Origin: Bacteroidota bacterium
GTDB lineage: Bacteria > Bacteroidota > Ignavibacteria > UBA10030 > SZUA-254
Length of the DNA stretch: 64,000 bases
Direction of reading: 5' to 3'
Assembly (NCBI GenBank): GCA_020056225.1
Contig: JAGVIE010000013.1
Location: forward strand, 1-64,000
Every line of letters begins with the position of its first letter. Positions within the stretch are counted from its first letter, which is position 1. A program made the position numbers and the translations under genes. The notes beneath the pieces were generated by a model. It was given only the letters and a program-made list of their open reading frames with translations. It was not told the origin of the DNA and made no database searches. Shown here piece after piece: positions 1 to 64,000 of the stretch.

Positions 1-1
1 A

Positions 2-772
2 TCTTCTTCTTCTGACTTGTTCTGCTTCCATTTCGGACTTCTCCTTTTCTCTAATATACTGGCTTTTCTCTCTGTCCGAAAATTAGGGGGAAGATCAACT
101 CCTCCATTAGAAATAGCTAATGGAGTTAGCATAATCTCGAATAATATCAACCTGAATAGAATAAACAAAATTAATGTTTCATGGGAGGATGAATATTGTC
201 TTACTAACTCTAGGTTATGTTTACAAGTGGATGAAGATGTTATACTGCCTGAAGAAGCATCTTTTGTTTTTATTATCACCTGTCGACTATTAAAGCGCAC
301 AAAAGTGTTCATACGTTATAGAGTGAATTCCTCAAATGAAATAAGAAAAATTAGAGATGACTACCCCTTTGTTCCAGATAGAAATGTTACAGCAATAATT
401 AAATCGCAAGAATTTAAAAAAATTGCTAAATTGTATTCTGGTTTTAATAAATTTAAAACTATCAACAAAAGAACCCGGAATGCCCTTTATTTTCTATGCA
501 TGGCATACAGGGCCAGTGGCTGGTTAGAATCATTAATATTTCATGTATGTGCATTGGAAACACTAACATCTGGACAAAATAGAGAAAGAAATATTACAGA
601 ATATTTTATAGAGCGAATTCATAATATTATTGGATACAATAAAGATAAGTTGGAAAAAATCTACAATATACGATCTGAATTAGTTCATGGACGGTACAAT
701 CACAACTCTGTAAAAGAAAATCTTAAATTAAATAAAATTGCAGAAGAAGCATGTAGAAAAACTTTTACATAA
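2..772 (+). CDS. Apea-like HEPN domain protein, 5' end outside the window
   Basis: The reading frame is open to the first bases of the window, so the true start lies upstream. The TTG at 17 is only the first possible start codon inside the window. The last 85 residues form an alpha-helical domain with R-S-E-L-V-H-G near residue 228 (counted from 17). This is the Rx4H motif of HEPN domains, here in the form seen in Apea-like HEPN proteins. HEPN domains are often RNases in defence or toxin systems, but activity is not shown here. The gene is AT-rich compared with the metabolic genes further right, and a helicase gene follows 182 bp downstream on the same strand. The N-terminal half is not recognised. 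Confidence 0.6.
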   Translation, partial: SSSSDLFCFHFGLLLFSNILAFLSVRKLGGRSTPPLEIANGVSIISNNINLNRINKINVSWEDEYCLTNSRLCLQVDEDVILPEEASFVFIITCRLLKRTKVFIRYRVNSSNEIRKIRDDYPFVPDRNVTAIIKSQEFKKIAKLYSGFNKFKTINKRTRNALYFLCMAYRASGWLESLIFHVCALETLTSGQNRERNITEYFIERIHNIIGYNKDKLEKIYNIRSELVHGRYNHNSVKENLKLNKIAEEACRKTFT

Positions 773-954
773 ATCTTGCTGAATCCTAAATATTTAAATG
801 ATTTTATAAATGATGCTAGTCGCATAGCACTCTTCAAAAAATAATAATTCAATATAGTTGAGTTATTTTTTTTATCTCGGTTTGAAAGTCCTTTTCGGTG
901 TTGTGAAAGAATGCAAAATAAACTCAGAAAATTTAAAATAATTGGAAGCCTGTA

Positions 955-3444
955 ATGCCGTTCTTACCAGCAGCAGCAATAGTGAATGCAGCAACAGCCA
1001 GTACGAAAAAGTACCTTGCATTCCTAATAGAGAATGAAGCCAACTTAGAAAGGCATCGTGCAAACAATATTTGTTCAGTCGAAGACCAGACTTTGTTGCT
1101 GGAGAACTCGATATGGATAAAATATCAATGTGAACTCCCACAGCATCGTACCATACGATCTGATTCTTCCGCAACTTTAATAGACTATGCTGCCCCTGGC
1201 AGTAAGATTGAGATTCATATTCTTGAGTATGATAGGCGAACAGGCAAAACCGAGTTTGCTTCGCAGACACCTGTGCATGGAACTACAGGTGATATTGTCA
1301 TAGACTTCCGGTGGCTTGTCCAACGCTGTTTGGAGTGGTTGCAACAACGTGGCTCGTCAGTCAGCGCTATCACAAAAATCAAACCTTACAAACCAGCAAA
1401 TCCGAATCCATTGGTGATGAATGAATGCCTTAGCAATGAACAATGTGAAGCTATCAAAACAGTGCTGAGTACAGGACTTTCGTATATCTGGGGACCACCT
1501 GGAACAGGCAAGACAATGTGGGTCTTGGCAAAAGCAGTTCACATCTGCGTTGAGCGGAAAGAAAAGATCCTTGTTCTTGCCTCCACTAACCTGGCTGTCG
1601 ACAACGCCCTGTCCGCAATTCTTAAGGACGGCGTCCCACAAACACAAGTTGCCCGCATTGGCGTACCATCTGCAAGCTTCATTCAAGAATATCCTGATTG
1701 CTGCGAAGAACGGGCGTTTCAACATGAAATCAGGCAGATCAAATCGCAAATCAAGACATTAGAAGATAACATAACCTCTCTTCAGCGAATGCAAAAGCTT
1801 GTTTGTGAAATCGAAGATTGCAAAGCTGAACTTACCAAAAAGCGCAGCGAACTAAATAAGGTCGAAGCGAAGCTCGTCACCATTCAGCACGAGATACTCG
1901 ACAATGAGAATATTATCCACCAGTGGAGTCAAGAACAGAAACGTCTAGAAAGTGAGCACAAGTCGAAGCAGGGTGAGCTTAACAACATTGCATTTGCAAA
2001 GCTTCTTTCTGATATAGAAGCTATGGAATGCGAGCAAGCTCAAACCATCAAGGAGTTAGCTCGACTAAACAAAGAACTCATCGGTCTGGGAATCTTCACA
2101 CGAATATTCACTGGTCGAAAACAGGAACTGATAAACTCTATTTCCGAACTGAGCGCACATCTTCGTTCCGTAGAGGTTACTATCGAAAGCATGCGTGAAA
2201 AACGAGTTAAGCTAGAACCCATATTTACCCAACTCAAAGCGGAGAAGGCTAAACTAGAGTCCGCACACGAGAAGGCACATAAAGAAATCATTGGCTTAAA
2301 AGTTCGAGTCTCTGGGCTGGAGCAAATGCAACGGGCTCAACAAAAAACGGCTTCAGGGTATCAAGAGAATATCCAATTTTTAGAAAACCGAATTGAAGTT
2401 GCAGCACATAATCTATCAGATATAGGCAAACGCTACCCCACCGACAATTCCGATGAACTCCTCGTAACTTGGCGTGCAGACAAAGAGCAACTCGAAGCAC
2501 GCCTCTTTCAATTCAAGCAAGACTTAGCTAGCAAGTCAGTACTTGGCATGACATTGGACGGATTCATTGGGCTCACTCTTCAAACAAATATAATAGTCAA
2601 TCATGTTTTTATCGACGAGGCGCCATACGCTCCCATTGCAAAAATACTGCCGCTCCTAAGCCTTCATTGCCCCATTGCCATGTTGGGAGATCACTTACAA
2701 CTTCCACCAATTTGCGAATGCAAAAATGATGAAACCATCCAGTCTTACTGGGAGAAGCCTGCAATTTTTCTTGAAGACGCGTTTAGATTAGGAGATCATT
2801 GGAAAGACCTTCACATGATTGAAGAGCCAATATTAGAATTGACACAGCGCTGCATACTTCATGCGTCGTACCGCTTTGGTCAATCACTAGCCTCTTTGTT
2901 AGATCGCCATATTTACAATAACATTGGGCTAGTAGGTTTGTCAAATGACGATACTTACATTCGGTCTATTCATTGTGAGCCACAGGATAGAGCAGATCAC
3001 ATTGGAAGAGAGAACTATGCAGAAGCTAACACTATTTTAAAACATCTCGCAGAATGGTGGGATTGGGCACTGCAACAACCAAGTCTGCCAACTATAGCTA
3101 TCCTGACTCCATACAAGAAACAAGTAAGTTTGATCCGAAATCAATTAAGGGTAAGGTTCGGTGATACTGAGATCAGCAATCACGTTGAAGTCTGGAATAC
3201 TCATAAGGCTCAGGGACGCGAATGGGATTGGGTATTGTTCAGTGTTTCCGATACAGCGAATCTACCAGGAAACGCACCCTACTTTTCTGATTCTAACGAT
3301 CGAACAGGCAGAGCGGTTCTCAATACCACAATCAGTCGTACAAAGAAACATCTCAGAATCTTTTTAGATTTGACATACTGGGAACATCGTTTGCCACAAT
3401 CACTACTAACTGAATTAGCGCAACTTAATGGCAATGATGAATGA
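955..3444 (+). CDS. Superfamily 1 helicase (DNA2/UPF1-like) with long coiled-coil insert
   Basis: This is an 829-residue SF1 helicase. Walker A GPPGTGKT is near residue 181, the Walker B/motif II version FIDEAPYAP is near 552, and motifs V-VI appear at the C-terminus as THKAQGREWDWV and TTISRTKKH. Between Walker A and Walker B, roughly residues 250-520, lies a charged heptad-rich coiled-coil insertion. Such inserts occur in large DNA2/NAM7-type helicases, many of them associated with defence, but no specific defence system is recognised. Motif II reads DEAP rather than DEAQ/DEAS. The ATG start at 955 is preceded by GGAAG at 944. The region before Walker A (residues 1-150) matches nothing I know. 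The AT-rich HEPN gene upstream is in the same direction and could be functionally linked. Confidence 0.8.
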   Translation: MPFLPAAAIVNAATASTKKYLAFLIENEANLERHRANNICSVEDQTLLLENSIWIKYQCELPQHRTIRSDSSATLIDYAAPGSKIEIHILEYDRRTGKTEFASQTPVHGTTGDIVIDFRWLVQRCLEWLQQRGSSVSAITKIKPYKPANPNPLVMNECLSNEQCEAIKTVLSTGLSYIWGPPGTGKTMWVLAKAVHICVERKEKILVLASTNLAVDNALSAILKDGVPQTQVARIGVPSASFIQEYPDCCEERAFQHEIRQIKSQIKTLEDNITSLQRMQKLVCEIEDCKAELTKKRSELNKVEAKLVTIQHEILDNENIIHQWSQEQKRLESEHKSKQGELNNIAFAKLLSDIEAMECEQAQTIKELARLNKELIGLGIFTRIFTGRKQELINSISELSAHLRSVEVTIESMREKRVKLEPIFTQLKAEKAKLESAHEKAHKEIIGLKVRVSGLEQMQRAQQKTASGYQENIQFLENRIEVAAHNLSDIGKRYPTDNSDELLVTWRADKEQLEARLFQFKQDLASKSVLGMTLDGFIGLTLQTNIIVNHVFIDEAPYAPIAKILPLLSLHCPIAMLGDHLQLPPICECKNDETIQSYWEKPAIFLEDAFRLGDHWKDLHMIEEPILELTQRCILHASYRFGQSLASLLDRHIYNNIGLVGLSNDDTYIRSIHCEPQDRADHIGRENYAEANTILKHLAEWWDWALQQPSLPTIAILTPYKKQVSLIRNQLRVRFGDTEISNHVEVWNTHKAQGREWDWVLFSVSDTANLPGNAPYFSDSNDRTGRAVLNTTISRTKKHLRIFLDLTYWEHRLPQSLLTELAQLNGNDE

Positions 3445-3464
3445 ACACAAGCTTATTTTAAACT

Positions 3465-4478
3465 TCACTCCTTGTAAATCTCCACCACCGGCTTCCCATT
3501 CTTATTTATATATCCACGGTACATACCGGAAGTATTAAACGGCATCGCAATGTTGCCGTCTTTATCAAGTGCAATCACTCCGCCCGTGCCGCCAAGTTTT
3601 GTCAGCTTGTCAATAACTGTTTGGGCGGCATCCTTTACAGACATACTTTTGTATTCCATCAAATCGGAAATATCTTTTGCAACACCGAGGCGGATGAAAT
3701 ATTCACCGTCGCCTGTGCAGGAAACTCCGCATGTGCTGTTGTTGGCGTAAGTACCCGCACCTATTATCGGAGAGTCGCCAACGCGGCCGAAGCGTTTGTT
3801 CGTCATCCCTCCTGTTGAAGTGCCTGCGGCAATGTTGCCAAACTTATCCAGTGCTACACAACCAACTGTACCGTGCTTTTCCGGGACAATTCCTTGTTTG
3901 GCTGAATCTGCTTTTTCTTTTTCCAAAATATCCTGTATCTGCTTCCATCGTCGCTCTGTTTTGAAATACTCTTGCGGAACAAGCTCGACCCCCTGCTCTT
4001 GCGCGAACTTCTCAGCACCTTCGCCAGTGAGCAACACGTGCCAGGTTTTTTCCATCACGAGCCGGGCAAGATTAATCGGATTCTTGATACGTTTTACTCC
4101 CGCTACTGCACCTGCCTTCAACGTTTTGCCGTCCATTATGGATGCATCAAGCTCGTTTGTTCCTTCGTGCGTGAAGACGGCGCCTTTGCCAGCATTGAAG
4201 AGCGGGGAGTCTTCCATTATCTTGATCGTCGCTTCCACCGCATCCATGCTTGTGCCGCCATTCTTTAATATATTATAACCGGTGCTCATAGCTTCGGTAA
4301 GTTTCTCGCGGTATTGGTTCTCGGTTTCAGGTGTCATGTTGGATTTTAGAATAGTACCTGCACCGCCGTGAATGACGATGGCGATTTTATGGTTAGACCC
4401 TTGTGGGTATGCTTGAAAAGTGAAGCATAAAAAAAGAGTAACGACGGCTATACTTAAAAAAAGAATTCGATGTTTCAT
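3465..4478 (-). CDS. Secreted isoaspartyl peptidase / L-asparaginase (type 2, Ntn hydrolase)
   Basis: This 337-residue protein has a signal peptide (residues 1-26, hydrophobic core and A-Y-P-Q-G cleavage region). The family hallmarks follow: IHGGAG near 37, NAGKGAVF near 95, and GTVGCVAL near 203. Thr204 is the expected catalytic N-terminal nucleophile after autoproteolysis into alpha and beta subunits, and GTSTGG follows it. The family cleaves beta-aspartyl dipeptides and asparagine. The export signal suggests a periplasmic role in recycling peptides. The start is supported by GGAG six bases upstream. It is convergent with the helicase gene and followed on its 5' side by a MITE-like repeat. 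Confidence 0.9.
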   Translation of the reverse strand: MKHRILFLSIAVVTLFLCFTFQAYPQGSNHKIAIVIHGGAGTILKSNMTPETENQYREKLTEAMSTGYNILKNGGTSMDAVEATIKIMEDSPLFNAGKGAVFTHEGTNELDASIMDGKTLKAGAVAGVKRIKNPINLARLVMEKTWHVLLTGEGAEKFAQEQGVELVPQEYFKTERRWKQIQDILEKEKADSAKQGIVPEKHGTVGCVALDKFGNIAAGTSTGGMTNKRFGRVGDSPIIGAGTYANNSTCGVSCTGDGEYFIRLGVAKDISDLMEYKSMSVKDAAQTVIDKLTKLGGTGGVIALDKDGNIAMPFNTSGMYRGYINKNGKPVVEIYKE

Positions 4479-4522
4479 AATTTCTCCAAGACAAACATTT
4501 CTGTTTAATGACCTCTCCTATA

Positions 4523-4645
4523 ATGGGGTTGTCCAAAAAGTAAAAATTATTGTCAGCCTGAGCTTGTCGAAGGCTCAATACCGCTCAATTTCACATTTCG
4601 ACAAGCTCAATGTGACACTCTCTCTCGCTTATTGGACAACCCCAT
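4523..4645. repeat. MITE-like palindromic repeat with 14-bp terminal inverted repeats
   Basis: The ends are perfect 14-bp inverted repeats: ATGGGGTTGTCCAA at 4523-4536 and its reverse complement at 4632-4645. A second nested inverted pair, GAGCTTGTCGA, lies at 4560-4570 and 4598-4608. The element is non-coding and sits between two minus-strand genes. The left end GGTTGTCCAAAAAGTA resembles the left end of the repeat near 62998, so it is probably a dispersed family mobilised by an unseen transposase. Confidence 0.65.
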
Positions 4646-4659
4646 GTTTTACTCGATAG

Positions 4660-5379
4660 TTATTTCTTTACCGGCTTGGCGAACAATGAATCCGGTATCG
4701 GTTGATTGAAAACTATCTTCTCGAACTGGATTTTCTGCGGCATTGCTCCACCGACTTCCTGGGCAAACGGCATCTTGAGCTTATCCACTCCCCTATAATC
4801 ACTGAGAGAGGTAACGACTTCCATTTCCTTTCCCATCATTTTCATCCTCTCCGTTTCTTGAACGGGCAGATATGTTTTCGCATCGAGGTAAATATGGTGT
4901 TCGGTTGTATCTTGTCGGATTACCTTGATGTGGTAAACCGGTTTCTCGTTGATCTTTTCTTTTCCCACAAGCTCAAGTTTATAATTCTTATCTTTCCAAT
5001 CGACCAGAAATCCATCCAGGTCAGCTTGCTCTTGTATGCTTTGCAATTCTTGCTCTTTCATATCTATCGGATCCAATGTCCCTGCCATCGGAATAATCTG
5101 CCAACCGATTTTACCATCGTACGCCTGAATGATATTCGCTTTACCCATCGCCATATCCGAGCGAAAACCGCCGGAGCGTTTCTGGTAGATGGTTGTGGGA
5201 TATTCTTTTCCCATCATCGTAATCTTGCCGGTCGTTTGAATGGTTTGGACGGCTTTGATGTTCTTCAACCCGCCACGCGCTTCATAATGTTTCTTGAGAA
5301 TGTCTTCAAGCTTTTGAGCGGATGTCAGGGAAACGAGCAACAGGATGGGAACAAAATATTTACAGAAACGAGTCAGCAT
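4660..5379 (-). CDS. Secreted LolA-like outer membrane lipoprotein-sorting domain protein
   Basis: A 239-residue protein with a signal peptide (about residues 1-20). The mature part begins LEDILKKHYEARGGL, followed by repeated beta strands such as GKITMMGKEYPTTIYQK, and ends with a strand-rich region and SLFAKPVKK. This pattern (an invariant xGGxxxIxxVxTxxxxG start and a beta-sheet half-barrel) is typical of LolA/LolB-superfamily proteins annotated as outer membrane lipoprotein-sorting proteins in Bacteroidota. It is not clearly LolA itself, and its ligand is unknown. It has its own leader and lies 280 bp from the upstream asparaginase, separated by the repeat. Confidence 0.65.
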   Translation of the reverse strand: MLTRFCKYFVPILLLVSLTSAQKLEDILKKHYEARGGLKNIKAVQTIQTTGKITMMGKEYPTTIYQKRSGGFRSDMAMGKANIIQAYDGKIGWQIIPMAGTLDPIDMKEQELQSIQEQADLDGFLVDWKDKNYKLELVGKEKINEKPVYHIKVIRQDTTEHHIYLDAKTYLPVQETERMKMMGKEMEVVTSLSDYRGVDKLKMPFAQEVGGAMPQKIQFEKIVFNQPIPDSLFAKPVKK

Positions 5380-5559
5380 ATATCTTCTCCTTGTAAATTA
5401 CAAAATGGTTGATTATAAACTTAGGCAAATGTAAGAATATCTGAGGAAGGAAACAAAAAGAAAAGGCATCAAAATTATATTGAAAATGAATGGATGAGGC
5501 GGAACTAAACTGGATTCGAGACTGTGGTATTACGGCTGAAAGAATGACGGAAACCTGAG

Positions 5560-5934
5560 TTACACGGATTGTTGAACTTTCGCCTTTTGCTGTGGTAAAA
5601 GAACCGGCACGGAAAAACGAATCCGATTTTGCTGGGCATTTGACTCGGTAGTTTGATTTTGCGCGCCTACTCCGAATCCACCGACAAAAATTCCTAAACC
5701 TCCCTTTGATTCGGAGCTATCACCTGTCATAATAGCAACATCAAAATTAACAGAAGTCACGGGTTGCTCTCTGCCACCTGATTCGCCGGTCATGCCAATA
5801 AAATCTGCCTCTTTATGAAGACTCCAGAAATATGGATTTACTTTTCCTCCATACTCAGGAACTTGAGATTGGGCTGTGTGTACCCCCTGAATAATTTGTA
5901 TTAAGGTTTGCGCTATAAATTCTTTGAGTTCCAT
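5560..5934 (-). CDS. Small Trypco2-like hypothetical protein
   Basis: This 124-residue protein starts with a helix (MELKEFIAQTLIQIIQGV). It continues into a strand-rich half with VNFDVAIMTGD, a glycine-rich GGLGIFVGGFGVGAQN hairpin and a closing IRFSVPVLLP strand. That layout, an N-terminal helix plus a beta hairpin ending in an RIRFxVPV strand, matches small proteins grouped as Trypsin-co-occurring domain 2. Members are found beside trypsin-like or effector proteins, but here no such partner is adjacent. It lies 140 bp from a HEPN-like gene on the same strand. Function unknown. Confidence 0.45.
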   Translation of the reverse strand: MELKEFIAQTLIQIIQGVHTAQSQVPEYGGKVNPYFWSLHKEADFIGMTGESGGREQPVTSVNFDVAIMTGDSSESKGGLGIFVGGFGVGAQNQTTESNAQQNRIRFSVPVLLPQQKAKVQQSV

Positions 5935-6075
5935 AATATTTCCTTTGTTTATAATTATGTTTTATCCCAACTTCGTTTTCACTTAGATGGCTTCGTATGT
6001 GCAAGGTACTTTACTACTCCTTTAAAACTCCTACCGGTTTTGAGGAATCAATCTTATTTTCTATTCTTTCGAGAT

Positions 6076-6648
6076 TTATTTTGTTTTTTGTGGGTCGGGG
6101 TCATCATAATTTTTCGCCAATTTCTCAAAAAATATTTCTTGGTGTTTATCAATGAAAGCAATCAACTTCTCTCGCGCATTACTAACTTCTTTTGGAAGTT
6201 TTCTCAGCCGATTTATGTCGAAGTTCGCTTCATGGGTATAATATTTACCATCGGATCTACCGATTTGTCGTTTAGGTTTGACTCTGATAATCTTGTTGTC
6301 CCTGAGCGTCCAATCATGCGTATGGATAAATTCATTTCTTGCCTTATTGATAGACACGAGCGTTTCTTTTACATCCGAGTATTCGGAGAGTATGTCTTTT
6401 TCTCGAACAGTGTAATGAACAATGTTCGTCAATTTCTCTAATAAATTAGTAAAATCAGCCCCGCCCAATAAACACAAAGTAAGGGGATAATTTCTTACGC
6501 CAAGATAATGTATAGAAAATAACAAAGAAGATTCAAGTGAATTAAATCTAATAATAAACTCACCGAGAAGCTCTCGTAGCTCAAGGGCTAATTTATCTTC
6601 AGTACTTCGATCAGACAAAGATTTGAAAATATTCTTATCGCCCGCCAT
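6076..6648 (-). CDS. HEPN-like hypothetical protein
   Basis: This 190-residue protein is predicted to be mostly helical. It carries INKARNEFIHTHDW at about residues 103-116, and R-N-E-F-I-H is an exact Rx4H motif as in HEPN RNases. The preceding helices (FIIRFNSLESSLLFSI and LLEKLTNIVHY) fit the four-helix HEPN layout. The C-terminal tail is lysine-rich and charged. There is no signal peptide or membrane segment. It is the second HEPN-motif protein in the first 7 kb. No antitoxin-like small gene is evident next to it, although the Trypco2-like gene downstream could be a partner. The family assignment rests on one motif. Confidence 0.45.
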   Translation of the reverse strand: MAGDKNIFKSLSDRSTEDKLALELRELLGEFIIRFNSLESSLLFSIHYLGVRNYPLTLCLLGGADFTNLLEKLTNIVHYTVREKDILSEYSDVKETLVSINKARNEFIHTHDWTLRDNKIIRVKPKRQIGRSDGKYYTHEANFDINRLRKLPKEVSNAREKLIAFIDKHQEIFFEKLAKNYDDPDPQKTK

Positions 6649-6733
6649 ACCTGGAAATTTCGGCTATTGGATGGACAATGCTGTTCATTGGTCTTAATAC
6701 CTGCACCAGATGAAATGTGTCAGCTATTTTCAT

Positions 6734-9622
6734 TTATTTATTCTTATCCGATTCGATATAATCTTCAATCGGCGGGCAAGCACAGATAAGATTGCGGTCA
6801 CCCTGAACATTATTCACTCTACCAACCGACACCCAGAACTTATGCGCTTTTACCCATGCTACTGGGAAAACAGCTTTCTCACGTGGGTACGGAAATTTCC
6901 AGTCATCTGCAACAGCCATATCGGCGGTATGCGGCGCGTTTTTAAGAACGTTGTTTACTTTGTCGGCTTTTCCTGTTTCAATCTCCTCGACTTCCTTATG
7001 AATTGCAATCAAAGCATCGCAATATCTATCCAGCTCTTCTTTCGATTCGCTCTCTGTCGGCTCAATCATCAACGTGCCTGCAACAGGGAATGATGTCGTC
7101 GGTGCATGAAAACCGTAATCCATCAACCGCTTAGCAACATCCTCAACTTCAATATCGGCGCTGGCTTTTATCGGACGAAGATCGATTATGAATTCATGTG
7201 CAACCCGATCATTCTTACCCGTGTAAACGATCGGATAATACTTTTTCAATCTCGCCGCCATGTAGTTTGCATTGAGAATTGCGATTTCGGTCGCATGTTT
7301 CAATCCATCGGCTCCCATCATCTTGATATAAGCCCAGGAAATTGCAAGCACACCCGCGCTACCCCACGGCGCAGAGGCAATAGGACCGATTCCTTTTCCT
7401 CCATTAATTGAAACGACCGGATGAGTAGGAAGGAATGGTATAAGATGTTTTGCAACACCGATCGGACCGACACCTGGACCGCCGCCGCCATGTGGAATGG
7501 AAAATGTCTTATGCAAATTCAGATGACAGACATCCGCCCCGAGTTCGGCAGGATAGCAAAAGCCGACTTGTGCATTGAGGTTAGCGCCATCCATATAAAC
7601 CTGTCCGCCGTTTTCGTGAACAATGCGGCAGATATTTTTGATTCCTTCCTCGAACACACCGTGCGTGGATGGATATGTCACCATTAATGCGGCAAGTTTA
7701 TCCTTGTACAGTTTTGCTTTGTCTTCCAAATCCTTAATATCTATTGAGCCATCGCTCATGGCTTTCACAACAACGACTTCCATACCAGCCATCACAGCGC
7801 TTGCGGGATTAGTGCCATGCGCTGATGATGGAATCAAACAAACATTGCGGTAACTCTCCCCGCGGCTTTCTTGATATGCACGGATAACGAGCAATCCGGT
7901 ATATTCACCTTGCGCTCCCGAATTCGGCTGGAAGGAAATTGCATCGAAGCCGGTTATATCTTTCAGCATATCTTCAAGCTGTTTGAACATCTCGTGATAA
8001 CCTTTGGTTTGCTCCATCGGTGCGAAAGGATGGAGTGAATTAAACTCCTGCCATGTAATCGGCATAAGTTCGGTGGTAGCGTTCAGCTTCATCGTGCAGG
8101 AACCGAGCGGTATCATGCTGAACGTAAGCGAGAGGTCTTTCGATTCAAGCGAGCGGATATACCTTAGCATCTCCGTCTCTGAATGATGAGTATTGAAAAC
8201 AGGATGCGTCAGGTATTCCGAAGTTCGCTTCATCTTACCTGTATATCCGGCAGATATTTTCGAGCCAGGATTATCGGCTGATATATTTACCGGTTTCTTA
8301 TTAGCGAAAATATTGAGCAAAGATTTCACTTCATCTAATCCGGATACTTCATCCAGAGAAATTCCGCACGAGCAATCATCGAACCAGCGGATGTTGAAAT
8401 TGTTGGATTGAAGAACCGACCCGTTGATTGATTTAAAATTTTTATCCACAATGAAACGGAGAGTATCGAAATAATCATCGTGAATAATTTTATACCCAAG
8501 CTGCTTCAATCCATCCGCTAACACTTTGGTGAGGTTGTGGATTCGTTCTGCGATTGCTTTTATTCTTTTCGGACCGTGATAAACTGCATACATACTTGCC
8601 ATGATGGCAAGAAGAACTTGCGAAGTGCAGATATTCGATGTCGCCTTCTCACGGCGGATGTGCTGTTCACGGGTTTGCAGCGCCATACGCAGTGCGCGCT
8701 GTCCTCTTGAATCGACCGACACACCGATAATCCGACCGGGAATATGCCGTTTAAATTCATCTTTCGTCGCAAAGTACGCGGCATGAGGTCCGCCATAACC
8801 GAGCGGAACTCCGAAGCGTTGTGTGTTACCGACGGCTACATCAGCGCCGAATTCTCCCGGCGGCGTTAGCAGTGTCAGACTTAATATGTCGGCGGCAACG
8901 ACTACGGATGCGCCAGCCAAGTGTGCTTTATCGCAGAACGATTTGTAATCATAGATCGCTCCATCAGATGCCGGATATTGTAAGAGCGCACCGAACACTT
9001 TGTCGGTAAATTCGAACTCGTTCCACTTTCCTACAACCACATTGATACCTAATGGCTTAGCGCGTGTTCGGATAACTTCAATATTCTGCGGATGACAATC
9101 ATCAGAAACGAAAAAGATTCCGTCATTAGGTCTACCTTTAATTCCGAAGAACATGTTCATTGCTTCAGCCGCGGCAGTAGACTCGTCAAGTAATGAGGAG
9201 TTGGCAATATCCATCGCAGTTAAATCCATGACCATCGTTTGAAAATTAAGAAGAGCTTCCATTCTGCCCTGAGCGATCTCTGCCTGATATGGAGTGTACT
9301 GTGTGTACCATCCGGGATTTTCCAAAATGTTGCGCTGGATGATCGTCGGTGTGATAGTATCATAGAATCCCATACCTATGAGCGATCGGTAAACACGATT
9401 TTGTTTAGCTATTGCTTTCAGCTCGTTGAGCGCTTCGCGTTCACTAACAGGCGACTGCAGAGTGAGTGGATGATTGGAACGGATTTGCCGAGGAATAACG
9501 CTATCAATGAAGTCATCGAGCGAGCGAGCGCCAACTTCTTTAAGCATTTGTTCAATTTCTTTTTGATCCGGACCGTTATGACGGTCTGAGAATAGTTCGG
9601 TTTGATTAATATGATTTGACAT
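6734..9622 (-). CDS. gcvP: Glycine dehydrogenase (decarboxylating), P-protein of the glycine cleavage system
   Basis: A 962-residue single-chain P-protein, the usual length for the homodimeric form in which N- and C-terminal halves are fused. It decarboxylates glycine with pyridoxal phosphate and passes the aminomethyl group to the lipoyl arm of GcvH. The PLP lysine is K705 in [17 protein letters not shown], and the glycine-rich loop follows. The N-terminal half starts [15 protein letters not shown], as in other GcvP proteins. It is the last gene of a minus-strand cluster with gcvH. A 120-bp gap before it may hold its own promoter. gcvT is not in the window, so the system is completed elsewhere in the genome. 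Confidence 0.97.
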
Positions 9623-9742
9623 AAAAATTCAATAGCAGTAATTGTTAAGGATAAGTTTTGAGATAATTGGATCGGAATATAGAATAAAAAGCAAAGAGAG
9701 AAGAGCTGAAGAATTGAGGAGAGAGGCGACCCGATGCGAACA

Positions 9743-10294
9743 TCAAGTATTTCTTCCCTCCTTGATCATGTAAAGAAGATTATCTTCAACTTTGTAATAC
9801 AGAGGTGCAATTAGAATTTTTGGATAACGATGACGAAGACGATTTACCTCGCTCAACAAGAAATCAATTTCATCCCCAATTTCAAACATCGGGGCAAACT
9901 GATTAAAATGTTCCTCGGCAGAAACTCGATCCCATCCGGCTCTATCCATCAAGCCCTGTACGAACTGATCTTTTCGCGCCATGATGTTGACCATCCCACA
10001 ATTATTGTGTGCGATAAGCGCTAAAGATGAAACTTCACCAACCGATATTGCATAGGAGATTTTAAATTCGCTGTAACGGAGATTTGCGCCTCCTGTTCGA
10101 ATGATGAAAGCGAAATTATCCGGTATGTGAAGATACTTGCGGTTATCCATGCACATTCCGATTAACATTTGCGCGTTGGTAACACCCTCGAATGGTAATC
10201 CGAGATTATGATATTGCAGAAGTAAATCAATCGGACTATTTCTGTACTGTGGGAAGATATCTTCCTTTGAAAATATTTTAACCAGCCGGTTCAC
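9743..10294 (-). CDS. Beta-carbonic anhydrase family protein
   Basis: This 183-residue protein carries the two zinc motifs of beta-carbonic anhydrases, C48-x-D50-x-R52 (MCMDNR) and H96-x-x-C99 (IAHNNCG). All three zinc ligands and the Asp-Arg dyad are therefore present. The remaining sequence is compact, as in the shorter beta-CA subclass. It would interconvert CO2 and bicarbonate in the cytoplasm. Its place between gcvH (18 bp upstream) and gcvP is telling, because glycine cleavage produces CO2 and the biotin carboxylase AccC, encoded two genes earlier, consumes bicarbonate. The start codon is GTG at 10292-10294 with no clear ribosome binding site, so translation is probably coupled to gcvH. 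Confidence 0.75.
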   Translation of the reverse strand: MNRLVKIFSKEDIFPQYRNSPIDLLLQYHNLGLPFEGVTNAQMLIGMCMDNRKYLHIPDNFAFIIRTGGANLRYSEFKISYAISVGEVSSLALIAHNNCGMVNIMARKDQFVQGLMDRAGWDRVSAEEHFNQFAPMFEIGDEIDFLLSEVNRLRHRYPKILIAPLYYKVEDNLLYMIKEGRNT

Positions 10295-10312
10295 AAAAAC
10301 GTGATTGGATAT

Positions 10313-10693
10313 TTATTTACCTATTAATTCGCGGTATGTTTTTACGTCGAGAAGAGCATCCAACTCGTTCGTGGCGCTAATTTTCAATTTCATGATCCAT
10401 CCCTTGCCGTAAGGATCTTTGTTGACAAGTTCCGGCGCTTTTTCCAATTCAGCGTTAGCTTCGATGACTTCACCTGACAGGGGCGAATAAAGATCGGAAA
10501 CTGCCTTAACAGCTTCAATGGTGCCGAAGCTCTCACCTTGCTTAACTTGTTTGTGAATTTGCGGCAACTCGACAAAAACCACATCGCCAAGTTCACCCTG
10601 GGCATATTCGGTAATACCAACTACACCGGTATCTCCTTCAACCCTAATCCATTCATGGTCTTTTGTATATTTCAGATTTTCTGGGAACGTCAT
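10313..10693 (-). CDS. gcvH: Glycine cleavage system H protein
   Basis: This 126-residue lipoyl carrier has the usual length. The lipoylation site is K63 in GTIEAVKAVSDLYSP, followed by LSGEVIEAN and the conserved PYGKGWIMK near the C-terminus. It shuttles the aminomethyl group from the P-protein to the T-protein. ATG start with AGGTG upstream. It begins 20 bp after accC and is followed after 18 bp by the carbonic anhydrase gene, so it is certainly cotranscribed with at least one of them. H-protein also serves as a lipoyl donor in some organisms, which would fit its place among fatty-acid genes, but that is inference. Confidence 0.97.
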   Translation of the reverse strand: MTFPENLKYTKDHEWIRVEGDTGVVGITEYAQGELGDVVFVELPQIHKQVKQGESFGTIEAVKAVSDLYSPLSGEVIEANAELEKAPELVNKDPYGKGWIMKLKISATNELDALLDVKTYRELIGK

Positions 10694-10713
10694 GGAATCA
10701 CCTATAAAATTTG

Positions 10714-12054
10714 TTAATCTTTGTTGTAATGTTTTTCTATGAAACTCGTATCATATAATCCGCTACGGAAAACTTTATTCTGCATTACCTTCCGATGGAA
10801 TGGAATGGTTGTATGCACGCCTTCGATAGTAAATTCTTCCAACGCGCCTGCCATTTTATCAATTGCCTCGTCACGGGTTGGCGCAAAGACGATTAATTTT
10901 GCAATAAGGGAATCGTAAAATGGAGGGATTTTATAACCTGCATAGCAATGTGTATCGACCCGAACACCATACCCGCCGGGTAAATGAAACCCAGTAATCT
11001 CTCCGGGAGACGGACGAAAATCATGACTGGGATCTTCAGCGTTGATCCGGCATTCGATTGCGTGCCCTCTCGGCTTGAACTCTTTTTTCCGCAATCTCTT
11101 ACCCATAGCAATTTCAATCTGAAGTTTAATCAAATCCAACCCGGTGACTTGTTCGGTCACGGGGTGCTCGACCTGTATGCGGGTGTTCATCTCCATGAAA
11201 TAGAAATTTCTATCTTTATCAACTATGAATTCGATTGTTCCGGCTCCCTCATACTTTACACCTTTAGCGCCATTGACGGCTGCGTTTCCCATAGCATCGC
11301 GCATTTTAGGATCAACTATCGGAGAAGGCGATTCTTCCACCAGCTTTTGATGCCGTCGCTGGATTGTGCAGTCGCGCTCATTGAGATGAATCGCATTGCC
11401 ATACTGATCTCCAAACACCTGAATCTCGATGTGCCGCGGTTGGTCTACAAATTTTTCAATATAAACATCCGGATTGTTGAATGCGGCGCCGGCTTCGTTG
11501 CTTGCCATCTGGAATAATTTTTCAAAATCGTTCTCATCTATAACGATCCGCATTCCCTTTCCTCCGCCTCCGGCAGTCGCTTTGATCATTACAGGAAAAC
11601 CGATCGACCTGGCAATATCGAATCCTTCTTTAACATCTTTTACTATTCCATCACTTCCAGGAACAACTGGAACACCGGCTTTACTCATAGTATCTTTTGC
11701 AAGCGCCTTATCACCCATCGCCACAATGGCTTCGGGCGAGGGTCCGATGAATTTGATTCCTTGAGATTGGCAAATTTCAGAGAACTGAGCGTTTTCCGCA
11801 AGAAAACCATATCCGGGATGAATTGCATCGGCGTTTGTAATTTCCGCGGCAGAAATAATGCGCGGGATATGAAGATAACTTTCGCGCCCGGGCGGAGGAC
11901 CGATGCAAACAGCTTCATCGGCAAATTTAACGTGTAAAGAATAGCGGTCAGCTTCGGAATAAACAGCAACCGTCCTGATTCCCAGTTCACGACAAACGCG
12001 CATTACGCGCAGTGCTATTTCTCCCCTGTTCGCTATGAGAACTTTTTTAAACAC
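10714..12054 (-). CDS. accC: Acetyl-CoA carboxylase, biotin carboxylase subunit
   Basis: A 446-residue ATP-grasp biotin carboxylase, full length. The N-terminus reads [18 protein letters not shown], the glycine-rich ATP loop is [13 protein letters not shown], and the active-site segments are [16 protein letters not shown] and ECRINAEDP. It carboxylates biotin on AccB using bicarbonate and ATP. The start is GTG at 12052-12054, with the Met-Phe-Lys-Lys start matching the family. accB lies 57 bp upstream and gcvH 20 bp downstream. accA and accD are not in the window. Confidence 0.97.
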
Positions 12055-12111
12055 AAATTTCTTTCATGTAGTTCGTAATGAATCGGAAAGGATAATAGAG
12101 CGTTTATCCAT

Positions 12112-12582
12112 TTAGACGGGTTCAATCAAGAACAATGTCTGATTATACTCTACCGGTTGAGCATTATCGACTAATATTTTCACGATTCTTCCGGAAACAT
12201 CGCTTTCGATTTCATTCATGAGCTTCATCGCTTCGATGATACAGAGAACTTGTTTCGGCTGAACAATAGCGCCGACCTCGACATACGAATCGGCATCGGG
12301 CGCGGGTGCACGGTAGAATGTTCCAACAATCGGCGATTTAACTTCATGCATTTTTACTTCGGTTTTTGCCGCCGGTTCTTGTGAGGCTACAGGTTCCACC
12401 TTCGCACCGGCTATCGCCTGCTGAGCGGCAACCTGTGGCATCGCAACCGGAGCAACCGGAATCGAACTCAGAGCCATGTTTTTCGAAACCTTGACTTTTA
12501 AGCCTTCCTCTTCAATCTCGATCTCATGTACAGTGCTCTCTTCAACAATCCGTACTAACTTTTTAAGATATCTTATATCCAT
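12112..12582 (-). CDS. accB: Acetyl-CoA carboxylase, biotin carboxyl carrier protein
   Basis: A 156-residue BCCP. The N-terminal helix-rich part (residues 1-35) is followed by an alanine/proline/valine-rich flexible linker (about 40-75). The C-terminal biotinyl domain carries biotin on K120 in the EAMKLMNE motif, with [14 protein letters not shown] as its first strands. It carries CO2 between AccC and the carboxyltransferase. The start is supported by GGAGAG nine bases upstream of the ATG. It lies 35 bp after efp, the common efp-accB-accC arrangement of many bacteria. Confidence 0.97.
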
Positions 12583-12617
12583 AATCTCTCCTAAATTAAG
12601 TGAGCAAAGACGCTATA

Positions 12618-13181
12618 TTACATTTTGACTCGTTCAAGATAATTTCCTGAACGAGTATCGATTTTAAGTGTATCGCCCTCATTGATGAAGAGAGGAACGT
12701 TAACAGTCGCGCCGGTTTCCATCTTGGCAGGTTTCTGTGCACCTGTTGCGGTATCGCCACGAACTCCGGGCGGTGTTTCGATAACTTTTAATTCAACCGT
12801 TATCGGCATCTCTACTGAAATGATGTCGTTCCCATTGAACATTATCTTGATGGTTTCACTCTCTTTGAGAAAATGTGCGCCATCACCGATTAATTTTTCT
12901 TCAACATTGATCTGGTCGTATGTTTCTTTATCCATAAATACATAACTTGAACCGTCATGATACAGGTACTGATACTCTTTCGTATCGATTCTGACTATGT
13001 CGATTGCTTCACCGGCACGAAAACGTATTTCAATAACTTTGCCCGATTTCAAACTTTTTAATTTAGCTCTAACGAACGCACGCCAGTTTCCGGGATTCAC
13101 ATGCTGAAATTCCACAACAGTCCACAATTCTCCATCCATGCGGATTGTCAAGCCCGGTCTAAAATCTGATGTTGATGCCAT
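12618..13181 (-). CDS. efp: Elongation factor P, without the usual tip lysine
   Basis: A 187-residue EF-P with the three standard beta-barrel domains (TSDFRPGLTIRMDGELW, then KIMFNGNDIISVEMP, then GATVNVPLFINEGD). It helps the ribosome through polyproline stretches. The loop that reaches the peptidyl-transferase centre reads H-V-N-P-G-N-W-R-A-F. The residue aligned with the modified Lys34 of E. coli EF-P is Asn32, with Arg34 two positions later. Neither beta-lysylation nor hypusine-type modification at that site is possible, so the tip must work unmodified or by another modification. It heads the efp-accB-accC-gcvH cluster. A second paralogue lies at 38314-38886. Confidence 0.95.
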   Translation of the reverse strand: MASTSDFRPGLTIRMDGELWTVVEFQHVNPGNWRAFVRAKLKSLKSGKVIEIRFRAGEAIDIVRIDTKEYQYLYHDGSSYVFMDKETYDQINVEEKLIGDGAHFLKESETIKIMFNGNDIISVEMPITVELKVIETPPGVRGDTATGAQKPAKMETGATVNVPLFINEGDTLKIDTRSGNYLERVKM

Positions 13182-13318
13182 AAAACTCCATTGGATTGAA
13201 CAAAAAAAGCAGAATTACCATTTATTGGAGTTTAAAAATACGAAGAACACTGTTGAAAGTCAAGGATTGCATTTCGTTTAGGATATTCTTACTATAAATG
13301 TGAAATTTTAGGACCAAT

Positions 13319-13648
13319 ATGCGTATCTCACCGACATTCTATTTTATATCCATCTTCTTGCTTTGCTCCTGTTCGAGTGAAAAGTCGAGCGTGAAAGTAC
13401 TTCCCGATTCCACATTTGTCAAATTCTTTGCCGATTCATTGATTATTTCCGATGAGATCAAAATCGGCAGGATGGATTCGAACCAGTTACGCATAAAAAT
13501 TGACAGCTTATATAACAAATATCGATTTACCCGCGATGAGACTGCTATTACTCTCGGATATCATAAGGAAAATATTGAGAGATGGAAGATATTTTATGAA
13601 AAAGTAATAAAACAGATGGAACTAATACAGCAGATAGAATCCCGTTGA
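13319..13648 (+). CDS. DUF4296-like lipoprotein
   Basis: This 109-residue protein has a lipoprotein signal (MRISPTFYFISIFLLCSC, lipobox Cys near 16-18). The mature part has the pattern SLYNKYRFTRDETAITLGYH, followed by IERWKIFYEKVIKQME. That layout (a short helical bundle with a Y/F-x-x-S-x-x-Y-like helix, a gap and a final I-Y-x-x-V helix) is typical of DUF4296 proteins of Bacteroidota. Function unknown; located in the envelope. It sits alone, convergent with the phosphate transporter, whose stop codon is 13 bp away. Confidence 0.6.
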   Translation: MRISPTFYFISIFLLCSCSSEKSSVKVLPDSTFVKFFADSLIISDEIKIGRMDSNQLRIKIDSLYNKYRFTRDETAITLGYHKENIERWKIFYEKVIKQMELIQQIESR

Positions 13649-13660
13649 TACGCGGTTAGA

Positions 13661-14647
13661 CTATTGGAATAGCGTCACAATATAATAAGATATCGCCCCG
13701 ACTACTCCAGATGCGGGAATCGTTAAAATCCATGCAGTAATAATATTACCTGCTAATCCCCAACGAACTCCGGATAGACGTTTAGTCGCACCGACACCCA
13801 TGATGGCACCCGTAATCGTATGTGTTGTGCTAACTGGGATCCCGCCCCAAGCAGTAACAAGCAATGTGATACCACCGGCAGTCTCAGCGCAAAAGCCACC
13901 TGAAGGTTTCAATTTCGTGATCTTTTGTCCCATTGTTTTTACAATACGCCATCCGCCAAAGAGTGTACCCAATGCTATAGCAAAGTGTGACAAAAGAATA
14001 ACCCAGAATGGTACAGCAAATGTTTGTAAATAACCGGCGGTGACGAGAAGTCCTGTTATGACTCCCATTGTTTTCTGAGCGTCGTTTGTACCATGACCAA
14101 GGCTATAAACGGCGGCAGATACAAGTTGCAGCTTTCGAAACACACCATTAATTTTTGCTGAGGAACGTTCATGGAACATCCACATAAGTATAACCATCAA
14201 AATAAATCCCATGATCATACCCATAAATGGAGCGAGGAAGAGAAAAATGATAGTTTTAGTCCAGCCACCATATATGATGGCACCGAAACCAGCTTTCGCT
14301 ATTGCTGCACCTGCATATCCACCCATCAGAGCATGTGATGAACTTGTTGGAAGAGCAAAATACCAGGTGATAATGTTCCAACATATAGCACCGAGAAGTC
14401 CGCTCATGATGACAAATTCATTTACGGCTTGAAGATCGACCAATCCCTTTCCGAGTGTCTTAGCAACGTGAACATCGAAGAAGAATGCCGCCACAAGATT
14501 AAAGAATGCCGCCCACATTACTGCCTTACGCGGTGTCAAAACTCTTGTCGAAACTATTGTGGCAATGGAATTCGCAGAATCGTGAAATCCATTCAGGAAA
14601 TCAAAAACCAGAGCGATAAATACTATTATTATGACTGTTGTAAGCAT
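13661..14647 (-). CDS. PiT-family inorganic phosphate transporter
   Basis: A 328-residue integral membrane protein. The N-terminal signature FDFLNGFHDSANSIATIVS and the second repeat copy SLGHGTNDAQKTMGVI identify the PiT family of cation-coupled phosphate transporters. About ten hydrophobic segments are visible. It begins 14 bp after a DUF47/PhoU-like gene, and this pair is the standard arrangement in which the DUF47 protein controls or stabilises the transporter. Length is short relative to PitA of E. coli, but both signature repeats are intact. Confidence 0.93.
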   Translation of the reverse strand: MLTTVIIIVFIALVFDFLNGFHDSANSIATIVSTRVLTPRKAVMWAAFFNLVAAFFFDVHVAKTLGKGLVDLQAVNEFVIMSGLLGAICWNIITWYFALPTSSSHALMGGYAGAAIAKAGFGAIIYGGWTKTIIFLFLAPFMGMIMGFILMVILMWMFHERSSAKINGVFRKLQLVSAAVYSLGHGTNDAQKTMGVITGLLVTAGYLQTFAVPFWVILLSHFAIALGTLFGGWRIVKTMGQKITKLKPSGGFCAETAGGITLLVTAWGGIPVSTTHTITGAIMGVGATKRLSGVRWGLAGNIITAWILTIPASGVVGAISYYIVTLFQ

Positions 14648-14661
14648 ATACCTATTAAATT

Positions 14662-15306
14662 TTATCCATGCTTGATGAGGAGTGATTCCATAACGTTTGC
14701 GGCATCTTCACATGCATCTGTTGCGGTTTCCAATACAACATAAATCTCTTTCAACTTGATGATTTGTATCGCGTCTTTTTCGTTTTCAAAAAGATCTGCC
14801 ACAGCGTGTTCGAAAACCGAATCTGCTTGGTTTTCATACTCATTAACTTTTCGAAGAACTTTCTGAAGCTCTTCTGCTTTTCGAAAATCTCTTAATAGCG
14901 AAATCCCTTTCTGTAATTCCAGAACTGAATTATAGAGGATATCAGTTAATGTATTCATATATTGCGGACAGCCCGGCACTTTGTATAATATAAAGCGTGA
15001 AGCACAGCCGTCGATATAATCCATAACATCATCGAGCGCCGATGCCAGCTCATGAATGTCTTCACGATCGAAAGGTGTCACAAATGTCGCATTCAATTCC
15101 GCATAGATTTTATGCGTGACTGCATCACCTTGGTGCTCGAGTTTGTTAATACTTTCAGCGAGCTTAATATGATCGGCAGGATCGCAATTTCGGAGTTCTA
15201 TGAGCAGCTTTGCGGCATTGACAAGATTTTGAGCGGATTCTTCAAAAAATGTATAGAATTTCTCGTCGTGCGGGAGAAGAATTTGAATTAGTCTATCAAG
15301 TCTCAT
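14662..15306 (-). CDS. DUF47 (PhoU-like) phosphate transport regulator
   Basis: A helical PhoU-like protein of 214 residues starting MRLDRLIQILLPHDEKFY. This start at 15304-15306 has GAGAGG at a good distance, and upstream in-frame codons add only a non-conserved extension. Conserved DUF47 elements are FFEESAQNL, KLEHQGDAVTHKIY, TPFDREDIHELASALDDVMD and ENQADSVFEHAV. The helices carry paired acidic residues that bind metal clusters. It is expected to modulate the PiT transporter encoded 14 bp downstream. Confidence 0.93.
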   Translation of the reverse strand: MRLDRLIQILLPHDEKFYTFFEESAQNLVNAAKLLIELRNCDPADHIKLAESINKLEHQGDAVTHKIYAELNATFVTPFDREDIHELASALDDVMDYIDGCASRFILYKVPGCPQYMNTLTDILYNSVLELQKGISLLRDFRKAEELQKVLRKVNEYENQADSVFEHAVADLFENEKDAIQIIKLKEIYVVLETATDACEDAANVMESLLIKHG

Positions 15307-15541
15307 TGCGATAACCTCTCTGATTTGAAATAAACATATTGCGCATCGAAATGTAATGAATCTAAATGAAATATTCAATCATCAGATTGATTTTTTTTCC
15401 GCCTCTCATTCTGCGATTTCAGTCGGAAAATATAATAACTTGAAGAACAGCGGATAATGTTATAGCTCAAATATAAATGACCCGAAATAATCGGGTCATC
15501 CATGTGGAAATTTCTTCAATGAAAAAGACTGTTGGCTGAGA

Positions 15542-17350
15542 TTATTGAGCTTTGTTTAAAGTCAACTTCATAGTTGTCCCTTGTCCGGTTTCACTCTCCA
15601 CCCAGATCGTTCCACCATGCGCTTCTACCACCTCTTTGCATATCCATAGTCCAAGTCCGGCACCCTTTATATCTTTAGCTTCACCGATATCAACCCTAGA
15701 AAATTTCTGAAAGAGTTTCCCGATTTGTTCTTGTGGAATCCCGATACCCTGATCGGATACGGCGATGATGAGTTTTTCAGCGGAGAGATCGTCGATAGTA
15801 ATCGTGATCTTCCCCCCGCGCGGCGAATATTTTACCGCGTTACTCACAAGATTTTGCACGACTTGTCTAAGTTTCGTCTGATCGCCTTTAATGAAAGTAA
15901 CATTAGGATCAATTTTATATTCGACCTGATGACGGCTTGAGTAGCGCACCATCGAAATTGCATCCTGTATGAGTCGCTCAATGTTGACTATTTTGAAAAA
16001 ATAATTCAATTGACCGGATTCCATCTTAGTAATGGAAAGCGTGTCTTCTGCCAATTGGTTTAAGCGGTTCGCCTGATCTACAATAATCTGGAGGTACTCT
16101 TTGATTCTTTGATATCCTTGCACAGCTTCATTCTTCAGAAGCGCTTTACCGGCAAGTATGATACTTGAAAGCGGGGATCTGAAATCATGCGAAACTATAC
16201 CGAGGAACTCTGATTTCATCTTGTCAAGCTCGGTTAGTTTCATATTGGCTTTCTGCACTTCGTCATACAATTTTGCATTCTTGATAGCGATACCCAGTTG
16301 ATCTGAGAGCGTACCGAGTACGACAGAATCTGTTTCATCAAATGCATGAAGCTTTGTATCTTCGACGTTCAGAATGCCGACGACTTCATTCTCGATTTTA
16401 ATCGGTATGGCAAGTTCCGATCTCGTATTATGATATTCATAGGCAAGATATCGTGGATCCTGAAGTACATCGTTGCATAAAATTTTTTCATTATGCTGTG
16501 CGACCCATCCGATAATTCCCTTATTACTGCTCTGGCGATAGCCATGCGGTAGGAAGTCGACAAAATTTCCGGCATGCGCAACAAGTTCTACTTCCGATTT
16601 ATCGTCTGTAAGAAGAAATACCGTTACATCAAAATAATTGAATGTTTCTTGAATCAATGATGCAGACACAGTTAGAAGTTTGTCTAATTGCAGCATTGAA
16701 GTCAGCCGGCTTGATATTTTATTTATCAACTCAATCTGTGTGATTCGTTTCCTGGCATCCTCAAACATCGATGCATCTTTTAGAGATGTTGCCAGATATA
16801 AACTCAGCAATTGTCCAATAGCCGCATCTTCTTCCGAATAAAATCCTTCTTTAATTGCCCCGAAAGATAACACCCCTATGACATCGTTTCCTGTTCGCAT
16901 GGGTACAATCAGGAGAGAGCGGACACCAAGTTCCTGGATCTTCCCTTCGATAGCATGACTGAAATGCGGTGTCGATTCGATGTCGCCGATAAACGATGCC
17001 TGATTTTTTATAACCCATCCGGGAATTCCCTCATCGACGCTGAAATGTTTATGATTTAGATCGCTCGCATCGGCAATGGGTGATAATGTATTTATCACAT
17101 AATGAGTTCCCGATCTATTCAGTATGCCGACGAAACATACATCGTAATTGAGAAGCCATTTTGCTTCCGATCTTAAGATATTAAGTATCTCATCACGCTT
17201 GCGGGTATTATCTATTTGAGCTGTAACATCGTGAAGCGTGTTCAGCTTTTTTAAAATTCCCGATCCTTCAACAACGCGGCCCTGGACTGTTGCTTTAACT
17301 GTATCATTGCGCTTTACGCCCACTTTTGTCTCATCTGTCTTTTTATTCAA
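15542..17350 (-). CDS. GAF-domain sensor histidine kinase
   Basis: This 602-residue kinase lacks any transmembrane segment, so it is cytoplasmic. Two GAF domains are visible (about residues 35-195 and 205-365; elements such as GIPGWVIKNQASFI and GIIGWVAQHNEKIL). A HisKA domain follows, with the phosphoacceptor in GIVSHDFRSPLSS near residue 390. The C-terminal HATPase domain has N-box NLVSNAVKYSPRGGK, G1 DQGIGIPQEQIGKLF and G2 GAGLGLWICK. The start codon overlaps the stop of purM by four bases (ATGA), so the two are translated together. No cognate regulator is adjacent; a lone receiver protein is encoded at 27120-27482. Confidence 0.93.
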   Translation of the reverse strand: MNKKTDETKVGVKRNDTVKATVQGRVVEGSGILKKLNTLHDVTAQIDNTRKRDEILNILRSEAKWLLNYDVCFVGILNRSGTHYVINTLSPIADASDLNHKHFSVDEGIPGWVIKNQASFIGDIESTPHFSHAIEGKIQELGVRSLLIVPMRTGNDVIGVLSFGAIKEGFYSEEDAAIGQLLSLYLATSLKDASMFEDARKRITQIELINKISSRLTSMLQLDKLLTVSASLIQETFNYFDVTVFLLTDDKSEVELVAHAGNFVDFLPHGYRQSSNKGIIGWVAQHNEKILCNDVLQDPRYLAYEYHNTRSELAIPIKIENEVVGILNVEDTKLHAFDETDSVVLGTLSDQLGIAIKNAKLYDEVQKANMKLTELDKMKSEFLGIVSHDFRSPLSSIILAGKALLKNEAVQGYQRIKEYLQIIVDQANRLNQLAEDTLSITKMESGQLNYFFKIVNIERLIQDAISMVRYSSRHQVEYKIDPNVTFIKGDQTKLRQVVQNLVSNAVKYSPRGGKITITIDDLSAEKLIIAVSDQGIGIPQEQIGKLFQKFSRVDIGEAKDIKGAGLGLWICKEVVEAHGGTIWVESETGQGTTMKLTLNKAQ

Positions 17351-18378
17351 GTGTTCCTCGTTTGGTTGTGAATTCTATCTTGATTAACGACAACTTCACC
17401 CATGATAAAAGGTACCTCTCCATCTGCAAGTAATATTTCCGTGATCTTATCTGCACCTCTTTTGGATGCTATGACCACGAGACCTACACCCAGATTGAAT
17501 GCCTTTCGCATGTCATCTTCCGGCACGTTGCCGGTTTTTTGTATTAAATTAAAAATTTCGGGCCGCTGCCATCGCGTCCAATCGATTTTCAATGTGCAAT
17601 CTTTCGGAATAACTCTTTTAGTGTTTCCGACTATTCCTCCACCGGTTATGTGTGCAAATCCGTGTGTTTCGGACAATGATGATATCTTACTTATTGCTTT
17701 CAGATACGAGCGATGTGTTGTAAGTAAAGCTTCGCCTACGCTCTGTCCTAACTGGTCAATATAATCATCGATCTCATATCTCTCGAATAAAATTTCCCGT
17801 GCTAATGAATATCCGTTTGTATGTAAACCGGTAGAAGGCAAACCGATAAGAACATCGCCGGATTTTACTTTCTTTCCATCGAATATTTTTTTCTTTTCTA
17901 CAACACCTACTATCATCCCGGCTAAATCGTATTCGTCCTCCCGGTAAAAACCCGGCATCTCAGCCGTTTCACCGCCTATCAATGCGCAACTATTCTCACT
18001 ACACGCTTTCACCATTCCATCAAGTACGTTTTCAGCTATTTTAGGTTGCAGTTTTCCGGCGGCGAAATAATCCATAAAAAACAGCGGCTGTGCCCCGCAC
18101 ACCGCTATATCATTTACACAATGATTGACTAAATCTTTGCCTATTGTATCGTGTTTATCTGTAAGGAAAGCGATTTTTAGTTTTGTTCCCACGCCGTCAA
18201 CACTCGAAACAAGCACAGGTTCATGAAGATTTGAAAATGTTCCTTCATAGAATGCGCCGAATGCACCGATATCGGCAAGTACTGATTTTGAAAAAGTCGT
18301 TCTTACCTTCGATCTTATTCGCTTTACGAACTCATCGCCAGCTTCAATATTAACTCCCGCCTGTGCATATCGATCCAA
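17347..18378 (-). CDS. purM: Phosphoribosylformylglycinamidine cyclo-ligase (AIR synthetase)
   Basis: This 343-residue enzyme catalyses the fifth step of purine synthesis, the ATP-dependent closure of the imidazole ring. It begins MDRYAQAGVNIEAGDEFV and contains the signatures VSSVDGVGTKLKIA, NDIAVCGAQPLFFMDYF, LIGGETAEMPGFY and HITGGGIVGNTKRV. Length is standard. It overlaps the downstream histidine kinase gene by ATGA. It is divergent from the FAH gene, and the 149-bp AT-rich gap between them should hold both promoters. Confidence 0.97.
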   Translation of the reverse strand: MDRYAQAGVNIEAGDEFVKRIRSKVRTTFSKSVLADIGAFGAFYEGTFSNLHEPVLVSSVDGVGTKLKIAFLTDKHDTIGKDLVNHCVNDIAVCGAQPLFFMDYFAAGKLQPKIAENVLDGMVKACSENSCALIGGETAEMPGFYREDEYDLAGMIVGVVEKKKIFDGKKVKSGDVLIGLPSTGLHTNGYSLAREILFERYEIDDYIDQLGQSVGEALLTTHRSYLKAISKISSLSETHGFAHITGGGIVGNTKRVIPKDCTLKIDWTRWQRPEIFNLIQKTGNVPEDDMRKAFNLGVGLVVIASKRGADKITEILLADGEVPFIMGEVVVNQDRIHNQTRNT

Positions 18379-18527
18379 TTTTTTCTTTCGACCTTATGAA
18401 CGAATTAAATTTGATTAATATAATGATTCTTTATTTAAATATGCAATATTATTTAATTCTTTGCCGACACCTCCTTGCAAGAATCCTCAAAAATGAGTAC
18501 ATTTTAATAAATTTTTAATATCCTTAT

Positions 18528-19190
18528 ATGCGAAAAATCAAGATTTCGGAATCTACTGAAGAAATAGTTGTGGGAAACATCTTCTGCGTTGGCAGGAATT
18601 ATGCCGAACACGCCAAGGAGATGGAATCAGATGTGCCGGTAAATCCAATGATTTTTATTAAACCATCTTCTTCCATCATCAGCGATGGAGAAAAAATTAT
18701 TTTCCCGAAAATATCGAAACTTCTCCATCATGAAGTAGAGCTTGTAATCGTGATCGGAAAGACTGCGAGACACATCCCAGCCAGCCAGGCAAAAAATCAT
18801 ATTCTGGGATATGCGGTCGGTCTCGATATGACGTTACGAGATTTACAAAATGAAGCAAAAAAACATGGCACACCCTGGACTATTGCGAAAGGATTCGATA
18901 CTTCTGCACCGATTTCTGAAATTATCCGTACCGAGAAAATAAAGGATCCTCAAAATTTAACAATCGCGTGCAAAGTCAATGGAGTAATTCGGCAGAACGT
19001 TTCTACAAGTGAAATGATTTTTAAGGTCGATAAATTAATCGAATACATATCATCAATTTTTACACTTGAAGCCGGCGACTTAATTTTTACAGGAACACCG
19101 GCGGGCGTCGGGGCAGTACAACCGGGCGATATTGTTGAAGCCGAACTTACCGGCTATACCAGAATTTCACTTCCAGTTATTGCCGCATAA
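18528..19190 (+). CDS. Fumarylacetoacetate hydrolase family protein
   Basis: A 220-residue single-domain FAH protein. The metal-binding acidic residues lie in LHHEVELVIVIG and in the VGLDMTLRDLQNEAKK segment, and the closing motif LIFTGTPAGVGAVQPGD is typical. Members of this size (FAHD1-like) act as acylpyruvases, oxaloacetate decarboxylases or isomerases in aromatic and keto acid breakdown, so the exact substrate cannot be read from sequence. It is followed after 6 bp by the M23 peptidase gene and probably shares its transcript. Confidence 0.88.
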   Translation: MRKIKISESTEEIVVGNIFCVGRNYAEHAKEMESDVPVNPMIFIKPSSSIISDGEKIIFPKISKLLHHEVELVIVIGKTARHIPASQAKNHILGYAVGLDMTLRDLQNEAKKHGTPWTIAKGFDTSAPISEIIRTEKIKDPQNLTIACKVNGVIRQNVSTSEMIFKVDKLIEYISSIFTLEAGDLIFTGTPAGVGAVQPGDIVEAELTGYTRISLPVIAA

Positions 19191-19196
19191 TTATTG

Positions 19197-21500
19197 ATGC
19201 CTCTACCACGCAAATTCATTGCACCGATTATTATTTTCTTTGCATTGATTAACACATCATTCATCGATCATAATTCCGGTACTAAAGAAACGCCGTTTCG
19301 TAAAACGGAAAAGATAAATACTGTTGATTCCGACATCGATGACATCCGTTCATCAATAGGAATATACATCTGGCCCACCGATGCGAGCAATAGAATCACC
19401 TCTTCATTTGCTGAATACAGAACTAACCATTTTCACGGCGGTATTGATATCAGCACTAACGGACAAACGGGATATAAAGTGCTTGCAGTTCAGGATGGAT
19501 ATGTTTCACGCATAAAAATTACACCCAATGGATACGGGAAGATGTTGTTCGTCCGGCATAACGACGGTTACGTGAGCACATACGCGCACTTGAAATCTTT
19601 CAATGAGGCAATCACAAAAGTAACACGCACCGAACAATTCCGTAAAGAAACATATTCCGTTGATCTTATTTTAGATTCCGTTCAGCTTCCTGTAAATCAA
19701 GGAGACATAATCGCATATACAGGTGAAACCGGTTTCGGTCCGCCGCATCTCCATTTTGAATTACGCGATCATAATCTAAACCCGATCAATCCGCTTCTAA
19801 GCGGAAACTACACGATCCCGGACAACATCCCGCCACACATCAGACGCGTTATGGTAACACCCATAGGATACAGTTCTACTATTGACAACAGCTCTGCGGC
19901 AAAGTATTTCAGCCGTTTCCCGCGAAGCAAACGTCAACTAACCATTCCACAATCGATAAGAGCGCATGGTCTGGTAGGATTCGGAGTCGATGCAGTTGAT
20001 CGCACCGATGGGGTATGGGGTCGGACAGGTATCCATGGAATGGATTTTTATTTAGACGACCGTTTGATTTTTTCGATGGAGCTGAACAAAGTTCCGGTCG
20101 ATGAAACAAAACAAATCGATTTGCATTATGATCTTGAATCAATATTAGAAGGAAAAGGAAAATTTCAAAAGCTTTATATCGATCAAGGAAATTCACTCCC
20201 CTTCTACAACTCAAAACCCGAAGCCGCGGGAATAATAAATACCGATTTACTTACTGAGGGCAGTCACGAGTACAGGATTGTATGTACCGATATTCAGGGT
20301 AACGCATCAACACTTACAGGCACAATAATCGCGAATCACCGACCTGAAATAAATATCTCAAGTTATACGGATAATGAAATTGTGCTGAGCGGAAACAATC
20401 TGGAATCCATCGATAAATGTTTTGTATATGGAAAACGATCTTTCCAAACGATATGGTCCCAGCATACGCTCATCAAAGGAAGATTTGAAATTTCGGATAA
20501 GGAACTGCGGCTTCCCATTAACACGAAACCTTATGATGTTGTAAAAGTAGTGGCAGCTACCCAGGCAGGCTCGCTATCTCTGCCGATATTTCATTTCATT
20601 AAAAAAACGTATAGTGCTGTACGCGATATTCACATCAAATCAGATATATTAAAGGATTACATCCTATTCACACTGACCACCGAGGGTGTGTTCACTGAAA
20701 CTCCAGAACTGATCGTTCACGAAGGATCATCTAATCGGTCACTATCGGCTAATGCCATTGAGATCAACAAATATCAAGCGACATTTTTACCCTCGGACTC
20801 ATATCATGGGGAACGAGCAGTGGAAGTGAACGCTGAAGTCAATGGCAAAGCGGCATCATCTTCAGCCACGTTAACACTTTATCCAATTCCTACGGACAAA
20901 TCGGGCAGATTTTCAACACGCGAGGGACTTAGTATTACCTACGACTCCGGAGCCGTGTATACACCTTTATTCCTTCAGGTTCAGTATGATAATGATAATC
21001 GTCTATCTTCTTATAAACTCGAACCAGCCGATGAACTTCTACACAAAGGCATCAAGGTGAGCGTACCTATAAATTCCTCCTCGATAGACAAAAACAATTT
21101 GGGATTGTATTATCGATTGAACGGCGGGTGGATTTTCCAGACACAACATGTTGACAGCGGATCGAACACTTTTTCTACCTTACTTACACATAAACTTGGC
21201 GAATTGGCTGTTATGCAGGATGAGGTTCAGCCGAGTTTTGGGTATATAAGAGTGAAAGCCGGAAGCAGTTCGGTTTACATTTCATTCCGGTATCACGATA
21301 ATCTCTCGGGGGTTGATACCGACGAAATAAAGATGTACATTGATGGTAAACTTGTTATTCCCGAAATCGACGGTGAACATAGCCGTGTATGGTACCAATA
21401 TGAAGAACAATTATTAAACGGAAAACATAACCTTGAAATTAAAATGAAGGACCGAGCCAAGAACGAAACAAAATTGATTCGCAACTTCACAATAAGATAA
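19197..21500 (+). CDS. M23-family (LytM) metallopeptidase with large C-terminal beta domains
   Basis: A 767-residue exported protein with one N-terminal hydrophobic segment. The LytM domain spans about residues 55-190. Zinc ligands are H80 and D84 in HFHGGIDIS, and the H-L-H pair is in PPHLHFELRD near 184-186, with a further His in YAHLKS. It should cut peptide cross-links in peptidoglycan, or act as a LytM scaffold for amidases, in the periplasm. The remaining 570 residues are strand-rich and end with an RDRAKNET-like bacterial Ig-type fold. I take ATG 19197 as the start; a TTG three bases earlier is also possible. Confidence 0.88.
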   Translation: MPLPRKFIAPIIIFFALINTSFIDHNSGTKETPFRKTEKINTVDSDIDDIRSSIGIYIWPTDASNRITSSFAEYRTNHFHGGIDISTNGQTGYKVLAVQDGYVSRIKITPNGYGKMLFVRHNDGYVSTYAHLKSFNEAITKVTRTEQFRKETYSVDLILDSVQLPVNQGDIIAYTGETGFGPPHLHFELRDHNLNPINPLLSGNYTIPDNIPPHIRRVMVTPIGYSSTIDNSSAAKYFSRFPRSKRQLTIPQSIRAHGLVGFGVDAVDRTDGVWGRTGIHGMDFYLDDRLIFSMELNKVPVDETKQIDLHYDLESILEGKGKFQKLYIDQGNSLPFYNSKPEAAGIINTDLLTEGSHEYRIVCTDIQGNASTLTGTIIANHRPEINISSYTDNEIVLSGNNLESIDKCFVYGKRSFQTIWSQHTLIKGRFEISDKELRLPINTKPYDVVKVVAATQAGSLSLPIFHFIKKTYSAVRDIHIKSDILKDYILFTLTTEGVFTETPELIVHEGSSNRSLSANAIEINKYQATFLPSDSYHGERAVEVNAEVNGKAASSSATLTLYPIPTDKSGRFSTREGLSITYDSGAVYTPLFLQVQYDNDNRLSSYKLEPADELLHKGIKVSVPINSSSIDKNNLGLYYRLNGGWIFQTQHVDSGSNTFSTLLTHKLGELAVMQDEVQPSFGYIRVKAGSSSVYISFRYHDNLSGVDTDEIKMYIDGKLVIPEIDGEHSRVWYQYEEQLLNGKHNLEIKMKDRAKNETKLIRNFTIR

Positions 21501-21549
21501 TGCGGTGTTTCTAACCCGCATCATTAATCTTTAATCTGAAATCCTCCAT

Positions 21550-24312
21550 ATGTCCGAATTACCAAAAGCATACAATCCGAAAGAAGCAGAAGAAAAGTGG
21601 TACCCATTCTGGGAACAGCACAAGTTCTTTCATGCTGAAATAAAACCAGGCAAAGTTCCATATACTATTGTCATTCCGCCGCCAAATATCACCGGAATAC
21701 TTACGATGGGACATGTACTGAACAACACGATCCAGGATGTTTTCATCCGCTGGAAACGGATGCAGGGTTTTGAAAGTTTATGGATGCCCGGAACCGACCA
21801 TGCCGGCATCGCTACACAAAATGTTGTTGAAAAATCGCTGGCAAAAGAAGGTAAGAATCGCCACAATCTCGGCAGGGAACAATTTCTTGAGCGCGTTTGG
21901 AATTGGAAAGAACAATATGGCGGAACAATAATCAAACAGTTGAAAAAGCTCGGCACTTCTTGCGATTGGGAACGAGAACGATTCACCATGGATGAGGGAT
22001 TGTCAGATGCCGTTCAAGAAATTTTCATCCGCCTTTACAATAAAGGTCTGATATACCGAGGTAAGTATATTGTGAACTGGTGTCCGAAAGATCATACCGC
22101 CATCAGCGATGATGAGGTGAATTTCACCGAACAGAACGATCATTTGTGGTACATAAAATATCCTATCAAAGATTTGAATGAATACGCGGTCGTTGCCACC
22201 ACACGTCCGGAAACAATGTTAGGCGATACTGCGGTAGCTGTAAACCCGAAAGACGAGCGCTATAAAAATTTGGTTGGGCGCAGTGTACTCCTGCCGCTGA
22301 CGGATCGGGAAATACCGATCATAACAGACGACATCATAGATATGTCGTTCGGAACAGGTATGGTGAAGGTAACCCCGGCACACGATCCGAACGATTACTG
22401 GATCGGTGAAAGGCATAATGCCGGTGTTGGTCAGCGCCACTTCATGTCACCAATAAACATATTCGATATCTCGGCGAAAACAAACGATAACGTTCCCATA
22501 AAATACAGGGGATTAGATCGATTCGAAGTACGCAAGCAGGTAATTAAAGACCTTGATGAACTCGGACTTTTAGTAAAGATCGAACCGTATACGCACAATG
22601 TCGGCAGGTGCTATCGATGCGATACTATAATCGAACCGTATCTTTCCGATCAATGGTTCGTAAAAATGAAACCTCTTGCCGAACCCGCATTGAAAGTTGT
22701 GCTCAACGGTGAGATCAAATTCCATCCCGATCGCTGGACTAAAGTATATGAACACTGGATGACCAATATCCGCGACTGGTGTATATCCCGGCAACTCTGG
22801 TGGGGGCACAGGATTCCGGTGTGGTATTGTGAACAATTAAACAGGATCGATTGCAAACAACCGATTGTATCGAAAGAGAAACCGGATAAATGTCCGCATT
22901 GTGCTTCGACTGATCTACGACAGGATGAAGATGTTTTAGATACTTGGTTCTCATCATGGCTCTGGCCCTTTTCAACTCTTGGTTGGCATAAAGAAACACC
23001 TGAGCTTAGATATTTTTATCCGACAGACGCTTTAGTCACCGCGCCAGACATAATCTTCTTCTGGGTTGCGCGCATGATCATGGCAGGATTGGAAGTAATG
23101 GGTGATATTCCGAATCAAGACGGTTCACCGAGATTGAAAGACAGCCAGAAAATTCCTTTTAAAGATGTTTACTTCACAAGTCTCATCCGCGATATGAAGG
23201 GCAGGAAGATGAGTAAATCACTCGGCAACTCTCCCGATCCGCTCGATGTTATAGCCGAGTACGGAGCCGACGCTCTGCGTTTTACAATTCTTTATCTCGC
23301 ACCGCTCGGTCAGGATGTTCTTTATTCGAACGAGAAATGTGAACTTGGCAGGAATTTCGCCAATAAGATTTGGAATGCAGGCAGGTTCCTCTTGATGAAC
23401 AAAGAACAGTTGGAAGCGGCAAAACCCGGCGAATTGAAACTTAAAAATCAAAACGCAAAACTCTCAGAGCTTCATCTTGATCTTGCCGACCGCTGGATTC
23501 TCTCTCGCCTCAATTCCACTATAGGAGACCTTAACGATTTACTTACCAAATTCGAAATTAACCAAGCGACGAAAATTCTCTACGACTTCATCTGGCACGA
23601 CTTCTGCGATTGGTATGTTGAAATGATCAAAGGCAGATTATACGGTGATGAATCCCAGGAAACTAAAGAAATCGTTCTAAACCGATCGATAGCTATTTTC
23701 GATCGTTCTCTGAAACTCTTACACCCTTTCATGCCGTTTGTAACCGAGGAACTCTGGCAGTATCTTGCAATACGTAATGCCGATGAATCGATTATGGTTT
23801 CTGATTTTCCGGTTTCCGATATAAAACGGATCGATCGTCTGACCGAATTAGAAATGACATTTGTCCAGAACGTCATCAACAGTATCCGAAATGTCCGCGG
23901 CGAGCTATCGGTGCCGCCTTCAAAAGAGATTGAGATGATTGTGTGTTTCGCAGATAAATCGAAAGAAGAAATTATCGGTAAATACCGGAGTTATTTCCAG
24001 CGCTTAGCCCGTGTTACCAAGATCGGCACATTGGGAAATTCTTCCAAACCCAAATTCTCTGCCAGCACCGTTGTTGAAGGCGGTGAGGTATTTATTCCAC
24101 TCGAAGGACTGATAGATATCAAGGCAGAGCGTGACCGCATCCAAAAAGAGATCGACCATGTTAGATCTATGGTTGATATGACCGAAAAAAAATTAACCAA
24201 TGAAAAATTCCGCAATAAAGCGCCGAAAGAAGTTGTAGATAAAGAGATAGAAAAATTAGATAATTTCAAGGTAACCTTGGTTAAATTGGAGATTAATCTA
24301 AAAGCATTGTAA
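21550..24312 (+). CDS. valS: Valyl-tRNA synthetase
   Basis: This 920-residue class Ia synthetase begins LPKAYNPKEAEEKWYPFW. The HIGH-type signature is PPNITGILTMGHVL (about residues 42-55), and KMSKS is K553-M-S-K-S in GRKMSKSLGNSPDP. The editing domain is recognisable (TTRPETMLGDTAVAVNP), zinc-type CPHC residues precede DEDVLDTWFSSWLWPFSTLG, and a C-terminal coiled coil closes the protein. It charges tRNA-Val with valine. It lies 49 bp after the M23 gene, in the same direction. Confidence 0.98.
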   Translation: MSELPKAYNPKEAEEKWYPFWEQHKFFHAEIKPGKVPYTIVIPPPNITGILTMGHVLNNTIQDVFIRWKRMQGFESLWMPGTDHAGIATQNVVEKSLAKEGKNRHNLGREQFLERVWNWKEQYGGTIIKQLKKLGTSCDWERERFTMDEGLSDAVQEIFIRLYNKGLIYRGKYIVNWCPKDHTAISDDEVNFTEQNDHLWYIKYPIKDLNEYAVVATTRPETMLGDTAVAVNPKDERYKNLVGRSVLLPLTDREIPIITDDIIDMSFGTGMVKVTPAHDPNDYWIGERHNAGVGQRHFMSPINIFDISAKTNDNVPIKYRGLDRFEVRKQVIKDLDELGLLVKIEPYTHNVGRCYRCDTIIEPYLSDQWFVKMKPLAEPALKVVLNGEIKFHPDRWTKVYEHWMTNIRDWCISRQLWWGHRIPVWYCEQLNRIDCKQPIVSKEKPDKCPHCASTDLRQDEDVLDTWFSSWLWPFSTLGWHKETPELRYFYPTDALVTAPDIIFFWVARMIMAGLEVMGDIPNQDGSPRLKDSQKIPFKDVYFTSLIRDMKGRKMSKSLGNSPDPLDVIAEYGADALRFTILYLAPLGQDVLYSNEKCELGRNFANKIWNAGRFLLMNKEQLEAAKPGELKLKNQNAKLSELHLDLADRWILSRLNSTIGDLNDLLTKFEINQATKILYDFIWHDFCDWYVEMIKGRLYGDESQETKEIVLNRSIAIFDRSLKLLHPFMPFVTEELWQYLAIRNADESIMVSDFPVSDIKRIDRLTELEMTFVQNVINSIRNVRGELSVPPSKEIEMIVCFADKSKEEIIGKYRSYFQRLARVTKIGTLGNSSKPKFSASTVVEGGEVFIPLEGLIDIKAERDRIQKEIDHVRSMVDMTEKKLTNEKFRNKAPKEVVDKEIEKLDNFKVTLVKLEINLKAL

Positions 24313-24328
24313 AAGAAAGGAGATCATC

Positions 24329-24829
24329 ATGGTAAAAAATAAATTCTCTTTTATTCTTTTTACAACAGCAGTGCTTATCGCATGCAATTCCCGTCCTCAA
24401 CAGCAATTGGATCTTAAGCAAGTCCGAACGTTCGTAGAGGCACAAAATGTTAAATGGTTCGACGCCGTTAGGCAATACGATGTACCTTCTCTTCTTTCCC
24501 TCTATACCGAAGACGCAACCTTAATGCCCCCCAACTTTCCTATGCTGAGAGGCAAGCGGCAAATAAAAGCGTATTACGATAGAATGACGATCAGGAAAAT
24601 AAAAATATCAAAAGGAGTAATGAACATACTTGAGCTTAGCGGCAAAGACAGTACTGTTTATGAGATTGGTCAGTATATAATGGATATTGAAAGACCGGCA
24701 ATGCAACCGGTTTCAGATACCGGAAAATATAACACTATCTGGAAATTACAATCAGACGGTACGTGGAAAATATACGCCGACTGCTGGAACAGCAATAAAC
24801 CATTGAAATTGATTCCGCAAAATAATTAG
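24329..24829 (+). CDS. SnoaL/DUF4440-like lipoprotein
   Basis: A 166-residue protein with a lipobox in VLIACNSRP (Cys at about residue 19). The mature domain has the NTF2-like pattern: a first helix with WFDAVRQYDVPSLLSLYTEDATLMPPN, then RGKRQIKAYYDRM, and a closing strand pair GKYNTIWKLQSDGTWKIYADCWN. This matches the SnoaL/DUF4440 ketosteroid-isomerase-like fold. Such proteins may be enzymes or simple binding modules; no catalytic assignment is possible. A strong AAAGGAG lies before the ATG. It is 16 bp after valS. Confidence 0.75.
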   Translation: MVKNKFSFILFTTAVLIACNSRPQQQLDLKQVRTFVEAQNVKWFDAVRQYDVPSLLSLYTEDATLMPPNFPMLRGKRQIKAYYDRMTIRKIKISKGVMNILELSGKDSTVYEIGQYIMDIERPAMQPVSDTGKYNTIWKLQSDGTWKIYADCWNSNKPLKLIPQNN

Positions 24830-24900
24830 GCAATTACATAATAATATCAGCCTGCTGATTTTATAAATTTATCTACTATTAACTACTTGTGGAGATACAA

Positions 24901-27039
24901 ATGAAAAAAATATTCTACATCTTTCTACTTGTTCTTAGTGCTCTCACCGCACTCAGCCAAAAACGTGCATTTACACTGAATGACCTGTATCAGATCAAGA
25001 ATTTTGCTGATCCACAATATTCACCCGACAGCAAAATGATTACTTTTGTGGTTACCGAAAGTTTCCTCAAAGAAGGAAAATCAAACCAGGATGTGTACAT
25101 CATGAATGCCGATGGAAGCGAAATGAAAAATCTTACAAACCATCCATCATCCGACAATCACCCACGCTGGTCGCCTGACGGGAAATCAATCATGTTCTTA
25201 TCGACACGCAACAACGGATCGCAGCTATGGCGTGTTCCCGCTGACAGTGGTAAAGCAGTTCAAATAACAAATTTTTCAATGGGTGTTAGCGATGCGGAAA
25301 TTTCACCCGATGGAAATATGGTAATCTTCTCCAGCGATGTTTTCCCCGATTGTCCGGTAAATAACGATTGCAACAAATATAATGACAGCACAATGAGTAA
25401 TGGATCCATCCAGGCACATATGGCTGATAAATTATTGTACCGTCACTGGACCGATTGGAAAAATGGTAAAGTCACGCATCTAATATCCTATTTGATAGGA
25501 TCGGATAAATATTCTGATATCACACCCGGTCAATTCGATTCACCATCCTGGGAACAAGGCAGTGTGGGTTTTGCATTTGCATCTGATGGAAAAGAGATAT
25601 GTTATGTATCCAACCATGAAACACAGGAGGCAGATAATACCAATAAAGATTTATGGATAAATAATTCATCAACCGGTATTATCCTTGATAAAAAAGCAGA
25701 TAATCCAAATGCAGTATTCCCTTCTACAGTCTATACGGAATACAGCAAAGAGCCTGTTAATATTACTACAGAGAACAAAGGATATGATGGATATCCTCAA
25801 TACTCACCGGATGGAAAATATATTGCGTACAAATTTCAGAAAACTCCGATGTATGAATCCGACCGGCTTTATCTATATCTCTTCGATCGTGCAACGGGTT
25901 TCAAAACTGTGATGACTGAAAAATTCGACAATGACATAAACGATATAAGATGGTCACCGGATTCAAAAAGCATTTACTTCATCGCAGAAGTTGAAGGTCA
26001 TTCCCCGATTTATAGGATAGATATTACATCCAAGAATATTACGAAGATCGTTGACATTATAACAATAGATGCATTCTCAGTTTCTCCTGACGGCAAGTCG
26101 CTGGTTTTCGTTCGCCGCTCAGTCGGTGAGCCTGCGGAAATATGGAGCTGTCTATCCAACGGAAAAAAACTTAAACAACTCACTTTTTTCAATAAATCAC
26201 TCGCAGATCAGATCGATATTCGTCCGGCAGATGAGATGTGGATTAATTCTCCTACGGGAAAAAAAATCCACACATTTATCGTAAAGCCCCATAACTTCGA
26301 CCCGGATAAAAAATATCCGCTGATACTAAATGTACACGGCGGTCCGCATTCGCAATGGAAAGATGCGTTCCGCGGTGATTGGCAAGTGTATCCCGGCGCA
26401 GGATACATAGTTGCATTTCCGAACCCTCACGGATCGAATGGATATGGACAAGAATTCTCCGACGGTATTTGCAAAGATTGGGGCGGAAAAGTTTATCAGG
26501 ACGTGATGGCAGTTGCAGATTCACTTGGAAACATTCCTTACGTCGATAAAGATCGCATGGGTGCAATGGGTTGGTCGTATGGCGGCTATATGATGATGTG
26601 GCTTGAAGGACATACCGATCGCTTTAAAGCGATCGCCAGTATGATGGGAGTATATAACCTAACGGCAATGCACGGAGCGACCGAAGAACTTTGGTTCCCT
26701 GAGTGGGAATTGAACGGCTCACCCTGGGATTCAGACCTGTATCAAAAATTCTCGCCGAATAATTATGTGAAATATTTCAAGACGCCATGCCTCGTGATAA
26801 CCGGTGAAAAAGATTACCGGGTTCCATACACACAGAGCCTGGAATTCTTTACAGATTTACAAAAGATGCAAGTGCCTTCACGATTGATTGTATTCCCAAA
26901 CGATGGGCATTGGCCCTCCGGTGTGAAATCGATGCCGTTGTATTACAACGCACACCTTGATTGGTTCCATAAATATTTAAAAGGTGATCCCGCACCATAC
27001 GACATGACAAGGATGCTGAGAAACCAGGCATTCAGATAA
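24901..27039 (+). CDS. S9-family prolyl oligopeptidase-like peptidase (secreted)
   Basis: I place the start at the ATG 24901, because GGAG at 24891-24894 is its binding site and upstream in-frame codons add only four residues. The 712-residue product has a signal peptide ending at LSQ, then a seven-bladed propeller with repeated PQYSPDSK, PRWSPDGKS and IRWSPDSKS blades, and a C-terminal alpha/beta hydrolase. The nucleophile is S559 in GWSYGGYMMMW; the acid is in TGEKDYRVPYTQS and the base in NDGHWPSG. It should cleave dipeptides or acylated residues from oligopeptides in the periplasm. A strong terminator follows. Confidence 0.93.
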   Translation: MKKIFYIFLLVLSALTALSQKRAFTLNDLYQIKNFADPQYSPDSKMITFVVTESFLKEGKSNQDVYIMNADGSEMKNLTNHPSSDNHPRWSPDGKSIMFLSTRNNGSQLWRVPADSGKAVQITNFSMGVSDAEISPDGNMVIFSSDVFPDCPVNNDCNKYNDSTMSNGSIQAHMADKLLYRHWTDWKNGKVTHLISYLIGSDKYSDITPGQFDSPSWEQGSVGFAFASDGKEICYVSNHETQEADNTNKDLWINNSSTGIILDKKADNPNAVFPSTVYTEYSKEPVNITTENKGYDGYPQYSPDGKYIAYKFQKTPMYESDRLYLYLFDRATGFKTVMTEKFDNDINDIRWSPDSKSIYFIAEVEGHSPIYRIDITSKNITKIVDIITIDAFSVSPDGKSLVFVRRSVGEPAEIWSCLSNGKKLKQLTFFNKSLADQIDIRPADEMWINSPTGKKIHTFIVKPHNFDPDKKYPLILNVHGGPHSQWKDAFRGDWQVYPGAGYIVAFPNPHGSNGYGQEFSDGICKDWGGKVYQDVMAVADSLGNIPYVDKDRMGAMGWSYGGYMMMWLEGHTDRFKAIASMMGVYNLTAMHGATEELWFPEWELNGSPWDSDLYQKFSPNNYVKYFKTPCLVITGEKDYRVPYTQSLEFFTDLQKMQVPSRLIVFPNDGHWPSGVKSMPLYYNAHLDWFHKYLKGDPAPYDMTRMLRNQAFR

Positions 27040-27063
27040 TTGAAGTATAATCATATTACAAAA

Positions 27064-27091
27064 AAAAGCCCGGTTGTTTTTCCGGGCTTTT
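27064..27091. terminator. Bidirectional Rho-independent terminator
   Basis: A perfect 10-bp stem, AAAAGCCCGG at 27064-27073 pairing with CCGGGCTTTT at 27082-27091, has A/T runs on both sides. It lies between the convergent S9 peptidase and response regulator genes and can serve both strands. Confidence 0.85.
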
Positions 27092-27119
27092 CCTGTTATT
27101 GGGATGTTAATAATTCAAA

Positions 27120-27482
27120 TCATAGAAGTCGTTCAATCGTTGAGAGCAATTCTCCCAAGTCGTATGGCTTTTCAAGAAAGTCTTCCGCACCCAATCTTTT
27201 CGCCGCCAGTGCATTTGCCACATCTGCATAAGCGGTTAACATAATTACTTTTGTTGAAGGTGAATTTTCTTTAATAAATTTCAATACTTCCAGACCATCC
27301 TTCTTAGGCATTTTGATATCGAGTATGGCAAGATCAAATTTCTTCTCCGTGCTAAGAGTGATGGCTTGTGCCCCATCAAATGCAACAGAAACATTATACC
27401 CCACATTCGAGAGCTCCCTCGATAACAGATTGACAAGATCCTCATCATCATCTGCAGAAAGTATATTATATTTTTGCTCCAT
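27120..27482 (-). CDS. Single-domain response regulator (CheY-like receiver)
   Basis: This 120-residue protein is only a receiver domain. The acidic pocket is D11-D12-D13, the phosphorylation site is D55 in LAILDIKMPKKDG, the switch Thr is in VIMLTAYADV and the conserved Lys is in FLEKPYDLGEL. With no output domain it must act by protein contact or in a phosphorelay. No kinase lies next to it; the GAF histidine kinase at 15542-17350 is the nearest in the window. It has its own transcript, bounded upstream by a minus-strand terminator near 27560. Confidence 0.92.
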   Translation of the reverse strand: MEQKYNILSADDDEDLVNLLSRELSNVGYNVSVAFDGAQAITLSTEKKFDLAILDIKMPKKDGLEVLKFIKENSPSTKVIMLTAYADVANALAAKRLGAEDFLEKPYDLGELLSTIERLL

Positions 27483-27542
27483 GGCGTACTCCTTCTGGGC
27501 AGTAATATACGATATTTTTTATTTTTATACTATTGTTGTGTA

Positions 27543-27585
27543 TCAAATAAAAATAAAAAACCCTGCCACTAAATTGTAACAGGGT
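27543..27585 (-). terminator. Rho-independent terminator
   Basis: Read on the minus strand, ACCCTGTTAC pairs with GTGGCAGGGT (two G-T wobbles) around a six-base AATTTA loop, followed by a T-rich tract TTTTTTATTTTTATTTGA. It would end transcripts coming from the MFS gene before the response regulator. In the rest of the 310-bp gap between these genes I see only AT-rich sequence and no gene. Confidence 0.7.
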
Positions 27586-27792
27586 AATCGATAACCAAAC
27601 ATCCTCAATAGGTTGGTAATATTGAAGAGATATTTATCCTCCCACCTAGTCTGTACGTATATAATGTTCTTTATGTTGCAATAGTTCCCTACGCAATTTT
27701 ACCTAATATTCGTTTTAATTGTGCTGTTTTTCGACAATATCAGATTTCTGGGAACGTCATCCTTCACGCCTATATGATGGGAAGTCTCCATT

Positions 27793-29175
27793 TCATTCAT
27801 TTGATCTATGAACTTTCCCCCGCCCGAGCGAAGCAAATATCCCAATGAAACAAAGTGAGGCAAATATGATGAATGCTACTCTTATACTGCCAACAAATTC
27901 CGGGAAGTTCCCGGCTGTTATCTGGATCCTTCCTATACTCAATGAAAATATAAGTATCACGATTCCCATACTCAGCATCTGTCCGGTAAGCCGCATGGTA
28001 CCAAGTGTCGCGGAAGCGATACTGTAATATTCTTTTGTCACGGAACTCATGACCGCATTTGTATTAGGGGATGAAAATAATCCGAATCCAACGCCAAGAA
28101 ATATTAAATTGATCGTAACTATTGTAAGAGATGTATCGCTCGTGATAAAAGCGAATAAAAAAAGACCGACAACTGTAAATGCCATTCCGATCGATGCGAT
28201 TATTCGAGGCTCTATTTTATCAGATAGTCGACCAGCGAGCGGAGACACAATCGTCATAAAGATTGGTTGCGAGACTAAAACAATTCCAGTCGCTTGGGGA
28301 CTGAATCCTTTAACATATTGCAGATACAGACTAAGAAGAAATGTAATTGCAGATGTAGCGCTATAATTGATGAGAGCAGCAGCATTTGACAATGCAAACA
28401 CAGGATTATGAGTGAACAGTTTGATATCCAGGATGGGATTCGATATTCGTCTTTCCCAAACTACAAAAAGGATTAGCGATATGCTTCCTGTAATAATCAT
28501 GCATATTCCGGTTGCTCCCGGTAATTTGGATGAACCATACATCAATAAAAGAAGCGCTATACTGAAAAAGATCGATCCCATATAATCGAACTTGTCTCCT
28601 TTGGCTTCTGCCCATTCTCCTTTTAATTTCCATAGAGTGAAAACGACGATGATTAAACCAAGTAGAGCATTGACGACAAATATACTCATCCATCCGAAGT
28701 GCTGAGTCAGCATTCCGCCCAGAAATGGACCCGCCGATAAACCCAGATAAACAGCAGCGACATTTATCCCCAATACTCTTCCACGTTTTGCCGGAGTTGT
28801 CAGAGAGATAAGAATTGCCACGCCCGTCCCGAATATCATTGCGCCGCCTATACCTTGCATTGCCCGCAATACAATTAGCATAGGGCCGGAATTAGAAGTA
28901 AGAATTAGTAGTGAGAATATTGTATAGATCGAAACACCGTAGATAAATATTTTCTTTCTACCATAGATATCGGCTAATCTGCCAAATGGAATAAGAAAGA
29001 TCGCCGCTGATAGTAGGTATGATGTTGCAACCCAGCTTAATGATATTGCATCCAATCCAAATTCGTTACCTATCGAAGGCAGTGCTACATTAAGTGAAGA
29101 AACCATAAAGGGCGTCATAAACGACGATAACGTCGATATGATCAGCGCTGTTTTTTGATTGCTCGATTCTATCAT
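27793..29175 (-). CDS. MFS transporter, DHA2 (EmrB/QacA-like, 14-segment) family
   Basis: A 460-residue transporter with about 14 hydrophobic segments. Motif A appears as FGRLADIYGRKKIFIYG after segment 2, motif C-like glycine/proline residues in YLGLSAGPFLGGMLTQHFGWMSIF, and a second-half motif A-like SPLAGRLSDKIEPRI. DHA2 members export drugs, bile acids or dyes using the proton gradient; the substrate here is unknown. There is no adaptor (EmrA-like) or TetR-type regulator beside it. Confidence 0.9.
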   Translation of the reverse strand: MIESSNQKTALIISTLSSFMTPFMVSSLNVALPSIGNEFGLDAISLSWVATSYLLSAAIFLIPFGRLADIYGRKKIFIYGVSIYTIFSLLILTSNSGPMLIVLRAMQGIGGAMIFGTGVAILISLTTPAKRGRVLGINVAAVYLGLSAGPFLGGMLTQHFGWMSIFVVNALLGLIIVVFTLWKLKGEWAEAKGDKFDYMGSIFFSIALLLLMYGSSKLPGATGICMIITGSISLILFVVWERRISNPILDIKLFTHNPVFALSNAAALINYSATSAITFLLSLYLQYVKGFSPQATGIVLVSQPIFMTIVSPLAGRLSDKIEPRIIASIGMAFTVVGLFLFAFITSDTSLTIVTINLIFLGVGFGLFSSPNTNAVMSSVTKEYYSIASATLGTMRLTGQMLSMGIVILIFSLSIGRIQITAGNFPEFVGSIRVAFIIFASLCFIGIFASLGRGKVHRSNE

Positions 29176-29223
29176 AATGTTTGTAAAAGTACGAAAATAG
29201 TTTAACTATGGCAAAAAAGATCC

Positions 29224-29340
29224 GTCACCCTGAGCATGTCGAAGGGTGACGTTTATCGGAGGGTGACGATGAAATATTCATAATTCAGTCAATCTTAGAT
29301 CCTTCGGTAGACTCAGGATAAACGAAGCTTAGATTGACTG
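29224..29340. repeat. Dispersed intergenic repeat with two hairpins
   Basis: There are two inverted pairs. GTCACCCT (29224-29231) pairs with AGGGTGAC (29243-29250) around GAGCATGTCGA. CAGTCAATCT (29286-29295) pairs with AGATTGACTG (29331-29340). The inner word GAGCATGTCGAAGG resembles GAGCTTGTCGAAGG of the repeat at 4560, so these belong to one loose family of intergenic hairpin repeats. It sits just upstream of the MFS gene's start. Confidence 0.5.
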
Positions 29341-29363
29341 TTCCTCAATACCAAAAATAATGC

Positions 29364-29392
29364 TTGACATCTTCTAAGATTTTTACTATAAT
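29364..29392 (+). promoter_or_regulatory. Perfect sigma-70-type promoter, TTGACA-17-TATAAT
   Basis: TTGACA at 29364-29369 and TATAAT at 29387-29392 are both exact consensus hexamers with the ideal 17-bp spacer. It points toward the unrecognised operon at 29670, leaving a 5' leader of about 270 nt. Whether this lineage's main sigma factor uses the E. coli-like consensus is not shown by the sequence. Confidence 0.55.
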
Positions 29393-29669
29393 GTGCGAAT
29401 CGATTTTATGGGTGTTTGAGGATAGAGTAGATGTGGGCATACCAAGAGATAATGATTAGATAAAATGAATAGAATTCTCTCGATTTAATAAAATAAAGAA
29501 AATGGAATTAGTTTTTACATTTCAAGCAAAATTGAACGCTCTATATATGAGTGGGATAAATAACATTTGTATATCACTCTTGATTGAACGGCTAAACGAA
29601 ATTATCTAATACACTAGGCACAAAATACAGGTCAAATATTTCATCAATCACAAAATAAAGGGTTCCAAC
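29393..29669 (+). other. Long AT-rich leader before the 29670 operon
   Basis: A stretch of 277 bases without a convincing gene. A 35-codon ORF (29502-29609, starting MELVFTFQAK) is open but has only a weak AAAGAA before it and no recognisable product. I see no riboswitch class and no strong terminator hairpin. The region could be a regulatory leader or hold a small RNA. Confidence 0.3.
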
Positions 29670-30719
29670 ATGGAAGCAATTCTTGGTTCTATATCTGAAT
29701 ACCTCGTGGCTTCACTAGTTGTTTTTGTAATTCTCTTCTTGATTGTTGCTTATTTTTTCACAGGTAAGAAGTTCTCTGATACCATCAGAGGATTCTTTCT
29801 CGTCATTGCATCTCTCATATACAGCCCATTTATGTATTTTCAAAAATCACTTCTTGCTGTGGCACATTTTCGTCTTAAAGAAGCCATTGAAAATGAGGGG
29901 GAAAGACAGTACTTGTTGGTTCGCTTTTTAACTTCTTTACAAGCGCTTCTCGCCATAATTGTTATTGCCATGATTGCCAGCGGCAGCATAAAAGCATGGA
30001 ATTCACTCTTGCCACCCAAACAAGCCAGAGAGGAAAATTCGCGTTTAGAGAAGTCACTTGAAGATCAGGAGACACAATTTACCAAGTTGAATCCTGAAGT
30101 CAGTACGATGGAAAATAATTGGACAAACAACAAACAGGATCTGATCAAATCATATCGCAACGAGCAGGATATGAAAGTTACAAAAGCTAATAATGACAAT
30201 TCATCTATAGAACAACAGGTATCAAATGCCGCCACCTCGCCATACTTCCTTCAAATAAAGAGATATCTCGACCAAAATCAGAATCAGTATTATGTTGCAA
30301 GGTACGACAATATCAAAAAAGAAGCGCTCGATTATATTAAAAATCAAGAAACACCTAGTGATATAAAAAATCTTCTCAACACGTACGTCGAGAATTGGCA
30401 TTTAGTAATGGTTTATAAATTCGAGCAATCAAGTTTTACTGAAGAGCAATATAGATCTAAAATCCAACCTGAATATGCCGAGAAGAAAATTACTCTAGCA
30501 AACATCGAACGCCAAATAGCAGACACAAAGGCTCAACTTAAATATATTCAGCCGATGATAAAATATAATGTTACAACATTCATTTTATTTCTCTTTGGCA
30601 CTCTTTTGACAGCGCTCTTATTCATCTGGTGCGTTGGACTTATAATTGAGTTGCTATGGCTTGGCGTTGACATAGCCGGGAATGTTAACAGAATCAGAAC
30701 GCTAAAGCAAAACACTTAA
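29670..30719 (+). CDS. Unrecognised membrane protein with a coiled-coil extramembrane domain
   Basis: This 349-residue protein has hydrophobic segments near residues 10-30, 38-58, 87-107 and 303-328. Between the third and fourth lies a 190-residue hydrophilic, heptad-rich region (REENSRLEKSLEDQETQFT and TLANIERQIADTKAQLKYI). The C-terminal tail after the last segment reads LGVDIAGNVNRIRTL, and a similar VDIAKNIRQL ends the third protein of the same operon. It is the first gene after a perfect promoter, with AAAGGG before the ATG, and is 17 bp from the next gene. I do not recognise the family; a mechanosensitive or envelope-spanning scaffold is one guess without proof. Confidence 0.7.
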   Translation: MEAILGSISEYLVASLVVFVILFLIVAYFFTGKKFSDTIRGFFLVIASLIYSPFMYFQKSLLAVAHFRLKEAIENEGERQYLLVRFLTSLQALLAIIVIAMIASGSIKAWNSLLPPKQAREENSRLEKSLEDQETQFTKLNPEVSTMENNWTNNKQDLIKSYRNEQDMKVTKANNDNSSIEQQVSNAATSPYFLQIKRYLDQNQNQYYVARYDNIKKEALDYIKNQETPSDIKNLLNTYVENWHLVMVYKFEQSSFTEEQYRSKIQPEYAEKKITLANIERQIADTKAQLKYIQPMIKYNVTTFILFLFGTLLTALLFIWCVGLIIELLWLGVDIAGNVNRIRTLKQNT

Positions 30720-30736
30720 ACGGAAGGGAATCAGAT

Positions 30737-32500
30737 ATGAAACACAATTCATCCAAACTACTACTGTTAGTGGCAATTCTACTTTCTTGGCAGGGTGTTC
30801 TGACACAAGATTTGGAAAAAGATCACTATAGACAACTCGATAACTTTATGAATTTAGTTAATGCCAAGGGAATCAATAATGCGGCGGAAGTCATATCGAA
30901 TTCCGATTCGATTATTACTCTTTGTCCATCACTTGCGGAGATAGTTAAGCAGTTCAAGACGAAAAAATCAGAGTTTACCAAAAGGATTGACGAAAAACTA
31001 CAAAAACGTAGTCAACTCGATCTGAGCGTACAATTAATCCAAATCGATGGCACTGTCGAAGCACAATTAAAAGGTCACTCAATCATTAACTCCAATGGAA
31101 AATACTATGCCGTCCGAATTAATGTGCCAATTGGAAGTACATATAAGGGACACGCAAAACGAAGTGAGGGAATAATTTCGTATAAACCATTAGGAGGTAG
31201 TAATCAAAACCTGCCAATCTATACGCTTGTCTCTGGTGGTAGCCCACAAGAACAGCATTCCACCCTAACAAAGGAGGTTGAGAATCTGCAAAATCAATAC
31301 AGCGATCTGTGGGAAAAGTTTAAAGCGGGTTGTATACGAGAGGTTTCTGCCGAACAAGAGAAGACAAAACAGGTACTTCTCGATAAGCATTATGCTGCTG
31401 GAGAAGATTTCCTCAATAAGAAGGAATACGATTCCGCGCTAGAGGAATTTAACTTCGTAAAAACACTCAATCCTGATTTCAAGGACATCGACAAGAAGTT
31501 AATCGTGGCGAACAATAAGAACAGTATCGTAAGTCAATCTACTGTATTTCAAATCGTGAACCCCAAGCCAAACTATTTTCTTTTGGGAACCTCTCGTGGT
31601 ATCTTTGAATCGCAAAATGAAGGTAGGACTTGGAATCTCAAAGCCTTTGATGGCATGAATGTACGCCAACTCGATGCGATTGGTGAAAGAATCCTCGCGT
31701 TCGTAGAGCCAGGAGGTATTCAATATAGTTCCAATGATGGACATCAGTGGGAAAAATTATCCGTGCGATATACGCTATTGTACCAAAAGGAATATGATAC
31801 CCAAACAGCGTCATATATTTATAGGGGGAGTTTTCCCTTTATACAACCGGGATTTGAGGTTAAGAATATAAGATTAGTACCCAACGAAAATGGTGGCGCC
31901 AGTCTAATATTCATTGAGTTCATTGGTAAAAAGGGTGTTTATGAAACTGAAAATCAGAGAGCGACTTTGGAAAAGAATTGGTTAACAGGTGAATACTATG
32001 TACAAATGGGTAATGAGGATGTCACGATTCCTGAGAGATGTGTTTCTCCTGACGACGGTAACAAATGGATAGCATTTTGGGACGGAGGTCTATTCGGGAA
32101 TAACTATCACGCTAGTATAGGAAACAGAGAGCAGATTAATAACTGGATAGACAACTGCAAAGATTACTCTAAAGAACCGAAAGATGCCCTCAGTAAAGTC
32201 ATCAAAAATATCTCAGCTACAAAAAATGTGGATAAAGGCGAAATAAAGGTCATCGCATATACTTTCAAAAGGAAAGTCAATAAGGAAGATAATGACCCAG
32301 TTCTCGTGCTTACCAATAAGGGGCTATACAAAACCTGCTGGGATTGCAAACATGTGGAGGAAATGGCGTTTTCATCAGAGAACAAAAATCCACTAACGAT
32401 TTTTGGGGATAGTGCTCAACAGAAATTGATCATGATAGGATTAGAAGGTAATGGATTACTCATTAGCAGAGATGGTGGTTTGACGTGGGAAGAAATCTAG
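30737..32500 (+). CDS. Secreted protein with TPR-like and BNR/sialidase-like repeats
   Basis: This 587-residue protein has a signal peptide (residues 1-23, ending at VLTQ). The first 200 residues are helical, then a TPR-like pair of helices (AGEDFLNKKEYDSALEEF, about 222-240). The C-terminal half carries beta-propeller blades with Asp-box/BNR signatures: SQNEGRTW, SSNDGHQW and a final SRDGGLTW. Such propellers bind other proteins or glycans outside the cell, or in the periplasm. It sits between two membrane-protein genes of the same operon (17 bp after the first), so the three may form one envelope complex. No enzymatic residues are evident. Confidence 0.7.
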   Translation: MKHNSSKLLLLVAILLSWQGVLTQDLEKDHYRQLDNFMNLVNAKGINNAAEVISNSDSIITLCPSLAEIVKQFKTKKSEFTKRIDEKLQKRSQLDLSVQLIQIDGTVEAQLKGHSIINSNGKYYAVRINVPIGSTYKGHAKRSEGIISYKPLGGSNQNLPIYTLVSGGSPQEQHSTLTKEVENLQNQYSDLWEKFKAGCIREVSAEQEKTKQVLLDKHYAAGEDFLNKKEYDSALEEFNFVKTLNPDFKDIDKKLIVANNKNSIVSQSTVFQIVNPKPNYFLLGTSRGIFESQNEGRTWNLKAFDGMNVRQLDAIGERILAFVEPGGIQYSSNDGHQWEKLSVRYTLLYQKEYDTQTASYIYRGSFPFIQPGFEVKNIRLVPNENGGASLIFIEFIGKKGVYETENQRATLEKNWLTGEYYVQMGNEDVTIPERCVSPDDGNKWIAFWDGGLFGNNYHASIGNREQINNWIDNCKDYSKEPKDALSKVIKNISATKNVDKGEIKVIAYTFKRKVNKEDNDPVLVLTNKGLYKTCWDCKHVEEMAFSSENKNPLTIFGDSAQQKLIMIGLEGNGLLISRDGGLTWEEI

Positions 32501-32591
32501 TGGAAAGAGATTTCAGACGTCAACCCTTGAGAATAAGTATTGATATATAATATCTTGACGGCATTCTACAATTATCAGAAAGGAGATAGAT

Positions 32592-33197
32592 ATGATAGTA
32601 CTCAGTTTCTTTAAACCTGTCCTCGATGCACTCAACGATGGCAAAGTTATTCGCTCCTCCGTATCCCTCGCCCTACAGATTCTTGGAGCACTTTCTTTAG
32701 TGGGTGGAGTTTATCTTCTCGTCGAGATCTTGAAGGCTTCCTTTGAACTGCCAACGGAAGGCACCGTCGGCGGCTTATTACTCTCCGTCATATTTATTGC
32801 AGCAGTTCTTGCCGTCACCCAGATTTTCTTTTATCGAGCAGCAAATGTCCGTGATCAAGGAGAATCGCAGTTCACTGTTATACCAATCTTCTCAATTCTA
32901 TTTAGATGCTTCGGTGAAATTTATGCTACCCTCGGAATAGCTGTTGGAGTAGGAGGCTGTATATTCATTTGGCTCTCAAAATATGATCCATTATATTTGC
33001 TCGGCGGTATTGGGCACTTTTTCCCATCACTCTCTCCCGAGGGTACGTTTCTCGGTGGACTGCTCTTTCTAGTGTACTTTGCATTGCTTTCGTTCGTTAT
33101 CATAGTCGTGTTCTATTTTCTCGCTGAATCAACAGTTGTTCTAGTAGACATCGCCAAGAATATCCGTCAGTTGCTCCAGAAAGAAAGGAATCAGTGA
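32592..33197 (+). CDS. Unrecognised four-segment membrane protein
   Basis: This 201-residue protein has four strong hydrophobic segments (about residues 22-45, 55-78, 100-125 and 152-180), with short loops and a basic C-terminal tail. The end reads LVDIAKNIRQLLQKE, similar to the tail of the 29670 product. AGGAG precedes the ATG with good spacing. It is 91 bp after the BNR protein gene. Family not recognised. The shared VDIA-x-N tail suggests that both membrane proteins dock to the same partner or arose from a common module. Confidence 0.65.
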   Translation: MIVLSFFKPVLDALNDGKVIRSSVSLALQILGALSLVGGVYLLVEILKASFELPTEGTVGGLLLSVIFIAAVLAVTQIFFYRAANVRDQGESQFTVIPIFSILFRCFGEIYATLGIAVGVGGCIFIWLSKYDPLYLLGGIGHFFPSLSPEGTFLGGLLFLVYFALLSFVIIVVFYFLAESTVVLVDIAKNIRQLLQKERNQ

Positions 33198-33227
33198 ACT
33201 CACACAACAATGGTACGGCGTTGCGCC

Positions 33228-33255
33228 TTACACTTTATAAAAGATCAAAGTCAAG
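33228..33255 (+). repeat. 28-base motif shared with the end of gene cassette 3
   Basis: The 28 bases starting TTACACTTTATAAAAG match 25 of 28 positions with the minus-strand sequence at 50648-50621, which directly follows the attC-like box of cassette 3. Both copies lie 30-45 bp after the stop codon of a membrane-protein gene. The rest of the gap up to 33469 holds nothing I can identify. Confidence 0.4.
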
Positions 33256-33469
33256 TTTGCATTTTGTTATGAGGTGTAATATGTAACCCCTGCTTCACAA
33301 CCCAATCACATACCCCGCAACAATTTGTAGCGTCGAGACCAGCTGCCTGAGATTCTCATCTTATCCTCGTTTGCTTTTTCTCCTCCTATCCCCTATTTTA
33401 ATGCTACTCCGATAATACTTGAGTAAACGGAATATTAAAGAAATCATTACAAACATCATCGAGGTATAT

Positions 33470-35128
33470 ATGAAATCGTTATTAAGTGCTCTTCTAATTT
33501 GCAGTTTCATTTTCTCTTTCCAATCAATCGCGCAGCAGAAACCTTTAACACTCAAAGAAAAAATAAAACGTTTTTCACCCACGGAAATTAAAGGCGATGT
33601 TTCCAAACTTTCAAAAGGCGATAAGAAGGCACTCGCCAAACTCATCCAAGCGGCAAAGATAATGGATTCTCTTTACCTCCGACAGGTGTGGAGCGGCAAC
33701 ACAGAACTCCTGCACAAATTACGAACTGATAAATCGTCAGGCAGTAAAGAACGATTGCATTATTTTCTCATCAACATGAGTCCATGGTCAGGTATCGATC
33801 ATCAGGAACCATTCATAGAAGGAGTGCCAAATCCGCGTCCACCCGGAGCAAATTATTATCCTGAGAGTATGAATAAAGATGAATTCGAGAAATGGCTTGC
33901 TACCTTACCTGAATCTGAGAAAAGCAAAACAACCGGTTTCTTCTACACAATCCACGCTGAAGAGGATGGAAAATTCAAGACTGTCCCTTACAATGAAGAG
34001 TACAAAGATTTACTAGCACTTGCCGCTAAGCTTTTAAAGGAAGCCGCGGAACTAACAAGCAATGCTACATTGAAAAATTTCCTCATTAAGCGTGCCGACG
34101 CATTCCTGAGCAATGATTATTATGACAGCGACGTGGCATGGATGGAATTAGATAGTCCTATCGAACCGACAATCGGTCCGTACGAAGTTTATATGGATGA
34201 GATGTTCAATTACAAAGCTGCATTCGAAGCGTTCATCACTCTCCGCAACGATGTCGAGACAAAGAAGCTTGCAAAGTTCTCTTCATACCTGCAAGAGATA
34301 GAGAATAATCTTCCCATCGATCCTAAATATAGAAATCCTAAACTGGGAGAATCCTCCCCTATCCGTGTTGTAGATTTGATTGTAACAGGCGGCGAGTGCC
34401 GTGCTGGTGTGCAGACCGCAGCATTCAATTTACCAAATGACGAAAAAGTTACGGCAGAAAAAGGAAGCAAACGCGTGATGCTGAAGAACGTTCAGGAAGC
34501 GAAGTTTAACAAGGCACTAATTCCCATTTCGAAAGTTGCAATGGATAAAGAACAGCAAAAGCTTATTTCATTCGAACCGTTTTTTACGCACATACTTGCG
34601 CACGAGCTAATGCACGGACTTGGTCCACAAAATATTACAGTCGACGGCAAACAAACCACAGTACGACAAATGTTGAAAGAACTGAATTCTGCATTCGAAG
34701 AAGCCAAAGCCGACATTTCAGGATTATTCTTATTGCAATACCTCATTGATAACAATAAGATTGAAAAATCGTTCGAGAAAAAGATGTATGCAACGTACCT
34801 TGCAGGTACATTCCGCTCGATTCGATTCGGCATCAGAGAAGCACACGGGAAAGGAATGGCATTGCAGTTCAATTATCTTCTTGATGAAGGAGCGTTTACG
34901 TACGATGAGAAGACTAACAAGTTCAGCGTTAACTTCGAAAAGATAAAGGATGGAATGAAGAAATTAACCGGTGAGATCATGACGATTCAGGCAGAAGGAA
35001 GCTACGATAAAGCGAAAGCGATGTTAGATAAATACGCCGTGATGAATCCATCGATGCAGAAGATACTCAATAAGCTGACCGATGTACCGGTTGATATTGC
35101 ACCGCACTATCCTCTGGCTGAAAAATGA
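33470..35128 (+). CDS. M49-like zinc metallopeptidase (dipeptidyl peptidase III-related)
   Basis: I choose ATG 33470, which has GAGG nine bases upstream and starts a signal peptide (MKSLLSALLICSFIFSF); the upstream in-frame start adds a non-signal extension. The 552-residue product has H378-E-L-M-H382 in LAHELMHGLGPQN and, 28 residues on, EEAKADISGLFLLQ (E410/E411). This copies the M49 layout of a His-Glu-His motif followed by EExRAE-like Glu. True M49 enzymes have HExxGH, whereas here the spacing is the classical HExxH. It is probably a periplasmic peptidase; the substrate is unknown. Its stop overlaps the methyltransferase start (ATGA). Confidence 0.68.
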   Translation: MKSLLSALLICSFIFSFQSIAQQKPLTLKEKIKRFSPTEIKGDVSKLSKGDKKALAKLIQAAKIMDSLYLRQVWSGNTELLHKLRTDKSSGSKERLHYFLINMSPWSGIDHQEPFIEGVPNPRPPGANYYPESMNKDEFEKWLATLPESEKSKTTGFFYTIHAEEDGKFKTVPYNEEYKDLLALAAKLLKEAAELTSNATLKNFLIKRADAFLSNDYYDSDVAWMELDSPIEPTIGPYEVYMDEMFNYKAAFEAFITLRNDVETKKLAKFSSYLQEIENNLPIDPKYRNPKLGESSPIRVVDLIVTGGECRAGVQTAAFNLPNDEKVTAEKGSKRVMLKNVQEAKFNKALIPISKVAMDKEQQKLISFEPFFTHILAHELMHGLGPQNITVDGKQTTVRQMLKELNSAFEEAKADISGLFLLQYLIDNNKIEKSFEKKMYATYLAGTFRSIRFGIREAHGKGMALQFNYLLDEGAFTYDEKTNKFSVNFEKIKDGMKKLTGEIMTIQAEGSYDKAKAMLDKYAVMNPSMQKILNKLTDVPVDIAPHYPLAEK

Positions 35129-35880
35129 AGCAGTGGTACAAAGAATTATTCGATAATTACGCCCGAACGTACGACAAAGAACCGTTCACTCAGGGCACAT
35201 TGGGTGAAGTTGATTTTATCGAGAAGGAGTTAAATTTCGATAAATCGAAAACCATACTCGATATCGGTTGCGGCACAGGAAGACATGCCATTGAATTGAC
35301 TAAGCGGGGATATAAAGTTACAGGTGTAGATTTATCGGAATCTCAACTTCAAAGAGCGAGAGAGAAGGCAAAAGAAAATGGTGTTGAAGTTCAATTCTTT
35401 CAGCAAGATGCCAGGAGTTTGAATTTCAAGAACGAATTCGATTTAGTCATGCTGATCTGCGAGGGTGCATTTCCACTCATGGAAACTGACGAGATGAATT
35501 TCAAAATATTAGAGAACGCATCCAAAGCTTTGAGGACGAACGGAAAACTGATTCTCACAACACTCTGCGCGCTCTATCCTCTTTACCATTCGGTGAAGGA
35601 TTTCATCAATTCGGGTACGGGAGATGGAGTAAGTTCTGCTAATTCATTTGATCTAATAACTTTTCGTGAGACTTCGACTTTTGATGTTACGGACGACGAC
35701 GGCAAGAAAAAAACTCTCTCCTGCAACGAACGGTATTATACTCCATCTGAGATTTCATGGTATCTAAAGTCGCTGCAATTTAAAACCATAGATATTTATG
35801 GATGCACGCTGGGGGCATTCAGTCGCTCTAAGCAATTAACAACTGATGATTTTGAAATGCTGGTAATTGCAGTGAAATAA
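35125..35880 (+). CDS. Class I SAM-dependent methyltransferase
   Basis: A 251-residue methyltransferase. Motif I is TILDIGCGTGRHAIEL (about residues 50-65), the acidic end of strand 2 is in VTGVDLSESQLQRAREKA, and motif post-II is in VQFFQQDARSLNF. It starts MKQWYKELFDNYARTYDKE, typical of the methyltransferase type 11/25 group with unassigned substrates. It overlaps the upstream M49-like gene by four bases and is followed after 4 bp by the TSUP transporter, so all three are cotranscribed. Confidence 0.88.
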   Translation: MKQWYKELFDNYARTYDKEPFTQGTLGEVDFIEKELNFDKSKTILDIGCGTGRHAIELTKRGYKVTGVDLSESQLQRAREKAKENGVEVQFFQQDARSLNFKNEFDLVMLICEGAFPLMETDEMNFKILENASKALRTNGKLILTTLCALYPLYHSVKDFINSGTGDGVSSANSFDLITFRETSTFDVTDDDGKKKTLSCNERYYTPSEISWYLKSLQFKTIDIYGCTLGAFSRSKQLTTDDFEMLVIAVK

Positions 35881-35884
35881 AAGC

Positions 35885-36643
35885 ATGCTTGAATCAATCT
35901 GGTTTTTACCTCTGTTATTTGCTACCGGTCTCACCGCCGGATTAGTCGACTCAATCGCTGGCGGCGGCGGTTTACTTACATTACCCGTCCTGCTTGGCAT
36001 CGGACTTTCACCTCATGCTGCGCTGGGAACAAATAAATTTCAATCGAGCTTCGGCAGTTTCACTTCAACCATGTATTATCGGAAACACAATGTCGTCAGC
36101 ATTCGAGATGGATTGGTTGGAGTAATATTTACGGCAATCGGGACGGTTCTTGGCGCATGGCTTGTCCAACAGATTGCCTCCGATATATTAGGTCATCTGA
36201 TACCTTGGCTGCTGCTGGCAATTGCGATCTATACTTTTATAACGCCAAAGTTCAGCGATAAAGACAGCGAAGCAAAACTTCCAAAGAATACTTTCTTCTT
36301 TTTCTTCGGATTGATTTTCGGATTTTATGATGGATTTTTCGGTCCGGGTGTGGGATCGTTCTGGGCATTCGCATTCGTTATGCTTCTTGGATTCAATCTG
36401 AGAAAAGCGACTGGTTTCACTAAGTTGATGAATTTTACAAGCAACATCGTCTCGGTCGTTATGTTTCTCATCGGTGGGAATGTGTGGTTCTTGATTTCCC
36501 TCGTTATGGGTGCGGGACAAATTGTCGGCTCAATTATCGGTGCACATCTCGTGATTAGGAGAGGTGCAAAACTGATCCGGCCTGTGTTTATTACAATCGT
36601 AATTTTTACTACGCTGAAATTATTGTATCAGAATTATTTTTAG
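35885..36643 (+). CDS. TSUP-family (TauE/SafE) membrane permease
   Basis: A 252-residue membrane protein with about eight hydrophobic segments. The TSUP signatures are visible: AGLVDSIAGGGGLLTLPVLL, GTNKFQSSFGSF and, in the second repeat, GFYDGFFGPGVGSFWAFAFV and LMNFTSNIVS. The family exports or imports sulfite, sulfoacetate and other organosulfur anions; the substrate here cannot be read. It starts 4 bp after the methyltransferase gene. Confidence 0.9.
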   Translation: MLESIWFLPLLFATGLTAGLVDSIAGGGGLLTLPVLLGIGLSPHAALGTNKFQSSFGSFTSTMYYRKHNVVSIRDGLVGVIFTAIGTVLGAWLVQQIASDILGHLIPWLLLAIAIYTFITPKFSDKDSEAKLPKNTFFFFFGLIFGFYDGFFGPGVGSFWAFAFVMLLGFNLRKATGFTKLMNFTSNIVSVVMFLIGGNVWFLISLVMGAGQIVGSIIGAHLVIRRGAKLIRPVFITIVIFTTLKLLYQNYF

Positions 36644-36667
36644 GAACACACTCTTGTTGAACAAATA

Positions 36668-36994
36668 ATGGAAATTGTTTTAACAATCGATGTTGGTCAT
36701 CCTCCGCTTCATCCTGAAATAGTGGAGTCTGAACTTGAAGAGAAGCTATTAAAAGTACACAATTCTTCCTCTCTTTGCATTATGAAAATTATCCATGGAC
36801 AGAGTGGCAGTACAAAAAATATTGTCCGAAACTGGGCTTACAACAAACACCGCCGGTTACGCGGAATAATTTATGGAGAAAATTATTCTATCTTTAATGG
36901 AGCAACACAAGAAATGCGTAACGAGGTAGGTCAATTCTCAGATATTGATTTGGAATCATCGAATGGCGGAATAACGATTATCTGGGTGAAGTGA
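36668..36994 (+). CDS. Smr-domain protein
   Basis: A 108-residue stand-alone Smr domain: TIDVGHPPLHPEIVESELEEKL replaces the usual D-L-H-G start, followed by IMKIIHGQSGSTKNIVRNW and a C-terminal GGITIIWVK strand. Smr domains nick or bind nucleic acids, as in the MutS2 C-terminus. The HGxG loop is altered to HGQSGS, so activity is uncertain. It is 24 bp after the TSUP gene. Confidence 0.65.
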   Translation: MEIVLTIDVGHPPLHPEIVESELEEKLLKVHNSSSLCIMKIIHGQSGSTKNIVRNWAYNKHRRLRGIIYGENYSIFNGATQEMRNEVGQFSDIDLESSNGGITIIWVK

Positions 36995-37053
36995 TTTTGC
37001 CGTACCACGATTAACAACTCACGACTCATAACTCATCCCTCATCCTTCCAACA

Positions 37054-38049
37054 TTAAAGCCACTTATTCTTCTTAAACACCCATAGCATAAATCCTGCGA
37101 CTGCAGCCATAAAGAGCGTTGCAATCCCAATCCCCCACTCCATTTCAGCAAGCGGAATAACTCTGAAGTTCATCCCGAAAAATCCTGTAATAAAACTTAA
37201 CGGTAGAAATATTGTTGAAATAATAGTTAAAACTTTCATAACCTGATTAAGCCGGTTGGAGGTTACAGAGAGATACGCATCCAGCAAACCGGCAACCATA
37301 TCACGATACGAATCGGCAAGATCGCTCATTCGAACTAAATGATCGTACACGTTGCGGTAATAAATAGTTTCTTCCTCCGTGATCAGCGAAAACTCGCCGC
37401 GTGAGAGCCGGTTCAACATTTCCCGCTGATAGACTGCCACACGGCGAACGGTCATAATATTTTTTTTCATATTGAGAATCTCGACCATCGATTGCTGAGT
37501 GGGAGAATGGAACACCTCATCTTCCATCGCATCGATAGATGAATCGAGCGTGTCGAGTATCGGCGAATAGCTGTCGACAATATCATCGATTATCAGATGA
37601 AAAAGAAAATCGGGTCCTTTCCCGAGCATCATCGGATTTTTCGATACCATCTGTGCCGCATGATTGATAGAGCGCTGTGGTTTGTAATGGTGCGTTACAA
37701 GTATTTTTTTCGAAAGGAAAGCGCTCACCTGCGAAGTTTTAATTTCCATCCGCTTTCTGCCTTCATCATCTATTGCAACAGATTCAACCGGATTGAATAT
37801 AATGAAAAGGTAATCGTCAAAATCCTCTACCTTCGGAAGATGACCTTCTTCCTCTTTCCCGTTTTGGCAATCCTCTATAGCGAGCGGATGATAATCGAGA
37901 AGTGATATCAATATAGTCTCCTCCTCCGCTTCCTGGGGATCTTCCATATCCACCCAGATCAATCCCTCGGGCTGTTGGAGGAATTGATTGAGTTCTTTGA
38001 TCGTTAGTCTTCTAACGGTATTGTTCAGATAATGATATATGTTTACCAT
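37054..38049 (-). CDS. corA: CorA-family magnesium/cobalt transporter
   Basis: A 331-residue protein with a large cytoplasmic N-terminal domain and two C-terminal membrane segments. The Gly-Met-Asn filter is in ITGFFGMNFRVIP between them, and the tail is basic (FKKNKWL). The long helix LNMKKNIMTVRRVAVYQREMLNRL (about 190-213) is the stalk. It should take up Mg2+ as a pentamer in the inner membrane. It is transcribed divergently from the second EF-P gene across a 264-bp AT-rich gap. Confidence 0.93.
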   Translation of the reverse strand: MVNIYHYLNNTVRRLTIKELNQFLQQPEGLIWVDMEDPQEAEEETILISLLDYHPLAIEDCQNGKEEEGHLPKVEDFDDYLFIIFNPVESVAIDDEGRKRMEIKTSQVSAFLSKKILVTHHYKPQRSINHAAQMVSKNPMMLGKGPDFLFHLIIDDIVDSYSPILDTLDSSIDAMEDEVFHSPTQQSMVEILNMKKNIMTVRRVAVYQREMLNRLSRGEFSLITEEETIYYRNVYDHLVRMSDLADSYRDMVAGLLDAYLSVTSNRLNQVMKVLTIISTIFLPLSFITGFFGMNFRVIPLAEMEWGIGIATLFMAAVAGFMLWVFKKNKWL

Positions 38050-38313
38050 GATTCAATCACGATCTAAGGTGATAAGTTTATTGAATATTCAATGTGCCAC
38101 AAATTAACAATCTTTTGAATAAATAACAATTATTTTTCAATTGTCGTATTTGCTCATCTATTCATCTCATCATTTTTCAACCAATGTTATTTGCCATAAA
38201 TGTCAATTGCAGTGTCCCATCTTCACATTTTTCAATCCCCCTGTTCATATTTGATTAACACATTCTCTTTTATTAATTTCCAATAATACTTAATTTAACT
38301 GGAAGGAATCTCT

Positions 38314-38886
38314 ATGATTTTAGCATCGGAAATCAAAGAAGGGAACGCAATTCAGCTTGACGGGAAATTATACAAAGTGCTCGAGGTCGTCCACCATGCA
38401 GGCAGTGGACAAATGCACGGATTCATCGAACTGAAAATGAAAGATTTACTGTTCGGTCATTTTGCCGACCGCCGGTTCAAACATATGGATAAGCTTGAAA
38501 ATGTCGAACTTGCCAAACGGCAGATGGAATATATTTACTCGGATTCTGATTCACACTACTTCATGGACACCGAAAGTTTCAATCAAATAGGCGTTTCCAG
38601 ATCGGCTGTTGGGTTAAGCGAGAAATTTTTAAGGGAAGGAACGAAAGTTACAGTTGAACTGCTCGGTGAAGAAGCTGTTACCGTACTATTTCCAAAAGCA
38701 ATCGAGCTAAAAGTTGCATCGACAGGTCCCGGCATTCACGACGGGCAGGATAACACGATGAAACCTGCGACACTTGAGAATGGAACCGAGATTCAGGTTC
38801 CGCAGTTTATTAGTACCGGAGATATTGTACGAGTAGATACGGAAAAAATTAAGTATATTGAAAGAGTAATTTCGAAGAAAATATGA
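38314..38886 (+). CDS. Elongation factor P-like protein (second paralogue)
   Basis: A 190-residue EF-P-like protein with the same three-domain layout as the product of 12618-13181: EIKEGNAIQLDGKLYKVLEV, SEKFLREGTKVTVELLGEE, and GTEIQVPQFISTGDIVRVDT. The tip loop reads H-H-A-G-S-G-Q-M-H-G-F. It is one residue longer than in the first paralogue and has Gln33 where a modified Lys would be. It is a distinct subfamily, and its role (redundant, stall-specific or in competition with EF-P) is unknown. GGAAGG precedes the ATG. It is followed after 55 bp by the S46 peptidase gene. Confidence 0.88.
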   Translation: MILASEIKEGNAIQLDGKLYKVLEVVHHAGSGQMHGFIELKMKDLLFGHFADRRFKHMDKLENVELAKRQMEYIYSDSDSHYFMDTESFNQIGVSRSAVGLSEKFLREGTKVTVELLGEEAVTVLFPKAIELKVASTGPGIHDGQDNTMKPATLENGTEIQVPQFISTGDIVRVDTEKIKYIERVISKKI

Positions 38887-38941
38887 AGTTAGGAAGATCA
38901 GAAAATAAATTTACTATTATCATCAATTAATTTAAATTACA

Positions 38942-41128
38942 ATGAAAAAACATCACTCCATTATTACATCACTCCAACAAACCATGATTAGAATATTTAT
39001 TTTCTTCATCTTATTTTCCACTGTAAATCTTTCTATTGCCGATGAAGGCATGTACCCCCTCAGCGAGATTCACAAATTGAATCTCAAGGCGAAGGGATTG
39101 AAAGTATCTTCAAAAGATATTTACAATCCCGGCAACGTAGGTATTATTGATGCCATCGTGAACATCGGCGGTTGCACGGGTTCGTTTATCTCACCCGACG
39201 GATTGATCATTACAAATCATCATTGCGCATTCAGCGCTGTTCAGCAGATAAGCACAAAGGAGAACGATTATATCACGAACGGTTTTCTGGCAAAAACCAG
39301 AGAGGAGGAAATTCCAGCTAAAGGATTCTCAGTAAGGATCGTGGATTCCTACAAAGACGTTTCGAAGGAAATATTGGGCGCCGTAAACGATACAATGGAC
39401 CTTGTCGCACGAACGAAAGCTATCGACAAAAAAATCAAGGAGATCATTGCTGAAATCGAGAAACAAAATACAGGTAAACGCGCGGAAGTTTCAGAGATGT
39501 TCACCGGCAAATCGTATATGCTTTTCATCTACACATTTCTTAAGGATGTCCGCGCAGTATACATACCGCCGCGCGCGATCGGAGAATTCGGCGGTGAATT
39601 CGATAATTGGGTTTGGCCCCGGCACACAGGCGACTTCTCTTTCATCCGCGCATACGCGGCGCCAGACGGCTCACCGGCAGAATATTCACCCAGCAATGTT
39701 CCGTACCATCCAAAAAAATATCTCAAAGTGAATCCGAACGGGGTTAACGAGAACGATCCGGTTTTCATTTTAGGATATCCGGGAAGAACATACCGTCATC
39801 GTTCATCGTATTATTTGAACTTTGAAGAAAAAATAAGGATGCCTTATGTCGCCGATCTTTTTGAATGGGAAATTATGACGATGGAAAATACCGGAAAGAG
39901 CGACAGGGCTATCGCCATCAAGCTGGATGGCAAGATAAAGGGACTCGCAAACACTATGAAAAATTACAGGGGTAAACTTCAGGGTATGAATCGCTTGCAT
40001 CTCGTAGATAATAAGCGGGAGGAAGAAAAAGCGCTTCAATCTTTCATCGAAGCAAACCCGAAACGGAAACAGCTCTATGGAACGGTTCTTGAAGAACTCG
40101 GCAGAATATACGATGAATTAAGCTCGCGCGCGAATTACGAATTAACATTGGATTATCTACTCCAAAGTTCCGGCATGTTAAATTTCGGCTATACCGTTTA
40201 TGAAGCAGCTCGTGAATTGAAAAAACCTGACATCGAGAGAATCGGCAGTTATATGGACAGAAATTTTACGCGAACGAAAGAGTCCCTGCAAATGTCGGAA
40301 GATAATTACTACGAACCGATAGATAAAATCTTCCTACGGGAAATGATCATGCAAGCATCCCGCTTGCCTCAGGATATGAGAATCCCGGCTATCGACAGTA
40401 TTATCAGAGGTGGTGATGTTGAAAATGCGGTGAACCAATTCCTTGAAGGCGCTTATAAATCTTCCAAACTGAACGACAAAACATTCCTGATGGACGCTTT
40501 GACCAAATCACCTGAAGAGATCGATCGGATGAATGATCCGTTTATTGAATTTGCCAAAGCGCTTTATCCTTCTTATCAACAGCTTAGAGAAACCCGCCAG
40601 CGTCGTGAAGGCGCACTTTCAAAACTTTCGGCATTGTACGTTGATGTGAAAGAACAATTCCAGAAAAAAGATTTCATTCCCGACGCGAACAGCACACTGC
40701 GCTTAACTTTCGGTAAAATAGAAGGTTACTCCCCAGCCGATGCGCTTTATTCGTCACCAATCACTACCGTTAAAGGAATCATAGAAAAAACCAGGAGTGA
40801 GGAGCCGTACAACACCCCTCAGAAGTTGATCGATCTGTACAAAGCAAAAAATTTCGGGCGTTACATGCACAAGAAACTGAAGGATGTCCCCGTCGCTTTA
40901 TTATATAATCTTGATACAACAGGCGGTAACTCGGGAAGTCCGCTTCTAAATGCAAACGGAGAAATCGTCGGCGTGAATTTCGATCGTGCGTACGGCGCAA
41001 CGATCAACGATTACGCATGGAGCGAAGATTACAGCCGCTCGATCGCGGTCGATATAAGGTATGTTTTGTGGGTAACTGAGAAATTTGCAGGCGCAGAACA
41101 TTTGCTGAAAGAGATGGGAGTAAACTAA
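38942..41128 (+). CDS. S46-family dipeptidyl peptidase, predicted DPP11-type (Asp/Glu-specific)
   Basis: A 728-residue secreted serine peptidase. After a signal peptide (to about residue 33) come MYPLSEIHKLNLKAKGL, the catalytic His region GLIITNHHCAF (H93/H94) and the nucleophile S664 in GGNSGSPLL. Eighteen residues after the Ser is R682 in VGVNFDRAYG. In characterised S46 enzymes this position is Gly in DPP7 and Arg in DPP11, where Arg selects Asp/Glu at P1, so an acidic preference is predicted. It releases dipeptides in the periplasm. An internal Met15 is an alternative start. A hairpin follows the gene. Confidence 0.92.
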   Translation: MKKHHSIITSLQQTMIRIFIFFILFSTVNLSIADEGMYPLSEIHKLNLKAKGLKVSSKDIYNPGNVGIIDAIVNIGGCTGSFISPDGLIITNHHCAFSAVQQISTKENDYITNGFLAKTREEEIPAKGFSVRIVDSYKDVSKEILGAVNDTMDLVARTKAIDKKIKEIIAEIEKQNTGKRAEVSEMFTGKSYMLFIYTFLKDVRAVYIPPRAIGEFGGEFDNWVWPRHTGDFSFIRAYAAPDGSPAEYSPSNVPYHPKKYLKVNPNGVNENDPVFILGYPGRTYRHRSSYYLNFEEKIRMPYVADLFEWEIMTMENTGKSDRAIAIKLDGKIKGLANTMKNYRGKLQGMNRLHLVDNKREEEKALQSFIEANPKRKQLYGTVLEELGRIYDELSSRANYELTLDYLLQSSGMLNFGYTVYEAARELKKPDIERIGSYMDRNFTRTKESLQMSEDNYYEPIDKIFLREMIMQASRLPQDMRIPAIDSIIRGGDVENAVNQFLEGAYKSSKLNDKTFLMDALTKSPEEIDRMNDPFIEFAKALYPSYQQLRETRQRREGALSKLSALYVDVKEQFQKKDFIPDANSTLRLTFGKIEGYSPADALYSSPITTVKGIIEKTRSEEPYNTPQKLIDLYKAKNFGRYMHKKLKDVPVALLYNLDTTGGNSGSPLLNANGEIVGVNFDRAYGATINDYAWSEDYSRSIAVDIRYVLWVTEKFAGAEHLLKEMGVN

Positions 41129-41146
41129 GCAATATCTGCTAATGTG

Positions 41147-41187
41147 CGACTCACCTCCACCGATGATTTTCGCTTGAAGGTGAGTCG
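41147..41187 (+). terminator. Hairpin after the S46 peptidase gene
   Basis: CGACTCACCT (41147-41156) pairs perfectly with AGGTGAGTCG (41178-41187), 18 bases after the stop codon. The following tract TACGTTTCACTT is only weakly T-rich, so termination strength is uncertain. Confidence 0.45.
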
Positions 41188-41271
41188 TACGTTTCACTTA
41201 GCTTTCTTGGAAATCTCTCCGCATTTCGGTAAATTGAAAGCACTTATATAAACATTTTTCTAAAATCCTTT

Positions 41272-42237
41272 ATGCTGTTTTCAATCTTATTCTCTTTTTT
41301 ACTTACCTTCCAAACAAGTCATCAAACTGAACATAATACATTATATTCAGTCACCGCTTTGAACGAGAACTCTGCTATCGCGGTCGGAGAGAAAGGCACG
41401 ATAGCCCGCACTACAAACGGCGGCAAGAAATGGAACTACACACATTCAGTAGGTAAGCAATCGAATCCTCTTTTCTCGGTTTGTTTCGTAGATAAAAAAC
41501 ATGGCTGGATAGTAGGCGGGAATGGCGTTATCCTAAAAACGTCGGACGGCGGCATCACGTGGAAAAATTTAGACAGCAGTTCAAACTACACCCTAACGTG
41601 CATCAGGTTCGCAGACATAGCAAACGGTTGGATAGTTGGTTCGAGAGGGCTTATACTTAAAACATCTGACGGCGGGAAGACATGGAACCGGCAATACAGC
41701 GATGTCACAGACGACTTCTGGTCGGTTTCAGTTATCAATTCCTCCACCGCATGGATATCAGGCGCGAGCGGCACAATAATCAAGACTACCGACGGCGGTG
41801 CAATCTGGAATAAATCAAAGAGCAGATTTACTAATTCATTTTTCTCGATCATCTTCACGGATTCACTTAACGGATGGTCGTGCGGAGGATATGGTTCGAT
41901 CATAAATACAACCGATGGCGGAAATAAATGGCAGCCCCAGAACACTCTCGAAGGATTCATCTACTTTAAAACGAATAATTTCCATTTTGGAATACACTTC
42001 CCGAATACTCATACCGGCTGGGTTGTCGGCAACAGCGGAGTAATAATAAAAACAACCAATGGCGGCAAGAACTGGATCGATCAGACAAACGATACCGGGG
42101 AAGTACTGCATTCTTGTTTTGCTCTGAATAATAAAGTCGCATGGATCGTCGGCGCTGATGGTGTGATTCTGAAAACTACCAATGGAGGAAACAAGTGGGA
42201 GACTCAGGTTTCAAATTCAACTGATGAGAAAAACTGA
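41272..42237 (+). CDS. Secreted YCF48/BNR beta-propeller protein
   Basis: This 321-residue protein has an N-terminal signal peptide (MLFSILFSFLLTFQ). Seven repeats of about 40 residues each end in a TT/SDGGxxW Asp box (for example RTTNGGKKW, KTSDGGITW, KTTDGGAIW, NTTDGGNKW, KTTNGGNKW). The blades also share a GWxVGxxGxIxKT core, the YCF48/Hcf136 pattern. In plastids such proteins help photosystem II assembly, but in this lineage they are common envelope proteins of unknown role. The next gene, a lipoprotein, starts 3 bp after it. Confidence 0.85.
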   Translation: MLFSILFSFLLTFQTSHQTEHNTLYSVTALNENSAIAVGEKGTIARTTNGGKKWNYTHSVGKQSNPLFSVCFVDKKHGWIVGGNGVILKTSDGGITWKNLDSSSNYTLTCIRFADIANGWIVGSRGLILKTSDGGKTWNRQYSDVTDDFWSVSVINSSTAWISGASGTIIKTTDGGAIWNKSKSRFTNSFFSIIFTDSLNGWSCGGYGSIINTTDGGNKWQPQNTLEGFIYFKTNNFHFGIHFPNTHTGWVVGNSGVIIKTTNGGKNWIDQTNDTGEVLHSCFALNNKVAWIVGADGVILKTTNGGNKWETQVSNSTDEKN

Positions 42238-42240
42238 ACT

Positions 42241-42903
42241 ATGAAAAGCCGACAATTATTTTTTCTTTCGTTGTTTATACTGGCTTGCTTCAGTGGCTGT
42301 ACTAAGCATAAAAGCGCTCCTCAGATATTCTCGCAAACCGATAGTCTGCGTATAATCGATGAAGTACTCGCTCATCGCGCCGAGGCAGATTCTGCGTTTC
42401 GGTTCGATCCATCCTCACCTTTCAAGCGGGATTCACTACACCGCTTCGAAGGCATTAAATGGTTCCCTCCAGATGTTCATTATTATTTTAAATCAAAACT
42501 CTACCGGTATGATAAGCCGGAAATTGTAAACATCTACGGAACAAAGGGCGAGGAGCGTAAACATTTGAAGTATGGTTATTTTATAATTCCATTCGATGGA
42601 GAAGACCATAGACTTAATGTTTATAAATTTACACCTACAGATCCCGAACGGTACGAACGATATAAAAATTATCTCTCGGTGTGGTTCACAGATGAAACTA
42701 CGGGGAAAGAAACCTACAATGTCGGGAGGTACGTCGAGGTTGGCGATGAAAATTCCGATACTAATTCTTTATATGTAATTAACTTTAATAACGCTTACAA
42801 TCCCTATTGTGCGTACAGCGCGACCTATTCTTGCGCGATCCCTCCTAAAGAAGATCATCTCAATTTCGCTGTGAGGGCAGGTGAATTAAAATATCATCAA
42901 TAA
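42241..42903 (+). CDS. DUF1684 lipoprotein
   Basis: This 220-residue protein has a lipobox in FSGCTKHKS (Cys at residue 20). DUF1684 features include DSAFRFDPSSPFKRDSLHRF, GIKWFPPDVHYYFKSKL, WFTDETTGKETYNVGRYV and the C-terminal INFNNAYNPYCAYSATYSC, ending with IPPKEDHLNFAVRAGE. The conserved N-x-x-Y-N-P-x-C-A-Y pattern suggests a binding or catalytic pocket, but no reaction is known to me for the family. It is cotranscribed with the YCF48 gene. Confidence 0.85.
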   Translation: MKSRQLFFLSLFILACFSGCTKHKSAPQIFSQTDSLRIIDEVLAHRAEADSAFRFDPSSPFKRDSLHRFEGIKWFPPDVHYYFKSKLYRYDKPEIVNIYGTKGEERKHLKYGYFIIPFDGEDHRLNVYKFTPTDPERYERYKNYLSVWFTDETTGKETYNVGRYVEVGDENSDTNSLYVINFNNAYNPYCAYSATYSCAIPPKEDHLNFAVRAGELKYHQ

Positions 42904-42969
42904 TCTTTGCATTTTACTTTTTTTCATCTTACATTTGATTGAGTTTTTTCACAAATAAACGACTACTGA

Positions 42970-44205
42970 ATGCAATTACGAAAACTATACAGAACAATCG
43001 AACGCATTGCTTCCCGCAGTTTTACAAACGAGGAAGAATTGTTACAACAAGTAATTCACGAGATAGTACAAAACGAAGAAATTAATCTCAAAGGCGGACG
43101 AATCTGGAAGTTCGATCCGGGAGCCGGCGGTTATGAACTTCTTCATCAGGTCGGAGACATCGAACAAATCCGGCAGAATTATATAATTAAAATTAAGGAT
43201 TACCCTCTCTTCCTCGAGCTTCCGAAAATTCGCACCTTCCTCGGCAATGAACAAGATTGGTACCTGAGAAAGCGGGGAATCTTAAAATACTCGGCAACGG
43301 GTATAGGCGATAAAGTCCTGTGGCACGGACACACCCTATACCGCTACGTGCTGGCGTTCAATGCGGATCACCTCGACGAAACGCTTACATCCACTCTCAA
43401 CATAATCAGCGCGGCAGTAAGCTCGGTTCTCCGGACATTTAAGATTGAGCATGAAGCACAAGCGCTGGAGCGTGACCTTGATAAAGCGCGTGAACTACAG
43501 AAAAGCATCCTGCCACAACACGAGATGCGATTTCATTCATTCGAAATGTACGGCGTCTCGGTTCCCGACAAAATGGTGGGCGGGGATTTCTTCGATTATC
43601 TGATTACCGACGGTGATAACGAACGCCTTGCTGTTGTAATTGGTGACGCGGCAAGTAAAGGATTTTCAGCCGCCGCACAGGCGCTTTACACTTCAGGCGC
43701 GCTGCGGATGGGTTTCGATTATCAAACAAAAATTACTTCGTTGCTAGCACGAGTCAATAATCTGTTGAACAGAACATTCTCGGAAGAACATTTTGTATCT
43801 CTTTTCTATGCGGAATTGACCGATGATAAAAACGGTTTGGTAATCTATGCAAACTGCGGGCATAATATACCAATATTATTGAGACACAATTCCGACACGC
43901 CGGAGATAATTGAAACCACAGGGCAATTGCTCGGTCCATTTCCGAACGAAACATTCAGAACAGAAAATTTTCTGATGAACCCGGACGATATATTGCTTCT
44001 GTACACTGACGGCATCTCCGAAGCAACCAACGAGCACGGCGATTTCTACGGCGAGGAACGTATTCTAACAAATCTGATCGCGTCCCGAAAATTAAACGCG
44101 CGCGATATTACAAGATTGATACTCGAAGATGTACAAATATTTAACAGCCATGGAACACAGTCCGACGATAAAACCATTGTTACAGTCAAGCGTTTAGCGA
44201 AGTAA
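42970..44205 (+). CDS. SpoIIE/RsbU-type PP2C serine phosphatase
   Basis: This 411-residue protein has an N-terminal sensor region (about 1-160, GAF-like), a short coiled coil (EHEAQALERDLDKARELQKS) and a C-terminal PP2C-like phosphatase. Metal-binding acidic residues are in MVGGDFFDY, VVIGDAASKG, LLYTDGISEA and GTQSDDKTIV. The type dephosphorylates anti-sigma-factor antagonists in partner-switching pathways. No such partners are adjacent. It is followed after 16 bp by the HerA-type ATPase gene. Confidence 0.9.
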   Translation: MQLRKLYRTIERIASRSFTNEEELLQQVIHEIVQNEEINLKGGRIWKFDPGAGGYELLHQVGDIEQIRQNYIIKIKDYPLFLELPKIRTFLGNEQDWYLRKRGILKYSATGIGDKVLWHGHTLYRYVLAFNADHLDETLTSTLNIISAAVSSVLRTFKIEHEAQALERDLDKARELQKSILPQHEMRFHSFEMYGVSVPDKMVGGDFFDYLITDGDNERLAVVIGDAASKGFSAAAQALYTSGALRMGFDYQTKITSLLARVNNLLNRTFSEEHFVSLFYAELTDDKNGLVIYANCGHNIPILLRHNSDTPEIIETTGQLLGPFPNETFRTENFLMNPDDILLLYTDGISEATNEHGDFYGEERILTNLIASRKLNARDITRLILEDVQIFNSHGTQSDDKTIVTVKRLAK

Positions 44206-44221
44206 TCAACAAGGAGAATAA

Positions 44222-45814
44222 ATGATGACAGAACAATCAAAACAGATAGCAACGATCACCGCAGTTACAAATACCAGCCTTACGGCAGTACTCAACGATA
44301 CAATAGATACCAAAGCGGGCGATCAGATCGGTAAGTTAGGCTCTTATGTTACGATCAACGCAGGAGACCGAACCGTTATCGGAACGATATCATCCATCCG
44401 CAACCTCGATATCTCTGCCGTGGAGGAGAGAATTTCTATTCGCCCGACGAAGAAAATTATGGATATCCAGCTTCTTGGAACATTGCAGGACGGCAAGTTT
44501 ATCCGCGGCGTCTCGTCGTTTCCCGTGCTGGGAAGTGCCGTTTCTTCCGCGGGGTTGGAAGACCTCGATACAATTTTCAAAACTTACCGCGCCGGCAACT
44601 ATTCTCTCGGCAAGCTTTCGCTGTTCGATCAGGAACGTTTATTTATCGAACCCAACAAATTCTTTGCAAAACATATCGCGCTGTTCGGATCGACAGGGTC
44701 GGGAAAATCGTGCTCTACCGCATCTATACTTCAAAAAGTCGAACAGCTCGAGAACACACATGTGATTCTCCTTGATCTTCACGGCGAGTACGAGCCGGCA
44801 TTCAAAGATCACGGGAACGTTATCAAAATTACCGAGCTTGAACTCCCCTACTGGCTGATGAACTTCGATGAGCTTGTGGAAACTTTCGTAGATGAGAGCG
44901 AGCTGACAGCCCATAACCAGGTGATGGTGATGAAGGAAGCGGTTCTCGATTCGAAGCGCGGCAAGAATACGACGCTCAAAGAATTCTTAACAATCGATAC
45001 TCCTGTATATTTCGACTTTCTCGAAGTCAGCGCGCGCATGCGTTCTTTGGATACTGAGAGAACGCTTGGCGGTAAAGAAGGACCATTCTACGGGCAGTTT
45101 ACGCGCTTCCTCGTTCGGTTAGAAAGCAAAATACAGGACAAGCGATACGAGTTCCTCTTCAAACCTAAAAAATATAAATCGTCCGACACGTTCAGCGATT
45201 TACTGACTAAGCTGTTCGGATTGGATACCGGTAAACAGATTACCGTATTAGACCTGAGCCGCGTTCCGTTCGATGTAATCAACGTTCTCGTCTCTTTACT
45301 TGGAAGGATTATATTCGATTTCAATATGTGGAACAGCGCCCGGCAGAATTTCCCCGTGCTGATTGTATTTGAAGAAGCGCACACGTATCTTTCGACGACC
45401 GGAAAAAGCAATGCCGCACGTAAGACTGTTGAAAGGATTGCCAAGGAAGGAAGAAAATACGGGGTGAGCTGCATGATCGTCAGTCAGAGACCGTCTGAGA
45501 TTTCAGAAACGATCACAGCGCAGTGCAACAATTTTATCGCGATGCGTCTATTGAACCCGAACGATCAGAGTTATGTCCGCAAGCTTGTGCCCGATTCACT
45601 TGCGAACCTGATTGACATTTTGCCGACACTCCAGCAAGGTGAAGCTTTCGTCATAGGTGATGCAGTCGCAATACCAGCACGCGTTATTATCGATATGCCG
45701 AATCCTACACCCGCAAGCGGCGATATAAAGTTCTTTACCAAGTGGCAGAAGAAAGAAGCAGACACAAATGTTACCGAAGTTGTGAGCAACTGGTGGAAGC
45801 AGATAAGGACTTAA
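44222..45814 (+). CDS. HerA-type ATPase (DUF87, HAS-barrel)
   Basis: A 530-residue FtsK/HerA-superfamily ATPase. The N-terminus is a HAS-barrel (residues 1-85), Walker A is G156-S-T-G-S-G-K-S, VILLDLHGEYEP follows, Walker B is VLIVFEEAHTYL near 385, and VSQRPSEISETI holds the arginine/sensor region. HerA proteins form hexameric rings that translocate on DNA, often with NurA nuclease or Sir2 partners, including in defence. Neither nurA nor a Sir2 gene is here. AAGGAG lies before two tandem ATGs (44222 and 44225). A second, truncated allele of its last 62 codons lies at 48827-49012. Confidence 0.9.
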   Translation: MMTEQSKQIATITAVTNTSLTAVLNDTIDTKAGDQIGKLGSYVTINAGDRTVIGTISSIRNLDISAVEERISIRPTKKIMDIQLLGTLQDGKFIRGVSSFPVLGSAVSSAGLEDLDTIFKTYRAGNYSLGKLSLFDQERLFIEPNKFFAKHIALFGSTGSGKSCSTASILQKVEQLENTHVILLDLHGEYEPAFKDHGNVIKITELELPYWLMNFDELVETFVDESELTAHNQVMVMKEAVLDSKRGKNTTLKEFLTIDTPVYFDFLEVSARMRSLDTERTLGGKEGPFYGQFTRFLVRLESKIQDKRYEFLFKPKKYKSSDTFSDLLTKLFGLDTGKQITVLDLSRVPFDVINVLVSLLGRIIFDFNMWNSARQNFPVLIVFEEAHTYLSTTGKSNAARKTVERIAKEGRKYGVSCMIVSQRPSEISETITAQCNNFIAMRLLNPNDQSYVRKLVPDSLANLIDILPTLQQGEAFVIGDAVAIPARVIIDMPNPTPASGDIKFFTKWQKKEADTNVTEVVSNWWKQIRT

Positions 45815-45827
45815 TATTAGTTAGAAC

Positions 45828-45867
45828 TCCGACTTCTACTGTTAAATAACCATCATCAGAAGTCGGA
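45828..45867. terminator. Hairpin terminator between herA and the convergent T9SS gene
   Basis: TCCGACTTCT (45828-45837) pairs perfectly with AGAAGTCGGA (45858-45867), followed by ATTCTTTCGTT. It lies 14 bases after the herA stop and 16 bases before the stop of the gene on the other strand, so it can serve both. Confidence 0.65.
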
Positions 45868-45883
45868 ATTCTTTCGTTCGATA

Positions 45884-48706
45884 CTATCGTAGGAGCAATA
45901 GTTTTTTTGTTTCAATATAATTCCCCGCCTGTAGGCGATAATAATAAACGCCGCTCGATAACCTGCTTGCATCAAATGTCAACGATTTGTAACCCGGCTC
46001 TTCGACTACGTTCACCAGCGTTGCGACTTCTCTGCCAAGAACATCAAAGAGCTTCAGTGTGACGTGGCTTTGCAAAGGGAGTTGATAGCTGATCGTGGTG
46101 TTTGGATTGAACGGATTCGGGTAATTTTGATTTAGAACGAACTCGTTAGGTAGCTGTCTCTCTCCTTCCAGCATAACATCAGGCGGCGGTGGCGGCAATT
46201 CTGATGATTGTACGATTCTTATCCTCGATGCTATTTCCCCAACATACTCGCTGGATGTAAGAATGAGCGATCCATCTTGATTTACTTTCACCCAATAGCC
46301 GTATCCCGGATAGAGTGTATCCGTTGTCTGGTAGCTCACTTCATATTTAAAGAAGCTCCTTGTGATCATCCCTGATGGGATGCTATTTATGGATGACACA
46401 GCAATAGGTTCTGAGATCGAGCCAATCATATTCCATCCTTCTATTATTTCAACCGTATCGTCCATTAAAGGAACACCAGTGAGAATAACTCTTTGGTTAT
46501 TTTCGAATTTCAACCAATACCCGGAGCCATTCTGGAGTGTATCCTTACTCAGATATAGATGATCATATGCAAACGCGTCCGAAACCGATGATGGATAAAT
46601 AAAATCTTTCATTTGATTCCGGACTTTAATTGGGATCGAAATCATATTCCATCCAGATGAGAGTTGATATGAATAAAGCGACTCGCTTGCCGCAGTTGTG
46701 AAATGAAGTATATTCGACCATTCACTCTTACCGTTTGAATCCTCAGCATCCACTCGAGCATAATAAGAAGTATTGTCGGACAAACCATTTACAGTCTTAG
46801 CCGTATCCACAAGCGTTGAATCATCGAATATTAAAACTGTAAAAGATGTATCAGTCGAAATTTGCAGATGGTAAGAGACAGCACTCGTGGCAGTCGTCCA
46901 ACACAGTGTTGGATTGACCGATAGTCCAACTGCATCGATAATGTGAGGTGCCGCAAGGGTTGTGGTAAAGCTCCATGTGCCCGACCAATCACTCAACAGC
47001 GAGTTTACGTTCCCACGAACACGCCAGAAGTATCGAGTTAGTGTATTAAGTTTTGTTGGTGTGTAAAATGTATCTATAATTGCCGATTGATAGAAAATTA
47101 TTGAAGTAAAATTTGTATCAAACGCGATTTGGAGTTGATACGTTACCGCATCGCTCGAATCACTCCATCGAAATTGCGGGACTAAGGGAATACCGAATGA
47201 ACCATCCGCAGGTGCAAGAAGAGTTGGAGGACTGACGAATAGAGAAATGTATTTTTCATACGCGCCCATATCAACACGATTCTCTGACAGCCTCAAATTA
47301 CCATCGAAATCGAATTCTCCATAGGAAGGTACAAACGATGGATCACCGGCATTAACTGCGGGTGATGATGTTTGCAAGTGTAAGTCTGGCAGTGATGGAG
47401 AAACAAAAAGAGGATCGCTGAAAATTGAATGAGCATCCTGACCTGTTCCTGTCTGGTAAGCACTGAAGGAATTGTATATCATTCCATTATAATCTATTGA
47501 GGCATTATTTATTCCGCCGGGAGTAAACCAAAGATTGTAATCGAGTGAGTTGCCGTTGGAGTTACCAACTGTAGTCGTCATAAGTCGATCCTGTGTGGTA
47601 CTGCAAAAGATATTATTCTTTATTACACAATTAACGGCATACTCGATAATAATCTCACCTTCACCCGTTGATAGCTGATCGTTTTGGAAAACAGTATTGT
47701 TGAGGAACTTGGAATCACGAACCTGACCTGTAACGGGATAGTTGTACCCTCCGAAAGAGAGTCCCCGCTTATCGTTGTTGTATATTAGATTATTGCGGAC
47801 TATGATACTATCGGCAATCCTGCCTTGATTTTCGCATCCAACTTCAATACCGACATCACACTGATAAACACGGTTGCGTTCTATGATAATTTTTCTTGCG
47901 CCATCAACATAAATTCCAGCCGCATAACCGTCGCCATAGTTCGAGCGGCAATTATAAACTGTGTTACCTGCACAAACGCCGTTTCGTGCGGCATCGAGCG
48001 ATGAAGTGGGACAAGTACCTTCGCCTCCGATCATGTCGATACCGATGTTGTCATTATCATGAACAAAATTGTTTGTAATCTGAAATGTGTCAACATTGCC
48101 GTTCAATGTGAGCGATTCACTATGACCGGGTTGGCAGTTGTAAATCTGATTGCTGTCTATGATAATGTTCGAAATTGGAATATTCGCATGACTTCCGTAA
48201 ACCGATATTCCCATTGCATCTCCGCCTCCAATTGCTGCCATCATGTCGTGAATTCGGTTCTTTCTGATCTCGATATGATCGCCATAACCCTGAACCCATA
48301 TTCCTGTCCCGAAAGTTTGATTTAGATTATTCTGTAATTCAAATCCGATGAGCTTTATGAAGCTTTTATTTTGGACAAGAATAATTTGATCGCCTGCTTC
48401 CCCAGTGCCATCGATAATAACATTGTCGTTTCCGAAGTTTTGAAAAGTAATGTATCCTCCCGATGAAGAACCGCTAACGTTAACTGAAAGTTTCTCGTTG
48501 TATGTTCCTTCTTTAACATAGACAGTACTCCCCGGTGTTGCACTGTTGAATGCTTTCTGAATGGTTAGCCACGGTAAAACTTCAGTTCCGGGATTGCTGT
48601 CGTCCCCGTTTTTCGCGATATAGTTGGTTGTTTGGGCTATTACCGGTTGATATAATAATATGGATAACAAAATAATCCGACGTATTTGCACTATAATCGA
48701 TCTCAT
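45884..48706 (-). CDS. Secreted right-handed parallel beta-helix protein with type IX secretion sorting domain
   Basis: This 940-residue protein has a signal peptide (to about residue 24). A DUF1565-like start (YIAKNGDDSNPGTEVLPWLT) leads into pectate-lyase-type beta-helix repeats (about 50-470, with many N-x-I-Y-N-C turns). Two fibronectin type III-like modules follow (about 490-680). The last 85 residues are a type IX sorting domain with QNYPNPFNPNTTISYQLP, LFDVLGREVATL and SSGVYYYRLQAG. The protein should pass the outer membrane by T9SS and stay on the cell surface or be released. The beta-helix suggests polysaccharide binding or cleavage, but no catalytic residues can be named. It lies between the intact herA and the herA remnant. 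Confidence 0.9.
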   Translation of the reverse strand: MRSIIVQIRRIILLSILLYQPVIAQTTNYIAKNGDDSNPGTEVLPWLTIQKAFNSATPGSTVYVKEGTYNEKLSVNVSGSSSGGYITFQNFGNDNVIIDGTGEAGDQIILVQNKSFIKLIGFELQNNLNQTFGTGIWVQGYGDHIEIRKNRIHDMMAAIGGGDAMGISVYGSHANIPISNIIIDSNQIYNCQPGHSESLTLNGNVDTFQITNNFVHDNDNIGIDMIGGEGTCPTSSLDAARNGVCAGNTVYNCRSNYGDGYAAGIYVDGARKIIIERNRVYQCDVGIEVGCENQGRIADSIIVRNNLIYNNDKRGLSFGGYNYPVTGQVRDSKFLNNTVFQNDQLSTGEGEIIIEYAVNCVIKNNIFCSTTQDRLMTTTVGNSNGNSLDYNLWFTPGGINNASIDYNGMIYNSFSAYQTGTGQDAHSIFSDPLFVSPSLPDLHLQTSSPAVNAGDPSFVPSYGEFDFDGNLRLSENRVDMGAYEKYISLFVSPPTLLAPADGSFGIPLVPQFRWSDSSDAVTYQLQIAFDTNFTSIIFYQSAIIDTFYTPTKLNTLTRYFWRVRGNVNSLLSDWSGTWSFTTTLAAPHIIDAVGLSVNPTLCWTTATSAVSYHLQISTDTSFTVLIFDDSTLVDTAKTVNGLSDNTSYYARVDAEDSNGKSEWSNILHFTTAASESLYSYQLSSGWNMISIPIKVRNQMKDFIYPSSVSDAFAYDHLYLSKDTLQNGSGYWLKFENNQRVILTGVPLMDDTVEIIEGWNMIGSISEPIAVSSINSIPSGMITRSFFKYEVSYQTTDTLYPGYGYWVKVNQDGSLILTSSEYVGEIASRIRIVQSSELPPPPPDVMLEGERQLPNEFVLNQNYPNPFNPNTTISYQLPLQSHVTLKLFDVLGREVATLVNVVEEPGYKSLTFDASRLSSGVYYYRLQAGNYIETKKLLLLR

Positions 48707-48826
48707 TGATTTTAATTTGTTGATGATATTGTAACTTAAGGAAGGGTTTTTGAAAAATCAAATACTAAAATTTTTAAATCTAAAAGGTGAATCTCTTGGC
48801 TATTACCGATCTATATCCTGGTAAAA

Positions 48827-49012
48827 CTCCAACAAGGTGAAGCTTTCGTCATAGGTGATGCGGTTGCAATACCTGCACGCGTAATTATCGATATGCCGAA
48901 TCCCACACCGGCAAGCGGTGACATTAAATTCTTCAACAAGTGGCAGAAGAAAGAAGCAGACACCAACGTTGCCGAAGTTGTGAGCAATTGGTGGAGACAG
49001 ATTAGAAGCTGA
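48827..49012 (+). pseudogene. 3' remnant of a second herA allele (last 62 codons)
   Basis: The 62 codons from CTC (48827) to TGA (49012) correspond codon for codon to the end of the intact herA (45629-45814), with no indel. I count 23 differences in 186 bases, most at third positions. The encoded ends are LQQGEAFVIGDAVAIPARVI and KWQKKEADTN; in between only a few residues differ. Homology fades out within about 20 bases upstream of 48827. There is no start codon or binding site, so it is a dead fragment followed by its own terminator. Confidence 0.85.
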
Positions 49013-49031
49013 GACTTACTTTATTGAGATG

Positions 49032-49066
49032 AAAAAAAGGGTTGGTTTATGACCAACCCTTTTTTT
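49032..49066 (+). terminator. Strong Rho-independent terminator after the herA remnant
   Basis: AGGGTTGGT (49038-49046) pairs with ACCAACCCT (49052-49060), extended by A7 before and T7 after. It differs from the hairpin behind the intact herA, and is probably the original terminator of the displaced allele. Confidence 0.85.
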
Positions 49067-49077
49067 GTTTGGTGAGG

Positions 49078-49140
49078 GGATAACATCCTGCATGAAATTG
49101 ACATACTGTAGCGAACTATAATTAATAAATTTCTTGTGAA
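49078..49140 (-). repeat. Half of a fourth attC-like site, broken by IS110
   Basis: On the plus strand GGATAAC (49078-49084) is followed by exactly 26 bases and then GCGAACTATAATTAATAAAT. The two complete sites have the same 26-base distance between their AAC and GCGAACTATAATAAA. Similarity ends near 49140, and the other half of the site is missing here. A box matching the far side lies at 50645-50651, beyond the IS110 transposase. Confidence 0.6.
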
Positions 49141-49269
49141 CGAAGCAATAGTTCATTTTACATTTTTGTTGCTGATATTTCTAAAAGGTCTCCGTGAGTC
49201 AAGAGAAATTCGTATGATTGATTACCGAATCAAATCAACGCTTTCAGAACTAACTCACAGGAGAACCAT

Positions 49270-50358
49270 ATGTTATATACAGGTATTGATTTACATCGCC
49301 AGTCGATCGTCGTATGCACGATCGATGAAACCGGCACGGTCATTGAACGCCGAACTATGAAAACGCAAATGGAACTTGTCAACACATATTTTCGCCAATG
49401 GACAATTGAGCATCATGCAGTTGTTGAATGCACAACTGGTTGGTATTGGCTCTGTGACCTGTTGCGCTCACTCGGTATTCACGTCGTGCTGGCACATGCA
49501 AAATACTTAAAAGCAATTTGTTATGCAAAAGTAAAAACAGATGCAGTAGATGCAAAAACACTTGCCAATTTGCTGCGCATGGGATATGTTCCCGAAGCAC
49601 ATCAACTGCCACCTGAATATCGAGCAATGCGAGATTTGTTACGTCAACGGATGGTTATGGAACACAAGCGTACAAACATTATTCAGCGCATCTCAAGCAT
49701 TCTGGCACAGTTCAATATCATCAAAATGTCCTGTAGTCCATCCCAAGGATCATTTGCCGATTTCCTTGAGAATTGCCCGCTACCGGATGAATATCGTATG
49801 ACACTCAACATGTATCATCATCAATGTATGCAGACAACAGAGGATCGAAAACAACTCGAAGCATATTTCAAAAAACGACTCCGACCAACATCAACTGTTC
49901 AGTTATTAATGTCGATCCCCGGTATCGGTGACATCACCGGATCTATCATTGTCATGGAAACAGGAGATATCAATCGCTTCGCCGATGCAAAACATTATTG
50001 CTCCTATTGTCGTCTTGCACCCGGTGCAAATGATTCAGGTGGAAAACGTGGTCATCGTTCCGGCTCGAAAGACGGCAATCAATATCTCAAATATGCCTTT
50101 ACTGAAGTAGCGATTAAGGCTATGATGTTCTATCCTGAGATCAAACGATTTGCTACCGAGTTGGAACAGCGAGCTAATAAGACAATTGCCCGAACAGTAG
50201 TTGCCAAAGAACTTGCTAAGATTGTTTACTATGTTTTAACCAGAAGCCAAGAATTTAAAACATTTAAGGGCGTCAAGATTGAAAAACTACGCGACTGGCC
50301 TCGTGCCCGTAAGCCCGTGCGCCTAACTGGAGAGAGTATCATTTCTCCGCTTAGCTGA
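49270..50358 (+). CDS. IS110-family DEDD transposase
   Basis: A 362-residue transposase, the typical length. The RuvC-like N-terminal domain supplies the acidic tetrad D7 (TGIDLHRQS), E53 (VVECTTGWYW), D91 and D94 (KVKTDAVDAKTLANLL). A helical middle follows, and then the C-terminal domain with SIPGIGDITGS and the catalytic serine region PGANDSGGKRGHRSGSKDGN (S264/S266). It works with a structured bridge RNA from the element's own non-coding end. AGGAG lies 7 bases before the ATG. No frameshift or stop is seen, so the gene looks intact and possibly active. Confidence 0.93.
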   Translation: MLYTGIDLHRQSIVVCTIDETGTVIERRTMKTQMELVNTYFRQWTIEHHAVVECTTGWYWLCDLLRSLGIHVVLAHAKYLKAICYAKVKTDAVDAKTLANLLRMGYVPEAHQLPPEYRAMRDLLRQRMVMEHKRTNIIQRISSILAQFNIIKMSCSPSQGSFADFLENCPLPDEYRMTLNMYHHQCMQTTEDRKQLEAYFKKRLRPTSTVQLLMSIPGIGDITGSIIVMETGDINRFADAKHYCSYCRLAPGANDSGGKRGHRSGSKDGNQYLKYAFTEVAIKAMMFYPEIKRFATELEQRANKTIARTVVAKELAKIVYYVLTRSQEFKTFKGVKIEKLRDWPRARKPVRLTGESIISPLS

Positions 50359-50397
50359 TTGGGATACGGGCATGGTGCCGATGAAACATCTGGGATA

Positions 50398-50434
50398 GCC
50401 TGCTTGCTCCCGCCAAGGGCGGGATTCAGCAGGC
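50398..50434 (+). other. Two-stem hairpin in the IS110 3' non-coding region
   Basis: An outer stem GCCTGCT (50398-50404)/AGCAGGC (50428-50434) encloses an inner stem CCCGCC (50409-50414)/GGCGGG (50418-50423), with symmetric four-base internal loops. It is a candidate for part of a bridge RNA, or for a terminator that insulates the transposase gene. The remaining 3' region to 50600 has only a small GAGCT/AGCTC hairpin near 50454. Confidence 0.45.
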
Positions 50435-50644
50435 AAGTCTGTCAAGCCACGATGAGCTGACAGCTCAAGCCCGATAAAGTGTTTGGGACCAGTCTATGTA
50501 TAAACCGGATCCTGATGACGGGGATGTTCTCTCGGCAGTGTTAGTCATATTTACGATCGTTGCCGCCAATACGACCATGATCACATCGTTAAAAAATAAC
50601 GACGCAGGATATCTTTTTCTCTTGATTTTGACCTTTTATAAAGT

Positions 50645-50665
50645 GTTAGCTGCAGTTGCCATTGA
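50645..50665 (-). repeat. attC-like outer box closing cassette 3
   Basis: GTTAGCTGCAGTTGCCATTGA on the plus strand is the inverted counterpart of the start of the same cassette (minus strand from 51662), with 19 of 21 positions equal. It lies 22 bp after the cassette gene's stop codon. The sequence beyond it shares only scattered words (ATAAAA, ATCCTGC) with the two complete sites. Confidence 0.55.
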
Positions 50666-50687
50666 TAGATGAAGAGTCTTTTCCATC

Positions 50688-51581
50688 TTATTTTGTGAGT
50701 CTGTAAACAACGTAAAGAACAAATGGGCAAACAACACCACCAAAAAGAAAAAGTGCAGTTCGGAAAAGTATGTGAGTGTTTAAGATATTGCGCAGACTTC
50801 CCATGTTCATTTCATTTGGAGCGATTTTGTTTGCGCTTAACATTGCCCTACAATAGTCCTGGCCTGTTAGGGTATTGGGAAAATTTAAATCAGCGAATGC
50901 TACGATGATTGCCACGACGGAAAGCGTTGCCACTATGATCCATGGAATGACCTTCGGTGATGCAAGGATATCTTCAACCTTTGGGTAAAGAAGCGTGCCG
51001 AGAATGAATATTATCGTCATGAGAACGAAATCTTTAAGCCATCCAATGTCGTTCATTCTCAAGAAGGGAAACAGGTCGTGCCTTGTTGAAAAGAAAATGA
51101 AGATGGCAAAGAGAAAAGCCCACATCCCAATGTGAAACAACTTCTCTGGGGCATAGTTCATGGTAATCCACTGCTGTAGGAAGGGTATTGCCAGACCGAC
51201 GACTGTTGGGACGATCAATTCAACTGGCTGGTTAGCCTTGAATCCTAATAGAAACCTGCTGATGAAGTGGGTGAATGCGATCGAACCTATTGTCAACACG
51301 ATGACATCAAAGATAGGTAGCTCTGGTATACAATCCTTTGGCATGTATGGAATATTTGCCGCTCTCAAAGCAACAGTCCAGAGAAGAACAAAAATCACAC
51401 TGACATCAAACCAATTTAGGAAGTGTGAATCTGTTCCGTGTGGTAACTTAAGAAACGATCCAAAGTTCAAGTTACCATCTCTGAGGTTTAGCAGTCCCAT
51501 ATGATATACTATTGTCTCTACTACAGCGAGGGCGAGGAAGAATGTCCATATAGAATTCAGTACGGTGATATTAGCTGGCAT
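50688..51581 (-). CDS. Unrecognised polytopic membrane protein (cassette 3)
   Basis: I set the start at ATG 51581, because AAGGAGG lies 9 bases upstream (51591-51597); the earlier in-frame ATG at 51620 has no such site. The 297-residue product begins MPANITVLNSIWTFFLALAVV. It has about seven hydrophobic segments (near 8-30, 50-70, 90-112, 122-140, 150-170, 185-205, 215-235) and one more at the C-terminus (TALFLFGGVVCPFVLYVVY). There is no known motif. The gene fills its cassette, with an 80-bp leader and 22 bp from stop to the attC-like box. Unknown membrane proteins of this kind are frequent cargo of environmental integron arrays. Confidence 0.7.
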   Translation of the reverse strand: MPANITVLNSIWTFFLALAVVETIVYHMGLLNLRDGNLNFGSFLKLPHGTDSHFLNWFDVSVIFVLLWTVALRAANIPYMPKDCIPELPIFDVIVLTIGSIAFTHFISRFLLGFKANQPVELIVPTVVGLAIPFLQQWITMNYAPEKLFHIGMWAFLFAIFIFFSTRHDLFPFLRMNDIGWLKDFVLMTIIFILGTLLYPKVEDILASPKVIPWIIVATLSVVAIIVAFADLNFPNTLTGQDYCRAMLSANKIAPNEMNMGSLRNILNTHILFRTALFLFGGVVCPFVLYVVYRLTK

Positions 51582-51655
51582 ACGAGAAAACCTCCTTGTG
51601 TCGATTCTGATGTTGAGCATGCTGTAAGTTCGGTTTAGAATTCAATGGCAATTGC

Positions 51656-51793
51656 AACTAACGTCTGGCATAAAAATGACGTACCGTTGCGAACTATAAT
51701 AAAAAATTATTTTGAGAGCAACGGTATGTTCTACTAAGCAGGACGTTGGATTTAACTTTGATAATTTCTGATTCATTTTTATGCTTGGTAGCT
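51656..51793 (-). repeat. attC-like site between cassettes 2 and 3 (138 bp)
   Basis: The limits are AACTAAC (51656-51662) and GGTAGCT (51787-51793), the latter a degenerate GTTAGCT. Inner arms GGCATAAAAATGA (51667-51679) and TCATTTTTATGC (51773-51784) pair. The interior has GCGAACTATAATAAA, GAGCAACGGTATGTTCTACT and AAGCAGGACGTTG, which are nearly identical in the site at 52856. Confidence 0.65.
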
Positions 51794-51833
51794 GGCGTTT
51801 GCATTTAAAGACAGTAGAATATGCAAACTGAGA

Positions 51834-52796
51834 TTATAACTTTTTTGTTCTTCTTCGTTTTTTCTTAGTTGTGTCATTTGTGACCCTTGCTTCTGCTGAT
51901 TCTATGTGTGCAACAAGAAACTTTTGATCAGGTCTCATAAGTTGTCTTGGATTAATTACGGTGTATTGTTCGATTTCAGGTATAGTTGAACCCGATTTTG
52001 AGAATTTATCGATGCAATCGAGCACCTTTCTCTTGAGAAGTTCAGCCTTTTCAGGTTCGATCGAACCGTTTTGACGCATCTGCGATATCTTTTCAATAAT
52101 GGGCAGCGAACCTGCAATTAGTTCAAGTTGCTTGCCAGATTTATCTTCTCGGAAGAAAACAAGTTTGTTCCAGAAGGCTATAATGATTTCCTTAACCATT
52201 TCTATTGCTTTGGCAAGACCAAGGAAATCAAACGCCTTATCGCTTCCAGAGTCACAAGCTACAACGGAGAGTGAGTTTGTATCAAGATGAAGTAGTTCAG
52301 CAGAAACCTCGTAGAATCCCTTAATGCTTTCAAGAATGAGTATTAAACGCTCGGGACTTGATGAACCGTTGTCCTCTATTGCAACCACGGTAAGCGGTTC
52401 AAAGGAGACACGTTTTTTGCTAGTTACAACTTTTTGCAGTACAGTTTCTGAAGATTCCTGATCTAGCAACTGCAATATTTTATAAAGATTCTCCATTGCA
52501 AATCTTAGGCGGTCAAACTTGTTTCGTATCTCATGGGGGCCAGGTTCTTTTTCACGGTCACGTACAAACAGGAGAGACCAGAACTTTACATCAGTTAGGA
52601 AATCGAGACCGTAGATTTCGATTATCTTCTTTTCGACAGGACCATACTTTTCTGCCAGTAAAAGGTATCTGCGGAAGGCTTCGAGACCCATTTCGGGTGG
52701 CATTTTCTCTGGTATATGGAATGACATCTCGAATTCTTTGTTTGAGACTGAATTAAGTACGTTTTTCATTCCGTTTACGATTTCTCGACGTAGCAT
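51834..52796 (-). CDS. Unrecognised soluble protein (cassette 2)
   Basis: A 320-residue protein without signal or membrane segments. The N-terminal half is helical (MGLEAFRRYLLLAEKYGPVEKK). The middle has FEPLTVVAIEDNGSSSPERL, and the C-terminus ends in a very basic tail TKKKRRRTKKL that could bind nucleic acid. I do not recognise the family. It is preceded by AAAGGAA near the ATG, has a 65-bp leader after the cassette junction, and ends 41 bp before the next attC-like box. Confidence 0.65.
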   Translation of the reverse strand: MLRREIVNGMKNVLNSVSNKEFEMSFHIPEKMPPEMGLEAFRRYLLLAEKYGPVEKKIIEIYGLDFLTDVKFWSLLFVRDREKEPGPHEIRNKFDRLRFAMENLYKILQLLDQESSETVLQKVVTSKKRVSFEPLTVVAIEDNGSSSPERLILILESIKGFYEVSAELLHLDTNSLSVVACDSGSDKAFDFLGLAKAIEMVKEIIIAFWNKLVFFREDKSGKQLELIAGSLPIIEKISQMRQNGSIEPEKAELLKRKVLDCIDKFSKSGSTIPEIEQYTVINPRQLMRPDQKFLVAHIESAEARVTNDTTKKKRRRTKKL

Positions 52797-52855
52797 CAGG
52801 ATTTTCCTTTCATTTTATTATTCTACTATTAGTTAAGTTCAGCTATGCAAATGCC

Positions 52856-52993
52856 AGCTAACGCATGCAATAAAAACGAATGTATGAAGCGAACTATAAT
52901 AAATAAATATCTTGTGAGCAACGGTATGTTCTACTAAGCAGGATGTTGTATTAAACTTTGTTAATTTATGATTCATTTTTATGCTTGTTAGCC
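52856..52993 (-). repeat. attC-like site between cassettes 1 and 2 (138 bp)
   Basis: The limits are AGCTAAC (52856-52862) and GTTAGCC (52987-52993). The arms GCAATAAAAACGAAT (52867-52881) and ATTCATTTTTATGC (52971-52984) pair with few mismatches. Length equals that of the site at 51656 exactly, and long interior stretches (such as GAGCAACGGTATGTTCTACT) are identical. The cassette 1 stop codon lies 13 bp from the box. Confidence 0.7.
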
Positions 52994-53006
52994 GAACCTT
53001 AATTTG

Positions 53007-53636
53007 TTACTCATTGTTTTTCGTTCGTTCTCTGACCCATCCAATGGCATAAAGTATTGATACAATTAAAACTAAAGTGCAGTTTAATATTATCCACCAT
53101 GTCCATCCAAAAATTGAAACCAATCTGTATGACGAAAGAAATTGCGCAACGATAGGTCCAAAGAAAACAGTTACCATGTATAAGAAACTAATCACTATTG
53201 ATGCAATTTCTTGTACTCCAGAGTGTAGCATATTCATCATCATATTATGAAAATCGGGGTATCGAAAGGGTGAACTTTTTAGAATCCACTCACGCTTGAT
53301 GTCATACCCCAAAGATTTGTAAATGCTATAAATCTCGGCTTCTAGTATCTCAGCATGGGCAAAAAGAGCTAAGTGATATACCATAATGACTCCAACGATC
53401 CAGTTAGAGATAATCAACATTACCCACGTTGGTACCTTAAAATTAATACCGCTAAAAACTATAGTATCAGATGCTTCAATGGTACCACTACAAATCCCAA
53501 GAACAATTAGTGATAAGAGTAATAACAATATGAATACTCTGTTCTTGATGCGACCGGTCTGAAACAAGGTTGTTGTCAACTGGTTCATGAATTGAAGGCT
53601 TAGCTGTTTATCGATTTTATTAACAATTTCTTTCAT
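53007..53636 (-). CDS. Unrecognised membrane protein (cassette 1)
   Basis: A 209-residue protein with four hydrophobic segments (near residues 33-52, 68-92, 140-160 and 178-200), and a soluble loop in the middle (HAEILEAEIYSIYKSLGYDIKREW). There is no known motif. The gene fills the cassette: the ATG lies 28 bp after the junction GTT at 53665, and the stop codon abuts the terminal inverted repeat. It is AT-rich. It might be an immunity or envelope-modifying protein, but nothing in the sequence decides this. Confidence 0.65.
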   Translation of the reverse strand: MKEIVNKIDKQLSLQFMNQLTTTLFQTGRIKNRVFILLLLLSLIVLGICSGTIEASDTIVFSGINFKVPTWVMLIISNWIVGVIMVYHLALFAHAEILEAEIYSIYKSLGYDIKREWILKSSPFRYPDFHNMMMNMLHSGVQEIASIVISFLYMVTVFFGPIVAQFLSSYRLVSIFGWTWWIILNCTLVLIVSILYAIGWVRERTKNNE

Positions 53637-53658
53637 TTCTGTTTTGCAAATTAAGTTC

Positions 53659-53665
53659 GGCTAAC
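53659..53665 (-). other. First cassette junction box (GTTAGCC)
   Basis: On the minus strand GTTAGCCGAAC marks the start of cassette 1 and matches the inverted end of that cassette at 52987. The sequence before it does not share the attC interior (no GCGAACTATA at 26 bases), so it is either a different attC or an insertion point such as attI. Confidence 0.45.
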
Positions 53666-53674
53666 GCTGCACGG

Positions 53675-53699
53675 AAAAAACCCCGCTCTTTGAGCGGGA
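53675..53699 (-). terminator. Rho-independent terminator upstream of the cassette array
   Basis: On the minus strand CCCGCTC (53698-53692) pairs with GAGCGGG (53688-53682) around AAA, followed by T6. It would stop transcripts from reading into the array from the right. In 53700-54130 I see no gene or recognisable element, only AT-rich sequence. Confidence 0.7.
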
Positions 53700-54130
53700 C
53701 GAGCGAACGAATCTTCATATTTTTTGTTTTAGTTTATTTAAACAACTTCTGTGTTTCATCTGGTATTTTATATTCGTCTTTCGTTTAGGGAAAAGTGTAT
53801 TCCTCTGCCACAAAAAAAGTAACCAAAACAAATGAACATCAGTAATCGAAAAGATCATCATCACATCCGCGCACTCCGTATTATCATATCAAATTCATCT
53901 GCGCGGGTTCCCCTGTTTCTACTCCATCAAAACGTAGATGCAAAATATAAAAGATGCGATTAAATGTCAAGCAAAATATAGCTCATTCTCTTGTTCAGGT
54001 CAGGCACTTCGCAAGGTCAGGCTGGAAGGCTAGGCTGGATATTTGTAAAATACAGTCAATTTTGGCATAATCCTGTATTATTTAAGTCAGACATGGGGTG
54101 TGCGTGTATACTCGTATTGCTAAGCTATAT

Positions 54131-54337
54131 GTCCGTTCTAAGGAACGAACTCTACGCTTTGTTCGGTGTCCTCCGTCGTCCGTTCTAAGGAACGGATTCT
54201 ACGCTTTGTTCGGTGTCTTCCGTCGTCCGTTCTAAGGAACGGACTCTACGCTTTGTTCTGTGTCCTCCGTCGTCCGTTCTAAGGAACGGACTCTACGCTT
54301 TGTTATCTGTGTAGAGTCCTTTCCTCAGAAAGGACTC
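54131..54337. repeat. REP array: four direct 47-bp units plus one inverted REP
   Basis: The palindrome GTCCGTTCTAAGGAACGGAC, or a one-base variant, begins at 54131, 54178, 54225 and 54272, exactly 47 bp apart. Its spacer CTCTACGCTTTGTTCGGTGT is conserved. On the minus strand each palindrome is preceded by GTAGA. A fifth copy in the opposite orientation (54311-54337) reads GTAGAGTCCTTTCCTCAG and keeps the stem through paired changes. The GTAG tetranucleotide 5' of the hairpin is the mark of REP sequences recognised by RAYT. Confidence 0.85.
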
Positions 54338-54466
54338 AATAGGAAGATTAGTTTCAAGTAGCATGCTCTATATTGCATCTATTACTACCTCCACATTGAT
54401 AATCAACCAACCTTGAATTTTAATTCCGAAATTTGTAGCTTAAGAAAAACAATATAGGAGGGTTGC

Positions 54467-54994
54467 ATGAAAATATCCGGGAAACCACCACGTTATCAAG
54501 AGGATCATTCAATTTATTTTCTGACGTTTTGTACTTACAAACGGCAACAGTTACTTCACAGAACAGGTATACCCGAAATGCTCATCGAAAATCTTAATCG
54601 CTACGTCAAACATTTAGACGAACTGATTGCCTATACGATCATGCCCGATCATATACATATTCTCGCCAACGTTACAACTGTTTTGAACCTTTCGATATTC
54701 TTACGAAATTTTAAAAAATGGACATCACTTGAGATACGACGAATACTAAAATACGATAGTCAACACGTTTGGCAACGTGGTACAATGGATCATTGCATCA
54801 GATGGTCATGGGAAAACAAAGATTTTGATAATCATCTTCAATATCTTTTATCAAATTCATCGAAACACCTTAATATTCCGCCGAAGGATTTTCGTTATCA
54901 TAATTTTCTGGAATTCGTTGAAAAGGGATGGTTTGAAGAAGATTTTTATGGAGGCGATGATATAGAGTTATCAAAACGCTATGAGCCACAATAG
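54467..54994 (+). CDS. REP-associated tyrosine transposase (RAYT, TnpA-REP, Y1 HUH family)
   Basis: A 175-residue protein with the RAYT layout: YQEDHSIYFLTFCTYKRQQL near the start, HUH motif MPDHIHILANV (H62 and H64 in H-I-H), then FKKWTSLEIRR, WQRGTMDHCIR and the tyrosine helix HLQYLLSNSSKHL (Y123). It nicks single-stranded REP hairpins. REP copies lie on both sides (54131-54337 and 55038-55057), all of one family, so this is a complete RAYT-REP unit. AGGAGGG precedes the ATG with good spacing. Confidence 0.9.
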   Translation: MKISGKPPRYQEDHSIYFLTFCTYKRQQLLHRTGIPEMLIENLNRYVKHLDELIAYTIMPDHIHILANVTTVLNLSIFLRNFKKWTSLEIRRILKYDSQHVWQRGTMDHCIRWSWENKDFDNHLQYLLSNSSKHLNIPPKDFRYHNFLEFVEKGWFEEDFYGGDDIELSKRYEPQ

Positions 54995-55037
54995 CCACGT
55001 TATGAAGGGGGTTATTCTATCACCACGAGGGTTTATT

Positions 55038-55057
55038 GTCCGTTCTAAGGAACGGAC
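55038..55057. repeat. Single REP hairpin downstream of the RAYT gene
   Basis: GTCCGTTCTAAGGAACGGAC is identical to the third and fourth units of the upstream array and is again followed by TCTAC (GTAGA on the minus strand). It lies 43 bp after the RAYT stop codon. Confidence 0.85.
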
Positions 55058-55072
55058 TCTACAATAAATAAA

Positions 55073-55100
55073 AAGTGCAGCCCATTTCCGAGCCGCACTT
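55073..55100 (-). terminator. Rho-independent terminator of the M16 peptidase operon
   Basis: On the minus strand AAGTGC pairs with GCACTT around GGCTCGGAAATGGGCT, which forms an inner GGCT/GGCT-type fold, followed by a T-rich tract TTTTTATTTATTG. It lies 25 bases after the peptidase stop codon. Confidence 0.7.
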
Positions 55101-55124
55101 CTAAATGAAGAACTCAATACTTTT

Positions 55125-56663
55125 TTATTCTACCTTCGGTGCTTTACCCAACACATCTTGAATAGTCAGGTTTACAATCTTCCCTAACTTCAAAGCTTCA
55201 AGAGGTTTCTCTATCGTCTTCCTGTCGCCAACGATGATGATGGCAATATTCTCCGGGTCGATATACTTCTTCGCAACGCGCTGAACATCATCCTTCGTAA
55301 CGGCAAGAACGTTCTTTGTGTAATTGTTGAAATAATCGTCCGGTAGGTCGTAGTTAACAATCTCGGCAAGCTGGTTAGTTATCTGTCCGACCGATTGGAA
55401 ATTTTCCGGATAGCGAAGTGTAAGGTAATTCTTAGCGCGGTTCAATTCTTCATCGGGTACCGCTTCGAGAATTCTGTTCAACTCTTTCATGAACTCGATA
55501 AGCGCGCTGTCAGTTATTGCAGTCTGCACGGCAGAGCCGGCGAGAAACGGACCGGGCATCACGCGGAAATCGAAATTAGAGCTTGCGCCGTAAGTATAAC
55601 CATGCTGTTCACGCAAATTCTGATTCAAACGCGATGTGAACGACCCGCCGAGGATTGTATTCATCACGCGGAGGGCATAATAATCTTCAGTCATACGTTC
55701 AACACCAATGCGGCCTATGCGAATTTCGGACTGCGGCGCGCCCGGCTTGTCGATCAAATAAATCGCGCGTTCCTTCATCTGTTCTGCTTTCGGGAACGAC
55801 TGCTGTTCTGCTTTTCCGCCTTCCCATTTACCGAATATAGCTTCGAGTTTCGGAAGGATCATACTTCCGGTAACATCGCCTACCACAATTATCCGCGCGT
55901 TATCGGCTCGGAAATATGTTTGATGGAATTTCTTTAAATCATCGACCTTTAGTGCGCGGATACTCTTTTCGTTCCCTATCGTCGGTTTACCGTATGGATG
56001 ATCATCTCCGAAAAGCGTCTTGCTGAACTGAACGGAAGCAATCGCGCGCGGTTCATCGTGCCACTGCATTAATGTTGTAAGCCGCTCTTTCCGGTTGCGC
56101 TCCAATTCCTCTTTTGGAAACGTCGGTCGCAAACATATATCGCCAAAGAGCGCCATAGCATCATCGAGCTTTGACAGCGGTGTGAACATAGAAACACCGG
56201 CAGTATGCCATCCTGAATACGCGGAAATGTTCGCGCCAAGGAAATCGATTGCATCAGCGAGTTCCATTGAGTTGCGCGTGCCTGCACCTTCTTCCATCAT
56301 AGCCGTGGTCATACTTGCAAGACCGATTTTATTATTAGGATCGTTCACTGAACCGCCGCGAACGATCAGTTCAACTTCCACCAACGGCACCTGATGCTTT
56401 TCCATCAGGACGACCGATATTCCGTTCGAAAGTTTGAAGTGTTCGATAGCCGGGAGTTTCATCGTCGGTGGCGCGCCTAACTCAGGCGGCTTAGTGCGAT
56501 CAGGGATTTGTGCGGGTGAAAGACTAACAAATAAGAAAGCGAAAATTAATACCCAGGTCAGATGCTTCTCACGCACTTCGTGCGGGATCAGCATGACAAT
56601 TTCATTTTGACTTTTTCCGCCGGAGGCGGATGCGCCTCTGGCGCAGACTTTTGACTTTTTCAT
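55125..56663 (-). CDS. M16-family peptidase-like protein, non-catalytic subunit
   Basis: A 512-residue secreted M16 protein. At the place of the zinc motif it has GLASMTTAMMEEGAG, so H-x-x-E-H is absent and the subunit should be inactive. The C-terminal half keeps the family's R/Y motif (NLREQHGYTYGASSNFD). It pairs with the catalytic M16 protein encoded just upstream (2 bp gap), as in two-subunit M16B enzymes. The N-terminus is odd: before the plausible signal peptide (starting MLIPHEVREKHLTWVLIF, residue 24) lies MKKSKVCARGASASGGKS, encoded by a hairpin repeat. AAGGAGG for ATG 56663 lies in the end of the upstream gene. Confidence 0.88.
   Translation of the reverse strand: MKKSKVCARGASASGGKSQNEIVMLIPHEVREKHLTWVLIFAFLFVSLSPAQIPDRTKPPELGAPPTMKLPAIEHFKLSNGISVVLMEKHQVPLVEVELIVRGGSVNDPNNKIGLASMTTAMMEEGAGTRNSMELADAIDFLGANISAYSGWHTAGVSMFTPLSKLDDAMALFGDICLRPTFPKEELERNRKERLTTLMQWHDEPRAIASVQFSKTLFGDDHPYGKPTIGNEKSIRALKVDDLKKFHQTYFRADNARIIVVGDVTGSMILPKLEAIFGKWEGGKAEQQSFPKAEQMKERAIYLIDKPGAPQSEIRIGRIGVERMTEDYYALRVMNTILGGSFTSRLNQNLREQHGYTYGASSNFDFRVMPGPFLAGSAVQTAITDSALIEFMKELNRILEAVPDEELNRAKNYLTLRYPENFQSVGQITNQLAEIVNYDLPDDYFNNYTKNVLAVTKDDVQRVAKKYIDPENIAIIIVGDRKTIEKPLEALKLGKIVNLTIQDVLGKAPKVE
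56619..56642. repeat. Small hairpin repeat inside the M16 gene's 5' end
   Basis: GCCGGAGGCG (56619-56628) and CGCCTCTGGC (56633-56642) form a 10-bp stem with one G-T pair around GATG. A relative lies at 61454-61475 between two genes. Here it is in frame and encodes the residues ARGASASGG of the peptidase N-terminus. Confidence 0.6.
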
Positions 56664-56665
56664 TG

Positions 56666-58033
56666 TTACTTCCCTCCTTTCGCAGGGGCGGCTAATTCTT
56701 TTTTGCCTTGGGGGACGATGCTCAATACAACATCTCCGTCTTCACGCAAGTATGTCTGCGCGACGCTCTGGATATCTTCCGGTGTCAGGGCTTTATATCT
56801 TGCGAAGTCTTCGTTGAAATAATCCGGATTACCAGTCTCGACATAATAATTATTCAGTAAATCCGCTTTGCCGCCGAAACCGCCGACACGTTCCATGCGG
56901 GTTAAGAACCCGGATTCGAATTGATTCACAGCGCGCTGAACTTCACGGAGCGATGGTGTTTCGTTTTTAATTTTATTAATTTCTTCACGGATCACTTTTT
57001 CAAGCTCGGCTAACGTATGTCCGGCGCGGGCAGTAGCAATAACCGCAAATGTAGAATTCAGCATGCTTGCATCCTGATATGCTGAAACATCCTGCGCAAT
57101 TTGAAGATCGTAAACCAACCGTTTATACAAACGTGAGTTTTTTCCACCGGCAAGAACATTTGCCAGAACATCAAGCTCAGCATCGCCGGGCGAAAAATGT
57201 TTAGGGGAAAGCCAGTTAATATAAAGACGCGGGAGCTGAACTTTATCCTCCAGAACTATGCGCTTTTCTTCGGGTAAAAATGCGACGGGTGCGCCGAGCG
57301 GTTGTACCGGTTTCCCAAGCGGAACATCGCTGAACCATTTCGTAACGAGTTGTTTTGTTTTCGCCGGGTCGATGTCGCCTGCGATAACGAGACTCGCATT
57401 ATTCGGGACGTAATATTTTTTAAAGAAGTCAACCACATCATCGAAGCTTGCCGCCGATAAATCTTCCTGCGATCCGATTGTGGGCCAATGGTACGGGTGA
57501 TCGGCGGGGAAAAGATTCTCGCCAAGAACAATCGATGCCATACCGTACGGACGATTCTCGTACGACTGCCGGCGTTCGTTCTTCACCACGTCGCGCTGTG
57601 CATCGACTTTTTCCGGCGTCATCACATCGACTAAATATCCTAAGCGATCTGATTCTAGGAATAGCGCAAGTTCGAGCGCGCTGGTTGGAAAGTTTTCCCA
57701 GTAGTTAGTCCGGTCCGATGTAGTTGAACCGTTATTATCGCCGCCGGCGGCTTCGAGCCATTCATCGAATTTTCCGACAGGCACATGACCCGAACCCATG
57801 AACATTAGATGCTCAAAGAGATGAGCGAAACCGGTTCGTCCCGGTTTTTCGCGTCCCGACCCGACATGATACCAGATATTGCAGGTCGCAACGGGGACGG
57901 TGTGGTCTTCATGCAAGATCATCGTCAAACCGTTAGGGAGTGAAAATTTTTCATATTTCACGCTGAGCTGGGCATTACCGAACTGCAGTATGAAACCGAT
58001 TAGAAACAATACAAGTAGAAATTTGATTCTCAT
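56666..58033 (-). CDS. M16-family zinc peptidase, catalytic subunit
   Basis: A 455-residue secreted zinc peptidase. The inverted zinc motif is H-L-F-E-H in TGFAHLFEHLMFMGS (about residues 70-74). The distal Glu is in DVVKNERRQSYENRPYG, about 75 residues later. The signal peptide ends near residue 21 (GNAQ). Members degrade peptides in the periplasm as clam-shell dimers. The non-catalytic partner follows after 2 bp. Confidence 0.93.
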   Translation of the reverse strand: MRIKFLLVLFLIGFILQFGNAQLSVKYEKFSLPNGLTMILHEDHTVPVATCNIWYHVGSGREKPGRTGFAHLFEHLMFMGSGHVPVGKFDEWLEAAGGDNNGSTTSDRTNYWENFPTSALELALFLESDRLGYLVDVMTPEKVDAQRDVVKNERRQSYENRPYGMASIVLGENLFPADHPYHWPTIGSQEDLSAASFDDVVDFFKKYYVPNNASLVIAGDIDPAKTKQLVTKWFSDVPLGKPVQPLGAPVAFLPEEKRIVLEDKVQLPRLYINWLSPKHFSPGDAELDVLANVLAGGKNSRLYKRLVYDLQIAQDVSAYQDASMLNSTFAVIATARAGHTLAELEKVIREEINKIKNETPSLREVQRAVNQFESGFLTRMERVGGFGGKADLLNNYYVETGNPDYFNEDFARYKALTPEDIQSVAQTYLREDGDVVLSIVPQGKKELAAPAKGGK

Positions 58034-58101
58034 GCGAGCTCCACTATTGTTTATTTTTTAAGTTTAGAATAATACATTTGTACGCAATGGAAAGAAAGTT
58101 G

Positions 58102-58602
58102 TTACCGCATCTTCCGTAAAAATTCCAGCCGGTCCTTCAGTTTCTCAACAGGGATCAGGAGTTTATCTTTCCCGAATATTCCGTCGGCTTGATGCGTGAA
58201 TGTCAGCTCGAATTCCTTACTCATGACGATCGCTTCTTCGGGGCAGACCTCTTCGCAGAAACCGCAGAAGATACAGCGAAGCATGTTAATTTCAAACTTG
58301 ACGGGATAGCGCTCTTTGGAAAGTTCCGTTTCGGATGCCTGTACATCAATCGCTAATGACGGGCAGACACGCGAGCATAAACCGCACGCAACGCAACGCT
58401 CGACTCCGTTTTGTTCAACGAGGACAGGACGTCCGCGGAAGGATGGCGGGGGATTCCACTTTTCCTCAGGATATTGTCTCGTGAATTTCGGTCTGAATAC
58501 CTGTGTGAGTGTAATCTTCATCCCTCCGATTATCTGTGGGATATAAAACATTTCCCACCAATGAAGATCTTTTCTGTGTACGATTGGTTTTTGATTTTCC
58601 AT
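58102..58602 (-). CDS. nuoI: NADH-quinone oxidoreductase subunit I
   Basis: I choose ATG 58602 (MENQKPIVHRKD); codons further upstream come from a simple repeat and are unlikely to be coding. The 166-residue product has two [4Fe-4S] ferredoxin motifs, CVACGLCSRVCP and CIFCGFCEEVCP, the N6a/N6b clusters of complex I. It carries electrons from NuoG toward the quinone site at the membrane. It is the last of nuoG-nuoH-nuoI in this window. Further nuo genes must lie elsewhere, as the 5' neighbour of nuoG is an aminotransferase. Confidence 0.95.
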   Translation of the reverse strand: MENQKPIVHRKDLHWWEMFYIPQIIGGMKITLTQVFRPKFTRQYPEEKWNPPPSFRGRPVLVEQNGVERCVACGLCSRVCPSLAIDVQASETELSKERYPVKFEINMLRCIFCGFCEEVCPEEAIVMSKEFELTFTHQADGIFGKDKLLIPVEKLKDRLEFLRKMR

Positions 58603-58606
58603 ATAA

Positions 58607-58668
58607 TTTGTCATTTGTGATTTGTCATTAGTCATCGGTACAATTGACAATTGACCAATGACAACTGA
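58607..58668. repeat. Simple TGACAAAT/TTGACCAATGACA repeats between nuoH and nuoI
   Basis: The 62 bases consist of degenerate copies of TTGTCATTxGT and their complements (TTTGTCATTTGTGA, TTTGTCATTAGTCA, ACAATTGACAATTGACCA, ATGACAACTGAC). This kind of spacer is known from many bacterial genomes as a short intergenic repeat. It separates nuoI from its partner genes without an evident terminator. Confidence 0.5.
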
Positions 58669-59682
58669 CTATATCAATAATATTACCAAACCTGTTATTA
58701 ATACATTGAGTATCGCTATCGGAAGCATGAACTTCCATCCTAAATTCATCAGTTGATCGTAGCGGAAGCGCGGTATCGTCCACCGGATGATGATGAAGAA
58801 CGCCACCATCAGAACTATCTTCACGAAGAAACCAAACACCTGAACTATGCTTATCCAGAAATCGGACAAGCCAAGAGAGTGAACGAACGGAACCTGCCAG
58901 CCGCCAAGATACAAGGTTGTTATCAGCGCGCTCGCTACAAACATGTTCGAATATTCAGCAAGATAGAACAAACCGAACTTCATTCCGCTATATTCCGTGT
59001 GAAAGCCTGCGACAAGCTCAGGTTCTGCCTCCGGTAAATCGAAAGGCAACCGATTTGTTTCCGCAAAAGACGCAACCAGAAAAGTTATGAAGCCGATTGG
59101 CTGTAAAATGATATTCCAGTGCCAGCCCGCCTGCATCTCGACTATCTTATCGAGCTTTAAACTTTCAGTCATCATGATGATTCCGATTATCGAAACACCC
59201 ATCGATAATTCGTAGCTGATCATCTGGGCAGATGAACGGATACAGCCAAGTAGCGGATACTTACTGTTGGAAGACCACCCGCTTAACGTAAGTCCATATA
59301 CGCCTAAAGATGTGAGTGCGAGGATGTAAAGGATACCGATATTGACATCAGCGATTTGCAGTTTGATATCGTAGCCGAACAAACTGATTCGATTGCCGAA
59401 AGGAATAATAGCAAATGTCGTCATCGCCACCCCAATTGAAATAAGAGGAGCGAGATCGTGGAGGAAACGGTTCGCCTTCGTCGGCACAATGTCTTCCTTC
59501 ATTATGAGTTTCACGACGTCGGCAATCGGCTGTAACAATCCCTGCCACCCGACCCGGTTCGGACCGATGCGGTTTTGTATCGCGGCTGATAATCTGCGTT
59601 CCAATAAAACCACATACGCTACACAGCCGAGCATAACACCCATTACGGCAACAATTTTTATGACTGTAATCAGAAGTTCCAT
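58669..59682 (-). CDS. nuoH: NADH-quinone oxidoreductase subunit H
   Basis: A 337-residue membrane subunit of complex I with eight hydrophobic segments. Signatures include LLERRLSAAIQNRIGPNRVGWQGLLQ near residue 27-52, ERNxFA-like AETNRLPFDLPEAEPELVAGF and FHTEYSGMKFGLFYLAEY. It forms the quinone channel with NuoB/NuoD and the first proton path. Its start is 1 bp from the nuoG stop. Confidence 0.97.
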   Translation of the reverse strand: MELLITVIKIVAVMGVMLGCVAYVVLLERRLSAAIQNRIGPNRVGWQGLLQPIADVVKLIMKEDIVPTKANRFLHDLAPLISIGVAMTTFAIIPFGNRISLFGYDIKLQIADVNIGILYILALTSLGVYGLTLSGWSSNSKYPLLGCIRSSAQMISYELSMGVSIIGIIMMTESLKLDKIVEMQAGWHWNIILQPIGFITFLVASFAETNRLPFDLPEAEPELVAGFHTEYSGMKFGLFYLAEYSNMFVASALITTLYLGGWQVPFVHSLGLSDFWISIVQVFGFFVKIVLMVAFFIIIRWTIPRFRYDQLMNLGWKFMLPIAILNVLITGLVILLI

Positions 59683-59683
59683 A

Positions 59684-61363
59684 TTAACTCTTAACGGTTA
59701 CTGTTTCTTTATTTTTATTGAGCATTGCTCCGCCCGTACCGATCTTTAAAAACGATAATCCTTTAAAAGAAGAAATCGTCGATGCAATTTCGTTGAACAC
59801 ATCTTCGCACGAGTTATATTTCCATTTCGCGCCCATCACCGCAGCGATACTATTGAGAATCCGCCAGGAAGCGCGGGTATCGCGTTTCAAACCTGTTGTC
59901 CATCGGTCATTCGGCGCGCCAAATTTATCCAAACGGCTCAGCGCCATTCCATCCAATATACGGTCATGCTCGAGAGTTGAAATCGCGGGCTTATTGCGCT
60001 GTACTCTTCCCTGAAAGTTTGTAAACGTTCCGTATTTCTCTGCATAAGTTGAACTCGCGAGTACGACATCGGCAAATTTTATTGTTTCGTTCTCATTAGA
60101 CGCGTGAACGACAAGAAAATCCAGTTTCAAGAGCGCGTCTGCTATAACCGGATCGGCAGCGATGTCGTCATCAATCACATAAAGGGCTTTGATATTCCCA
60201 GCTTTTATTTCATTCAGGATGGACGCGAAACCGAATTCTGCGCTCTCCGGTCTAACCCCTACTTCCCTCGCACCTACGCTGTTCGGCGTTTTATCTTCAC
60301 GGATAAGAAGATCATCTTGTTCTCCTTTTCTGATATGAGGAACAAAATCAATTCTCTTCACGCCGAGGTGGTTCATTAATTTAGTCAGCAGGTAGTTATC
60401 TTCATTAGTTGAATACGCGGAACCGAGAGCGGCTATTTCATTCTTCTTGAAATTTTTCAATTCGAATCCTACCTTGGCAATCGCTTCATCCCACCCCACT
60501 TCGACCAATCTTCCATCTTTCCGAACCATAGGCGCTTTTATGCGATTGGCTGCATTAACATGCTTGAATGTATTCAACCTGCCGTAATCGCACATCCAGT
60601 AATCATTGACTGCCGGATTATTGCGCGGCGTGAGGCGCAGAACTTCATTATTGCGAACCCACATCTTCATATTGCATCCGCGGGCACAGCCGACACAAAC
60701 CGTATCCGTCGACGACATATCCCACACGCGCGCCTTGAAACGAAAATCACGACTCGTAAGCGCACCGACCGGACAAAGTTCGATTACATTCATCGAATAA
60801 GGATTATCGAGCTGTTCGCCCGGAAAAGTAGTCAACTCAACATGATCGCCTCGCTGGGTGAATGTCAATTGCGGTTTCTTCGCGACCTCATCGCAAAATC
60901 TGATACAGCGCGAACACATGATGCAGCGTTCTGTATCGAGCATAACATTCGGACCCAATTCTACGCGTTTCGGTTTGCGAACTTTTTCAAAGTCGAACCG
61001 GCTTTGTCCAACGCTGTACTTGTACGCGTAATCCTGAAGCTTGCACTCACCAGCTTCGTCGCATATAGGACAATCGAGCGGGTGATTGATTAGGATGAAT
61101 TCTAAAACTGCGTTGCGGGCTTGCACGACCCGTTCGGAGTTGGTATTAACAACCATTCCTTCCGCAACCTGTGTTGAGCAAGCGATAACCAGCTTCGGCA
61201 TCTTTTCAACCTCGACCAAACAAACTCGGCAATTACCGGATACACTCAGGTGTGGATGCCAGCAGAAATGGGGGATGTGAATTCCATTTTGTTTCGCCGC
61301 CTGTATGATAGTAAGGTTGTTCTCAACCTCATACTGTTTGCCATCTATCGTTATCTTGACCAT
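59684..61363 (-). CDS. nuoG: NADH-quinone oxidoreductase subunit G
   Basis: A 559-residue subunit, shorter than the 900-residue E. coli form, as is common in Bacteroidota-type complexes. The N-terminal [2Fe-2S] ferredoxin has HFCWHPHLSVSGNCRVCLVE. Next are the His/Cys cluster (HPLDCPICDEAGECKLQ), two cysteine clusters (CIMCSRCIRFC and CVGCARGC), and a reduced molybdopterin-oxidoreductase-like domain (residues 220-540). It moves electrons through the peripheral arm. nuoH follows directly. Confidence 0.95.
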   Translation of the reverse strand: MVKITIDGKQYEVENNLTIIQAAKQNGIHIPHFCWHPHLSVSGNCRVCLVEVEKMPKLVIACSTQVAEGMVVNTNSERVVQARNAVLEFILINHPLDCPICDEAGECKLQDYAYKYSVGQSRFDFEKVRKPKRVELGPNVMLDTERCIMCSRCIRFCDEVAKKPQLTFTQRGDHVELTTFPGEQLDNPYSMNVIELCPVGALTSRDFRFKARVWDMSSTDTVCVGCARGCNMKMWVRNNEVLRLTPRNNPAVNDYWMCDYGRLNTFKHVNAANRIKAPMVRKDGRLVEVGWDEAIAKVGFELKNFKKNEIAALGSAYSTNEDNYLLTKLMNHLGVKRIDFVPHIRKGEQDDLLIREDKTPNSVGAREVGVRPESAEFGFASILNEIKAGNIKALYVIDDDIAADPVIADALLKLDFLVVHASNENETIKFADVVLASSTYAEKYGTFTNFQGRVQRNKPAISTLEHDRILDGMALSRLDKFGAPNDRWTTGLKRDTRASWRILNSIAAVMGAKWKYNSCEDVFNEIASTISSFKGLSFLKIGTGGAMLNKNKETVTVKS

Positions 61364-61453
61364 TTAATTCTTATAATAATATATTTTTAACAAATAATAT
61401 AATCGTTTGGAAATTAGTATGTGGATCATTCTAATTTGTTTAGGATTTATCAT

Positions 61454-61475
61454 CCAGAGGCTGATGCGCCTTTGG
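61454..61475. repeat. Small hairpin repeat, relative of the copy at 56619
   Basis: CCAGAGGC and GCCTTTGG pair around TGATGC, with one G-T pair. The flanks (ATC before, TACAGATATTAG after) show the same CAGA word as the copy at 56619-56642. Its last bases lie 9 bp from the aminotransferase stop codon. Confidence 0.45.
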
Positions 61476-61483
61476 TACAGATA

Positions 61484-62947
61484 TTAGATTTTGGAATTTG
61501 ACACACTTGTGCATTGATACTTTTCTTTCAACCGCTTCACATAGCTAAGATGAAAAATTTTAAGCTTTTCTACAAATTCATAAATCTCATCCTTTGGAGG
61601 TAAAAATGTAGTGCGGAAATGCAAAGTGCCGGGCAGTTGTCCGAACCCTGACCCGGGGACTACACAGATTCCCGTTTCTTCTAATAACGTCATGCAGTAA
61701 TCAGAATCCCGCTTAGCTTCATACTGTTCACGTTTTTCAGGAACCATCGTCTTTAAGTCAACTCCGGGTTCAACCGGCAATTCAAACTTCACAAATGCGT
61801 ACATCGCACCTTGCGGAGTTTCGAGTGTCATCCCCGGAATCTGATTTATCTTCTCACCTAATATTCCCGCCTTTGTTTTCAGATCACTGAGAATCGCATC
61901 ACGCTCCTTCACGTATGTCGCATAACTTTCATCATCCTGCTTCGGCGGCGCTACCATCAAGTATACTGCAACCTGTCCGACTGCATTCGCGCACAAGCTG
62001 ATCGATTGAAGTTTTACCAATTCAGCCATAACATCGGGTGGAATATTTCTGAACTCGGTATATCCGCCCCGATGACCGCATTCACCTAAAAATCCTTTTG
62101 AGACAGAGTGGAAACTGAACAACGATACTTCCTTCTCACCCAACTCGTTCATGACTTTCGCGAAGGAATGAAATTTTACTCCCGGATCGTAAACATTTTC
62201 CTGATAAACTTCATCTGCAAGAATAGAGAGCTTATGCTTTTTTGCAAATCCGATGATCATCTTGATGTTATCATGCGATAACACAGCGCCGGTCGGATTT
62301 CCCGGATTGATAACTGCAATCGCGACAGGATTGATACCTTCGACTTTCGCTTTTGCGATGCTGTCTTCAAGAACTTTCTCGTTTAATTGCCAGTGACCTA
62401 ATTCATCTATGTAATATCCGATTTGTTTTCCACCATACAAGGCAATTGACGCGCTGTAAAGTGGATACTGGGGAATCGGTATCATGAAACCATCGTTCGG
62501 GTTTTTCAGTAGTGTGATTAAAGCCGCTTGTACGCCTTTGCTCGCTCCATCCGTCAGGATTATATAATCTTTGTTTGCAGGAATTCCATCCCGCTTGTTT
62601 ATAAAATCCGCTACCGCTTGCTTGATGAACGGAATACCGGCGCTCTGGGTGTACGCGCCTGTCCCGTGCGGATGTTTCAGGAGAAAATTCTTTGCTCTTT
62701 CTATAATATCCTTCGGATAGTTCTTCACTATTTCCGAATTGTTCATCAGTTCAGGATATTCAAGCAGGCTCAACATCTGCCGGATGTATGTAAGCGGTTT
62801 CTGTTTAAGCGCCTGAGGATTGCCGATATTGCAATAAATTATTTTCCTGCCCTGCTCCTCGAGCTGTTGCGCATGAATGACTATCGGTCCGCGGACTGCA
62901 TACTCTGCTGTTAATAAATTCGGATTTAAAGATTGTTTGGTTATCAT
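61484..62947 (-). CDS. Alanine aminotransferase (eukaryote-like, class I/II fold)
   Basis: A 487-residue PLP enzyme. The N-terminus YAVRGPIVIHAQQLEEQGRK and IGNPQALKQKPLTYIRQMLS resemble the alanine transaminases of eukaryotes and related bacteria. The PLP lysine is in FSFHSVSKGFLGECGHRGGY, a segment almost diagnostic for alanine aminotransferase. It interconverts alanine plus 2-oxoglutarate with pyruvate plus glutamate in the cytoplasm. It is transcribed alone, toward nuoG, with a repeat element on its 5' side. Confidence 0.9.
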   Translation of the reverse strand: MITKQSLNPNLLTAEYAVRGPIVIHAQQLEEQGRKIIYCNIGNPQALKQKPLTYIRQMLSLLEYPELMNNSEIVKNYPKDIIERAKNFLLKHPHGTGAYTQSAGIPFIKQAVADFINKRDGIPANKDYIILTDGASKGVQAALITLLKNPNDGFMIPIPQYPLYSASIALYGGKQIGYYIDELGHWQLNEKVLEDSIAKAKVEGINPVAIAVINPGNPTGAVLSHDNIKMIIGFAKKHKLSILADEVYQENVYDPGVKFHSFAKVMNELGEKEVSLFSFHSVSKGFLGECGHRGGYTEFRNIPPDVMAELVKLQSISLCANAVGQVAVYLMVAPPKQDDESYATYVKERDAILSDLKTKAGILGEKINQIPGMTLETPQGAMYAFVKFELPVEPGVDLKTMVPEKREQYEAKRDSDYCMTLLEETGICVVPGSGFGQLPGTLHFRTTFLPPKDEIYEFVEKLKIFHLSYVKRLKEKYQCTSVSNSKI

Positions 62948-62974
62948 ATTATTTGCTCTTTGACCCTGCCCCTA

Positions 62975-63115
62975 TCCCGATAAATCGGGACACGATATGG
63001 GACTGTCCAAAAAGTAGCCTTGTCATTTCGAATCCCGATTTACGGGATGAGAAATCTTGCTTATAATCAGATTTCTCAGTCCGAAATGACAGATTGGGCT
63101 TTTGGGTCAACCCCA
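62975..63115. repeat. MITE-like repeat with nested hairpins
   Basis: A small hairpin TCCCGA/TCGGGA (62975-62990) precedes an element starting TGGGACTGTCCAAAAAGTAG (62998) and ending near 63115 with GGCTTTTGGGTCAACCCC, imperfect inverted ends. Inside, GTCATTTCG (63022-63030)/CGAAATGAC (63082-63090) and GAGAAATCT (63049-63057)/AGATTTCTC (63069-63077) pair. The left end matches the repeat at 4523 (TGTCCAAAAAGTA). Confidence 0.6.
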
Positions 63116-63130
63116 ACACAGGGGTGATGA

Positions 63131-64000
63131 TTAAATTGTTTTCCCGTTCTTCGATTTAAAAATTACTGTGGAAAAATTCTCAAACTTAAAAATCTTATTT
63201 GCAACTTCCAAAATACTCTCATTGGTAACTGCGTCTGTACTTTTTAGAACTTCATCAAGCGTCAGGTACTGGCCAAAATAAAGCTCGCCGCTTCCCAAAC
63301 GCATCATCCGGTTCGACATGCTCTCAAGTCCGAGCATCATGTTCCCTTTCATCTGGGCTTTCGTTCTCTCAAGCTCAGCTTTACCAACTGGTTTTCTTTT
63401 CAGACTCTCAAGTTCTTTAAAGATCAGATCTATCGAGCGGTCGATGTTATTGTTATCGGTTCCAACATACACGCCGAAACTTCCCGTATCACTCATAAGA
63501 TTCGCGAACGAATAAACCGCATAAGCGAATCCGTATTTCTCGCGAATGTTCTGAAACAACCTGCAGCTCATACCATCGCCGAGCAGTGTGTTCATTACGA
63601 GAAGCGGGTAACGCATTTGGCTCTTCACACTGTAACCGAGAGTACCCATGCAAACGTATGCCTGGCTGATAGGTTTTTCGACAACTTCTTTTTTCGGATG
63701 GATTCTGCGCGGTCCTTGTTCTCGACCGGGTACGGCTCGAATCTTACCGTTCGATTTAAAATGTTTCTCGACAAGCGAAACCAATTCAGCATGTTTCAGG
63801 TTGCCTGCCGCTGAAATCACCATCCTGCCCGGAACAAAATAGCGTTGAAGGTGAGAGACCAAATCCTCACGCGAGAAATTCTTGATGTTATCCGCTTTGC
63901 CGATAATTGGAAAGCCGAGCGGATGTTTGTAGTAGATACTGCGATCTAAATAATCGTTTATGATATCGTCCGGATCATCCTCGATATTTTTTAATTCCTC
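63131..64000 (-). CDS. M16-family peptidase, N-terminal part outside the window
   Basis: The frame is open to base 64000, so the start and the zinc motif lie beyond the window. The 289 residues present begin EELKNIEDDPDDIIND and YYKHPLGFPIIGKADNI. They continue into the second M16 domain (GRMVISAAGNLKHAELV, then NIREKYGFAYAVYSFANL) and end with IFKFENFSTVIFKSKNG. Motif order is that of single-domain bacterial M16B (insulinase-like) peptidases. It is separate from the M16 pair at 55-58 kb. Confidence 0.9.
   Translation of the reverse strand, partial: EELKNIEDDPDDIINDYLDRSIYYKHPLGFPIIGKADNIKNFSREDLVSHLQRYFVPGRMVISAAGNLKHAELVSLVEKHFKSNGKIRAVPGREQGPRRIHPKKEVVEKPISQAYVCMGTLGYSVKSQMRYPLLVMNTLLGDGMSCRLFQNIREKYGFAYAVYSFANLMSDTGSFGVYVGTDNNNIDRSIDLIFKELESLKRKPVGKAELERTKAQMKGNMMLGLESMSNRMMRLGSGELYFGQYLTLDEVLKSTDAVTNESILEVANKIFKFENFSTVIFKSKNGKTI

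Follow-up and report, generated by a model that had tools for sequence, protein, structure and literature searches.

The window analyzed here, a stretch of 64,000 nucleotides from a Bacteroidota genome, carries at 49078-53665 what is, judging from its sequence, a cassette array that lost its integrase. Very probably, this array is the remnant of an integron run by a recombinase without the IntI-specific domain. An earlier note had read the region as a CALIN-type array from a lineage related to Bacteroidota, which our results supported. Its two 138-bp elements were confirmed to the exact base, as were the three same-strand genes and the GTT boxes at all joints. An IS110/IS1111-family insertion sequence (IS) interrupting the third site was overlooked. 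Likewise, the statement that there is no integrase holds for intact genes in the window, but a 66-bp 3' remnant had been missed. As in CALINs (at least two attC sites with no integrase nearby), the three attC sites of the window stand without an intact integrase, which is present only as this stub; unlike a CALIN, the window has an integrase remnant for which intact non-canonical homologues were identified. The features, in the order in which the array is read, are as follows.

53720-53785, minus strand: 3' remnant (66 bp) of an integrase gene of the patchless integron type, just upstream of the array
53666-53719, minus strand: truncated remnant of an attC-like site, its GC-rich right half, which ends in ...TTTTTTCCGTGCAGC ahead of the first GTT
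52862-53664, minus strand: cassette 1, whose ends are the inverted repeats GTTAGCCGAAC / GTTCGGCTAAC
53007-53636, minus strand: gene of cassette 1, a 209-aa protein with hydrophobic stretches and no family
52856-52993, minus strand: attC site 1, 138 bp, 138 bits with the R1 model
51662-52861, minus strand: cassette 2, with ends GTTAGCTGGCATTTGCAT / reverse complement of its own end GGTAGCTGGCGTTTGCAT
51834-52796, minus strand: gene of cassette 2, a 320-aa protein without long hydrophobic stretches and with no family
51656-51793, minus strand: attC site 2, 138 bp, R'' box CTACC (one base off CTAAC), 159 bits with the R1 model
49084-51661, minus strand: cassette 3 including the inserted IS, with ends GTTAGTTGCAATTGCCATTGA / TCAATGGCAACTGCAGCTAAC (21 nt, 90%)
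50688-51620, minus strand: gene of cassette 3, a 310-aa protein with hydrophobic stretches and no family
50645-50652, minus strand: R'' part of attC site 3, CAGCTAAC, directly adjoined by the IS
49078-49173, minus strand: rest of attC site 3 beyond the IS, AGCAACAAAAATG ... GATGTTATCC, 36 bits with the R1 model

The window was scanned with R1, an attC model built from sites 1 and 2 and three other sites of the same genome. Sites 1 and 2, which are 84% identical over 138 bp, were the sole high-scoring matches, followed by the split site 3, of which an intact near-copy (ATAACAGCAACAAAAATG) was found on contig C36 of the same genome. The remnant at 53666-53719 stands between the integrase stub and cassette 1 (blastn matches of 69-90%), and similar right halves also precede cassette starts on contig C15 and behind the integrase of the family genome G007. 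GTT was nearly invariant in the crossover box, and the bases that follow were often not RRRY (e.g., GTTAGCC, GTTATGC). A search of the window against Rfam gave no match. The three products had been described as lacking a recognizable family, and searches of Pfam, NCBIfam, PHROGs and PADLOC indeed gave no family or match of note; no homologues were found in the comparison loci either. The cassette structure itself is evident from the ends: each cassette start is an inverted repeat of its own end and not of its neighbours' ends, which points to a cassette circle. When the seven cassettes of this genome were compared, matching each start to its own end ranked best of all 5040 permutations, and 25 of 33 family cassettes scored at least 12 of 20 in own-end pairing, with cross pairs near background. 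The R1 model and the own-end rule agreed on sites with folding R and L arms in a single orientation, all on the same strand. Near-identical attCs flank different genes on C15 as well as in several further genera of the family, which argues for cassette shuffling and bears out the idea of the earlier note that the same element should occur beside other cargo. A search of G007 for an orthologous locus with other cassettes found none.

In blastn, the stub was 86% identical over 66 bp (E 6e-16) to the 3' end of an integrase gene that lies on C59, another contig of the same genome, and 81% identical to C1 of G007. Intact relatives of the gene are located at two contig ends of the window's genome. 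An integrase with the IntI patch had been proposed as the object of search; the cognate family is present in this genome, but it is a family without the patch. Alignment demonstrated that these patchless integrases lack the ~40 aa that hold the I2 helix, and with them the I2 domain of the IntI of textbook integrons, and keep all catalytic residues. They were matched by TIGR02249 in two pieces, skipping positions 180-232, with scores of 230-245 against a cut-off of 265; at this cut-off no integrase was detected in the array's own genome. A plain CALIN without integrase was our first idea and was overturned by these two-piece matches. The nearest solved structure to a patchless integrase was 2A3V, an integron integrase; the structure model was of middling quality (pLDDT 74.5, pTM 0.55). 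The patchless enzymes share the fold and the absence of an I2 helix with XerC/XerD but belong to a separate clade, as the tree jointly separated them and IntI from XerC/D with support of 100/100. By alignment and tree, patchless integrases are a clade of their own among tyrosine recombinases, without the IntI-specific domain. A tree in which IntI and the array-bearing clade form a group by themselves was rejected (AU p 0.0024), so nesting of the patchless clade within IntI is not favoured. The clade ranges over Ignavibacteria and further Bacteroidota, and its carriers include cultured species and plasmids.

Using a home-made attC finder, 32 patchless-integrase loci from Ignavibacteria-type MAGs, other Bacteroidota genomes and plasmids were examined. 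A complete first cassette was found behind the integrase in 22 of them, on the same strand and with its start between -32 and +237 bp relative to the stop codon, as opposed to none of the 32 in the reverse-strand control; under this strict rule, the other 10 loci had no complete first cassette. In these 22 loci the first cassette sits at an attI beside the integrase gene; the window keeps only a remnant. In the named array-bearing loci, no attC was found upstream of the integrase or on the other strand. The complete Chryseobacterium plasmid NZ_CP041688 also carries a patchless integrase with an array. Patchless enzymes that are more distantly related, from Runella, Emticicia and Patescibacteria, had no arrays. 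On the one hand, these loci resemble integrons with canonical IntI (class 1, Vibrio, Xanthomonas, and others) in the attI beside the integrase gene, the tandem cassettes closed by palindromic attCs, the G|TT crossover and the mostly single gene per cassette. On the other hand, they differ in an integrase of another clade without the IntI-specific domain, in the orientation of its gene, which is co-directional with the array, and in a longer attC outer arm, where position 11 forms an A.C mismatch.

This mismatch, 10 bp outside the crossover, was near-invariant in arrays behind patchless integrases, with A/G at position 11 in 20 of 22 first cassettes. Position 11 was paired in 8 of 8 canonical cassettes, a control drawn from two genomes only, versus 1 of 25 patchless-type cassettes (p 6e-7). 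Canonical attCs were missed by a hairpin scan that relied on textbook core motifs, and were recovered by a gapped scan and a genus-specific motif. The mismatch may help to choose the strand. That it is missing from canonical IntI arrays in the same order is one of several observations that make it improbable that the array is an ordinary CALIN, moved by a canonical IntI in trans or one since lost, with the patchless recombinase as an unrelated neighbour. The position of first cassettes directly behind patchless integrases is another, and canonical IntI was absent from 14 of 15 family genomes, among them the near-complete G007 (10 contigs, arrays present), yet 8 of the 15 carry these attCs. Such a reading can nevertheless draw on the canonical IntI found in 13 of 60 relatives searched, including G005 of the same family, and on the fact that CALIN cassettes can move in trans (PMC9668308).

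Slightly less credible still is that the palindromes are double-strand, dif-like sites of a Xer-like recombinase, and the array IMEX-like or a series of tandem insertions. The asymmetric bulged A in the L-arm hairpins and the cassette-specific outer arms would be needed only if one strand folds, and both the crossover point and the cassette unit agree with integrons, although the recombinase also resembles XerA/XerD and is missing the segment to which binding of extrahelical bases is ascribed. Patchless integrases pass the curated cut-off of NF040815 (recomb_XerA_Arch), under which NCBI names them, but that name, site-specific tyrosine recombinase/integron integrase, implies no link to cassette arrays, and the model itself takes its name from archaeal XerA. 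Published work regards the I2 domain as indispensable (PMC9668308, PMC7790495), which speaks against patchless integrons. For the patchless integron that we favour, we infer that the patchless recombinase performs cassette recombination and acts on a folded strand. It would insert circular cassettes at the attI directly behind its own gene and recognize the folded single attC strand via the usual R and L arms, and the extended outer arm, marked by the A.C mismatch, would add to this recognition.

In the IS1111-attC group, a seekRNA guides to both target strands. The following features of this type occupy the third attC of the window.

49174-50644, plus strand: IS1111-type insertion sequence within the attC, its ends set by comparison with the intact C36 site and relatives
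49270-50358, plus strand: IS110-family RNA-guided transposase, 362 aa (NF033542, 9e-64, cut-off passed)
50359-50643, plus strand: non-coding region of 285 nt downstream of the transposase gene, by position only the seekRNA place of IS1111 elements (PMC11187229)

The transposase matched DEDD_Tnp_IS110 and Transposase_20 in Pfam, and the element has sub-terminal inverted repeats (AAAAGGTC/GACCTTTT). With its DEDD transposase, downstream non-coding region, sub-terminal repeats and one-end insertion at a fixed attC position, it resembles the IS1111-attC elements ISKpn4 and ISPst6, but it resides in Ignavibacteria-type genomes and enters patchless-integron attCs. An insertion in the attC loop was considered and proved wrong, as the intact C36 site places it directly after the R'' box. 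Three relatives (L039, L040 and L041; 76, 80 and 48% identical) and a copy on contig C24, judged from one flank, lie at this same site, immediately behind the ..TAAC of an attC, where the flank is present, and a fourth, L038, has attC on one side. Guide matching in the IS yielded only the 6-mer TGTTAG at 50539, about chance level. The element would have entered the third attC later, most probably with its own RNA as the guide. It is very unlikely that it arrived there by chance or that the split site is a decayed array end, since the copies share one position and insertion at a fixed attC position characterizes the IS1111-attC group (PMC11187229), even though a further copy on contig C26 of the same genome has no recognizable attC flank. 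Arrival by chance would concern the IS alone and is compatible with the other readings of the array.

The I2 domain is the recognition marker of integron integrases and the supposed evolutionary origin of single-strand recombination. Because the published definition requires the missing domain, IntegronFinder should file arrays such as this one as CALINs, and integrons with patchless integrases were not reported in the journal literature searched, preprints aside. We consider it probable that integrons without the I2 helix exist, in which a sister clade of IntI would run cassette systems with folded attCs via an A.C-mismatched outer arm. Evolutionary intermediates toward the I2 domain have been lacking (PMC7790495), and natural integrases without it on attC arrays make the origin of single-strand recombination directly testable. 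If true, single-strand cassette recombination may be older than the IntI domain or may have two origins, and many of the CALINs of these phyla may turn out to be complete integrons, invisible to current tools; new search models would be needed for patchless integrons. Cassette capture would then have a wider known range in a major environmental phylum, one in which integrons were thought to be rare, and integrons look broader, and are perhaps older, than their textbook definition.

Three cassettes, along with three attC sites, occupy the minus strand of positions 49078-53665. Two of the sites are intact; these 138-bp elements, which an earlier note had claimed at 51656-51793 and 52856-52993, were found at exactly those coordinates and are 84% identical to each other. 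The third site is split by an insertion sequence (IS):

49078-49173, minus strand: second part of attC site 3, AGCAACAAAAATG...GTTATCC, separated from the first part by the IS
49174-50644: IS1111-type insertion sequence that splits attC site 3
49270-50358, plus strand: IS transposase (IS110 RNA-guided transposase model, 9e-64)
50645-50652, minus strand: first part of attC site 3, CAGCTAAC, separated from the rest by the IS

Since its R'' box (51787-51793) reads CTACC and not CTAAC, attC site 2 may be inactive. No function was recognised for any of the window's cassette genes; long hydrophobic stretches are present in two of the three products and absent from the third. Directly upstream of the array lies a REP/RAYT unit (54130-54304 and 54467-54994), composed of 4-5 palindromic GTCCGTTCTAAGGAACGGAC repeats with 47-bp spacing that adjoin a REP-associated tyrosine transposase (RAYT; 71 bits to NF047646, just below the cut-off of 80). 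Just past the array, positions 45884-48706 encode a C-terminal sorting domain (NPFNPxTTIxY) of a type found in type IX secretion substrates. A similar domain is encoded in or near related arrays (loci L096 9102-9395, L103, L107 8501-8746, and L095 2031-2273).

Within an array, hundreds to thousands of bases separate the start of a cassette from the left (R'') side of the attC that belongs to it; excision as a circle brings the two face to face across the site. If cassettes move in this form, each start should therefore be reverse-complementary to the end of the same cassette and not to those of its neighbours. We compared starts and ends among seven cassettes of the window's genome (three from the window, three from contig C15, and one from contig C24). 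Own pairs agreed at 9-14 of 16 positions; for foreign pairs the figure was 1-10, in most cases no more than 7, and the true pairing was the best among all 5040 permutations. Across the family of Ignavibacteria-type genomes, the own-end score was at least 12/20 in 25 of 33 cassettes. The cassette array proposed in the earlier note, which had been made to depend on the 138-bp element not being confined to one gene order, withstood this comparison, because sites of this type were found with different neighbouring genes, both on C15 and in several further genera of the family. Another recurrent type is a gene-less, GC-rich cassette of about 200 bp with GTTCCGC at its start and a GC-rich attC at its end (L019 16570-16780 and 19870-20000, L097/L022 1300-1480, L094, L099, and L102); ahead of cassette 1 the window has a truncated example.

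The note's remark that no integrase is present stands for canonical IntI, none of which was found in the window's genome, but not entirely for the window, where positions 53720-53785, just upstream of cassette 1, retain an integrase 3' remnant that is 86% identical (E 6e-16) to the corresponding end of a tyrosine recombinase gene carried by contig C59. Upstream of an array on contig C6 of a near-complete relative, G007, the 3' end of an integrase gene is truncated in a similar way (L094 12569-12769), so the same stub remains after integrase loss in another genus. The genes on C59 and on contig C52, as well as their family-wide relatives, gave two-piece matches to the integron integrase model that skip positions 180-232. 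Whole proteins scored 230-245 bits (cut-off 265) and passed the cut-off of NF040815 (NCBI 'site-specific tyrosine recombinase/integron integrase'). An alignment with same-order canonical IntIs shows that these patchless integrases lack about 40 residues including the I2 helix and keep every catalytic residue. Both sequence profile and fold point to the Vibrio integron integrase 2A3V as the nearest solved structure, the fold model being only fair. One patchless integrase (G001 contig C157; L103 7723-8961) is extended by about 110 aa at its N-terminus, many of the Bacteroidota relatives have open frames of 350-400 aa, and in genomes G019 and G023 a canonical IntI coexists with a patchless integrase (L123/L170 and L125/L172).

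In five relatives (G007, G013, G010, G001, and G004) attC arrays come directly after the patchless integrase gene and share its direction; its stop codon is immediately followed by an A/T-rich inverted repeat and the start of the first cassette. The C59 and C52 genes end less than 200 bp from a contig edge, as expected if arrays broke the assembly, and the same inverted repeat plus GTT follows the stop on C59. Further patchless loci came from a phylum search and a scan of named genomes, with hosts named as Ignavibacteria, Ignavibacteriales, 'Chlorobiaceae', Kryptoniota, and other Bacteroidota MAGs. One rule, with a home-made attC finder tuned on the family, was applied to the 32 loci with downstream sequence. 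A complete first cassette was present in 22, starting -32 to +237 bp from the integrase stop and with A against G at position 11 in 20 of them, and a clear one was absent in ten. The reverse-strand control gave 0/32; a few matches arose in random windows placed on these loci. Strong hairpin sites followed the integrase in 11 of 12 stretches from wider-phylum genomes, several of them single-contig, and in none of five shuffles. On a complete plasmid of Chryseobacterium sp. SNU WT5, an integrase is followed by multiple sites of this type together with an IS110-family IS and a group II intron. The IS and the intron lie inside the array (L232 16062-19844) in antisense, like the window IS; attC sites are known targets of members of both kinds. 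No arrays were seen near more distant patchless relatives (Runella, Emticicia, Patescibacteria). Taken from gene order, the patchless integrase is the putative recombinase of these arrays.

The cassette ends of the family arrays pair at positions 1-10 and again up to about position 19, and position 11 pairs in only 1 of 33 cassettes. Among the 25 well-pairing ones, 20 have A facing C there on the folded strand. In contrast, eight cassettes of canonical IntI arrays from the same order (G024 and G052) pair without a break over 9-15 positions, position 11 included in all eight (8/8 versus 1/25, Fisher p 6e-7). Arrays of the wider Bacteroidota group have a shorter outer arm, with the same interruption at position 10-11. 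This mismatch is likely a mark for strand choice.

Contig C36 holds an intact near-copy of attC site 3, from which it follows that the window IS inserted immediately after the R'' box. The second IS copy, at the end of C24, and relatives in L039, L040, and L041 abut attC at the same position; a further relative (L038) has attC on one side only. The flank of another copy, on contig C26 (L023 1-135), is not recognisable as attC. Insertion of this kind is characteristic of the IS1111-attC group (PMC11187229).

Integrons have been reported in Chlorobi, Ignavibacteriae, and Salinibacter (PMC9024848), and IntegronFinder recognises IntI through its specific domain (PMC9668308). A tyrosine recombinase classification describes the insertion as 'not fully conserved' in an integron-like subgroup, in passages that do not tie patchless proteins to arrays (PMC8138268). 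I2 is regarded as unique to IntI, an innovation that enabled single-strand recombination and for which intermediates are lacking (PMC7790495). Our literature searches, which covered published papers and not preprints, turned up no account of an integron whose integrase lacks I2, so priority is not certain. In our tree, canonical IntIs (100/100) and XerC/D (100/100) each formed a clade of their own, as did the patchless array integrases (98/94), which grouped with Bacteroidota and Patescibacteria relatives. Because a clade of IntI and the array-bearing group alone was rejected (AU p 0.0024), the patchless enzymes do not look, within the sampled set, like IntIs that lost the domain. Single-strand cassette recombination may be older than I2, or may have arisen twice.
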